Of a stretch of DNA of 38,450 nt, positions 1 to 38,450 are shown piece by piece. The notes beneath the pieces are model-generated. The model was given only the letters and a program-made list of their open reading frames with translations. It was not told where the DNA came from and searched no databases. The translations under genes were made by a program, and so were the position numbers. Source of the stretch: a virus; IMG/VR virus record IMGVR_UViG_3300029448_000126, positions 1 to 38,450 of that record, one strand, 5' to 3'. Each line of letters begins with the position of its first letter. The first letter of the stretch is position 1.

Positions 1-98
1 TCTAACGTACCCCCTACTCTCTAAAGAAAAAGAATATATATAAATATATATTCCAAAAAGAAAGGTCTCTCTCCCCCATTGACAGGTCGGTTTTTTAT
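1..98. repeat. Left copy of the terminal direct repeat
   Basis: Positions 1-98 are identical to 38351-38448; the next base differs (G at 99, A at 38449). This is either a short direct terminal repeat or the overlap left by assembling a circular or permuted genome. It contains an AT-rich hairpin (arms 32-40 and 45-53, 9 bp, loop TAAA), a polypurine/polypyrimidine stretch and the -35 box of a promoter. It lies between the structured RNA region and the terminase operon, where a packaging site could be. Read coverage would separate the two explanations. Confidence 0.9.
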
Positions 99-108
99 GG
101 GTTATTAT
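79..108 (+). promoter_or_regulatory. Near-consensus sigma70-type promoter at the head of the late operon
   Basis: TTGACA at 79-84 is a perfect -35 box. It is followed after 18 bp by TATTAT at 103-108, which matches five of six bases of the -10 consensus. The predicted transcription start is near 115. This would drive the T5orf172-like gene and the terminase genes using host RNA polymerase, in keeping with the absence of a phage polymerase. The -10 box overlaps the first possible ATG (107), so that codon could not be translated from this promoter. Confidence 0.6.
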
Positions 109-814
109 GCTCTTTATGGAATCTACGGATTACAATGAAATAGTTTACTTTCTTTACAGCAATCATCACGTAAAGATTGGCAAGGTTACAGCTAAAGACC
201 AAGACATAAAGTCTAGGGATAATGAAGATGCTGTTGTAAGTAGATTAAAAAGTTGTCAAACAGGCAACCCTGACAAAATATATCTTTTAGGCTACATGTT
301 TGGGAGTGAGTCGCACTGGCACAAACACTTTGAAGAACACAGAGGCAATGGTGAATGGTTTGGTTTTTACGATGATGTTAAACATGCAATAAGCAAACTA
401 CCACTCTATGTTAGCCAAGCTTACTTAATTGACTCAATGGTTGAATTAGGTAACTTCCAAAAACGAATACAAGAATACGAAAACAACAAAGCAAAGTTCA
501 ATGATTACCTTTGGGAGAAAGACCGTGTTTTTGATTCCTACGAAAACAAAGAAGAAGATTTAGAGTTTGCAAGAAAACATTGTCTTGAAATCGGCTGGTT
601 TTTATCTCAAATGTTTAATGCAGGTCATATGCACTTTGCAGAAAAAAGAAAAACAAGGATAAAAGATTGGTTCGGAGATATTATTGAAGTCGGCGATAAT
701 TATTTTTCAGCAAACTCTTCTGTGTCGGCTGAAGGCATAAGCGTAAAAAACGCAGTATTGTTGTTTAAAAATGCAAAAAAATATTTAGAACTTAAAGAGA
801 TGGTAAATGGCTGA
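107..814 (+). CDS. T5orf172 / GIY-YIG-like domain protein
   Basis: A 235-residue protein whose first 95 residues carry the signature of the T5orf172 (Mug113) branch of the GIY-YIG nuclease superfamily: VYFLY at 13-17, KIGK at 23-26, RLKSCQTGNP at 46-55, several His at 70-74 and GEWF at 82-85. The rest is charged and unrecognised. Members of this family are common in phages, and their substrates are mostly unknown; a nuclease role is inferred. No ribosome binding site precedes ATG 107. The promoter upstream would place the transcription start close to ATG 116 (MESTDYN), so the real product may start there on a leaderless message, giving 232 residues. The end overlaps the next gene by 8 bp, which suggests cotranscription with the terminase genes. 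Confidence 0.75.
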   Translation: MLFMESTDYNEIVYFLYSNHHVKIGKVTAKDQDIKSRDNEDAVVSRLKSCQTGNPDKIYLLGYMFGSESHWHKHFEEHRGNGEWFGFYDDVKHAISKLPLYVSQAYLIDSMVELGNFQKRIQEYENNKAKFNDYLWEKDRVFDSYENKEEDLEFARKHCLEIGWFLSQMFNAGHMHFAEKRKTRIKDWFGDIIEVGDNYFSANSSVSAEGISVKNAVLLFKNAKKYLELKEMVNG

Positions 815-1460
815 TAACAATAATCCATACAGGCAATCAACTAGAAGACTCAGACCTCAAGGTAAAACCTCCAAGAGGTTATCTAGCCTGACACCCGATG
901 GTCTACGCAAGAGGGTTCTTGACGCATTGCCTTTATGGGAGTCCTACCCTAGGTGGTTCAGGAGAGTATTGGTTCTGCTGCCGACCCATGGTGATTTGTT
1001 TTCGATAGCAGAAGAGTTAAACACTACTCCTGATGAACTGCAAAGCATGATAGAGAAGAGACCTACATTTACAAAGCTTGTGAAGTTTATTCAGGACAAC
1101 GGGCACTACCCTGCCTGTGCATCAACCAAAGAATATTTAAAGCATGCCAACCTTGTTGAGCACTATGCTAACGAGAGCACTGTGTCTGCTGTGATACACT
1201 TAGAAACTAATGCAGGTCAGGCACCAATCAATCACAAGATTGTTGACGCTGCAGGATGGTTTGCAAACATAGAGAATGACACAGAAAGAGTGCGTAGACA
1301 ACAAGCACATGCACTTGACAAATACGAGAAGAAGATAGATTCTGATGCTGTGGTTGAACAAGTGGAAGAAGGATTGCAACCCTTTGTAAGAGACATCAAC
1401 CCGGAGGAACAAGATGGCAACGAAGAGAGTAAAGTTTCCGAGGAGACAGGCACTAAGTAG
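807..1460 (+). CDS. Probable terminase small subunit
   Basis: A 217-residue protein directly before the large terminase subunit, overlapping it by 47 bp. The N-terminus is basic (first 30 residues). Residues about 35-95 are helical, with a run (DLFSIAEELNTTPDELQSMI) that reads like a helix-turn-helix. The C-terminus is acidic. Position, size and the putative DNA-binding fold fit a small terminase that recognises phage DNA and hands it to the motor. No family signature is decisive, so the call rests mainly on neighbours. The start overlaps the end of the previous gene. Confidence 0.6.
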   Translation: MADNNNPYRQSTRRLRPQGKTSKRLSSLTPDGLRKRVLDALPLWESYPRWFRRVLVLLPTHGDLFSIAEELNTTPDELQSMIEKRPTFTKLVKFIQDNGHYPACASTKEYLKHANLVEHYANESTVSAVIHLETNAGQAPINHKIVDAAGWFANIENDTERVRRQQAHALDKYEKKIDSDAVVEQVEEGLQPFVRDINPEEQDGNEESKVSEETGTK

Positions 1461-2979
1461 GTCTGTCCCCAAATATACTCCATCGCCTTGGCAAGAGGCA
1501 CTACACCGTAATCAGGCAAAGCGTAAATGGGTCTGGGCTGGTCGTAGAGCAGGCAAAGGTAGAGCAGCCATTCAAGAAGCTATCTCCACTATCCTAGAAG
1601 CAAGCAAGACAAAGTTTATTGTCAATGGAGAAGACGTTACTGACACCCTAGTTCCTGACATACACATCTGGACTGTTGCACCAACCAAGGCACAGATGAG
1701 ACAGGTGTGGAATGAGATGAAAGCCTACATACCTAGATACATGTGGAAAGGTTATGATGGCAGAGCTGGTGGTCGTGGTGGTGCATGGCATGAAGATGAA
1801 TTTTATGTAGAATTAGAAGTAAGAACCCCCAACGGGGGGTTTGCAGCCGATACTGTACGCAAGAGCGTACTGTGGGAACTACGGTCTGCAGACAATCCCG
1901 AAAGTTTGCAGACTGTGGGACTAGACTTCTTACACATTGCAGAATCACAAGATGTAAAGAAAGTGGCATGGGACAAAGTAGAATGGGTAACTGAGTCACC
2001 CGGCAGAATGGGAAGGGTTTTTGCAGAAGGCATCCCTCCTATTTCAAGGTCACACTGGTTCTCAAGGCAGTTTATGTTTGCAGAGAACAACCCGTCACTA
2101 CAGAACTATGCTGTACGTGCAACAAGCTTTGACAACATGTATTTAACTGACGCACAGAAAGACAATATCCGGCTGCAGAAAGAAACCACAACAGAATGGA
2201 TATGGGAAAGAATGGTAATGGCAAAGCAACCTGATGTCGGTGGTGGGTTCTTCAGGAAGATTGAAGATGCTGCTGTGGGCATGGAGCTTGCAAGACCGAT
2301 TGAAAACCACCCTTATGTTGCAGGACTTGACCTTGGTAAACAAGTAGACCCGACTGTGCTAATCATTAAAAACAGGATTACACGTGAAAGTGTGCACAGC
2401 ATTGAAATGTTAAAAACAGACTGGGTATTACAGAAAGAAACTTTACTTGCTGAGCTTGCACAATGGAACTGTGAAACTGTAATGATGGACTCATCAGGTA
2501 TGGGTGGTGACGTTTTATTTGATGAACTGTTAAACCTCGGTGTCCCTGTAGTTGGCAAGAAGTTTACGCCTCAAACCAAGTACCAGTTGTTCTTGAACTA
2601 TGCAGTAGCTTTACAAAATGGCACTGTGTCTTTCCCTGCAGAGTGGTCTAAATTAAGAAGTGAACTAGATGCAATAGAGGTACAGCAAGCAGGACTCGGT
2701 TATACCTTCAGGCATCCCAACTCTCAGCATGATGACTGGGTAGATGCAGAGGTTTTAGCCCTGATGGCATGTGACCCGGCAGATACCTTTGACGAAGACT
2801 ACGAGCCAGTGAACACAATAAGAACAGTTGAACCTTTGACCAATAATGGTGTATCATACACGGGAGGACGCTTAATGCGTTGGAGGAGACAAAGAAAAGC
2901 AAAGCAGTTGCAAGAACTGCGAAAGTTGACAGAGATTAGCACAAATCAGGAGACACTCCTGTTAGACGCAATGGATTAA
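1414..2979 (+). CDS. terL: Terminase large subunit (packaging ATPase and nuclease)
   Basis: A 521-residue motor that cuts and packages DNA into the prohead. The ATPase part has a Walker A-like loop AGRRAGKGR (42-50), preceded by PWQ at 25-27 as in many large terminases, and a Walker B-like segment FLHIAE (172-177). The RNase H-like nuclease part shows acidic residues in AGLDLGKQVDPT (D306), MMDSSGMGGD (D359) and HDDWVDAEVLA (D440/D441). The Walker A loop ends GKG rather than GKS/T. The start at 1414 is chosen because GGAGGA lies 5 bases upstream, inside the end of the small subunit gene. Length is usual for the family. The portal gene follows with no gap. Confidence 0.93.
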   Translation: MATKRVKFPRRQALSRSVPKYTPSPWQEALHRNQAKRKWVWAGRRAGKGRAAIQEAISTILEASKTKFIVNGEDVTDTLVPDIHIWTVAPTKAQMRQVWNEMKAYIPRYMWKGYDGRAGGRGGAWHEDEFYVELEVRTPNGGFAADTVRKSVLWELRSADNPESLQTVGLDFLHIAESQDVKKVAWDKVEWVTESPGRMGRVFAEGIPPISRSHWFSRQFMFAENNPSLQNYAVRATSFDNMYLTDAQKDNIRLQKETTTEWIWERMVMAKQPDVGGGFFRKIEDAAVGMELARPIENHPYVAGLDLGKQVDPTVLIIKNRITRESVHSIEMLKTDWVLQKETLLAELAQWNCETVMMDSSGMGGDVLFDELLNLGVPVVGKKFTPQTKYQLFLNYAVALQNGTVSFPAEWSKLRSELDAIEVQQAGLGYTFRHPNSQHDDWVDAEVLALMACDPADTFDEDYEPVNTIRTVEPLTNNGVSYTGGRLMRWRRQRKAKQLQELRKLTEISTNQETLLLDAMD

Positions 2980-4920
2980 ATGGTAAATAGTTACAGACCA
3001 ACACAGATGGAATCAGAGTCAGTAGCCGAAGAAACTATTGATTTACTTTCAGCCCCACCTTTAGATGAGCCTGCTCTTAGTGAAGCATGGGTCAAGACAC
3101 AACTGTCAAACGGTGGAGCAGCTTCTATATTTGATAAATTTTATGATAACTGTGCAGAAGCAGACGAATTTTACCTTGGGGAGTTTGACTACTCCGTCCC
3201 TCTAGGGGGAACTAAAATAAACCTAGGAACTTTTCATAGCATAATAGAAACTTTGGTAGCTCATGCTTCCCCAAGATTTATGGACATAGATGTTCCAGCA
3301 CCAAGCCCAAGAGCAACTGCCAGAGCAGAACTAATTGAAAAGTTTTTAAATGGTGCACACCACATGCTAGAACAAAACACTCCTGTTAAAAGAGAAATTG
3401 TTAAACACCAAGGACTGTATGGTCTATCAATGGTTAAGTTTGAGTTTGCTGGTAGTCAATGGGGAGAGATGCCAGAACCACCAGAAGATGGTGAAGACAT
3501 GGCAAGCTACGAACAGCGTGTCAAAGAAATTACAGAAAACAGAAAATTTAAATTCCCTATAATTTCAGAAGTAGTGAATCCACAAGAGTGTGTGTGGGAC
3601 ACTGCAAGTACACATCCAAGGTGGATTATTAGAAGTACAGAAATAGATTCTGAATGGGTTATGTCGCATTTCCCAGACTTTGAAGGAGAGGTAAAAGACG
3701 GCAAATGTGATTTTGCAGAAGTATGGACATCTACTCATGTAGGTTACATGGCTAACGGCAGATGGGCACTTGAGCCTAGAAGGCACGCATACGGCAGAAT
3801 ACCATGGATTTTATTTCACCCTCAGACAGGAATCAAAACAATCGGCAACAAACCTGAGCACTTGTACAGAGGTATAGGTTCAGGTAACTTTGGGATGATT
3901 AGAGCCGAGTCAAGACTTGCATCTCAGTATTTAGACATTGTGGGAAGAAACGCATGGTCATCACTAAACTTCCAAGGACCAAGAGGTATGACAGAAGAAG
4001 TGATGCAAGAGTTCTCACAAGAACCCGGTGCACGTAACTACGTGCCACCAAACGTAAACATTGAACCACAGCAAACTGCAGAAGCACCACAATCTATATT
4101 GCAAGCGATGAACACATTAGAGAGAGCAATCGAAGCAAACACAGTGCCTGCAGTTGCCAGAGGAGAAAGACCATCTGGTGCAGCATCTGGATACCACACT
4201 GCTGTTCTTGCAGGTATAGCCAGCTTGAACTTTGGTGCGATTGTAGATGCAACAGAACGTGGCTTCCAAGAAGCTAACGAAATTATTTTAAGAATTGTTG
4301 AAGACGTAATTGGTGATACAGTTACAGTGTTTGGCATGACAGAAGCTGGAAGTACAGACGCTAAGATAAAGCCAAATGACATACGTGGACACTATGTAAG
4401 TGCAGTTCGTTTAACATCAACAAGTCCTGAAGAACAAGAACGAAAACTGTCATTATGGCGAGATACTTGGAGAGCTGGATTTGTAGACTGGACTACTGCC
4501 CTACGAAAAGCTGGTGTGTCTAACCCACTAGAAGTTGTGGGTAACAGAATAGCTGAAGATTTCTTTAACTTACCACAGATACAACAAGCATTCTCTCAAC
4601 TAGCAGCACAGAGTCTACCGATACTTCAGCAAGCTGTAGAAGCTGCAACTCAAGGCGTAGAGACTGGAATAGACGCAGGTGCTATAGCAGAAAATATTTT
4701 AAACTCACAAGGTGGCATGCAGTTACCTAATGCAGGTAATTTTAGTGCAACCAATCAACCGGGTCCGGGTGGTCCACAACAAGGACCAGTAAGACCAGTA
4801 ATACCCGGTAGTGTTGAGGAACAAAACTTAATTGGTAGGCAAATGACTAGCCCAAGAAGAGGACCACAGCCTACAGTTGGTGGAGAAGTACCACCGGGTC
4901 TCGACAACATAGGAGCATAA
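2980..4920 (+). CDS. Portal protein
   Basis: A 646-residue protein following the large terminase directly (stop 2977-2979, ATG 2980). Size and position fit the dodecameric portal at the head vertex through which DNA enters and leaves. The central region alternates helical and beta segments, with RNAWSSLNFQGPRGM and a long helix containing ILQAMNTLERAIEAN, as expected for portal stem and wing. The C-terminal third is Gln-, Pro- and Gly-rich and probably disordered. No strong ribosome binding site precedes ATG 2980, so translational coupling with terL is likely. The assignment comes from gene order and overall character rather than a catalytic motif. Confidence 0.82.
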   Translation: MVNSYRPTQMESESVAEETIDLLSAPPLDEPALSEAWVKTQLSNGGAASIFDKFYDNCAEADEFYLGEFDYSVPLGGTKINLGTFHSIIETLVAHASPRFMDIDVPAPSPRATARAELIEKFLNGAHHMLEQNTPVKREIVKHQGLYGLSMVKFEFAGSQWGEMPEPPEDGEDMASYEQRVKEITENRKFKFPIISEVVNPQECVWDTASTHPRWIIRSTEIDSEWVMSHFPDFEGEVKDGKCDFAEVWTSTHVGYMANGRWALEPRRHAYGRIPWILFHPQTGIKTIGNKPEHLYRGIGSGNFGMIRAESRLASQYLDIVGRNAWSSLNFQGPRGMTEEVMQEFSQEPGARNYVPPNVNIEPQQTAEAPQSILQAMNTLERAIEANTVPAVARGERPSGAASGYHTAVLAGIASLNFGAIVDATERGFQEANEIILRIVEDVIGDTVTVFGMTEAGSTDAKIKPNDIRGHYVSAVRLTSTSPEEQERKLSLWRDTWRAGFVDWTTALRKAGVSNPLEVVGNRIAEDFFNLPQIQQAFSQLAAQSLPILQQAVEAATQGVETGIDAGAIAENILNSQGGMQLPNAGNFSATNQPGPGGPQQGPVRPVIPGSVEEQNLIGRQMTSPRRGPQPTVGGEVPPGLDNIGA

Positions 4921-5123
4921 TGGCATACAAAGATAAAAGGTCAGTAAGAAACTTATCACCCATAGAAGCTGGGTTTGTAAGGTTCTTTGAACTTATGGAA
5001 ACATCATTTAAAAATGTAAACAGCAACTATAAAAACATTGAAGTACAGGAACCAAAGCCTGTTCAAAGGAATCCAAGGACTCCAGACAGAGATTTAAATA
5101 ATCCGTTCCAAGGAGGAATTTGA
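4920..5123 (+). CDS. Small hypothetical protein between portal and internal protein
   Basis: A 67-residue, basic, mostly helical protein starting at a TAATG overlap with the portal stop. The C-terminal half is Pro/Asn-rich (PKPVQRNPRTPDRD). No recognised family. Its place between portal and the internal virion proteins suggests a minor virion or assembly factor. Its last bases carry the AGGAGG (5111-5116) that serves the next gene. Confidence 0.65.
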   Translation: MAYKDKRSVRNLSPIEAGFVRFFELMETSFKNVNSNYKNIEVQEPKPVQRNPRTPDRDLNNPFQGGI

Positions 5124-7981
5124 TGCCACATACACCGGGACATAGCCCTTTTGATATTTACGCCTTACGTGGTGAAGGTGGAGAACTGATAGGCTCAGAA
5201 GATATAATAAAAAGAAGAGATGACGAACAAGCAAGAACATTTCAAGCTGCAGCTCCTCCAGCAGGAATGGTTGACCCTAACCCTGCAGCTTCAGCAGCAG
5301 CTTTTTCAGCTCCATCATACCCATTTCCAAGTAATGCTAGTTCAATAGGAAATCCTAGTATGGCAGCAAGCACAATACCTGTAGATAATTTTGCTCAAAG
5401 AGAAGAAGAGATTTTAAGCCAAAGGAGAATGGAAGAAGAAAGAAGGATTGAAGCTGAAAGAAGACTAAGAGAGCTTGAAGAAAGAATTAATCAGATGTCT
5501 GCTGGTGCTCAAATGGTACCATCAACAGGTGCTTTTGGTGCTGGCACAGAGGTCAGCCCAGACCCAGAAGTAAGAAGAACAACTCCTAGATTATATGCAG
5601 GTTTAAATACTGCAGGATTCCAAAGGGGTGGTGGGCAGTTTGGTGATTTTGCTCCTTTGCCAAGTGCAGCTCAACAAGATACAGGTGCTTTGATTGACCC
5701 TATGGATATAGCAAGAAGAGACTTTGCAGACCCTGCAAGATTATATGTAGAGTCAGGTGGCGAGTTTAATTATCAATTAATACAAGAAGCATTAAGAAAT
5801 TTTGCTAATCAACCTGATGTTAATTTAGCACCAGACGCTTCATACTTACTATCAAGAGTTGGTATTGATTCAAGATTTTTATTAGACGATTTATTTAGAG
5901 AATTTAATAATGCAACCCAAGGACCTAATGCACGTATGAGTCCAGAAGAATTTTTATTTAGATTTACAGGAACAGGACCGGGCACGAAAGTTGGAGAAGC
6001 TTTAAATAAGCTTTCTTTGGCAGAAGGTAACTTGTCAGCATTATTGCCAGCAGACAGAGCAACTATTGAACAATATCAAGTTGCTAACGGAGCTATACCA
6101 AATGAAACATTAAGGCTTTACGGAATACCAACATCAACACCTCCAAGAGAAGTTGTTGGTGGTGGAGTAAGTAGCGAACAAGGTGTTGCAGGAGAGCAAG
6201 GAGCAGGAACTGGTGGAGGAGCTATGGGACCATTTCAAGCTGGAGGTGCTGGTCAAATAAATACTGAACCAATTACTCTAAACGCAGGTCAACAATCAGC
6301 AATATTCCAAGCAGGTTATGACGCTATTGAAGCATTAAGAGCTGGACAGACAGGTGTTAGATTGCCAGATGAAATATTCCAAATAGCAGCAAATGATGCA
6401 GCAACAGGTAAAACATATTCAACTGCTCAAAATATTATTGAGTCTTTTGATTTTGGTGTAACCCCTGAAGCACAAGTACAAGTTGCAAACATAGAAGCAT
6501 CAACGGCAGCAAGAGAACTAGACTTAGCTGAAGATAGAGCAACAAGAGAATTTCAAATTGCTCAACAACAAATATTGAATACTGCAGGACAAATTGACAA
6601 TGAATTTAATATAGCTTTGGGTGACTTAGAATTAAGGCAACTTACGCAATCACAACAAAATCAAATAGAACAATCAAGGCTAGCTTTTGATGAAAGAAAC
6701 GCAAGAGCAAGCAGAGGTCTTGAAAGAGAACTAGCACAAGCAAGCAACAAAACAAATATTGATATTTCTAATATACAAGCTGAAGCCTCAAGGTTTGTTG
6801 CTACAGAAAATGGATTAGCTGCTAGAGACGTAGCTATATTTAATAAAGCTAGTGCAGCAGAAGTAGCAGAAATTACTGGGCTTAGTAAATCACAAGTTGC
6901 AAATATCCAAGGTCAATACAACAGGCAGATTGCATCACTTACTGGTTTAAGTCAGCAAGAGGTTGCTAGAATACAAGGTGCAAATCAATTAGCAGTTGAA
7001 AAAGAAAGATTAAGTGCACAGGAAACTATTTCAAGCAATCAATTAGCAAATGCTATTACTTTAGCAGGGCTTAACAACACAAACACTGCAACAATAGCAA
7101 CAGCTCAAAATGCTGCAGCTATAGCAGTTGCTACAGCAAATAACACAAGTGCAGGTGAGATTGCTAAATTACAAGGAGATGATGCTTTTAAACTTTCACA
7201 GATGCAAATTAGTGAACAGTTTAAAGGTGAAGCTGAAATAGCAAAACTTCAAAAAGATTATCAAAAAGAACTTGCTACTCTTACTGGAACAACAGAAGAA
7301 CAGATAGCTTCTATACAAGCACAGTCTAATCAATCTATAAATGATGCTAGAATTGCTGGTGAAAAAGAAGCATACACTGCACAGCAACAATTTCAATCAC
7401 AAGAAGCTCAGGCTCAAAGAACTTTTGAAAGTGGTGAAGCTACGGCTCAAAGAACTTTTGAGGGTCAGCAAGTAACAGGTCAACAAACTTTCCAAGCTCA
7501 GGAAGCACAATTAGATAGAGATGCACAAGCAGAAAATGTAAGGTTACAATTCTTAAATGGATTGCAACCAGCAGAGTTTGCAGAACTGCAAAGAGATATT
7601 TCAAGAGGTGGTTTAACCGTAGAACAATCGGAAAACCTTGCTGCACTTGTAGCTAGAGGTGGTTTGAGTGCAGAAGAAAGATTAGCAGAAATGAATGCAG
7701 AAAGCAGAACTGACGAAATGAATACCCTTGTATCCTTGCTTTCTAACCCACAAGCACTTGGTGCATTCGTAACTGCAATATCTGGTGAGTTGCCATTCGA
7801 GACTGTTCCTACTATGGGTCAGTTAGCAGAGATGACTCCTAACAGAATACAATACTTGCAAGGTGCATTATCTGCACTTGGTATTGACCCAACAACTTTT
7901 GTAAGGATGGCTCAGTCAGTTACTCCACAAGCATTTCAAGAATCAGGACCATTTAGTCAAATATCAGCAATGATAGCGTAG
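5123..7981 (+). CDS. Large Ala/Gln-rich coiled-coil virion protein, probable internal or ejection protein
   Basis: A 952-residue protein. I start it at ATG 5123, six bases after a perfect AGGAGG; an in-frame TTG just before is a poorer choice. The N-terminus is low complexity (Ala/Pro/Ser), followed by a charged helix rich in Glu and Arg. The long middle part is Ala/Gln/Asn-rich with coiled-coil character and internal repeats: TGLSKSQVANIQG, TGLSQQEVARIQG and TGTTEEQIASIQA, then a row of QRTFE/QQTFQ units. The C-terminal 120 residues look globular. The composition fits an extended protein packed in the head and ejected, as in podoviruses. No enzyme motif was found. It precedes an even larger protein by only 7 bp, so the two probably act together. 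Confidence 0.65.
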   Translation: MPHTPGHSPFDIYALRGEGGELIGSEDIIKRRDDEQARTFQAAAPPAGMVDPNPAASAAAFSAPSYPFPSNASSIGNPSMAASTIPVDNFAQREEEILSQRRMEEERRIEAERRLRELEERINQMSAGAQMVPSTGAFGAGTEVSPDPEVRRTTPRLYAGLNTAGFQRGGGQFGDFAPLPSAAQQDTGALIDPMDIARRDFADPARLYVESGGEFNYQLIQEALRNFANQPDVNLAPDASYLLSRVGIDSRFLLDDLFREFNNATQGPNARMSPEEFLFRFTGTGPGTKVGEALNKLSLAEGNLSALLPADRATIEQYQVANGAIPNETLRLYGIPTSTPPREVVGGGVSSEQGVAGEQGAGTGGGAMGPFQAGGAGQINTEPITLNAGQQSAIFQAGYDAIEALRAGQTGVRLPDEIFQIAANDAATGKTYSTAQNIIESFDFGVTPEAQVQVANIEASTAARELDLAEDRATREFQIAQQQILNTAGQIDNEFNIALGDLELRQLTQSQQNQIEQSRLAFDERNARASRGLERELAQASNKTNIDISNIQAEASRFVATENGLAARDVAIFNKASAAEVAEITGLSKSQVANIQGQYNRQIASLTGLSQQEVARIQGANQLAVEKERLSAQETISSNQLANAITLAGLNNTNTATIATAQNAAAIAVATANNTSAGEIAKLQGDDAFKLSQMQISEQFKGEAEIAKLQKDYQKELATLTGTTEEQIASIQAQSNQSINDARIAGEKEAYTAQQQFQSQEAQAQRTFESGEATAQRTFEGQQVTGQQTFQAQEAQLDRDAQAENVRLQFLNGLQPAEFAELQRDISRGGLTVEQSENLAALVARGGLSAEERLAEMNAESRTDEMNTLVSLLSNPQALGAFVTAISGELPFETVPTMGQLAEMTPNRIQYLQGALSALGIDPTTFVRMAQSVTPQAFQESGPFSQISAMIA

Positions 7982-7988
7982 GGTAGTC

Positions 7989-10900
7989 ATGGTAACACCT
8001 TTTGAAAGAAACAGAAGAAGAACAAGGACTAGAGGCACAACTGGAGTGCAAAAGTCTGCTATGCCTTATGCAGCAGCACTGCTTAATGATTACCAAGGCA
8101 AAGAGCCAATCCCTTTTACAACAGTAGATAGCGTAAATGTAAATCAAGAAATACTGCAACAAAAGAGACAGCAAGAAATAGAACAGCAAAAACAAAAACT
8201 TAGAGGACCGTTTAGTGGTATAGCATCTTTAGCCCCACAAGTTAACAGAGACAAAGGTTTTGGTTTTGGAACTGAAGATTACGCACTACCATTAACTGAG
8301 CCTTCTAAAGGTGGTCCATGGAAATTTGTTCTTGAAAAAGCAATAGCACCAACATTGCAAAAGTGGCAGGAGGTAACAGAATGGACTGCAGGTACAGTTT
8401 CAACACCTTTTAGTACAGAATTACAAGCAGCAGCAAATGCTGGTATAAGTGCTGGTGAAAGATGGAGAAACCTTGACTTGCCTACTAAAAGAATTGGCAA
8501 ACCATCAGGAGAAGGTTTTGGATTTAACGTTGGTGTAAAAGGTGCAGTAGAAATGTTGGTTGACCCTATTGGGTGGGCAACTGCAGTTATACCTGTAGGT
8601 ATAGTATTTAAACCTGCAGCGTACGCATCTAAAAGATTAGGTCAAGCTACAGCTAAAGTTACAGGATTAGAAAAATATAGCAAAAAAGGGCGAGAGACAT
8701 TTGCTGAACGTGCTAAAGGGTTTGACAAAGAAATTGCAACTGAAATGTCAAGCATAGAAAAAGATATAGCAAAAGAACTTATTGAAAGAAATACACTGGC
8801 AGGCAATGGTTTTGGCAAACTAGAAGACACTACAACTATTATTCAACCTAAATCAGAAATGAACTTGTTGATGGATTACACAACTGTAATGGACAACAAA
8901 CAACAGCTTGGTTTTTTTGATGGCATATCTGCTTACATAAATCAAAAAGCTACTGCAGGCGAAAAGAAAAAAGGTGGAGTGTTCTTTAGAATGCTAGACA
9001 ACCCAATACAGAAATTTAGACCTAGTGTTGCAGCATTGCAAACTAAAGAAGGTCGTGCATTATATTACTTTAACCAGTACAAAACAGCTATACCAACAGA
9101 AGCAAGATTGCTTAGAGACGAAATAATAGATTTTGACGAAGACACACTGTTTGGTTTAACAAACGGCAAAGTGCAAAAAGTTTTGCCTAACCAAGCTAAG
9201 GACCCAGAAGGTGTAGACATGCAAAGTTTTTACACTACGATGAAGTTTTACAAGGCACAGATTGCACGTGAAACAATACCAGTAAATATATTTAACGAAC
9301 AAAAAGAAATAGCAATTAGTTCTCCTATGTACAAAATAATTAAAAACATTGAGGATGTGGCAGGAATAACACCTGATACAAACATAATTGTAAATTACAA
9401 TAACGGTGTAGCTAATATATCAAACAGGCAAGGGTTTCAGCTTGGCACATTTGATTTTAAATTTCTTGATGAAGTATTAGGCAGTGAAGATACAATTATT
9501 TCTAAATTACAAAAGGGATACAATATATCACAAAAAGAAGCTAAGCGTCTTAGAAAAAGTGTTCACAGTTCTATAAACCAAATGGTCAAGAAAGCTGACG
9601 CAGCAGGTGCAACAACAAATATTTACCAAAAAAATGTTGACAATGTATACGATAACCTTAGTTTTGCTGGATTTACTTTTAACCCATCAGACACAATTAT
9701 TTATAATATCGGCAAAGGGTCACAGGTAGAAAGAAGAAAAAGAATTGGAAGTTTCATTGATTCATTAACAGAAGAAGTAGAACAAACTATTAAAACTCGT
9801 TCTGGTGTAGAAGTTAAAAATAGAAAAGTAATATTAAATGACTCCAGAGGACAACTGCAAAGAGCAAACAGAACATATAAAAACACAATAAGAGAATATC
9901 TAAATGATTTTAATAATCTTGATGACGCAGGCAAAATAGCATTAGACCCAAAAAGTATTGCAGGCAGAGGGGTAACAGCTACTGATGATTACGCAAAACT
10001 TGTAAATGAAATACCAGACTTCAACAGTATTGAAGAAGCATTGATTGGTTTAAGAAACTTAGACAACGGATTGTCTAAGGGACAACTAAGGGTAAATCTT
10101 AGAAAAGTTGTTAATGCAGACGAAGCAGCAGAATCTTTATCAAGGCTTATCGGTGAAGACGAAATGAAAGGTATAACAAGAGAATTAATCAGGCAAATAG
10201 GCGTTAAAGACGGTAAAAGATTAGATTTCTTAGGCAGGACTGACAATATTGTAAATGGTCAGTTAAACGATTTATTTAAAAGAAGTGATGCTTTTGACGG
10301 TGAGGTTGTTTACAAGCAACTTGAGCAACAATTTGGCAAACAACAAAAAAGAGTTGGTGATGTAAAGAAACAATCGGACATGAAAAACGAATTTAAAAAG
10401 ATTTATGACGCAGATATAGAAGCTGTTTTTGAAAAAGAAATGCCATGGATGCAATTTGTTGACATGGCAGGATTTGTTGTTGGTCACTCGCACAGAACAG
10501 GAAGACCTATAAGATTGTGGGAGACTGGCTACTTTAAATTAGGAGACAAGCAAAAAGAATATTTAGACAGAGTTTATTCTATTATGGATGAAGGTGGAAT
10601 GATGGCACGAGAGCAAGGTGCACTTAAAGCTATGGATGATATTGTCGAAATGAAAACTTCAAATTATTTTCATCATGTTGTAGAAGACTTTGGTGATGCG
10701 ACAGTTGAGTACCTTGAAGGACTTGGTGCAACAATGACCGGCAAAAGAGGAACTGCTGCATTAGCAGCACAAAGTGCGTTCCAAAAAAGGTCATATAGAG
10801 ATTTTATTACAGAAGGTTTTGAAGAGCAGGGATTGCAATATTCACAAGAAGTTGCAAACGTTGTACAGAGTTTTGTTGAAGCAACACAAACTGCAGTAGC

Positions 10901-13820
10901 CAATACTCATGTTGTAAACAAATTAAAAAAAGTTGGGACAGAAATTAAAAATTTATTAGATGTAAAAAATCAAACAGCAAAGCAAGCAGCTTTTAAAAAT
11001 TCTGTTGATGCTGTTAGACAAATATCAAATGCTATGAGACAACCGTTGTCTGATGCAGACAGTCAAAACTTAAGAAAATTGTATCAAGATGATGAAGCTG
11101 TGAGAGGTATTATACGAAGAGCAGTAGGTGATGATGCTAAAGAGTTTGACAGAATATTTGGCACAGTAGACGATGATTTTGCAGGCGAAGCAGGCAGGTT
11201 GTTAGGAAAAGAAAAAGTAGATGACCTAATAGAAGGTTTCCAAAAACAAGCAGATTCAGAACAATACATGTTAAAAAGAATAAACGAAGCTGCATTTCAA
11301 GGTCGTATCACTAAAACAGAACAAGCTAAGTTTGGTAGAACAAAACAAGTTGTCCTTAAAAGAGGTGTTACTAGGTATACAGGTGCACCAGAAAATGTAA
11401 ACGTAGATGTTCTTAAGGATACTTTTTTTGATGATGACATAGCAAAAAAAATAGAAAATACTTTAGGCATATCTGAGCCAACTAGATTTGAAAAATTTGC
11501 TGAGACCACAGGAAGCATTGGTGACGTGTTTAGGTTGTTCCAGACAGGTATTGACCTTGGTACTCCATTACTGCAAGGACTGCCAACACTTGTTACAAAT
11601 CCAAGCGTATGGGCAAAAAGTACAGGACAAATGTTTAAAGGTTTGTTTAGTGAAGAAGCTGGTGCAGTTGCAAGACGTGAGTTCTTTTTGCAGAACAAAC
11701 AGAAAATTAGAAAGATGAACAGCATTGGAATACTTATGTCTGGTCAAGGTAATGATTATTATAGAGCACTTGATAAAGACAGCCTTACATTAAAAACCTT
11801 AAGCAACCAAGGATTTAGTCCTGACGGCAAAGTTGTTAAGAGTGCCAGATTAATTAAAGAGCAAGGGTTTGATAGATTTCAAAATGCCTTTGAAGATTTT
11901 GGTGACAGAATTAGATTAAGTTTGTTTGAAGCACATGAACAGCAGATACTTTCTAGTTTAGATGATGCTGGTAAAGCAGCATATAGAACAGGTGGTGTGT
12001 CTGCAATACAAGACTCAGCAGTAAAAAAAGAATTTAAAGAACTAGGAGAATACGTAAACCAGATGACAGGTGCGTTTAGTCATACACAAAACATGATATC
12101 AAGAAGGCAAGCTAACTTTGAAAGAGCATTCTTGCTATTTTCCCCTTCTTATACACGTGCATCAGCAGGATTAATTGGAAGTGCGATGACAGGTGGAGTG
12201 AAAGGTGACCTTGCTTACAGAGCAATATCTAATATGTTAATGGCAGGTGTAGGCATGCACACAGCTTATGCTTTTTCTAGGAGTGCAGCAGAGGGTGAAC
12301 CACTAGAAAAATATTTAAGACTAGACCCATCAAAGTCAGATTTCTTAACAGCAGATATTAATGGTGTAAAAGTTGGTGTAGGTTCTTTTTGGAACTCTTC
12401 GGCAAAATTATTAGCAAACATTGCATCTGACCCTGCATTTAGGGGAGATTTGCTTGACTCACCTTTATTGCTTACAGGAGCTGGCAGAGGTCAATCTGGT
12501 TTTGACGAACAAGGTATTAGACAAAAACTTGGAAACAACCCACTTGTAAGATGGCTTAGAGGAAGAGCTGCTCCGGTTGGTTCGCATTTCTGGAACTTAG
12601 GTATGGGTAGCACTCCATTAGGCGAAGAACTGGACCCTATTAGCGTAGACAATGCTCAAGAAATAGCAGGTTCTATAGCTCCGTTTTGGATACAAAGTGT
12701 ATTTGATGCAGACAATAAAGCTAAAGGGCTTGGTGCTATACCTGCAGAGTTTATTGGTCTAAGAACTTACGAGACTGCAGCATGGGAAAAAAGAAAAGAA
12801 CTCAGAAACGATTTAGCTTATGCACATTACGGAAAACTGTGGAGAAACTTAAATAGTGTAGAAAAAAGAAATGTAGAAGTTGTTGAATCTACAAGTCCTA
12901 ATGGTCAAAGGCTAAACGAGCTAGATGCAGAAATAAAAGAAAAAAGGCAACAGATTGGTGGCAGCGAATTAGATGAGCTGTTAGAAGATTATAACGAAGA
13001 AAAAGAAGTGATAGACAATATATATAAAGCTGAAATGGAAGAAGCATCTTTAGCTTACAGAGAAGGTGGAGTAAACGAAGCTGGTGAATTTATATTTGGT
13101 TCCCCTGCTGATTACATTAAGTTTGAAAAACATTTACGTGGGCAAAGAAATGCTAGATATGAAACTATAGACATAGACCCAGACTATCAAAATGTGCAGT
13201 TGTATTATGACAGTTTTAGTCAATTTGATAAATTAGAAGTCCCTGAAGATTACTTTGCAAAAAAATATGCAGATATATATTTTGACCCTGAATGGGACAA
13301 AGCAAACTATTACGACTTTGTAGGAAGAGATGCAGCAATTCAAGACCTTTTAAATTCATGGGGTGGCAATCAAGAAGAACTAAAAGCGTATGCAACTAAT
13401 TCTATATTTGGAGCAAAAATTACTAAAGATAATGACCCTTCAGGCATATTGGCAGAATATTACCTTGGTCAATATAAATACTTTGACCTTTATTATAAAG
13501 GTGCACATGATTCAATATTTCAAAATAAATATCAAGGTCAGTTAGATGAAGCATACGAACAGTGGAGAACATCTAATCAAACTGACAAACAAAATATTTT
13601 AAAGAAAAACCAGCTCCTAAGAAAAGCTTTTAGCGAAGTTGGTAATGTTAGAGGAGCACTTAGGACCAGAGATGCTGACTTAGATGCTTTTATGTACAGA
13701 TTTAGGGTTGGTGGCATTACTTCTTTAATGAACCCTTTAAATCGAAATAGAGAGGAAGAGCTGCAACAATTAACTGCAATGGAAGTGTATACTCCACAGT
13801 GGAGAGTTGCAGGTACATAA
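7989..13820 (+). CDS. Giant internal virion protein (1943 aa)
   Basis: The largest gene in the genome, coding for 1943 residues, about 15 percent of the sequence. The protein is Lys/Glu/Asp-rich and mostly helical, with hydrophobic stretches near residues 185-215 (VDPIGWATAVIPVGIVFKPA) and around 1390-1450 (FLLFSPSYTRASAGLIG, NMLMAGVGMHTAYAF) that could insert into a membrane. This resembles the very large ejected core proteins of podoviruses that form a channel for DNA across the envelope. I found no clear transglycosylase or protease motif, but a domain could be hidden at this length. It lies between the 952-aa protein and the scaffold gene, an unusual place for ejection proteins. The start ATG 7989 has only a weak upstream GGGTAG. 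Confidence 0.7.
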   Translation: MVTPFERNRRRTRTRGTTGVQKSAMPYAAALLNDYQGKEPIPFTTVDSVNVNQEILQQKRQQEIEQQKQKLRGPFSGIASLAPQVNRDKGFGFGTEDYALPLTEPSKGGPWKFVLEKAIAPTLQKWQEVTEWTAGTVSTPFSTELQAAANAGISAGERWRNLDLPTKRIGKPSGEGFGFNVGVKGAVEMLVDPIGWATAVIPVGIVFKPAAYASKRLGQATAKVTGLEKYSKKGRETFAERAKGFDKEIATEMSSIEKDIAKELIERNTLAGNGFGKLEDTTTIIQPKSEMNLLMDYTTVMDNKQQLGFFDGISAYINQKATAGEKKKGGVFFRMLDNPIQKFRPSVAALQTKEGRALYYFNQYKTAIPTEARLLRDEIIDFDEDTLFGLTNGKVQKVLPNQAKDPEGVDMQSFYTTMKFYKAQIARETIPVNIFNEQKEIAISSPMYKIIKNIEDVAGITPDTNIIVNYNNGVANISNRQGFQLGTFDFKFLDEVLGSEDTIISKLQKGYNISQKEAKRLRKSVHSSINQMVKKADAAGATTNIYQKNVDNVYDNLSFAGFTFNPSDTIIYNIGKGSQVERRKRIGSFIDSLTEEVEQTIKTRSGVEVKNRKVILNDSRGQLQRANRTYKNTIREYLNDFNNLDDAGKIALDPKSIAGRGVTATDDYAKLVNEIPDFNSIEEALIGLRNLDNGLSKGQLRVNLRKVVNADEAAESLSRLIGEDEMKGITRELIRQIGVKDGKRLDFLGRTDNIVNGQLNDLFKRSDAFDGEVVYKQLEQQFGKQQKRVGDVKKQSDMKNEFKKIYDADIEAVFEKEMPWMQFVDMAGFVVGHSHRTGRPIRLWETGYFKLGDKQKEYLDRVYSIMDEGGMMAREQGALKAMDDIVEMKTSNYFHHVVEDFGDATVEYLEGLGATMTGKRGTAALAAQSAFQKRSYRDFITEGFEEQGLQYSQEVANVVQSFVEATQTAVANTHVVNKLKKVGTEIKNLLDVKNQTAKQAAFKNSVDAVRQISNAMRQPLSDADSQNLRKLYQDDEAVRGIIRRAVGDDAKEFDRIFGTVDDDFAGEAGRLLGKEKVDDLIEGFQKQADSEQYMLKRINEAAFQGRITKTEQAKFGRTKQVVLKRGVTRYTGAPENVNVDVLKDTFFDDDIAKKIENTLGISEPTRFEKFAETTGSIGDVFRLFQTGIDLGTPLLQGLPTLVTNPSVWAKSTGQMFKGLFSEEAGAVARREFFLQNKQKIRKMNSIGILMSGQGNDYYRALDKDSLTLKTLSNQGFSPDGKVVKSARLIKEQGFDRFQNAFEDFGDRIRLSLFEAHEQQILSSLDDAGKAAYRTGGVSAIQDSAVKKEFKELGEYVNQMTGAFSHTQNMISRRQANFERAFLLFSPSYTRASAGLIGSAMTGGVKGDLAYRAISNMLMAGVGMHTAYAFSRSAAEGEPLEKYLRLDPSKSDFLTADINGVKVGVGSFWNSSAKLLANIASDPAFRGDLLDSPLLLTGAGRGQSGFDEQGIRQKLGNNPLVRWLRGRAAPVGSHFWNLGMGSTPLGEELDPISVDNAQEIAGSIAPFWIQSVFDADNKAKGLGAIPAEFIGLRTYETAAWEKRKELRNDLAYAHYGKLWRNLNSVEKRNVEVVESTSPNGQRLNELDAEIKEKRQQIGGSELDELLEDYNEEKEVIDNIYKAEMEEASLAYREGGVNEAGEFIFGSPADYIKFEKHLRGQRNARYETIDIDPDYQNVQLYYDSFSQFDKLEVPEDYFAKKYADIYFDPEWDKANYYDFVGRDAAIQDLLNSWGGNQEELKAYATNSIFGAKITKDNDPSGILAEYYLGQYKYFDLYYKGAHDSIFQNKYQGQLDEAYEQWRTSNQTDKQNILKKNQLLRKAFSEVGNVRGALRTRDADLDAFMYRFRVGGITSLMNPLNRNREEELQQLTAMEVYTPQWRVAGT

Positions 13821-13835
13821 AATGAATATTATAAT
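13807..13835 (+). promoter_or_regulatory. Candidate promoter for scaffold and capsid genes
   Basis: A perfect TATAAT at 13830-13835 lies 17 bp after TTGCAG (13807-13812). The predicted start is near 13842, 26 bases before the scaffold gene. The -35 half sits in the end of the giant gene. An extra promoter here would raise capsid and scaffold levels relative to the minor proteins upstream. It is supported by hexamer match and position only. Confidence 0.4.
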
Positions 13836-13867
13836 CAAAAAAAAGAAATCATTGGAAGGCTACGGCT

Positions 13868-14647
13868 ATGACAACAGAAAAAGATAATATTGAACAACCA
13901 GAGACTACGGTCGAGGAACCCTCTGTAGAAACCCCTGAAAAGGAGAATACAGAGTTACTAGAGCAGGCAGTGCAAGACGCAGAAGCTAAGGCAGATGTTG
14001 AAGAACAGCCCTCATACTTAACTGAAGAGGACGTTAATAGAATACTGAAAGAACGTAAAGACGCATTTGATAATGCACAAGGACGAGCTCAGCAGTATAC
14101 AAATCAAAAGGTTCAGGAAATTCAGGACAACGCTAAGGCAAATATAAAAGAATTTATGAACGATTTTTCATCTATATTGGACGAAGACCAAAAAGAAGTC
14201 TTAGACCAAAAGATGCAGGAGCGAGAAAGAAAAGCTAAAGAAGAGAAACTTGACCAGTTAATTGAAAACATGGACAAGCCTCAGCAAGGTTCTGGCGTAA
14301 CTCCTGATAATCTTGAAGACTTAGAATCGGCAGTTAAGGACACAGCAACGGCATTAGGTTTAAACATTGATGTTAGAAGTAACAAAGATGTTTGGAAAGG
14401 CTGGGATGCAGGTATGAGTTTTTCTCAATCTGTTAAAGTAGCCAACGCCAACCTAAAAGCCATGGCACAAACAGGAAAAAAAGAGCCTGTACAAGAACAA
14501 CCGGCTGCACAGAAAGTGCCTCCGACTACACAGGGTGCACCTACACAACCTAAAAGGGCGTATAGGAGCCTCGGTGACTTGTCGAATGCAATGATTGCTG
14601 GGCAGATAACGACTGAACAGTACAGAGCTTTAAAGAAAAAACTTTAA
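13868..14647 (+). CDS. Capsid scaffolding protein
   Basis: A 259-residue, very acidic and Gln-rich protein directly before the major capsid gene, the classic scaffold position. The N-terminal 50 residues are disordered and Glu-rich. Residues about 55-140 form a charged coiled coil (EEDVNRILKERK through KAKEEKLDQLIENM). A Pro/Gln linker leads to a short basic C-terminal helix (YRSLGDLSNAMIAGQ ... RALKKKL) that could bind the capsid shell, as scaffold C-termini do. It would be expelled or degraded during maturation; no protease domain is visible. Composition and location make the call fairly secure although no sequence signature is decisive. Confidence 0.8.
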   Translation: MTTEKDNIEQPETTVEEPSVETPEKENTELLEQAVQDAEAKADVEEQPSYLTEEDVNRILKERKDAFDNAQGRAQQYTNQKVQEIQDNAKANIKEFMNDFSSILDEDQKEVLDQKMQERERKAKEEKLDQLIENMDKPQQGSGVTPDNLEDLESAVKDTATALGLNIDVRSNKDVWKGWDAGMSFSQSVKVANANLKAMAQTGKKEPVQEQPAAQKVPPTTQGAPTQPKRAYRSLGDLSNAMIAGQITTEQYRALKKKL

Positions 14648-14664
14648 AAAAAAGGAAAAATTAG

Positions 14665-15561
14665 ATGGCAACAGGATTGACATTATCGTCAAGCTCAAGT
14701 CTGTCAGACATGTCAAAGACAGTTATTGCTTCGGCAATATCTAACATTGAACCTGCTGGTCCTACAAACCAGTTAGTGTCAAGGTATGACATTCCTCAAG
14801 GTGCAAAGCAAGTTAATATCCCTATTTGGGGAAGAAACGATGCTCACGCACTAACTGAGGGTGTAGACATAAATACACCACAACAACTTTCTGTTACTGT
14901 GACAAGCATTACTGCATCTGAACACGGTATCATGACTTTTGTTTCTGATAGATTAAGCAGACAAAACAACGAAGACATATTAGCACATGTAGGTGAAGTG
15001 CAAGGTGGAGCTTTAGGTAGATTACTTGAAGACGACCTTATCACATTATTCGATGGGTTCTCAAACTCAATCGGTTCTGATGGTTCAAACCTAACATACA
15101 GAGATATTGCTGGTGCAGTATCTTACTTAAAAACTGACAACAACTCATCTTATGGTATGGCTCCGGGTACGCCTAACGCAGTTATGCACCCTGAACAAAT
15201 CAGAAGATTCGTACAAGAAGTTACTGGCATACAGGCTGGTGGTTCTGGTATGGCTGCACAGCCTATCCCAGAAGGTATCACTGCTGACGTAATCCAAAAC
15301 TACTTCAGAGGAAACGAAAGAGCATTTGGTGTACCGATTTTCCAATCAGGTGTACTAAGCAGAGATTCTGCTGGAGACGCTAAAGGTGCAGTATTTGTAC
15401 CGGGTGCACTAGCATTAGCTATGGCTCACGAAATGGAAGCTGAAGAAGAAAGAGATGCGTCATTAAGAGGTACTGAAATGGTAATGGTAGGTGAATGGGG
15501 AGAAGCTGAAGTAGCTGACCCTTGGGGTGTAGAAATGTATGGTGCTGCAGACGCACTATAG
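14665..15561 (+). CDS. Major capsid protein
   Basis: A 298-residue protein following the scaffold with a good AAGGA site. The N-terminal arm (TLSSSSSLSDMSKTVIASAI) is Ser-rich, then comes a segment with IPIWGRNDAHALTEGVD and a spine-like helix region (GEVQGGALGRLLEDDLI). Size, order and alternating beta/helix character fit an HK97-fold capsid protein of the short type frequent in marine phages. Near the C-terminus EAEEERDASLRGTEMVM precedes a last beta segment. No cleavage site for a prohead protease is obvious, and no protease gene is present. Confidence 0.85.
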   Translation: MATGLTLSSSSSLSDMSKTVIASAISNIEPAGPTNQLVSRYDIPQGAKQVNIPIWGRNDAHALTEGVDINTPQQLSVTVTSITASEHGIMTFVSDRLSRQNNEDILAHVGEVQGGALGRLLEDDLITLFDGFSNSIGSDGSNLTYRDIAGAVSYLKTDNNSSYGMAPGTPNAVMHPEQIRRFVQEVTGIQAGGSGMAAQPIPEGITADVIQNYFRGNERAFGVPIFQSGVLSRDSAGDAKGAVFVPGALALAMAHEMEAEEERDASLRGTEMVMVGEWGEAEVADPWGVEMYGAADAL

Positions 15562-15569
15562 GAGGATAA

Positions 15570-15890
15570 ATGACGACTAACCAAGATTATTACGTAAAAC
15601 AGATTGAGACTAACGATGCTCATCAGTACACAACAATCTTTGATTCTGTGACTGGTGCACCATTCAGAGTAAAAAATGAAATGGTAGGGCATTACCTTGA
15701 GAAAGTTAAACGTAAAAATAAGGTTGTCGACAATAAACTGGTACCTTCTGACAAGTTGATACCAGCCTTCGTTAAAACAACAAATGAAATTATTGGTTCT
15801 CCGTCTTCCGGCAAGATTGATAGGGTTGCTCCTGTCAGTCAGGTTAAAGCTGGGAAACGAAGACGAGGTAGGAGAGGTAGAAAGAAATGA
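15570..15890 (+). CDS. Small head-region protein with basic tail
   Basis: A 106-residue protein directly after the capsid gene, with an excellent AGGAGG upstream of ATG 15570. The last 15 residues are almost entirely Arg, Lys and Gly (GKRRRGRRGRKK), a likely nucleic-acid contact. The rest is mixed alpha/beta. It overlaps the next gene by 4 bp. Not recognised; a minor head or completion protein is the most economical guess. Confidence 0.65.
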   Translation: MTTNQDYYVKQIETNDAHQYTTIFDSVTGAPFRVKNEMVGHYLEKVKRKNKVVDNKLVPSDKLIPAFVKTTNEIIGSPSSGKIDRVAPVSQVKAGKRRRGRRGRKK

Positions 15891-16264
15891 CTACTCTATT
15901 AGGCAGATGGGAAACCATCGTAAAACAAATAAGGTTTGAGAATAATTGGGCTGAGATTCTTAAGAGTTATCTTGAGGAACAAAAGCTTGACGAACTTCCT
16001 GAGCCTGAATGGTCTGATGACCCTACCATGGCTTATGTTTATCTACCAGCTCGTTCGCTAAATGGTGAACTGGTACGGTATGACAAAACTAAAGCAAGAA
16101 TGTTTCCAGAAAGCATCGTTGGGTATCTTGAGAAAGGTGGTCTTATGAAGCTCCCTGCAAAGGTTGCAGCATCTAAGACGAAAGAGCAGCTCCCTAAGAT
16201 GGAAACGGAGAAACCAAAACTTGATAAAAAAATTGAAAAATTAGGAGACTTACAAGATGAGTAA
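15887..16264 (+). CDS. Hypothetical head-region protein
   Basis: A 125-residue protein coupled to its neighbours (4-bp overlap before, 8-bp overlap after). It begins with a Trp-containing helix (GRWETIVKQIRFENNWAEIL) and ends in a Lys/Glu/Pro-rich tail. A YVYLPARSLNG segment in the middle suggests a beta strand core. Not recognised. By position it may help join head and tail. Confidence 0.6.
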   Translation: MTTLLGRWETIVKQIRFENNWAEILKSYLEEQKLDELPEPEWSDDPTMAYVYLPARSLNGELVRYDKTKARMFPESIVGYLEKGGLMKLPAKVAASKTKEQLPKMETEKPKLDKKIEKLGDLQDE

Positions 16265-16646
16265 CACTATGGGTAACAAGTATGACTCTTCCAATGCAGA
16301 GACTCTATCTGGAGCTAAGACCTTAGCCGTCACTGACGCTAAGTTTCAATTCTTAGACCCCGGAGGTTCTGCAAGAAACGTAGACTTGCCTGACTTAAGA
16401 ACACTTACTACTGATACAAACTCAGAAGGAACAGGTGACGCTTATACAGCCAGATACGTTGACGCTCAAAGTGGTTTTTTTTCTATTAGCAACACTGCTG
16501 ATGGAAGCGAAGTAATCACTGTTAGAGGATGGAACGGTTCATCTACAACTGGAACTATATGTACACCAACTCAAAACGAGACTGCATTCCTTTACTGGAC
16601 TGGAGCAACTAACGGATGGATTGGTATAGCTGGTTCTGACGCATAA
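16257..16646 (+). CDS. Probable head decoration or fibre protein
   Basis: A 129-residue, Thr/Ser/Gly-rich protein predicted to be nearly all beta. The N-terminal stretch LSGAKTLAVTDAKFQFLDP and the WNGSSTTGTIC and LYWTGATNGWIGIAG segments resemble capsid decoration or head fibre proteins that bind outside the shell. It closes the head group: a stem-loop follows at 16661-16715, so this gene may end an abundant transcript that starts before the scaffold. The decoration role is inferred from composition and position. Confidence 0.6.
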   Translation: MSNTMGNKYDSSNAETLSGAKTLAVTDAKFQFLDPGGSARNVDLPDLRTLTTDTNSEGTGDAYTARYVDAQSGFFSISNTADGSEVITVRGWNGSSTTGTICTPTQNETAFLYWTGATNGWIGIAGSDA

Positions 16647-16660
16647 GCAATGAAATAGCG

Positions 16661-16715
16661 TGACTGGGGTTTGTTAAAGTTACATTCCCAACCTAACTCC
16701 CAAAGACCCCAGTCA
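16661..16715 (+). terminator. Stem-loop after the head genes, possible partial terminator
   Basis: TGACTGGGGTTT (16661-16672) pairs with AGACCCCAGTCA (16704-16715), giving 12 bp with one U-G pair and a 31-base loop. Only a short TCTTT follows, so it is a weak intrinsic terminator or an RNA-stabilising hairpin at the 3' end of the capsid message. The next gene's AAAGGAG comes directly after it. Confidence 0.5.
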
Positions 16716-16732
16716 TCTTTAAAGGAGATAAG

Positions 16733-17032
16733 ATGGCATTTGGACATCAAAAATTAACGGTAGCAGACTCTGCTGTCGGACTAACAGTACCTGCAGGCGT
16801 AAACTATGCTTGCATATCAATAGAGACTGCTGCAGTAAGATTAAGAGTTGATGGCACAAGCCCTACAGCAACAATTGGGTTTCTTGCTAGTGCAGGTCAA
16901 GAACTAAAAATATTTGGAAATGACCAGCTAACAACAATTAAATTTATTAGAGACACAAGCACATCAGGTGTATTAAACATACAGTATGGTGTAACTGTTG
17001 ACGGCAAGCACTGTATAGATATCAATGGGTAA
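16733..17032 (+). CDS. Small beta-rich structural protein
   Basis: A 99-residue protein with good spacing from AAAGGAGAT. It is predicted to be a compact beta sandwich (AVRLRVDGTSPTATIGF, ELKIFGNDQLTTIKFI). It contains two Cys (in YACISI and KHCIDI) but no metal motif. Small proteins of this type occur in phage virion clusters as decoration or connector parts. The stop overlaps the next start by 8 bp. Confidence 0.6.
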   Translation: MAFGHQKLTVADSAVGLTVPAGVNYACISIETAAVRLRVDGTSPTATIGFLASAGQELKIFGNDQLTTIKFIRDTSTSGVLNIQYGVTVDGKHCIDING

Positions 17033-17486
17033 ATATAATAAATCAAATAAAAATAACATATTTAGAGACAAGCCAGAGATTACAATCTCAGAACACAATG
17101 TTGTAAAGAACGGCAAGAAGATGAAGATTGTAGTACCTGAAGGCAAGATAGGGTATGGAGATGTAGAGTCGCATGCACAGATGGCTGGCGACCTTGCAAC
17201 AAAACACAGCGATGACAACAAAGCAGGAGAGAAAGCCTACGAAGAAGTAAGGAGACATCGTGACACAGACTCTGGTTCTACCATAGAAGAAAACAAGCTT
17301 AAGGTGGCTTACGGAAAGATGGCAAACAGAATGCCTGTAATACAGCAATTTAATATTACAGACAATACTGGTAAACACATTGCAACTGAGTATCTATTTA
17401 TGAAGACAGAGCCTAGTGGTTTAACAAGACCTCTTAAGATAAGGGTTGACTTAGACACAGGTAAGGCACAGGAGATACCAGTATAA
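17025..17486 (+). CDS. Hypothetical protein of the head-tail region
   Basis: A 153-residue hydrophilic protein with a basic N-terminus (KYNKSNKNNIFRDKP), a helical centre rich in His, Asp and Glu, and a beta-type C-terminal 50 residues (RMPVIQQFNITDNTGKHIATEYLFM). It overlaps both neighbours by a few bases, so it belongs to the same operon. Not recognised. Its place before the tail adaptor suggests a connector or chaperone role. Confidence 0.55.
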   Translation: MGKYNKSNKNNIFRDKPEITISEHNVVKNGKKMKIVVPEGKIGYGDVESHAQMAGDLATKHSDDNKAGEKAYEEVRRHRDTDSGSTIEENKLKVAYGKMANRMPVIQQFNITDNTGKHIATEYLFMKTEPSGLTRPLKIRVDLDTGKAQEIPV

Positions 17487-18826
17487 TGGCTACAACCACT
17501 GCACTAAGCACAATACTGCCACAATTTGCTAGAAGAATAGGGTCTTACATAGGTTCTTTTTCTACAACTACCACAATAACTACTAACACATCTGTAATAG
17601 CTACTGGTCTTAGAGACCTTGGGTTTACAGATGACGATGTGTTAAATGATTCTTTTATTAAGATTACAAGTGGTAACAACCTTAATGACGTTAGGTTGAT
17701 TGCAGATTACACAGGTAGCAGTGGGACAATTACTGTAGCTGGCACAAACTTTAGTGCTGACAGTGGTACAGGAACTACATTTGAGATATACAGGTATGAC
17801 CCTGACCAACTTAGAGATGCACTAAACGATGCAGCTAGACAAGCATTCCCTGCATTGTTTAAAAGAATAGACGACAGGACATTGACTGTCGCACCTTCGC
17901 AGGCACGATACGAGCGACCAAGTAGTATAGAGCCGGGTTACATACGGCAGGTATACTTGCTCCCGAAGCTTGAGTCTAAGACTTACACAGAAAATATATT
18001 AAACGACCAAAATGTAGACATGGAGCTAGACTCCAGCTTAACTAACTGGACAGACAGCACACACATTACTGCTGCAGTAGAAGTAGACACAGTTAGTCCT
18101 AACAACTACATGGTGTACAGAGGTGACCAAAGTGCTAAGCTTTCTTGTGCTGCAAGCAACACTGGTACATTTACAATATCAGTTACTGACCCTACAAATT
18201 ATGAATCAGAAGAGTTAAACTTTTCTATATGGGTATATTCAAAATACGCAAGCCTTGTATCACCAATGCTGCAAATAGATTCCGACACTGTTGTTACAGG
18301 TACGAGCCACAGTGGAGGTGGCTGGGAAAGATTGACAGTATCTACTACAGCTTCAAACGTTGGAAGCACAATAAAAGCAGGATTAAGTTTCGCCAGCAAT
18401 GGTGCGATATACACTGTATATGCAGACGAAGCTATCCTAACTTCTGGACCTAGTGCATCACCTTTAGGCTACGAGTCTATTGTTTTTGACTGGAACGAAG
18501 AAGGCGACAATCTTATATTTAATACACAACCACCACCACATTACCAGTTACATGTAGTTGGGTGTGGTGCTCTGGAAACACTTACGGCTGGTGCAGATAC
18601 AATCACACTTGAACCACATCGTGTTAACTTGCTGCTAGATTACGCAGCACTTACATTCTTTGAAGGTGAGCTAGACCAGTCATCAACTGATGACCAGAAT
18701 GCAATACTCAGGCAAATAACGCACTACAGAAATAAAACGCAGACAGGGAAGGGAGAAATGGTAGCACCATCACTTAAGAAAAACCTGCTGCCTGCTGACA
18801 GTGCATCTATGTTTGGGAGTTATTAA
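17486..18826 (+). CDS. Tail adaptor-like protein with inserted carbohydrate-binding-like domain
   Basis: A 446-residue protein. Residues 1-165 and 320-446 resemble a phage head-tail adaptor (helices FARRIGSYIGSF, DPDQLRDALNDAARQAFPAL). Between them, about 178-320, lies a beta-jelly-roll-like segment of the carbohydrate-binding type: DSSLTNWTD at its start, GDQSAKLSC, LNFSIWVYS in the middle, GGWERLTVS and YADEAIL at its end. The pattern of a Trp-containing beginning, a sugar-contact face and a final Asp strand is typical of CBM4/9-like modules, but the family is inferred. The adaptor would form the ring between portal and tail, with the inserted domain exposed. It shares TAATG-type coupling with neighbours. 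Confidence 0.6.
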   Translation: MATTTALSTILPQFARRIGSYIGSFSTTTTITTNTSVIATGLRDLGFTDDDVLNDSFIKITSGNNLNDVRLIADYTGSSGTITVAGTNFSADSGTGTTFEIYRYDPDQLRDALNDAARQAFPALFKRIDDRTLTVAPSQARYERPSSIEPGYIRQVYLLPKLESKTYTENILNDQNVDMELDSSLTNWTDSTHITAAVEVDTVSPNNYMVYRGDQSAKLSCAASNTGTFTISVTDPTNYESEELNFSIWVYSKYASLVSPMLQIDSDTVVTGTSHSGGGWERLTVSTTASNVGSTIKAGLSFASNGAIYTVYADEAILTSGPSASPLGYESIVFDWNEEGDNLIFNTQPPPHYQLHVVGCGALETLTAGADTITLEPHRVNLLLDYAALTFFEGELDQSSTDDQNAILRQITHYRNKTQTGKGEMVAPSLKKNLLPADSASMFGSY

Positions 18827-21294
18827 TGCCATCCAACTACGATATTAAGTTAACAAATACAGATGGTTCTGCTAATGAAGTTAAGCTTACTCTTGATAGA
18901 ACACAACAAAGTGGTGGATATGCAGTAGAGCATATCTCCCCTGCCCCACCTAATCAAGCAACTGATGCTGCTAACTACCAACAACAATCACCAGACCTTG
19001 GACTTGTAGTAGACCAAGACTCTTTTCACAGAGGGTTTGGGCAATCGCTCCTAGAGCGTTTTGATGACGCAAGTAGTGCCAACGCTGCTTTGAGTCGTTA
19101 TGCGTACTCTGAGGGCGTGTTAGGCATGTTTAAAGGCGAGATGGTGTTGGGTTACAAAGAAGATGAAGTTAATGTGATACTTAGAAACGGCACACTAGAG
19201 AACGGTGGTGTGTCAGAATTTACTGGCACAGATATAACCCTAGCAATAGATAGTGACACAGTAAGAACAGGTGACTTCTCAATGAAAGCTACAGTTACAA
19301 GTAACAGTGGCACAATTACACAAGCATACTCAGGAAGCTCTACAGTTCTAAGAAGTAGAGAAGTAACGTTTGCTGCATTTGTAAGAAGAGAAAGTGGCTC
19401 AGGTACTATTACAGCTAAGATTACAGACAGTGCTGGTACAACTACTGGAACTGCATCTACATCGGCAGCAGCCAGTGATTGGGAAGTTGTATACGCAACT
19501 AGAACTATAGACTCAGGTGCTACAAGCATTACATTTACATTAACTGCTAGCACAAGTAGTGACGTATTTTATGTAGATGATATACATGTCACACCCTCTG
19601 GTGGCACAGACTGGACTAATCCACAAGAGTTTGATGGCAACATATATGCAGCAGCAGGAAGAGTTGTTTACAAATGGAATGACAGTGAAGAGTATTGGGC
19701 AGCAGTATATGCTGACGCAGCTTACAACATAACAGACATGATTAGTTTTGATGGTGCATTGTATATAGGCTTTGGAACATCAGCTACATATCAAAGAAGC
19801 ACAGATGGAACTACATGGGCTGTACCTGCTACTAACAGTGGCAATGGAAGATATGCTGAGTTCTTTGAAAGAGCACGAAACAATAACGGCAACTATGCAC
19901 TGTTTAAAAGCAGAGCAAACCAAGTGTCATTATCAGTAGACCCTTCAGACACAGCTAACTGGGGTAGTGAGCTACAAGTTGGAGACAGCGACAGAAAAAT
20001 TACTAACCTTGTGCAGGCTAACGATATCTTGTACATAGGTCGTGAAGATGGCTTGTTCTCTTATGACAGAAGTACACAGAAGTTTAGAGACTTGCAGCCT
20101 GAAGCTAACCTGTTTCCAGACGACAACAACTTTAAGGCAGCAACTGGTAGAGCAGGACAACTGTTTGCATCAGGTGGTGACCAATCTTTCTGGCAGATAG
20201 GTGATGGCTTCTTTGACGGAGCTAAAAGTTGGACAGACTTATCATATTTATTTAAAGCCTCTGGTATACGTGGGTTTGGTGGAAGAGTGTCTGCAGTAAC
20301 ACAAGACAGAAACAATTTGTTTGTAGCACTAGCAGACGACCTTGAAGGAGAGTCTGGATTTCCATACACATTCCCATTTGCTTTTGCTGGTTCAGGCAGG
20401 TCACAAGCAGTCAAGCTTATAGGTGTGCGTACACAACGTGAATCACCATCAGACAGCCCTGAGCAAGTAGCACACACAATAACTAGCTTTAGTGTGTCAG
20501 AGATTACAGCTATGGGTAAATTTAAAGGCACGGATGCTGTTAGAACAAGTATGTTTGTATTTGGAAACAAAGTAGAAGATGACTTGGCAGCAATATCCAA
20601 CGACACAGTATTAAAAGCTTTTAGGCTTAGAATGCCTATTAGAAACGAGAACCCTGCACTAAACTCTTTGTCAGAGCACAGGTTAACGGGTAACTTCTAC
20701 ACATCATACGTAAACTTTAATTTTCCAGACGTAAATAAGTCAGCTATTAAAATTACAGTTACAGGCAGAAACTTAGACTCTAACAAAAAAGCTACAGTAT
20801 TTTACAAAACTGACGATGCTACAGATGACGACACTACTGGCTGGACAACTTTTGGTAGCTCAGGAACAGTTACGTCAGCATCAACAACAATTACATCTAG
20901 CATACAGTTAAACTTTAAACGCATAAGGTTTAAGATAAAGCTAGATACTAACGACAATTCTTCTTCCCCTGTTATAACTGGATTTGTATTTCATGCTGCA
21001 TGGAACCCTATTGAATACAGGCGATGGAGTGTGATGGCTAAGATTAGTGATAAGAGAAGCCTAGCTATGCGTAGGGTACGTACACGTACGTTACGTACTA
21101 CCGACCTTAATAATCTTGAGACCTTGAGAAAAGAACCCTTTATCCTTTATACTGACCTTGATGGCACAAGTCATTATGTAAGTTTGCGATATCGGGACGA
21201 GTTAATCAAATCTCGAATACAATCTACAAGAAATGTAGAACTTGACCAAACAAGACGGTTAGTATTAGAACTAACGGAGGTGAAAACAAGCTAA
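18826..21294 (+). CDS. Large tail protein, propeller-like, with inserted carbohydrate-binding-like domain
   Basis: An 822-residue protein whose position after the adaptor fits the nozzle or tubular B component of a short tail. Residues about 118-258 form a second jelly-roll-like insert (NGTLENGG, RTGDFSMKATV, REVTFAAFVRR, DWEVVYATRTI, VFYVDDIHVTP) similar in layout to the one in the previous gene. The middle, about 265-500, has repeated beta blades (GNIYAAAGRVVYKW, GALYIGFGTSATYQRS, DILYIGREDGLFSYDRS) typical of a beta-propeller. The C-terminal 250 residues are beta-rich, followed by a basic segment. DNA would pass through this part during ejection; the inserted domain may touch surface polysaccharide. 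Confidence 0.65.
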   Translation: MPSNYDIKLTNTDGSANEVKLTLDRTQQSGGYAVEHISPAPPNQATDAANYQQQSPDLGLVVDQDSFHRGFGQSLLERFDDASSANAALSRYAYSEGVLGMFKGEMVLGYKEDEVNVILRNGTLENGGVSEFTGTDITLAIDSDTVRTGDFSMKATVTSNSGTITQAYSGSSTVLRSREVTFAAFVRRESGSGTITAKITDSAGTTTGTASTSAAASDWEVVYATRTIDSGATSITFTLTASTSSDVFYVDDIHVTPSGGTDWTNPQEFDGNIYAAAGRVVYKWNDSEEYWAAVYADAAYNITDMISFDGALYIGFGTSATYQRSTDGTTWAVPATNSGNGRYAEFFERARNNNGNYALFKSRANQVSLSVDPSDTANWGSELQVGDSDRKITNLVQANDILYIGREDGLFSYDRSTQKFRDLQPEANLFPDDNNFKAATGRAGQLFASGGDQSFWQIGDGFFDGAKSWTDLSYLFKASGIRGFGGRVSAVTQDRNNLFVALADDLEGESGFPYTFPFAFAGSGRSQAVKLIGVRTQRESPSDSPEQVAHTITSFSVSEITAMGKFKGTDAVRTSMFVFGNKVEDDLAAISNDTVLKAFRLRMPIRNENPALNSLSEHRLTGNFYTSYVNFNFPDVNKSAIKITVTGRNLDSNKKATVFYKTDDATDDDTTGWTTFGSSGTVTSASTTITSSIQLNFKRIRFKIKLDTNDNSSSPVITGFVFHAAWNPIEYRRWSVMAKISDKRSLAMRRVRTRTLRTTDLNNLETLRKEPFILYTDLDGTSHYVSLRYRDELIKSRIQSTRNVELDQTRRLVLELTEVKTS

Positions 21295-23501
21295 TGGCAA
21301 ACGAATTAATACATAAAACGGTAGGTACACAGCTTACACAATCTGAGTACGACCATATAGAAGCACATAAATTTAATAATCAAGCTATAGGAGATTTAGC
21401 TTATGCAAGTTCAGCAGACCAATTATCAAAACTTGGAATTGGTACAGCAGGGCAAGTATTAGAAGTAAGCAGTGGAATCCCTGCATGGACAGCAGCAATC
21501 ACAGGTGCTACATCAATATTAAACACAGCTTTAGTTATAGGTAGAGATGCAGACAATGACATAGACTTTGCAACTGACAACACAATTTTATTTAGAGCTG
21601 ATGGTGCAGACCAGATTAAACTTACTAATGGTGCATTATTACCTGTAACAGATGATGACATTGATTTAGGTTCATCTTCTTTGCAATTTAAAGACGGACA
21701 CTTTGACGGCACAGTAGAAGCTGATGCAATTACAGTTGGTGGAACAGCAGTATTAACTGGTGGTGCAGAAACAGCGATTACCTCTATATTAAACACAAGT
21801 TTAGTTCTTGGTAGGGATGCTGATAACGATATAGATTTTGGCACAGACAACAATATTATTTTTAGAGCAGGGGCTCAAGACCAGATTAAACTAATAGACG
21901 GAGCGTTAGCACCAGTCACAGATAATGATGTTGACTTGGGTACAAGCTCACTTGAATTTAAAGATGCTTTTTTTGATGGCACAGTAACCTCTGATGCTTT
22001 TGCAGGTCCACTTACAGGTGATGTCACAGGTAATGCAGATACAGCAACAGCTTTAGCTACAGGCAGAACTATTGGTATGACAGGTGATGTTGTATGGACA
22101 TCTGCATCATTTACAGGTGCAGGTAATGTAACTGGCTCTGCAACTATTCAAAGCACATCAGTTGAATCAGGTATGTTAAATAACAATATTATTTCAGGTC
22201 AAACAGAAATTACTTCAGGTTTAGCAGATGCAGACGAATTATTATATTCAGATGGTGGAGTCCTTAAAAGAGTAGGGTTAGACACACTATCAACAAAAGT
22301 TTTAACTGGTAATGCTGCATCAGCAACAATACTAGCAACTGCAAGAGCAATTAATGGTGTTGACTTTGATGGTTCAGCAGCAATAACTGTAACAGCAGCA
22401 GGTTCAACTCTTAGTGACACAGTTCCTGTAAGTAAAGGTGGTACAAACGCAACATCTTTAGCAGACAAAGCTGTATTAATTACACAGGACTCTGGTACAG
22501 ACACAGTTGCAGCAGCAGCTATGTCTACCAATGGACAACTACTTATTGGTGGTACAAGTGGACCAGCAGTAGCAACTCTTACACAAGGTAGCAATGTAAC
22601 AATAACAAATTCTGATGGTGCAATAACAATAGCAGCAGCTAGTGGTAGCAATACAATGGGAGATGGTTGGGTACTTGAAGATGGTGATGGTACAGAAGTA
22701 ACAATTACTGAAAACAAAGAAGTTAAATTTGTTGAAGGTAATGGTATTGATATTAACTGGACTGACACAGATAACGGAACTGATGCTGACCCATACGACC
22801 TTACGTTTACAGTAGACCACGATGCAGCAAGTAACTTTGTTGCAGCAGAACATTATGATTGGTCTAGCGATATTAGTGGCACAGCTACAATACACGCAAA
22901 CAACGTAACCGATTTGCATGGAGCAGGTGTTGATGGCTCAGCTAATCAACTTCTTACAGATGATGGAGATGGGACTGTTACATCCGAATCAGGCTTATCA
23001 TTTACTGGAACTGCATTATCGCTTGCAGGTAATATAGTTGCAAGTGGAACAAGTGACCACCAAGGTTTAATTGTTACCCCTGCTAGCTCAGCAGCAGATG
23101 ATGCTTTAGGTAACCAAAAAGGTATTGGAGTTATTGCAACAATGAGAGCAAAAGATGGTATTGCTATTGGTGAACTACTACACATTGACGGCGATGGTGA
23201 TTTAGATGAGGCACACGCAGATGCAACTGCTGATATGCCAGCAATAGCGATTGCTCTTGAAGCAAATGATACTGGTAGTGATGGAAACATAAAAGTATTA
23301 CTTCAAGGATTTTATAGAGATGATAGCCAATTTAGTTTTGGAACAGTAGGTGTTGCTGTATATGCAGACCATAGCACAGAAGGTGATTTCACTTTAACTG
23401 CATCATCAACAGATGGACATTTTATACAGAGAGTAGGAATATCAGCAACTGACGATATGATTTATTTTAATCCAAGTCTAGATGTAATAGAGAGGGATTA
23501 A
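21294..23501 (+). CDS. Tail fibre or tail spike protein with tandem repeats
   Basis: A 735-residue Thr/Ala/Ser/Asp-rich beta protein. After an N-terminal attachment-like part (1-70), two copies of a repeat with a 90-residue period lie at about 73-145 and 163-235. Each holds LNT.LV.GRDADNDIDF, then IKL..GAL.PVTD and DLG.SSL.FKD. Such repeats are common in fibres of marine phages and build a trimeric shaft. Later segments (AINGVDFDGSAAITVTA, DTVPVSKGGTNATSL) are also fibre-like. The C-terminus (560-735) probably forms a trimer tip or decoration domain. It would bind the host surface. I saw no peptidase or chaperone motif. Confidence 0.75.
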   Translation: MANELIHKTVGTQLTQSEYDHIEAHKFNNQAIGDLAYASSADQLSKLGIGTAGQVLEVSSGIPAWTAAITGATSILNTALVIGRDADNDIDFATDNTILFRADGADQIKLTNGALLPVTDDDIDLGSSSLQFKDGHFDGTVEADAITVGGTAVLTGGAETAITSILNTSLVLGRDADNDIDFGTDNNIIFRAGAQDQIKLIDGALAPVTDNDVDLGTSSLEFKDAFFDGTVTSDAFAGPLTGDVTGNADTATALATGRTIGMTGDVVWTSASFTGAGNVTGSATIQSTSVESGMLNNNIISGQTEITSGLADADELLYSDGGVLKRVGLDTLSTKVLTGNAASATILATARAINGVDFDGSAAITVTAAGSTLSDTVPVSKGGTNATSLADKAVLITQDSGTDTVAAAAMSTNGQLLIGGTSGPAVATLTQGSNVTITNSDGAITIAAASGSNTMGDGWVLEDGDGTEVTITENKEVKFVEGNGIDINWTDTDNGTDADPYDLTFTVDHDAASNFVAAEHYDWSSDISGTATIHANNVTDLHGAGVDGSANQLLTDDGDGTVTSESGLSFTGTALSLAGNIVASGTSDHQGLIVTPASSAADDALGNQKGIGVIATMRAKDGIAIGELLHIDGDGDLDEAHADATADMPAIAIALEANDTGSDGNIKVLLQGFYRDDSQFSFGTVGVAVYADHSTEGDFTLTASSTDGHFIQRVGISATDDMIYFNPSLDVIERD

Positions 23502-24931
23502 TGGCTAATGAGGTAAAAAATGTTAATGGTGTAGCCATCACTAACATCAAGAATATTAACGCTCAAACTGATGCTAATATAAAGAATTTTAATGGACAAG
23601 AGTTTACTGGTTCTACAGATGCTCAACTTGTAACATTTGCTACACAAGATACAAGTGGTAGTGCAATAGATAGTGGTACTGGATTTAATACTTCTAGGTC
23701 TGAAGGCACATCTCTTGCTTTTGACCCTGATACAAACCAAGTTATTGTTGCTTTTAGTGATGGAGGTAGCTCTACTGTGCCAACAATTAGAATCGGAACT
23801 GTATCAGGAACAACAATTACATTTGGTGACAAAATTGTAGTTTCAAGTGATACAAACGGAACAACATCTACAGGGTGTCATTATGATACTAATACTAATA
23901 GATTAATTGTAGTTTATAGAAGTCCATATTCAGCTTACTGGACTAATGCAGGTATTTTTGCTAAAGCATATGAATTGAATTCAAGCAGAGGTGTTGATAC
24001 AGAAGGTAGTGTAGCAACAATTTTTAATTCTTCTTCAGGAAATGAAGTATCAAGAAATAATCTTTCAGAGATACAAGACCATGATGGAGTTGTAGATGTG
24101 CTATATGAAGATAAAAGCGATGGTGATGATAATTATATCAATACAGTAAGAGTAACAAATGCTTCTACTTGTGCTTTAACAGTAGGTAGTGCTGTTGAAT
24201 TTGATACTGACTCTAATAATTTCTTTGGTATTGCCTATAGTCCAGATGCAGATAAAAGTGTTGTTATGTATACCAATGGTGCCGCTTTAAGGGCAAGAAC
24301 TATAACGCATTTTTCTGGTGACCCATCTTTAGGTTCTCTTGCCAATTATGGTTTAGCATATTGCGAATTAGATGCTACTGACCCTCATGGTGGAAGCTGT
24401 ATGATTTATGACACAGAGCATAACAAATTTCATTTCTTATTTAGATATGGCGGCAGTAATAGTAACAATGCTGTAAACGATAACCTTTATATTGGTAACC
24501 TTTCAATTTCAGGAACTACTGTAACATTTGCAAGTACTGGTAATCCGACAACAACCATGAATAATACTGTTGAAATAGACGATTTAAAATTTGGTAGACA
24601 TCAAGGAAGCAACTATCCGGGTGCTGGTTTGATATATAGCCATCAAAGGCAAAGAATTATAATGCATGGTAATGATGCAAGTTCAGAAGCAGGTGGTACT
24701 AAAAATTTCCATATAATAGATTTCAATGGCTCTGCTTATACAAAAACAAGTAGTTATACTGCTATAAATACACTAAATGGTGCTCCATGGGATACTGGAG
24801 CTATTAGAACAGATAATGCTTCAGGTACATTTGGAAATGTAAACTTATTTTCATACTTTATATATAGTGGAAGCAATGACGGAAAAACATTTATACAAGG
24901 TATAGATGCAGGAGATTCAACAATAAGTTAA
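23501..24931 (+). CDS. Beta-propeller-like tail protein, candidate receptor binder
   Basis: A 476-residue Ser/Thr/Gly/Asn-rich protein. After a short adaptor segment (NVNGVAITNIKNINAQTDANIKN), blade-like units recur: TSLAFDPDTNQVIVAFSD, GCHYDTNTNRLIVVYRS, GIAYSPDADKSVVMYTN, CMIYDTEHNKFHFLFRY and GLIYSHQRQRIIMHGN. Each pairs a D/N-rich turn with a hydrophobic strand, the pattern of a five- to seven-bladed propeller. Location after the fibre gene suggests a tip or side fibre involved in adsorption. The propeller fold is inferred from repeat spacing; no enzyme motif was seen. Confidence 0.6.
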   Translation: MANEVKNVNGVAITNIKNINAQTDANIKNFNGQEFTGSTDAQLVTFATQDTSGSAIDSGTGFNTSRSEGTSLAFDPDTNQVIVAFSDGGSSTVPTIRIGTVSGTTITFGDKIVVSSDTNGTTSTGCHYDTNTNRLIVVYRSPYSAYWTNAGIFAKAYELNSSRGVDTEGSVATIFNSSSGNEVSRNNLSEIQDHDGVVDVLYEDKSDGDDNYINTVRVTNASTCALTVGSAVEFDTDSNNFFGIAYSPDADKSVVMYTNGAALRARTITHFSGDPSLGSLANYGLAYCELDATDPHGGSCMIYDTEHNKFHFLFRYGGSNSNNAVNDNLYIGNLSISGTTVTFASTGNPTTTMNNTVEIDDLKFGRHQGSNYPGAGLIYSHQRQRIIMHGNDASSEAGGTKNFHIIDFNGSAYTKTSSYTAINTLNGAPWDTGAIRTDNASGTFGNVNLFSYFIYSGSNDGKTFIQGIDAGDSTIS

Positions 24932-25224
24932 TGGCTACAATAATAAGAAGAAAATCAAATAATACAATTACATTTTGTGGACAGTCAGCTGACTTTGATG
25001 CTGGCTATTTAATATTTATTGGCACAGATGGGATTAGAACTCATGTTATGGATATAACAGCTGACACTCATGAAATTATAAATGATGTTACTTTGCCAAA
25101 AAAATATTTTAAAGATTGCATAACTTATATTGACGGAACATATGCAATACTTACAGATGTAGTAGATGGTATAAACGAAGTTTTTGAAGCCGATAATCAA
25201 CCTTTAATAGAAGTAGAAATATAG
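24931..25224 (+). CDS. Small hypothetical protein after the tail genes
   Basis: A 97-residue, beta-rich, acidic protein coupled to the previous gene by a TAATG overlap. It has two Cys (FCGQS, KDCIT) and a hydrophobic strand YLIFIG. Not recognised. It may be a fibre chaperone or a fibre-associated protein given the coupling. Confidence 0.55.
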   Translation: MATIIRRKSNNTITFCGQSADFDAGYLIFIGTDGIRTHVMDITADTHEIINDVTLPKKYFKDCITYIDGTYAILTDVVDGINEVFEADNQPLIEVEI

Positions 25225-25233
25225 GAGAAGCAA

Positions 25234-25407
25234 ATGACATCAGAAGAACAGACTAAAGCAGATTTATTAACTTTGGTACAAGGTCGCAATCAAAGAATAG
25301 CTGAACTAGAACTATTAGTTTTAGGTTTAAACAGAAAGTTACAGGAGGTAACTAATGCCGGGAATGAAGAAAAGACCGATGAAGAAGGGAACGAAGAAGA
25401 CAGTTAA
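25234..25407 (+). CDS. Small coiled-coil protein (57 aa)
   Basis: ATG at 25234 lies 7 bases after AGGAG. The product has a helical, heptad-like first part (LLTLVQGRNQRIAELELLVLGLNRKLQEV) and an acidic tail (NEEKTDEEGNEEDS). There is no membrane segment. The stop TAA at 25405-25407 lies inside the next reading frame. Not recognised; it is supported by a clean ribosome binding site and tight packing with neighbours. Confidence 0.6.
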   Translation: MTSEEQTKADLLTLVQGRNQRIAELELLVLGLNRKLQEVTNAGNEEKTDEEGNEEDS

Positions 25408-25453
25408 AAAGAAAAAAATGAAAAAGCCAACTAGGAGAGGGTATGGCTACTAA
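25355..25453 (+). CDS. Tiny Lys/Arg-rich peptide overlapping both neighbours
   Basis: A 32-residue product with a perfect AGGAGG site six bases before ATG 25355. Half of the residues are Lys or Arg (KKRPMKKGTKKTVKKKKMKK), ending TRRGYGY. It overlaps the end of the 57-aa gene by 53 bases in another frame and the start of the next gene by 11 bases. Such peptides suit binding to DNA or RNA, for example as an internal condensing protein. The strong ribosome binding site argues that it is translated; homologues would need a search. Confidence 0.5.
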   Translation: MPGMKKRPMKKGTKKTVKKKKMKKPTRRGYGY

Positions 25454-25637
25454 ACCAAAAACAATTAAAGTTAAAGGTGTTAGCATGACTGGTCTGTCTA
25501 CACGACAGCAACAGGCTATGAAGAAGCACGGCAAACACCATACAGCTAAACATATACGTGATATGAAAAAGCGTATATCAAAAGGTGCTTCATTTACAGC
25601 AGCCCACAAACAATCACAGAAAGCAGTAGGGAAATGA
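25443..25637 (+). CDS. Small basic protein (64 aa)
   Basis: A 64-residue protein rich in Lys, His and Ala (TRQQQAMKKHGKHHTAKHIRDMKKR). It is preceded by AGGAG within the previous gene. It has no Cys or membrane segment. Together with the 32-aa peptide before and the 94-aa basic protein after, it forms a group of very basic products, suggesting nucleic acid binding in the virion or late in infection. Not recognised as a named family. Confidence 0.6.
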   Translation: MATKPKTIKVKGVSMTGLSTRQQQAMKKHGKHHTAKHIRDMKKRISKGASFTAAHKQSQKAVGK

Positions 25638-25858
25638 TGAAATTATTTACATCACTAATGCCTTTGATACCTCAGCCTTATAAGAATATCGTTAAGTTCT
25701 TTTTAGCTACGCTCAAAAACGTAGATGAAAAAGAAGAACTAGAGAGAATAGGCAAACTATTTGCAGATATTCTTGAAGACGGAACAGTGACCCCACAAGA
25801 GTGGCTGTCGCTTGCAGGTAAAAATGGATTAGGTATACTTAAAGGTAATGGCAAGTAA
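25634..25858 (+). CDS. Small helical protein (74 aa)
   Basis: A 74-residue protein starting at an ATGA overlap with the previous stop. The first 30 residues are hydrophobic and helical (KLFTSLMPLIPQPYKNIVKFFLATL), followed by an amphipathic Glu/Leu-rich helix and DGTVTPQEWLSLAG, which reads like a helix-loop-helix. The context of tiny late genes would allow a membrane-associated lysis accessory, but this is a guess. Confidence 0.55.
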   Translation: MMKLFTSLMPLIPQPYKNIVKFFLATLKNVDEKEELERIGKLFADILEDGTVTPQEWLSLAGKNGLGILKGNGK

Positions 25859-25885
25859 AAAGAAAACCAAGGAAGGCTGTTAGAA

Positions 25886-26170
25886 ATGCCTAAGAAGAAA
25901 TATCAAAATCCCAAAGGTGGTTTAAATGCAGCAGGTCGTGCGTATTTTAAACGAACAGAGGGTTCTAATCTTAAGAGACCACTAAAGTCAGGCACAAATT
26001 CTAGGCGTGTAAGCTTTGCTGCACGGTTTGGTGGCATGGCAGGTCCACTTAAAGACAAGAAAGGCAGACCTACAAGACTAAAACTAGCTTTAAAAGCTTG
26101 GGGGTTTGGAAGTAAAGAAGCTGCACGAAACTTTGCAGCAAGAAATAAAAAGAAGAAAGGAAAGAAATGA
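25886..26170 (+). CDS. Basic protein with PKGGLNAAGR motif (DUF6321-like)
   Basis: A 94-residue, very basic protein. The motifs PKGGLNAAGRAYF, GSNLKRPLKSG, RRVSFAARFGGM and LALKAWGFGSKEAARNFAARN match my memory of a small family found in marine and cyanobacterial phages (DUF6321); this needs a profile search. The function is unknown. High charge, including a C-terminal Lys run, suggests DNA or RNA binding. The stop overlaps the next start (ATGA). Confidence 0.65.
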   Translation: MPKKKYQNPKGGLNAAGRAYFKRTEGSNLKRPLKSGTNSRRVSFAARFGGMAGPLKDKKGRPTRLKLALKAWGFGSKEAARNFAARNKKKKGKK

Positions 26171-26319
26171 TGGGCAAGTTAAGACCACAAATATTTTTAG
26201 CTATAGTTGTGCTAGGTATTCTTGCAGCTATTGGTGCACTTAAAGGTGTGCCTGAACTAGCAACGGCTACAATAGGTGGTATCATAGCATTAGGGATGAA
26301 AGTCCTTGAGAATGAGTAA
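26167..26319 (+). CDS. Two-segment membrane protein, candidate holin
   Basis: A 50-residue protein starting in an ATGA overlap. Residues 8-24 (IFLAIVVLGILAAIGAL) form a membrane helix, and 31-44 (LATATIGGIIALGM) form a second hydrophobic helix separated by a short KGVPE turn. The ends are charged. Size and topology suit a small holin or a holin accessory. There is no recognisable endolysin nearby, so the lysis call is tentative. Confidence 0.5.
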   Translation: MMGKLRPQIFLAIVVLGILAAIGALKGVPELATATIGGIIALGMKVLENE

Positions 26320-26413
26320 AAGAAAGGTAAAAAAAGAAATTGCTGCATCAGTTGCTGCACTAGGTTTATGCCTAGCAGTAATAATAGTAATTGGAGAAGT
26401 TTACTCAAAATGA
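26312..26413 (+). CDS. Single-span membrane peptide (33 aa)
   Basis: ATG 26312 overlaps the end of the previous gene. The N-terminus is strongly basic (MSKRKVKKE), followed by one hydrophobic helix at 10-29 (IAASVAALGLCLAVIIVIGE) and three final residues. It is cotranslated with the candidate holin and the next gene (ATGA overlap at 26410). The small cationic single-span shape resembles membrane-active phage peptides; function unknown. Confidence 0.45.
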   Translation: MSKRKVKKEIAASVAALGLCLAVIIVIGEVYSK

Positions 26414-27504
26414 AAAAAATAATAAAAGCAATAAAGAAAATATTAAGCATACCTGTGAATGTTGTAAAAGGCTTTGGCAAGTTCTTTTTTGAGATTGCAA
26501 AAGCATTTAAAAGGATGATTATTGCTATCCTTAAATCACCTTTGCTTATTGCTATACAGTCTTACAAGAAAGGTATAATCATACGTGACTACGTAATGGC
26601 TAAGGTAGATTATTTAGATAGCGAAAGCAAAAAGTGGCACAGGTTCTTTCAAACATTGGCACTACCATACAACGCATTACTTAAACTAGGGTTTAGTCCA
26701 CAGATGGCTATGAGTTTTCTAGCAGTGGGTTCTACTGTGGGTACAGGTGTAGTGGTAAACGAAACTATATTAGCAGAGAGGTCTTTTAGCAATCGGGATG
26801 CAGGTGTATATCTTGCACCATCTAACATGCCTAACTCAGAACTAGAGGAACAGTTGCAAGAAGAAGTAACAACCAACACACTTAGAGTTTTACTTAACGA
26901 CACGCCCGTAGAAACTATAGATATATCAAATGTAAACGTAGGAACATCTTACGCATCTAATGGGCAACCATCAGCTTTACCATCAGGTAAAACAGAAGCT
27001 ATATTGATTGATGGCAACAACACAAGAATAGAAATTGGCAAGTTAACCTTTAGTCGGAATAGTTGTAAAACATTAAACCTTGAAAATATAAATGCAAATA
27101 AAGTAACACTTACTAATAACCAAGCTGATGGATTATCTGTATATCAAACAGCTTCATCTACAATACCTAACTTACGAGTTTCGGGTGGTTACTATATGGC
27201 AGACCTATTACAGACAGAAGGTGGGTTATATGACCGAATACACATTTCTCCATTAGATAGCATTAGTGCTACTAAAGTTTATGTTAACGAACTGAAGTTA
27301 GAAAATATTGTTTCTAGTGGTGGTACTTGCGATTTAAAGAAGTTAGACATTGGTGAATTAGAAATTACGTTTAACAGAATCGGTGGAGATAATTCTTTAA
27401 TATCTAAAGCATTAACAGTATCAAGTACAGTTACAAGTGCAAATTGGGTAGTAGATGGCAACATTGAAGTCCTAATGGGTGAAGTAAGCAGGAAGCCTAA
27501 CTAA
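26410..27504 (+). CDS. Membrane-associated late protein with beta-helix-like C-terminus
   Basis: I start this gene at ATG 26410, which overlaps the previous stop; an in-frame upstream ATG at 26368 has no ribosome binding site. The 364-residue product starts with a Lys-rich amphipathic helical region (1-60, KKIIKAIKKILSIPVNVVK), then a hydrophobic segment at 98-121 (QMAMSFLAVGSTVGTGVVVN). The remainder is beta-rich with repeated strand-turn units (ISNVNVG, LNLENINANKVTLTNNQ, LKKLDIGELEITFN), suggesting a solenoid. The N-terminus could bind or disturb membranes. Not recognised; possibly a lysis or superinfection-exclusion factor or a surface-anchored virion part. Confidence 0.55.
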   Translation: MKKIIKAIKKILSIPVNVVKGFGKFFFEIAKAFKRMIIAILKSPLLIAIQSYKKGIIIRDYVMAKVDYLDSESKKWHRFFQTLALPYNALLKLGFSPQMAMSFLAVGSTVGTGVVVNETILAERSFSNRDAGVYLAPSNMPNSELEEQLQEEVTTNTLRVLLNDTPVETIDISNVNVGTSYASNGQPSALPSGKTEAILIDGNNTRIEIGKLTFSRNSCKTLNLENINANKVTLTNNQADGLSVYQTASSTIPNLRVSGGYYMADLLQTEGGLYDRIHISPLDSISATKVYVNELKLENIVSSGGTCDLKKLDIGELEITFNRIGGDNSLISKALTVSSTVTSANWVVDGNIEVLMGEVSRKPN

Positions 27505-27662
27505 TGCCACTATACGTATTTATATGCAACAACGATGAATGTGAGATAAAAGATTTCGAAGAGTTGGTAAGTTACGATGACGATAGTAATTTTATGTGTC
27601 CGGGGTGTGGAGATACTAGCTATGAGAAAAAAGAATTTTATCAGTTTGATTTTCGGATGTAA
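27504..27662 (+). CDS. Small zinc-ribbon protein
   Basis: A 52-residue protein starting at a TAATG overlap with the previous stop. It has two Cys pairs: CNNDEC (Cys 8 and 13) and CPGCG (Cys 33 and 36), the layout of a zinc ribbon. The last third is charged. It ends the plus-strand block, just before the hairpin-rich gap. Function unknown; a protein- or nucleic-acid-binding adaptor is plausible. Confidence 0.6.
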   Translation: MPLYVFICNNDECEIKDFEELVSYDDDSNFMCPGCGDTSYEKKEFYQFDFRM

Positions 27663-27787
27663 TACATCGGGGAGCCTAAGCCCCCCAATGCAAAGAAAGG
27701 AGAACTGAAAAACAGTTCTAAAAATATTTTAGTTTAGAATGTCTCCTTTTACAACAAGGACAGTTTTAAAATGTGCTTTTTGGAATG
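27663..27787. terminator. Hairpin-rich gap between converging gene blocks, probable bidirectional terminator
   Basis: AAAGGAGA (27696-27703) pairs with TCTCCTTT (27742-27749). Inside lies a second hairpin, AGAACTG (27701-27707) with CAGTTCT (27713-27719) over an A5 loop, and an AT-rich one, CTAAAA/TTTTAG near 27718-27732. An earlier GGGG/CCCC hairpin sits at 27668-27686. T-runs occur at both ends of the outer helix when read on either strand. The gap separates the plus-strand and minus-strand operons, where a two-way terminator is expected. No gene fits here. Confidence 0.5.
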
Positions 27788-28177
27788 CTAAATATTTAAA
27801 TCTTTTGTGCTATCTAGGCTCTTCTTGATACGCATTTCTTCCTTCCGTAAGTCTTCAGTTAACTCTAAAAACACATCAAGCTCCATTGTAACTAGATGCA
27901 CTGCAGTATTCTGATTTACCTTGTGTGTCTGTGCTACTATGGGTATCTTGCGTGTTGCGTTGCCTGCGTCTCGTGCCTGTTGAACTGCTTTAAGTGTTCT
28001 GCTAGACACAACTTTACCTGCCTTAACTTCAACTGCAAACTTAATTGACTCTACGTCAGGCACATGTCCTGCCCTACCTGACCTGCCTGTTACAGGGTTA
28101 CGTACTGCATTAACTTTCTCCCCACCTATTGCATCTGCCCACCATCGTTCCCATCTTTTCCATACTGATTTATCCAT
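27788..28177 (-). CDS. PD-(D/E)XK-type nuclease, resolvase-like
   Basis: A 129-residue protein with an N-terminal helix containing E10, then RSGRAGHVPD (D41) and FAVEVKAGK (E50, K52): the E...PD...EVK pattern of a small PD-(D/E)XK nuclease such as a Holliday junction resolvase. The size fits a single-domain enzyme; the C-terminal 30 residues are a charged helix. It overlaps the DnaC-like gene by 8 bp. In a phage with a RecT-like protein it could cut branched intermediates before packaging. The resolvase role is inferred from fold type and context. Confidence 0.65.
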   Translation of the reverse strand: MDKSVWKRWERWWADAIGGEKVNAVRNPVTGRSGRAGHVPDVESIKFAVEVKAGKVVSSRTLKAVQQARDAGNATRKIPIVAQTHKVNQNTAVHLVTMELDVFLELTEDLRKEEMRIKKSLDSTKDLNI

Positions 28178-29051
28178 CTCTACCTGCCTTTCTCCTTACA
28201 CTTGTACCTTGCAACACAACGTTCTTAGATAGCGTGTGGTCTTGCAATCTGTCTGCACAGGCACCACCAAGGTAGGTTGCCCATTCAGAAGAGTTGATGT
28301 TGGTTGTGATAAATGTTGGGAGTTTGGTTTCATATCGTGTGTCAATGATGTCGAACAAGACTTGCCTGCTCCAATCAGTAGCGTATTCTTGTCCTAAATC
28401 ATCTAACACAAGATACTGTATCTTCTCTATTTTTTCAAGATACTCTATCCACTTCTCGCTAGTGTGTTGTGATATCCATGACCTGCTATTGTTCATGATT
28501 TCACGCACGGTTGTATAGTGCACAGGCTTACCCATGCCTATGAGATTAGCAGTTGAAGCCTTAGCAAGGTGAGTCTTGCCTAGTCCCGGTGGACCCATCA
28601 TAATCAACCATGGTTCTCCCTCGTCATTCATCCACTTGATTACCGACTCCTTTGCATACGCTCCGTCAGTGTAGTAACTTGTGTCAAAGTCTGAGAGGTG
28701 TGGTATGTTGCCAGACGATAATCCAGACTGACCCCAAAGAAATTCTCTCATAGTACCCTTACGCTCATTGATAGCACACATACATGGAAAGTATTTTCCA
28801 AAGTCAGGGTGTTCTGTTGAATAATGCCCTGAGAGCCATTTTAAGCCACTACACACGCAGTCTTTAGGTGTCTTCCACCTCACACTAGGGTCTTTCTCTG
28901 CAGACTGCAAGTAATCGTTTAATTGCTTCATCGTGTAGTTGTTGGGTAATTTGTCTGACCTATCGGGTAGCACAGGAACTTTGCCCTGTGCCACCCTTCT
29001 TGGGTCGTTTTCCTCGAATAAAGATTTGAACTCACTCACGATAGTGCCCAT
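28170..29051 (-). CDS. DnaC-like helicase loader ATPase
   Basis: A 293-residue AAA+ protein. Walker A is GPPGLGKT (153-160), Walker B is YLVLDD (213-218), sensor 1 is TTN (249-251), and DRL at 267-269 is where an arginine finger or sensor 2 would be. This is the DnaC/IstB layout used to load replicative helicase on DNA. The N-terminal part has CVC (65-67) and CMC (90-92), a possible zinc site. No phage helicase or polymerase is seen, so it probably recruits the host DnaB. The start ATG overlaps the previous gene by 20 bp; an in-frame GTG five codons later is an alternative. Confidence 0.82.
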   Translation of the reverse strand: MGTIVSEFKSLFEENDPRRVAQGKVPVLPDRSDKLPNNYTMKQLNDYLQSAEKDPSVRWKTPKDCVCSGLKWLSGHYSTEHPDFGKYFPCMCAINERKGTMREFLWGQSGLSSGNIPHLSDFDTSYYTDGAYAKESVIKWMNDEGEPWLIMMGPPGLGKTHLAKASTANLIGMGKPVHYTTVREIMNNSRSWISQHTSEKWIEYLEKIEKIQYLVLDDLGQEYATDWSRQVLFDIIDTRYETKLPTFITTNINSSEWATYLGGACADRLQDHTLSKNVVLQGTSVRRKAGRDG

Positions 29052-29244
29052 CTTCCGTAGCTCTACCTACTTTTAGTTTAACAACATCGTCAAAAGCAGT
29101 TTTTATCACTTGCTTAAGTGTTTGCTCGTAGATATCCAACCTTCCATTAGTATCCTCAAATGCTAACTCCCAATTTTTATCATCAACTATATTTTTTAAC
29201 GACTCTATTAGTTTCTCTAATTCTTCTATAGTGTCTTTTCCCAT
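29032..29244 (-). CDS. Small acidic helical protein
   Basis: A 70-residue, Glu/Asp/Lys-rich, probably all-helical protein (EELEKLIESLKNIVDDKNWEL, LKQVIKTAFDDVVKLKVG). It shares its first base with the previous stop and overlaps the start of the helicase loader by 20 bp, so it belongs to the same message. Not recognised; it may be an adaptor for the loader. Confidence 0.55.
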   Translation of the reverse strand: MGKDTIEELEKLIESLKNIVDDKNWELAFEDTNGRLDIYEQTLKQVIKTAFDDVVKLKVGRATEDGHYRE

Positions 29245-29432
29245 TATGCTCTCCTATTCTCCATCCATCGCTCAGCGATAGAGTCTATATCAGGTGTGTC
29301 TGAAACACTGTGCACAACACGTGCAGCCATAACTGCAGGGTTGCAAGCATCACAACACCTGCCACTGTTTTCTATTGGATATGGGTTGTGCCCATGTCCG
29401 TTAATAACGTTCTTACATATTACGCAATACAT
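29244..29432 (-). CDS. Small zinc-binding protein (CxxC...CCxxC)
   Basis: A 62-residue protein starting MYCVICKNVINGHGHNPYPI, followed by GRCCDACNPAVM. Cys 3, Cys 6, Cys 26-27 and Cys 30 form a treble-clef-like zinc site. Small proteins with this CVIC..NGHGHN..P...CCDACN pattern are widespread in phages and bacteria with no known function. ATG is preceded by AAAGGAG. A large hairpin lies 40 bases upstream in the leader (29471-29523). Confidence 0.65.
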   Translation of the reverse strand: MYCVICKNVINGHGHNPYPIENSGRCCDACNPAVMAARVVHSVSDTPDIDSIAERWMENRRA

Positions 29433-29456
29433 AAGTACTCCTTTCTTTTAGTTTGT

Positions 29457-29523
29457 TTAGAACGTAGAACGTTCCGTGTGCGTGAGTTATTTAGTTCTCG
29501 CCAGAGAATGACGCACACGGAAC
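29457..29523 (-). promoter_or_regulatory. Long perfect hairpin with adjacent repeated 15-mer in the early operon
   Basis: GTTCCGTGTGCGT (29471-29483) and ACGCACACGGAAC (29511-29523) form a perfect 13-bp stem; inside it TTCTC (29495-29499) pairs with GAGAA (29504-29508) over loop GCCA. It lies between the RecT-like gene and the zinc-binding gene. There is no T-run on either side, so it is not a standard terminator; a processing site, pause site or protein-binding hairpin is more likely. Next to it, 29457-29471 on the minus strand reads CGTTCTACGTTCTAA, found again at 38341-38355 on the plus strand. Confidence 0.6.
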
Positions 29524-29533
29524 AGATACGGAA

Positions 29534-30523
29534 TTAAATGTTATCATCTTCCATGACTCTAACTACCTGTACGTTTTGGTAGTTCTTCTCTGCACCATTG
29601 AAGACTTTGTTCTCGAATGTCAATTTGCACAACACTCTCGTGCCATTCTCAAGACCCCTGTATACATCAGGTTGCTCTTCGAATATCCAATACGATATGT
29701 TGTACTCATTCCACTTTGGTTCAAAGCCATTGACTTTCACAATATCCATGAACTCTATCTGTCCATAGGGTTGACCATTAGCAGTCTGCAACTCTTTAAA
29801 CGTGTTGACTGTAAGCACCTTGGCATCAGTAACTTTCCTGTTTCCTTGGTCCTCTACAATCGTAAAAACGTTGTCTGTGTCGGCAGCACTCGCATCGCTG
29901 GTCTCTTCCGTAGGAAGAGACTGAGAAGTGTCTTGAACTGACTCTGGCTTGTAAACCTTTGGCTCAGCCTGTGGTGCAGGTTCGGGTGCACTCACAACAG
30001 TTTGTGTACCATCTTCTTCCCACTTAACATCAGCACCAAGTTCTGATGGCTCGTATGCACCTGTGCCATGGAATGCGTCAGGACAATGCCATTTCGCACC
30101 ATTACTCATGGCTCTTGCATACAACATGTTACGTGGGTATTTAGTAAAGTTAGGGTTCTTGGTTAAGTCTGCTTTACCTGCATCCTCAATCGTGAAAGTG
30201 GAATTTCCCACTTTTTCCCAACCATCCCCATTGACCTCAAGGAAATCAATGGAACACAACTTGTCAGTGTGTTCAACAACCTTGTACTTGTACTTGCCTG
30301 ACCTCTTTATCATGTCAGCAAATTTGTGTGAGTAGAACGAAGGCTTGCCTTGCACTACATAAATGCTAGTCATTGCCTCGAATGGTCCTAACCCAAACTC
30401 ACGTCCTGCCATAATAGTGACCAAAGCTTGTTGAGGGTTCTTGAATTGTGCAAACAGTCCCGAACCTATGAAATCGTTTGCAATTTGTTTCATGTCGTCA
30501 TACGACATAGGAATGTTATCCAT
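29534..30523 (-). CDS. RecT-family annealing protein with extra C-terminal domain
   Basis: A 329-residue protein. Residues 1-165 fit the RecT family of single-strand annealing proteins: GREFGLGPFEAMTSIYVVQGKP (39-61 region), then YPRNMLYARAMSNGAKW (129-145) and PDAFHGTGAYEPSEL (148-162), the conserved RecT core. It would bind single-stranded DNA and promote strand annealing in recombination-dependent replication. After an acidic Pro/Ala/Ser linker (170-215), residues 216-329 form a separate beta-rich domain (VLTVNTFKELQ, GTRVLCKLTFENKVF, NVQVVRVME) that could be an OB-fold. No separate SSB gene is visible. The start overlaps the previous gene by 8 bp. Confidence 0.75.
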   Translation of the reverse strand: MDNIPMSYDDMKQIANDFIGSGLFAQFKNPQQALVTIMAGREFGLGPFEAMTSIYVVQGKPSFYSHKFADMIKRSGKYKYKVVEHTDKLCSIDFLEVNGDGWEKVGNSTFTIEDAGKADLTKNPNFTKYPRNMLYARAMSNGAKWHCPDAFHGTGAYEPSELGADVKWEEDGTQTVVSAPEPAPQAEPKVYKPESVQDTSQSLPTEETSDASAADTDNVFTIVEDQGNRKVTDAKVLTVNTFKELQTANGQPYGQIEFMDIVKVNGFEPKWNEYNISYWIFEEQPDVYRGLENGTRVLCKLTFENKVFNGAEKNYQNVQVVRVMEDDNI

Positions 30524-30998
30524 CTAGTTCTCCTTCTATTTCTATTGTGTTTTTGATAAGCGACTTAGCTTTGTCAGAAACAATTTGATTCTGTACTTTA
30601 TTAGTAACGATTTTGATTGTCAAGCCTGACTCTTGTCTAGCATCTCCAACCCTATCTGCAACAACACCTTTGTATTTTTTCGCAATCGAATTTAGATGTA
30701 CCCCATCTGGTTTAGGTGGTGCAGGTGGCTTGAATAGCTTGGCTTTATCAGCATCGCTAACACCTTTAACATCCTCAATAGTCTTGATGATGTCAGCATT
30801 CCAATCAACCTTGGTGTGCTCACGCTTGACAACTATGCCCTCTATATCAATAGACTCTAGCTTGTCAGGGTGCTTACTAAGTTTGATTTGAATGTCTTGT
30901 TTTAGTTGTGACGCATTAGCAGTAGCCATCTTAGCTAGTGCTTGCCACACAAGGTAGCTTTCTACCTCGTCATAGGTGATTTCGTTTTCGTCCATCAT
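30516..30998 (-). CDS. Hypothetical protein upstream of the RecT-like gene
   Basis: A 160-residue charged protein. The first half is helical (DEVESYLVWQALAKMATANASQLKQDIQIKL) and the centre contains a Pro-rich stretch (FKPPAPPKPDG), followed by a beta-type segment (GLTIKIVTNKV). It overlaps both neighbours (ATGA with the Cys-rich gene, 8 bp with the RecT-like gene). Not recognised. A partner of the annealing protein is a reasonable guess from coupling; it shows no nuclease motif. Confidence 0.55.
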   Translation of the reverse strand: MMDENEITYDEVESYLVWQALAKMATANASQLKQDIQIKLSKHPDKLESIDIEGIVVKREHTKVDWNADIIKTIEDVKGVSDADKAKLFKPPAPPKPDGVHLNSIAKKYKGVVADRVGDARQESGLTIKIVTNKVQNQIVSDKAKSLIKNTIEIEGELDG

Positions 30999-31387
30999 AA
31001 TGGCATCTCTCCTTCTTTTGGTTCTACATGTACATCAGTCAAGTGTATTGGCTCTGAGTCCTCTGCAGGTTTCTCGTACACGTTGTTTTCTTCTGCATTT
31101 TCTTCTGCAGCTTTCTCTGCTGCAAGTTCTTCTTGCTGTGCTTTGTTCTCGTCTTGTGCATCATCTGAATGCAAAAGTTCATCAACATGTGGTGTCACAA
31201 CCACATTGAAGTCAGGAGACTTTTCGGTCTTAGTGGTTTGTAAACCTGTACCTACACAAACAGTACATGGCATTGCCATTATAGGTTTCTTTTCCTTAGT
31301 CCTCTTGTCTCCATAACGTATGATGTTTTCGTGATACAGATTGCCAAAGCCTTTGCAATCAGAACAGTATTTTTTCTTACCGGGCAT
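30995..31387 (-). CDS. DnaJ-type zinc-finger-like protein with acidic tail
   Basis: I start at ATG 31387, preceded by AAAGGAG; a longer reading from 31429 has no ribosome binding site and overlaps the preceding gene. The 130-residue product has CSDCKGFG (Cys 8 and 11) and CTVCVGTG (Cys 41 and 44), matching the CxxCxGxG repeats that bind zinc in DnaJ. The second half is disordered and Glu/Ala-rich (EEKAAEENAEENN type). It lies between the AAA+/VWA genes and the RecT group. Probably an adaptor or chaperone-like factor; the J-domain itself is absent. Confidence 0.6.
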   Translation of the reverse strand: MPGKKKYCSDCKGFGNLYHENIIRYGDKRTKEKKPIMAMPCTVCVGTGLQTTKTEKSPDFNVVVTPHVDELLHSDDAQDENKAQQEELAAEKAAEENAEENNVYEKPAEDSEPIHLTDVHVEPKEGEMPL

Positions 31388-31388
31388 A

Positions 31389-31934
31389 TTATGCTCCTTT
31401 CCATTGGGTAGGTAGTTTGTAATCAGCATTGGCTTTTACCCATTTGCCAACACGTCTTTGCCTATCGCCTGTCTTGTCTACAATTCTGTATTGCAGGGGA
31501 GCAGTATAGGTTACGCCTTCGTGACCATTTACACCCACACGTATGACTGCGTACGATATCACGTTGTCAGGGTGTGGATTCTCCATAGCCTCGACTGCCA
31601 CGCCCTCTGCTTCTGTCACAACTGCGTACATAATTGCACGTGTGTCTTCAGCAACTCCCCTCACAAAGTCTGACCAGATTTCTGTATTTTCTGGCAACAC
31701 TGCAAGAACAGGGTAGGGCACAACATCAAACTCGTCTTTGTCTACACCGAATCTCTCAAGCACATTGAAGAACTTGTCCTCATGGTCTTGCAACTCAGGT
31801 GGTAACTTACTACGGTCTGCAAGTGACATCATGACTGATGACACTTGACCTGTGTGGTATGTTTGTTGGTCAATGAGCAACTGCAATGAAGATACCATTG
31901 CATCGCTCACATTCATAAGCTTGTCTTTGTCCAT
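31389..31934 (-). CDS. Hypothetical protein of the AAA+/VWA operon
   Basis: A 181-residue protein starting 2 bases after the VWA gene ends. The N-terminal half is helical (LMNVSDAMVSSLQLLIDQQTYH), and the second half is beta-rich (FDVVPYPVLAVLP, NVISYAVIRVGVNG, TYTAPLQYRIVDKTG). No Cys and no catalytic motif. Not recognised. Its tight spacing to the VWA gene makes it a candidate third member of that module. Confidence 0.6.
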   Translation of the reverse strand: MDKDKLMNVSDAMVSSLQLLIDQQTYHTGQVSSVMMSLADRSKLPPELQDHEDKFFNVLERFGVDKDEFDVVPYPVLAVLPENTEIWSDFVRGVAEDTRAIMYAVVTEAEGVAVEAMENPHPDNVISYAVIRVGVNGHEGVTYTAPLQYRIVDKTGDRQRRVGKWVKANADYKLPTQWKGA

Positions 31935-31936
31935 AG

Positions 31937-33652
31937 TTATCCTTTGAAAAACGACAACACATTCATGATGTCGGTAGTTGATAGTTGTCTTGGGTTCTGC
32001 ACATCCACTGCAAGGTCTACAGGCAATGGGTGGTCTCTCTCACTACGACCAAGGTACATGGTTGCAAACCTCACACCTTGTTCTAGCCACTGTTGTGCTT
32101 GTGTTCTGCAACAGTTGTCAGCATCCCTGTTCATACACACATTAGGCTTACCATCTGTAATCACAAGCACTTTGCTACTCTCCAAATCAATGATTTGTGA
32201 AAGCTTCTTCATAGCACCACATAATGGTGTAGCTGACTTGATTATTTTTGGTATAGTACCTTTTGTGATTGGAATCAATACTGAATGACTCCCAGTCTCT
32301 GCTATGTAGTGACGTGATGCAGTAAAGCCATAAGCTTTAGTGTCAGGAAACCTAGATTGTATTGCAGACAGAGTATTCATTGCTGCATGCATAGGGTAGT
32401 AATCATGTTCATGACTCCCCATAGATGAAGACATATCCACAAGAACAACCATTTCTGTTGCAGTTTGTGGATACTTGTGAAACACTCGTGCATCACCAAG
32501 CAACGGCAATCGCCATGCTCTACGTGATACTCTGTGACCTGAGTTACCCAATGTATTTGCACCTCTGTCTAATGCACCTTCCAACTCAAGCGATTGAATT
32601 GGGATGGTTGGAGTAAACGGCTCTGTCTCTCCTGTCTCATACAATGCTGCAGTACACTTGTCTGCTTGCATGCTCCTGTTAGCACCGTTAATTTTGTCTT
32701 GGTTCTTGAGGTTATCCTCAACTGCACCCTCAAAGTCTTTGGGTGCATCCCCAATTCCTGCAGTAGCACGCTCTACCTCAGTCTCCTTAGCATTGTCATT
32801 CACAACTTCACTCTTAACCTGCTCAATGATTTCGTCTTTAACGTTCTCAATGTTCTCCTGAGTCTTTGACTCTGCAACCTTTCCTTCTTGGTCTTGTTGC
32901 ATAGCAGTATGAGTTGTAACCTGACCTGCAGGTGCATCGTCAAGCGTACCTTGTTCGTGCAACTGAAACTCAACTGCAATCTCCAGAGCACCAAGCAGAA
33001 TTGCAGTGGCATTGGTTGTGTCCCTCAGCCTTGCAATCAAGTCTTTGTGTCGTCTGCACAAATCCTCAACTACAGGGTCACGTATCTCACGCAAAGTCGC
33101 ATTGCCATACAGATACTTACGGAACCAACCCAACTTTATGTCGTACTCTTTTGCGTCACTCGTTACAAGTTTTAACTTGTAGAAAGTCCGTTTGAGTTCA
33201 ACATCTTGTTTCTTAACGTCTTTAAGGTGCTCTTTCCAAATCTTGGGTCTGTTGAAATGCAGACTCGCAAGCTTGGCACACCTTCTGTTGTCCAACATGT
33301 TGTAGATGGTGTCAAAGTGAGGCACATTGTAGCCGTCATTACCTGCAGGGTTACGCCTAGACATAACATCCTTTAGCTTTCTAACGACACGCTTTGCCAT
33401 TTCTTTGGGATGAAACTTAACCTGAGCAATAGTCAGCAGGTTTGCATTGAATGGCAATCTACCTGACGGTTTCTCAACACGCCATCCATCGCCATACCAA
33501 CTCGTAACCTGTGAATCGTATGGGTCTCCATACGAAGATGTGTCCATCTCAAGCTGACTATCCAAACCTGCTTGGTGTTGCAAGAAGTTTAGATGGTCTT
33601 TGGTTTCATCCTTTGGTTTTCTTTTCCGTGTTTTATTCCAATTAATTTGCAT
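31937..33652 (-). CDS. VWA-domain protein, CobT-like
   Basis: A 571-residue protein. I start at ATG 33652, with AGGAG four bases upstream; a TTG 18 bases earlier overlaps the MoxR-like stop. The C-terminal third is a von Willebrand A domain with an intact MIDAS metal site: DMSSS (406-410), T475 in SATPLCG and D500 in VITDGKPN. The N-terminal 235 residues are charged and helical; 240-345 are low complexity and acidic. This layout matches CobT-type partners of MoxR AAA+ ATPases. Phage copies are often annotated as cobaltochelatase subunits, but no CobN or corrin gene is present, so a protein-remodelling role is more likely. Confidence 0.8.
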   Translation of the reverse strand: MQINWNKTRKRKPKDETKDHLNFLQHQAGLDSQLEMDTSSYGDPYDSQVTSWYGDGWRVEKPSGRLPFNANLLTIAQVKFHPKEMAKRVVRKLKDVMSRRNPAGNDGYNVPHFDTIYNMLDNRRCAKLASLHFNRPKIWKEHLKDVKKQDVELKRTFYKLKLVTSDAKEYDIKLGWFRKYLYGNATLREIRDPVVEDLCRRHKDLIARLRDTTNATAILLGALEIAVEFQLHEQGTLDDAPAGQVTTHTAMQQDQEGKVAESKTQENIENVKDEIIEQVKSEVVNDNAKETEVERATAGIGDAPKDFEGAVEDNLKNQDKINGANRSMQADKCTAALYETGETEPFTPTIPIQSLELEGALDRGANTLGNSGHRVSRRAWRLPLLGDARVFHKYPQTATEMVVLVDMSSSMGSHEHDYYPMHAAMNTLSAIQSRFPDTKAYGFTASRHYIAETGSHSVLIPITKGTIPKIIKSATPLCGAMKKLSQIIDLESSKVLVITDGKPNVCMNRDADNCCRTQAQQWLEQGVRFATMYLGRSERDHPLPVDLAVDVQNPRQLSTTDIMNVLSFFKG

Positions 33653-33659
33653 AATGCTC

Positions 33660-34475
33660 CTAACTTTCAAAGTGTGCAGTTGCTGATGTCATCACAACTG
33701 ATTGGAAGTCTGCTTGTATCTTGTCTCTTAGGTTGATACGTATAGCATCAACTGCATCAAAGCCACGACCAACTAGCTTTGCCAAGTACATAAGGTCACG
33801 TGTTGATACGTAAGTAACAGGCTCGTTCCTCATGTCATTCGCCCAATTCAAGAACGCTTGAGCATACGTTGCATCACCACCAAGTATGTCTTCTAGTGCA
33901 GACTTCTCATCACACAATGGCTCTGAGATAAACTTGTATATCATCATCCTAGACTTGAGAGCCTCGTCAAGGTTCACAACGTTGTAGCCTGATGATGGTG
34001 GGTTTGCAGTAGCTAGTAGTTGAAAGTCCTTGTGAACTTTAATCTTCTCGCCACTCTTTTCTGTCAGGGTAAGTATTCTTGTCTCATCGGTAACACCCAT
34101 GATTCTACCGATGTGTTGTTGGTTAAGTCGTGTAATCTCGTCCATCAATAGGAATGAGCCTTCACGTGCTGCACGTGTCAGGGGACCATCAGACCATGAC
34201 ATAGTAGGTCTGCCTTCATCATCTGCGACTGCTTGGTATCCACCAACCACGTCAATGATGTCCAATCCCGGATGGCAACCAACGTACTCTGCATCTCTGC
34301 CAGACTGTTTGATTACCTCGTGCATAACTTGTGTCTTGCCACAACCTGCACTACCTAGTAGTACCACAGGAAATGGTGAAACGTTTTTGATATCCTCAAT
34401 CAGGTCAAGACCTGCTTGGGTAAATCTTGGTTTATGAGTTCGGTCACGAACTGTTTTTAGTTGCATGTGTGCCAT
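33660..34475 (-). CDS. MoxR-type AAA+ ATPase, CobS-like
   Basis: A 271-residue ATPase with Walker A GSAGCGKT (41-48), Walker B LLMDE (109-113), sensor 1 ATANPP (155-160) and an arginine finger in LKSRM (R176), as in the MoxR/CobS branch. GGYQAVADDEGRPTMSWSDGPL (78-99 region) is the usual insert before Walker B. It should form a ring and act with the VWA protein whose gene follows 7 bases later. ATG is preceded by AAAGGAG. Phage homologues are usually labelled CobS. The substrate is unknown; without chelatase genes it probably remodels a host or phage protein complex. Confidence 0.82.
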   Translation of the reverse strand: MAHMQLKTVRDRTHKPRFTQAGLDLIEDIKNVSPFPVVLLGSAGCGKTQVMHEVIKQSGRDAEYVGCHPGLDIIDVVGGYQAVADDEGRPTMSWSDGPLTRAAREGSFLLMDEITRLNQQHIGRIMGVTDETRILTLTEKSGEKIKVHKDFQLLATANPPSSGYNVVNLDEALKSRMMIYKFISEPLCDEKSALEDILGGDATYAQAFLNWANDMRNEPVTYVSTRDLMYLAKLVGRGFDAVDAIRINLRDKIQADFQSVVMTSATAHFES

Positions 34476-34485
34476 GTTTTCTCCT

Positions 34486-34656
34486 TTACTTAAGCACTCT
34501 TTTTCTTACGTCCTTCGCATAAACCATGAGGTACTTGTACTCAGGTGACCTCATAATAGTGGCTCTTTGCGATGGCTCTAGTTTTGTAATAGCATCGATA
34601 AGCTTTTGTGCTCTCATTGCTAACTCTTGCAATCGTTCTCCGATTGTTACTTGCAT
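34486..34656 (-). CDS. Small helical protein before the MoxR-like gene (56 aa)
   Basis: A 56-residue reading frame with AAAGGAGAAC upstream of ATG 34656. The product (MQVTIGERLQELAMRAQKL ... KDVRKRVLK) is helical and basic at its end. It stops 10 bases before the MoxR-like start. Good ribosome binding site and spacing support it as a real gene of the operon. Not recognised. Confidence 0.6.
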   Translation of the reverse strand: MQVTIGERLQELAMRAQKLIDAITKLEPSQRATIMRSPEYKYLMVYAKDVRKRVLK

Positions 34657-34700
34657 AATGTTCTCCTTTCGTTGAGCAAGTTTAGCATCATGTGTATAAC

Positions 34701-34991
34701 TTACACAAGATACTCGTCAGATGACTCTGACTTTTGTTCTGCAACTGGTTCATTAGTCGCAGGTTTAGCTTTAGCTTTGGGCTTGTCAGGTGCAGGCTTT
34801 GCTGCAGGCTTTGTGTAACCCATAGGCTTAGTGTAGTTGTCTTGCAAAATCTTGTTTGCATCCAACTCGTTGTTTGCACAAACTTGTTTAAGTTCGTACC
34901 AAGATGTCGTGCTAGGTAACTCCATACCTAATCCGTTTAGGTAGCTGATAACAACTGACCTCTTCTCTTGTTTCTTAACTGCTAACCACAT
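34701..34991 (-). CDS. Small protein with Pro/Lys/Ala-rich tail
   Basis: A 96-residue protein with a helical N-terminal half (RSVVISYLNGLGMELPSTTS, WYELKQVCANNELDANKIL) and a disordered Lys/Pro/Ala tail (AKPAPDKPKAKAKPA) with an acidic end. It starts after AAAGGAG and is preceded by a long AT-rich leader hairpin. Not recognised. It may be a DNA-binding regulator or adaptor. Confidence 0.55.
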   Translation of the reverse strand: MWLAVKKQEKRSVVISYLNGLGMELPSTTSWYELKQVCANNELDANKILQDNYTKPMGYTKPAAKPAPDKPKAKAKPATNEPVAEQKSESSDEYLV

Positions 34992-35014
34992 AGTTTCTCC
35001 TTTCTGCTAGTTGG

Positions 35015-35077
35015 TTATTTAATTTATTTATTCATATAAGTATGAATAAATTAAATAAGCGATACGATGTGTACGTA
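35015..35077 (-). promoter_or_regulatory. Leader element: shared sequence block plus AT-rich hairpin (copy 1)
   Basis: TTATTTAATTTA (35015-35026) pairs with TAAATTAAATAA (35047-35058); an upper stem TTCATA/TATGAA (35031-35036, 35041-35046) is capped by TAAG, with a four-base bulge on one side. On the minus strand the hairpin is preceded by CGTACACATCGTATCGCTTAT (35055-35075 region). Nearly the same block precedes a second hairpin at 36740-36783. The pair suggests a common regulatory site, such as a promoter or operator, followed by a 5' hairpin protecting the message. It does not match host consensus boxes well. Confidence 0.5.
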
Positions 35078-35407
35078 TCATGTCCTTACTTTGATGTTCC
35101 GATTTCTTTGGTCTTCATCTTCAACATCGCATTTGTGACTTAACTCATCTTGGATATCGTAATAAAACCCACTTAACGCTAAGTCTGCTTGAAATGGTCT
35201 TCCCCAACTTAGTTCAAAGCCTTTTGTTTGCTCAACTAAATCGTTTATTGTTTTTTGCTGACGCAATATTAATTCACGATATACTTCTACAAGACGCTGA
35301 GCATCGTATATATTTTTAGAAGTATTGTTCTCGTTAATTATTAATTTCGTGAGGTCATCTTTCAATGCCTCGTTTTCTTTTTTAAGTTTTGCGATTGTTT
35401 CTTTCAT
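35078..35407 (-). CDS. Coiled-coil small protein (109 aa)
   Basis: A 109-residue protein with an N-terminal coiled coil (KETIAKLKKENEALKDDLTKLI), a helical middle (DAQRLVEVYRELILRQQKTINDLVEQ) and an acidic C-terminal part with one Cys. The start overlaps the previous gene by 4 bp. It is the last gene before the leader element of the next transcription unit. Not recognised. Confidence 0.55.
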   Translation of the reverse strand: MKETIAKLKKENEALKDDLTKLIINENNTSKNIYDAQRLVEVYRELILRQQKTINDLVEQTKGFELSWGRPFQADLALSGFYYDIQDELSHKCDVEDEDQRNRNIKVRT

Positions 35408-35595
35408 TCTTGCTCCTCTAGTGCTTGTTTATAAATTGCATTTAGTTCATCATCTTCGTATTGAGATAGTGGTTTTTCTCCCATATGTAAACCTGTTAAC
35501 TCGTCCATGATGTCGCCAAAATCTCCACCTTGCCAACCTTTCATCCACCATTCAAGTATTACTGTGTACTTATCCTCTCTTGTTTCTTTATTCAT
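35404..35595 (-). CDS. Small acidic protein, paralogue of the 68-aa protein two genes upstream
   Basis: A 63-residue acidic protein. KYTVILEWWMKGWQGGDFGD followed by DELTGLHMGEKPLSQYEDDELNAIYKQAL aligns with the 68-residue product at 35876-36082 along its full length without gaps. The two genes flank a 95-aa gene, so a local duplication happened. The ribosome binding site AAGGAGCAAGA precedes the start. Acidic mini-proteins expressed early sometimes mimic DNA, but this is only a hypothesis here. Confidence 0.6.
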   Translation of the reverse strand: MNKETREDKYTVILEWWMKGWQGGDFGDIMDELTGLHMGEKPLSQYEDDELNAIYKQALEEQE

Positions 35596-35879
35596 TCTTG
35601 CTCCTTATCATTCTGACCTTTTGCAAACTCAGGGTAACTGACTGACTTTTGGTTGTAAGTTTCAATCGTGTACTCATCGTTTTCTTGTTTCCATGTACCA
35701 TCTGATTGATAGACCCAACCATCTATGCCATCTTCAACATAGGTGTAATCAAGCCAACCATCAGAGTCATGTAACGCACAGAAATATGCGTGCATTTCTC
35801 GTTGTGTCTGAAACGTTCTGTTAACGCTTGCTTCTTTATCGCCACCAAAGACGATTGATATTTCGTATTCTTCACTCAT
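35592..35879 (-). CDS. Small acidic hypothetical protein (95 aa)
   Basis: A 95-residue acidic protein rich in Tyr, Trp and Asp (EYEISIVFGGDKEASVNRTF, DSDGWLDYTYVEDGIDGW). It is predicted to be a small alpha/beta fold with one Cys. It overlaps both neighbours by four bases and sits between the two paralogous proteins. Not recognised. Its high negative charge would suit a host-takeover or anti-defence role, which is unproven. Confidence 0.55.
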   Translation of the reverse strand: MSEEYEISIVFGGDKEASVNRTFQTQREMHAYFCALHDSDGWLDYTYVEDGIDGWVYQSDGTWKQENDEYTIETYNQKSVSYPEFAKGQNDKEQE

Positions 35880-36082
35880 TCTTGCTCCTTATTTTCAAAG
35901 TATTCTAATGCGTTTTTGTATTCTGAATCTAGTTCATCGTCATCGTATTGCCACAATGGTTTCTCTCCTGTATGCAACCATATCAACTCGTCCCACATAT
36001 CGCCAAAGCTACCAGACTCCCAACCTTCTCCCCAATATTCAAGTATTGTTTCGTACTTGTGCGTTCGTATTTCTTCTGTCAC
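35876..36082 (-). CDS. Small acidic protein, second member of the paralogue pair
   Basis: A 68-residue protein starting at GTG 36082 (AAAGGAGAACAAC upstream). HKYETILEYWGEGWESGSFGD and DELIWLHTGEKPLWQYDDDELDSEYK match the 63-residue product at 35404-35595. The start overlaps the previous stop (GTGA). The retained Trp, Gly and Asp positions suggest a conserved small fold rather than random similarity. Function unknown. Confidence 0.6.
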   Translation of the reverse strand: MTEEIRTHKYETILEYWGEGWESGSFGDMWDELIWLHTGEKPLWQYDDDELDSEYKNALEYFENKEQE

Positions 36083-36225
36083 GTTGTTCTCCTTTTGTCC
36101 TGATACTTAAGCAACTCATCGAGATACTTAAGAAATTTATCGTCCCCCAATTGTACAAGCCTGTCCCTGTATAATTTTTCAATCGTTGTGCCCTGTACCC
36201 AGAAATCACTTAGTTCTTTTCTCAC
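36079..36225 (-). CDS. Small helical protein with GTG start (48 aa)
   Basis: GTG at 36225 is preceded by AAAGGAGAACAAC, the same signal used by the next gene. The product (MRKELSDFWVQGTTIEKLYR ... LLKYQDKRRTT) is helical and charged. Its TGA overlaps the GTG of the next gene, giving tight coupling. It is missing from searches limited to ATG or to longer frames. Not recognised. Confidence 0.55.
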   Translation of the reverse strand: MRKELSDFWVQGTTIEKLYRDRLVQLGDDKFLKYLDELLKYQDKRRTT

Positions 36226-36400
36226 GTTGTTCTCCTTTCGTTAGTTTCGTGGTAAATAAAGGGGCTACTGAGACGTACCCAGCTACATTATTTTGCGACC
36301 GAGGAACCTTAGTTGGCAACTCCTATCCCAAATCCCACCACCCCTTTGATATAGCGAGCAGTTTAAAGTCATGCTCAGGACATCCAAGGAGGTTCAAGGC
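36226..36400 (-). other. Gene-free leader with weak structure
   Basis: No reading frame with a ribosome binding site fits here on either strand. On the minus strand AAAGGGG (near 36346-36352) can pair with CCCCTTT (near 36257-36263), enclosing about 80 bases with smaller possible stems. This may be a structured leader before the GTG-initiated genes. I see no terminator T-run or strong promoter. Confidence 0.35.
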
Positions 36401-36727
36401 TTACGTCAAGTGCTCCCACCTGCTGTAAGCATCGTTAGATACTTCATCCTCGTGAAAGTAATCCTCGTCCACAATCTTCCCATTCTGCATGGTAGGGTCA
36501 AAGTCATTTGCATACTGTACGATATCTTTGACCCCACCAGTGTAAGGAGCAATGTCGGTGTTGGACAATGCCCAAGCTAACTCCATGCTGTGTAATTCGG
36601 CTTTACCAAGCTCTCGTCTAGTATCGAGTGCTTCTTGAAGGTCAACTCCAAGTTGCAAATACTCGTCTGTGCTGATGAGGACTTCGTTGTCGTTGTTGTC
36701 GTTTTGGTTGTTGTTTGGTCTAACCAT
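36401..36727 (-). CDS. Asn/Asp-rich early protein (108 aa)
   Basis: A 108-residue acidic protein whose N-terminus is Asn-rich (VRPNNNQNDNNDNEVLI), followed by a helical centre (LQLGVDLQEALDTRRELGKAELHSMELAWAL) and an acidic C-terminal region. AAGGAGCAGGA precedes the ATG. It is the first gene after the 509-bp control region and is preceded by the second leader hairpin, so it may be among the earliest expressed products. Not recognised. Confidence 0.55.
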   Translation of the reverse strand: MVRPNNNQNDNNDNEVLISTDEYLQLGVDLQEALDTRRELGKAELHSMELAWALSNTDIAPYTGGVKDIVQYANDFDPTMQNGKIVDEDYFHEDEVSNDAYSRWEHLT

Positions 36728-36739
36728 TCCTGCTCCTTG

Positions 36740-36803
36740 TTATCTTTATTCATTATTCATTACATAGTAATGAATAAAGATAAGCGATACGTGCGTACGC
36801 ATA
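36740..36803 (-). promoter_or_regulatory. Leader element: shared sequence block plus AT-rich hairpin (copy 2)
   Basis: TTATCTTTATTCATTA (36740-36755) pairs perfectly over 16 bp with TAATGAATAAAGATAA (36768-36783). An alternative hairpin, ATTCATTAC (36755-36763) with GTAATGAAT (36767-36775), excludes part of the first because ATTCATTA is duplicated. On the minus strand CGTACGCACGTATCGCTTAT (36780-36800 region) precedes the hairpin, matching the block at 35055-35075. A further copy of the half ACGATGTGTAC lies at 36821-36831. Confidence 0.5.
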
Positions 36804-37183
36804 ACGCATGCATTCATGAACACGATGTGTACATGATTCCCAAGTCTTGTTACATTCTATCTACAACTTTACCATCTTGCGTCCATGATTGCAATGATGC
36901 GTATATCTTTACCTTCCCTTATCTTCCCCCGTCTTCCCTTCTCTTGCGTACACGATAATTTTGCGTTGTCGTCATTGCGTTTCAGGTCGCCGGTCGGGTA
37001 TGCGTTTACGAATACCCTACAACTTAAATTGCCTAAAGCAATTTAATCTCAACAAAATCTGGCGATAATTATGCCACCCCATACGCAAGCGAACATAATC
37101 TTAGTACGTTGTAATCATTAAACTAAATGATAATGTTCAACTGAACTAAGAGAGCGAGCGAAGCGAGCGAAAATTTTTTTTGA
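36804..37183. other. Gene-free control region, candidate replication origin
   Basis: No supported gene lies between 36728 and 37236. The stretch holds a strand-biased pyrimidine tract (36900-36945), a 9-bp perfect hairpin TTAAATTGC/GCAATTTAA (37024-37032, 37038-37046), a 17-base block at 37007-37023 found inverted in the structured RNA (38230-38246), a small palindrome GTTCAACTGAAC near 37134-37145, and direct GCGAGCGA repeats at 37153-37170 before a T-run. Iterated short repeats, AT-rich segments and position between transcription units are usual for an origin or early promoter region. Confidence 0.4.
37007..37023 (-). repeat. 17-base inverted repeat copy A
   Basis: Read on the minus strand this is GTTGTAGGGTATTCGTA, identical to 38230-38246 on the plus strand. 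The distant copy forms one arm of an 11-bp stem in the structured RNA. A 17-base match in so little noncoding DNA is unlikely by chance. It could be a shared protein-binding or promoter element, or a site of RNA-DNA or RNA-RNA contact. Confidence 0.75.
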
Positions 37184-37221
37184 CCAAAAAAAAACTCCCT
37201 GCTGAAATTAATCAACAGGGA
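37184..37221 (-). terminator. Intrinsic terminator of the rightmost minus-strand unit
   Basis: On the minus strand CTCCCTGTTG pairs with CAGCAGGGAG (10 bp with one U-G pair, loop ATTAATTT), followed directly by a run of nine T. Wobble polarity and the T-run both fit minus-strand transcription. It ends the two-gene unit at 37237-37735 and isolates it from the rest of the early block. Confidence 0.85.
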
Positions 37222-37236
37222 GCAAAGAGCAAGAAA

Positions 37237-37401
37237 TTAATCGTTATCTATAATTTCAATGTATGCAACATTTAAACCATCCTTTCGCATGTCTGCAAAT
37301 GCTTGCTCTTTGGCTAGCTTATCTAATCTAGCTTGTTTAATCTGCTTTCTAGCGTCTGCTAACAAGTCAGAGTTAATTTTTATATATTTAACTTTTGACA
37401 T
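37237..37401 (-). CDS. Small helical protein (54 aa)
   Basis: ATG 37401 is preceded by AAAGGAG. The product starts MSKVKYIKINSDLLADARKQ, has a Lys/Ala-rich helix (QIKQARLDKLAKEQAFADM) and ends in GLNVAYIEIIDND. It overlaps the end of the zinc-finger gene by 14 bases and is followed 15 bases later by the terminator, so the two form a compact unit. Not recognised. Confidence 0.6.
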   Translation of the reverse strand: MSKVKYIKINSDLLADARKQIKQARLDKLAKEQAFADMRKDGLNVAYIEIIDND

Positions 37402-37735
37402 TTTTAGCTCCTTTATTTTTGATTAAACTATTTACAGCTTTTTTATTAGTTTTACACCAGTTTTTCTGTTTATGACCTGTCCCTAATTCATTAGAAAAAC
37501 CTCTTGCAGTCTGGAAGGTTGTCCCACACCTAGAACAAGCATAATAATTTTTCTTGCCCTTTTTCATTACGTGGTTTTTCAATTTCATTAGCTCCATAAC
37601 ATCTAATTTTTTTGGTTTGTCAATCAAATTGGATGCGTCTAAACTCTGCAATCTAATTGCGTCTAGAACTGATGAACTAATTAAAGCTATCATTTCCTCA
37701 TTAATTGTTAATTCTTGTTTTTTTGAGTTAGCCAT
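37388..37735 (-). CDS. Zinc-finger-like protein (115 aa)
   Basis: A 115-residue protein. The C-terminal half carries YYACSRCGTTFQTARGF, then GTGHKQKNWC: Cys 68 and 71 with a His and Cys following, a C2H2-like zinc finger. The tail is Lys-rich and suited to DNA binding. The N-terminal half is helical (EEMIALISSSVLDAIRLQSL). AAGGAGAAAAT precedes the start. Encoded first in the rightmost unit, divergent from the structured RNA, it is a candidate early regulator. Confidence 0.6.
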   Translation of the reverse strand: MANSKKQELTINEEMIALISSSVLDAIRLQSLDASNLIDKPKKLDVMELMKLKNHVMKKGKKNYYACSRCGTTFQTARGFSNELGTGHKQKNWCKTNKKAVNSLIKNKGAKNVKS

Positions 37736-37757
37736 ATATTTTCTCCTTGGCTTGTAT

Positions 37758-37786
37758 TTTAACTACCCTTTTCTTTTCGGGATAAT
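37758..37786 (+). promoter_or_regulatory. Candidate promoter for the structured RNA
   Basis: GATAAT (37781-37786) matches five of six -10 bases. The -35 region 17 bp upstream (TTTAAC, 37758-37763) is a weak match. The predicted start near 37793 falls just before the first paired base of the RNA (37801), which supports the call. It diverges from the zinc-finger gene. Confidence 0.4.
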
Positions 37787-37792
37787 TAACCC

Positions 37793-38338
37793 CCCAACGG
37801 AAGGTAAGACTACGCATGGCATAGGTTCTTAATTGACGCAAGAGCCCGTAGGGTGCCATTTACTCTTGTGTTAATTAAGGTTCTATGCAATCGTCAAAGA
37901 CCTTACGCTTGGAGGCGTTAATTATAGGTGGTGGGGCATTTATAAGCGACTGGGTCGCACTCCACTTTAATAAGGGTTCAAACGCCCCCAAGCTCTAATG
38001 TTCACGAGAATTAGAAACTGCTGACGGTCAGGGATTACTAAGGGATTCTATCCCTTGGTTCGTCTGGGGGACGAGACCCCCACTTCCTTGGGCTGACGGG
38101 AGGGTTGAGAGAACTACGGCTAGGTTGCGAGCTCATAGAGCGAGCAACTGAACATAAGCAGGGGGCAAGGTGCCCCCTTTACGGACGCAAGATGCGTCTT
38201 ATGTTCACACATAGTGCTAGCCGTAGGACGTTGTAGGGTATTCGTATATGTTATGGTGGTACTCAGCGTGCTGAAACCCTACGATGCACTTAGGGGACTA
38301 TAGGGGAGTGTGTGTGTGCACATGCTATACGCAAGTAA
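37793..38338 (+). ncRNA. Large ornate structured noncoding RNA, unassigned family
   Basis: About 540 gene-free bases fold into consecutive helices. Arm I: 37820-37844 with 37863-37887, 25 pairs with one mismatch and four wobble pairs, extended by AAGGT/ACCTT (37801-37805, 37900-37904). Arm II: 37908-37919 with 37981-37992, enclosing 37931-37936/37960-37965 and GCGAC/GTCGC (37946-37958). Hairpin III: 37994-37999/38010-38015. Arm IV: 38027-38031/38093-38097, enclosing 38037-38046/38050-38059 and 38065-38070/38077-38082. Arm V: 38114-38123/38217-38226, perfect, enclosing a GA/GA hairpin (38124-38148) and 38149-38158/38198-38207, itself holding GGGGGC/GCCCCC and ACGCA/TGCGT. Arm VI: 38229-38239/38276-38286. 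Eight wobble pairs are G-U on this strand and one on the other. Size resembles GOLLD or ROOL RNAs. The 3' end is uncertain. Confidence 0.75.
38230..38246 (+). repeat. 17-base inverted repeat copy B
   Basis: GTTGTAGGGTATTCGTA, identical to the minus strand of 37007-37023. Its first ten bases form the 5' side of arm VI of the structured RNA. The remaining seven lie in the loop region of that arm. Confidence 0.75.
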
Positions 38339-38340
38339 TA

Positions 38341-38355
38341 CGTTCTACGTTCTAA
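38341..38355 (+). repeat. 15-base repeat shared with the early-operon hairpin
   Basis: CGTTCTACGTTCTAA, itself a near-tandem CGTTCTA duplication, also occurs on the minus strand at 29457-29471. Here it abuts the terminal repeat and overlaps a small hairpin TACGTT/AACGTA (38339-38344, 38354-38359). The two copies lie upstream of different transcription units, so a common regulatory protein site is possible. Confidence 0.65.
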
Positions 38356-38448
38356 CGTACCCCCTACTCTCTAAAGAAAAAGAATATATATAAATATATA
38401 TTCCAAAAAGAAAGGTCTCTCTCCCCCATTGACAGGTCGGTTTTTTAT
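38351..38448. repeat. Right copy of the terminal direct repeat
   Basis: Identical to 1-98. The base after the repeat (38449) differs from position 99, which could be a population variant at the assembly join or a true end. The copy includes the -35 box (38429-38434) but not the -10 box, so the promoter is complete only on the left copy or the closed circle. Confidence 0.9.
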
Positions 38449-38450
38449 AG

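Follow-up and report, generated by a model that had tools for sequence, protein, structure and literature searches.

A putative large structured RNA with a conserved 3' domain and replaceable 5' arms upstream of the terminase genes in a clade of small phages

The DNA analysed here, referred to as the window, is the whole of IMG/VR record IMGVR_UViG_3300029448_000126 (38450 bases). The contig ends overlap by 97 bases (2–98 = 38352–38448), and the window is therefore probably a complete genome with circular permutation or terminal redundancy. The record is listed as being without end repeats despite this overlap (1–98, 38352–38448), and the contig ends of one relative, G007, also overlap, at TerS. 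The predicted TerL, RecT-like and DnaC-like proteins mark the source as a tailed phage. The phages are uncultivated, and a marine origin was a suggestion of the first-pass annotation. When the contig ends are joined, a putative noncoding RNA lies between a leftward gene block and a rightward block that includes a GIY-YIG-like gene, the presumed TerS and TerL (Table 1). Family searches returned no match for the presumed TerS or for the first gene of the leftward block. The latter is part of a short leftward two-gene unit (37388–37735 and 37237–37401) that is closed by a strong hairpin resembling an intrinsic terminator, with eight T (37194–37223, minus strand).

Table 1. Features of the RNA locus in the window
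Feature	Position	Strand	Basis or remark
Conserved late promoter TTGACA-18-TATTAT	79–108	+	Just past the RNA after joining of contig ends; first ATG (116) 8 nt after the -10 box
GIY-YIG-like (MUG113) gene	116–814	+	Pfam PF13455, E 3.9e-5; between RNA/promoter block and TerS
Presumed TerS (gene directly before TerL)	807–1460	+	Assigned by position; 64–100% identity in 14 relatives
TerL, terminase large subunit	1414–2979	+	PHROG 2, E 3.9e-20; 83–99% identical within the clade
First gene of divergent leftward block	37388–37735	-	115 aa, Cys-rich; bounds the RNA on the 5' side
Weak promoter-like site TTAACT-16-GATAAT	37759–37786	+	Candidate only; would start transcription near 37793
Whole putative noncoding RNA	37793–38448	+	Fold z; 3'-part homology to 15 relatives; 5' end approximate
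Variable 5' domain	37793–38028	+	25-bp arm (18+7 bp) 37819–37888; arm 37907–37993; hairpin 37994–38015
Middle domain	38029–38226	+	Common to G006, G007 and, much diverged, L060
Middle helix M1	38037–38059	+	Stem comparison
Middle helix M2	38065–38082	+	Stem comparison
Middle helix M0	38114–38226	+	Stem comparison
Middle helix M3	38124–38148	+	Stem comparison
Middle helix M4	38149–38207	+	Stem comparison
Middle helix M5	38160–38178	+	Stem comparison
Middle helix M6	38183–38199	+	Stem comparison
Universal 3' domain	38212–38417	+	All 16 clade phages; covariance model R1
Terminal element CTAAAGAAAA-[hairpin 38382–38403]-CCAAAAAGAAAGG	38371–38415	+	Alignment; most conserved element of the RNA

When 50,697 phage records were searched for near and distant DNA matches, none was found to the RNA, to its relative in L043 or to the first 25 kb of the genome. 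Against the annotated phage collection, TerL returned remote matches only, below 30% identity, and the portal returned none; no near relative of the window phage is found in that collection. Relatives were found via a tail-region protein (5120–7981), the leftward gene, the GIY-YIG-like gene, TerL and DNA patterns. The window and 15 IMG/VR contigs make up a clade of 16 members that show graded divergence and have small genomes (approximately 38–42 kb). The 3' domain of the RNA was present in 15/15 IMG/VR contigs bearing the TerL of this clade (83–99% identity), and an independent DNA pattern from the middle of the 3' domain matched 11 contigs in the viral collection, all of them in the clade. 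Wherever whole records were searched the RNA was single-copy. Without exception among the members, it is followed by TerS, either directly or with the GIY-YIG-like gene in between. The GIY-YIG-like gene is found between the promoter and TerS in the window, L042, L043 and L044, and is absent from G001, G002, G006, G007 and G008, where TerS comes directly. It looks like an insertion that left the upstream block intact.

The first-pass annotation had read 37793–38338 as a noncoding phage RNA, large and elaborately folded, that belonged to no family it could name and was similar in size to GOLLD and ROOL. This proposal is supported by the fold, the covariation, the lack of a conserved protein frame and the Rfam scans. 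While the region is real, its 3' end had been placed too early: conservation with relatives reaches 38446, and the RNA enters the 97-bp contig-end overlap, extending to about 38448. The 5' end was set solely by the weak promoter-like match and the onset of structure. Across the relatives, the RNA is approximately 500–900 bases long. The minimum free energy of the 546 bases at 37793–38338 is -219.1 kcal/mol, compared with -173.8 ± 6.7 for 100 dinucleotide shuffles, none of which was as good (0/100; z = -6.8). An independent run on the same bases gave z = -8.6, with 25 control segments of the same genome averaging -1.0 and none falling below -3.5. The predicted fold is thus far more stable than its shuffled controls (z about -7 to -8.6), and the helical arms that had been named are present, with stems of 18+7, 10, 8, 10 and 11 bp. 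The plus-strand z of the full region was below zero in 12/12 members (-1.9 to -16.6), and was modest in some (L077, -1.9; L080, -2.0). The earlier statement that there is no supported reading frame also held, as stop-free frames in the window region reach 64 aa at most and the longest ones are not the same among the relatives, leaving no conserved reading frame.

Conservation of the RNA appears in three visible layers, namely a universal 3' domain, a middle domain and 5' arms that have been replaced. No sequence homologue of the 5' domain was found in any relative compared. Between subgroups the 5' arms are without homology where the 3' domains are 90–99% identical, and the 5' part can be aligned inside subgroups (L036/L018 and L019/L077/L080). 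Homology breaks off near 38029 and near 38216; both points are close to the edges of helices, suggesting a modular exchange of RNA segments. Diverged direct repeats (70–79% identity) were seen in the 5' part of the RNA region of L072 (11040–11315, minus strand), where the arms have perhaps grown by duplication. A closing helix common to the members, formed by GAGAGA tracts with a 3' CTCTCT tract, was possible in 10/12 but remained a candidate only.

RNAalifold found few pairs in a plain MAFFT alignment of all members because MAFFT misaligns the arms, and subgroup alignments and hand-set registers were used in its place. Stems of the middle domain include M1 (10 bp), M5 (8 bp) and M0 (10 bp, CTACGGCTAG/CTAGCCGTAG). 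Across eight helical segments with 51 pairs in three phages, 17 compensatory double changes and 2 broken pairs were counted in a hand-set register that leans towards pairing, most of which is fixed by the order of the arms and the conserved sequences around them. U-G to G-U exchanges were seen among these pairs. The tandem GA/GA within GTTGC..GCAAC, to which the first-pass annotation had drawn attention, is present in the window (M3) but is not conserved: G006 has Watson-Crick pairs instead, and L060 has another stem.

Covariance model R1 scored 146–214 bits in intact 3' domains, with one match per wholly searched record, and 63 bits in the 3' domain of L018, which contains a run of N. The domain includes an 11-bp stem at 38229–38286, and two of its helices and the terminal hairpin carry changes on both sides. 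Neither any of 500 column shuffles nor any slid register reached the observed values for paired cells, double-change cells or the covariation score. The number of pairs with double changes is unremarkable among the shuffles, and tests of this kind are inflated by common descent. The covariation among homologues that had been looked for was therefore found, as compensatory changes, in both the middle and the 3' helices. Structure beyond chance, compensatory changes and the lack of a conserved frame, the general marks of a large structured phage noncoding RNA, are all present here. Two helices predicted in the 3' domain, at alignment columns 27–36/94–103 and 98–102/179–183, share bases and are mutually exclusive alternatives, which may reflect either a switch or an error.

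The hairpin of the terminal element varies in sequence and length, with changes on both sides in 3/7 pairs, and the A/G-rich flanks are nearly invariant. A second phage lineage (L061, L062, L064, L067, L068, L075, L081 and L082), which has a P22-like portal (shown for L061), carries the same element, CTAAAGAAAA-hairpin-CCAAAAAGAAAGG. There it is also between divergent gene blocks and is in the sense orientation, following a promoter-like site and preceding an SD-like sequence, with the start codon approximately 10 nt further on. None of the four second-lineage records searched matched the covariance model built on the 3' domain as a whole. An exact 17-base scan of bacterial and archaeal genomes returned 8 matches, which were taken as chance as the covariance model found nothing at those loci, and a 17-base match in L038 was dropped because it is inside coding-looking DNA.

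For the whole region, the minus-strand fold signal nearly equals that of the plus strand, with similar z-scores, and the number of wobble pairs in the arms hardly favours the plus strand (47 versus 35). The strand call therefore rests on three other grounds, by which the plus strand of the RNA is favoured. Energies from RNAalifold for the 3' domain were -34.7 for the plus strand and -23.0 for the minus strand in one subgroup and -37.7 and -26.7 in another, making the plus strand 11–12 kcal/mol better in two separate subgroups. The remaining grounds are that the terminal element lies in the sense orientation in the second lineage, and that U-G to G-U exchanges occur.

The promoter downstream of the RNA is sigma-70-like and has the form TTGACR-17/18-TATTAT, or close to it, in the members, with the hexamers kept and the spacer sequence free. 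It had the top promoter score in 11/13 members. The TerS/terminase operon is probably translated from a nearly leaderless message throughout the clade. As the conserved promoter lies between the RNA and TerS, and the start is nearly leaderless, the RNA need not be a TerS leader, and it is probably a transcript separate from the TerS mRNA. The site just upstream of the RNA is a candidate only because the region contains no more promoter-like sites than expected by chance (5 versus 5.1) and this one is not conserved in relatives. Across the members, a search of both strands yielded no conserved promoter on the 5' side of the RNA and none for the leftward genes. Similarly, no intrinsic terminator was found on the 3' side of the RNA, between it and TerS.

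Taken together, we favour, at a probability of roughly 55%, a free-standing, phage-encoded large structured RNA that combines a 3' docking or assembly core with an exchangeable 5' scaffold. Its transcription would run rightward, out of the gap that separates the divergent early and late genes. The working or docking part would be the conserved 3' domain, whose last element is a hairpin between invariant A/G-rich strands, and the 5' arms would be a fast-changing scaffold swapped module by module. GOLLD and ROOL, taken as analogues, suggest a structural role, most likely during the lytic cycle, perhaps in homo-oligomeric form or in complex with a protein that binds the A/G-rich strands. The strict synteny with TerS counts against the free-standing reading, as a cis element would show the same synteny. 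So do the lack of a conserved promoter before the RNA and of an intrinsic terminator after it, the similar minus-strand fold signal over the whole region, the modest z of some members and the partial incompatibility of the 3' domain pairings.

The main alternative is a role in cis for the late operon, as a leader or an antitermination element. Polymerase starting to the left of the RNA would transcribe it in full and, owing to the fold or to a protein on the terminal hairpin, would continue into the terminase and structural genes, with the A/G-flanked hairpin serving as a recognition site like those in nut and put. This would explain the strict TerS linkage and is consistent with the position of the RNA, immediately ahead of the first late gene in every case, with the absence of a terminator between it and TerS, and with the second lineage, where the terminal element sits in an mRNA leader, between the promoter-like site and the SD-like sequence and start codon. 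Nut and put sites lie downstream of the promoter and within the transcript of the genes they control. Here no terminator intervenes, but a sigma-70-like promoter with conserved hexamers separates the RNA from TerS in nearly all members. Moreover, put and nut sites are much smaller than this RNA and do not need freely turning-over arms of several hundred bases. We consider a cis-acting role unlikely, though deserving of serious attention.

Less likely than either the free-standing RNA or a cis leader is an element of DNA packaging, whether an RNA component of the terminase motor resembling pRNA or a hairpin-rich pac/cos site in the DNA. Sites of the latter type are commonly found beside TerS, which the region adjoins in every member, and the window and G007 both have contig ends nearby. 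However, contig ends differ in position between phages, the strong strand dependence of the 3' domain energies would be needless in a DNA element, and phi29 pRNA is only 120–174 nt, making a packaging element improbable. A feature acting only as DNA, such as a replication origin or an inverted-repeat recombination hot spot with no functional transcription, would suit the good folding of both strands, the intergenic position between divergent operons and the swapping of 5' arms by recombination, but is very improbable, as wobble pairs alternate with Watson-Crick pairs in the helices (G-C to G-U; U-G to G-U), the single-stranded flanks are the most conserved part, and the conserved domain folds better by 11–12 kcal/mol on the plus strand.

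Rfam scans of the window and relatives, at gathering and permissive thresholds, gave nothing above chance, and no match to GOLLD or ROOL was obtained for the window stretch or for L043 up to E = 10. Group I introns and tmRNA, which the first-pass annotation had also listed for checking, had no match in Rfam or with ARAGORN, and the window contains no tRNA or tmRNA genes. As searches of the open-access literature found no description of it either, the RNA is, on this evidence, previously uncatalogued. To our knowledge, giant phage RNAs fall into only a few families, all of them without an established function. Another family with small genomes, 16 graded members and a fixed terminase neighbour would offer a compact system in which to test what such RNAs are for, and the combination of modular 5' arms with a constant 3' domain would show how giant phage RNAs evolve. 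More tentatively, and at odds that we put well short of even, the RNA may form a new class of its own among giant phage RNAs, one that has no relation to GOLLD or ROOL, with a 3' assembly or protein-docking core and interchangeable 5' modules, that is always coupled to terminase and so perhaps linked to DNA packaging or to the onset of late expression.

Among known systems, phi29 pRNA is likewise a phage RNA tied to DNA packaging, and the RNA gene here is beside the terminase genes; however, the RNA is much larger and without an Rfam match, and its link to packaging is one of genome position only. The nut and put sites also place a hairpin by a conserved single-stranded stretch upstream of phage genes, but they are small and lack a scaffold of several hundred bases, and the flanks seen here are A/G-rich rather than boxA-like. 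GOLLD RNAs of phages self-assemble into cages and are often near tRNA islands, which is a frequent but not an obligatory feature. In GOLLD the 3' region is conserved and the 5' region less so, while no such contrast is described for ROOL (PMC12286853). The RNA reported here resembles GOLLD in being phage-encoded and large, with many arms, a universally conserved 3' region and a variable 5' region, and differs from it in having no Rfam match, no tRNA in the window and TerS as its neighbour. With ROOL it shares a phage origin, a length of about 600–700 nt and an elaborate fold, and it differs in the lack of an Rfam match and of adjacent tRNA genes. As no Rfam family matches, it is best read as a new family of large ornate phage RNA that, by analogy, would work like GOLLD and ROOL while being a member of neither.
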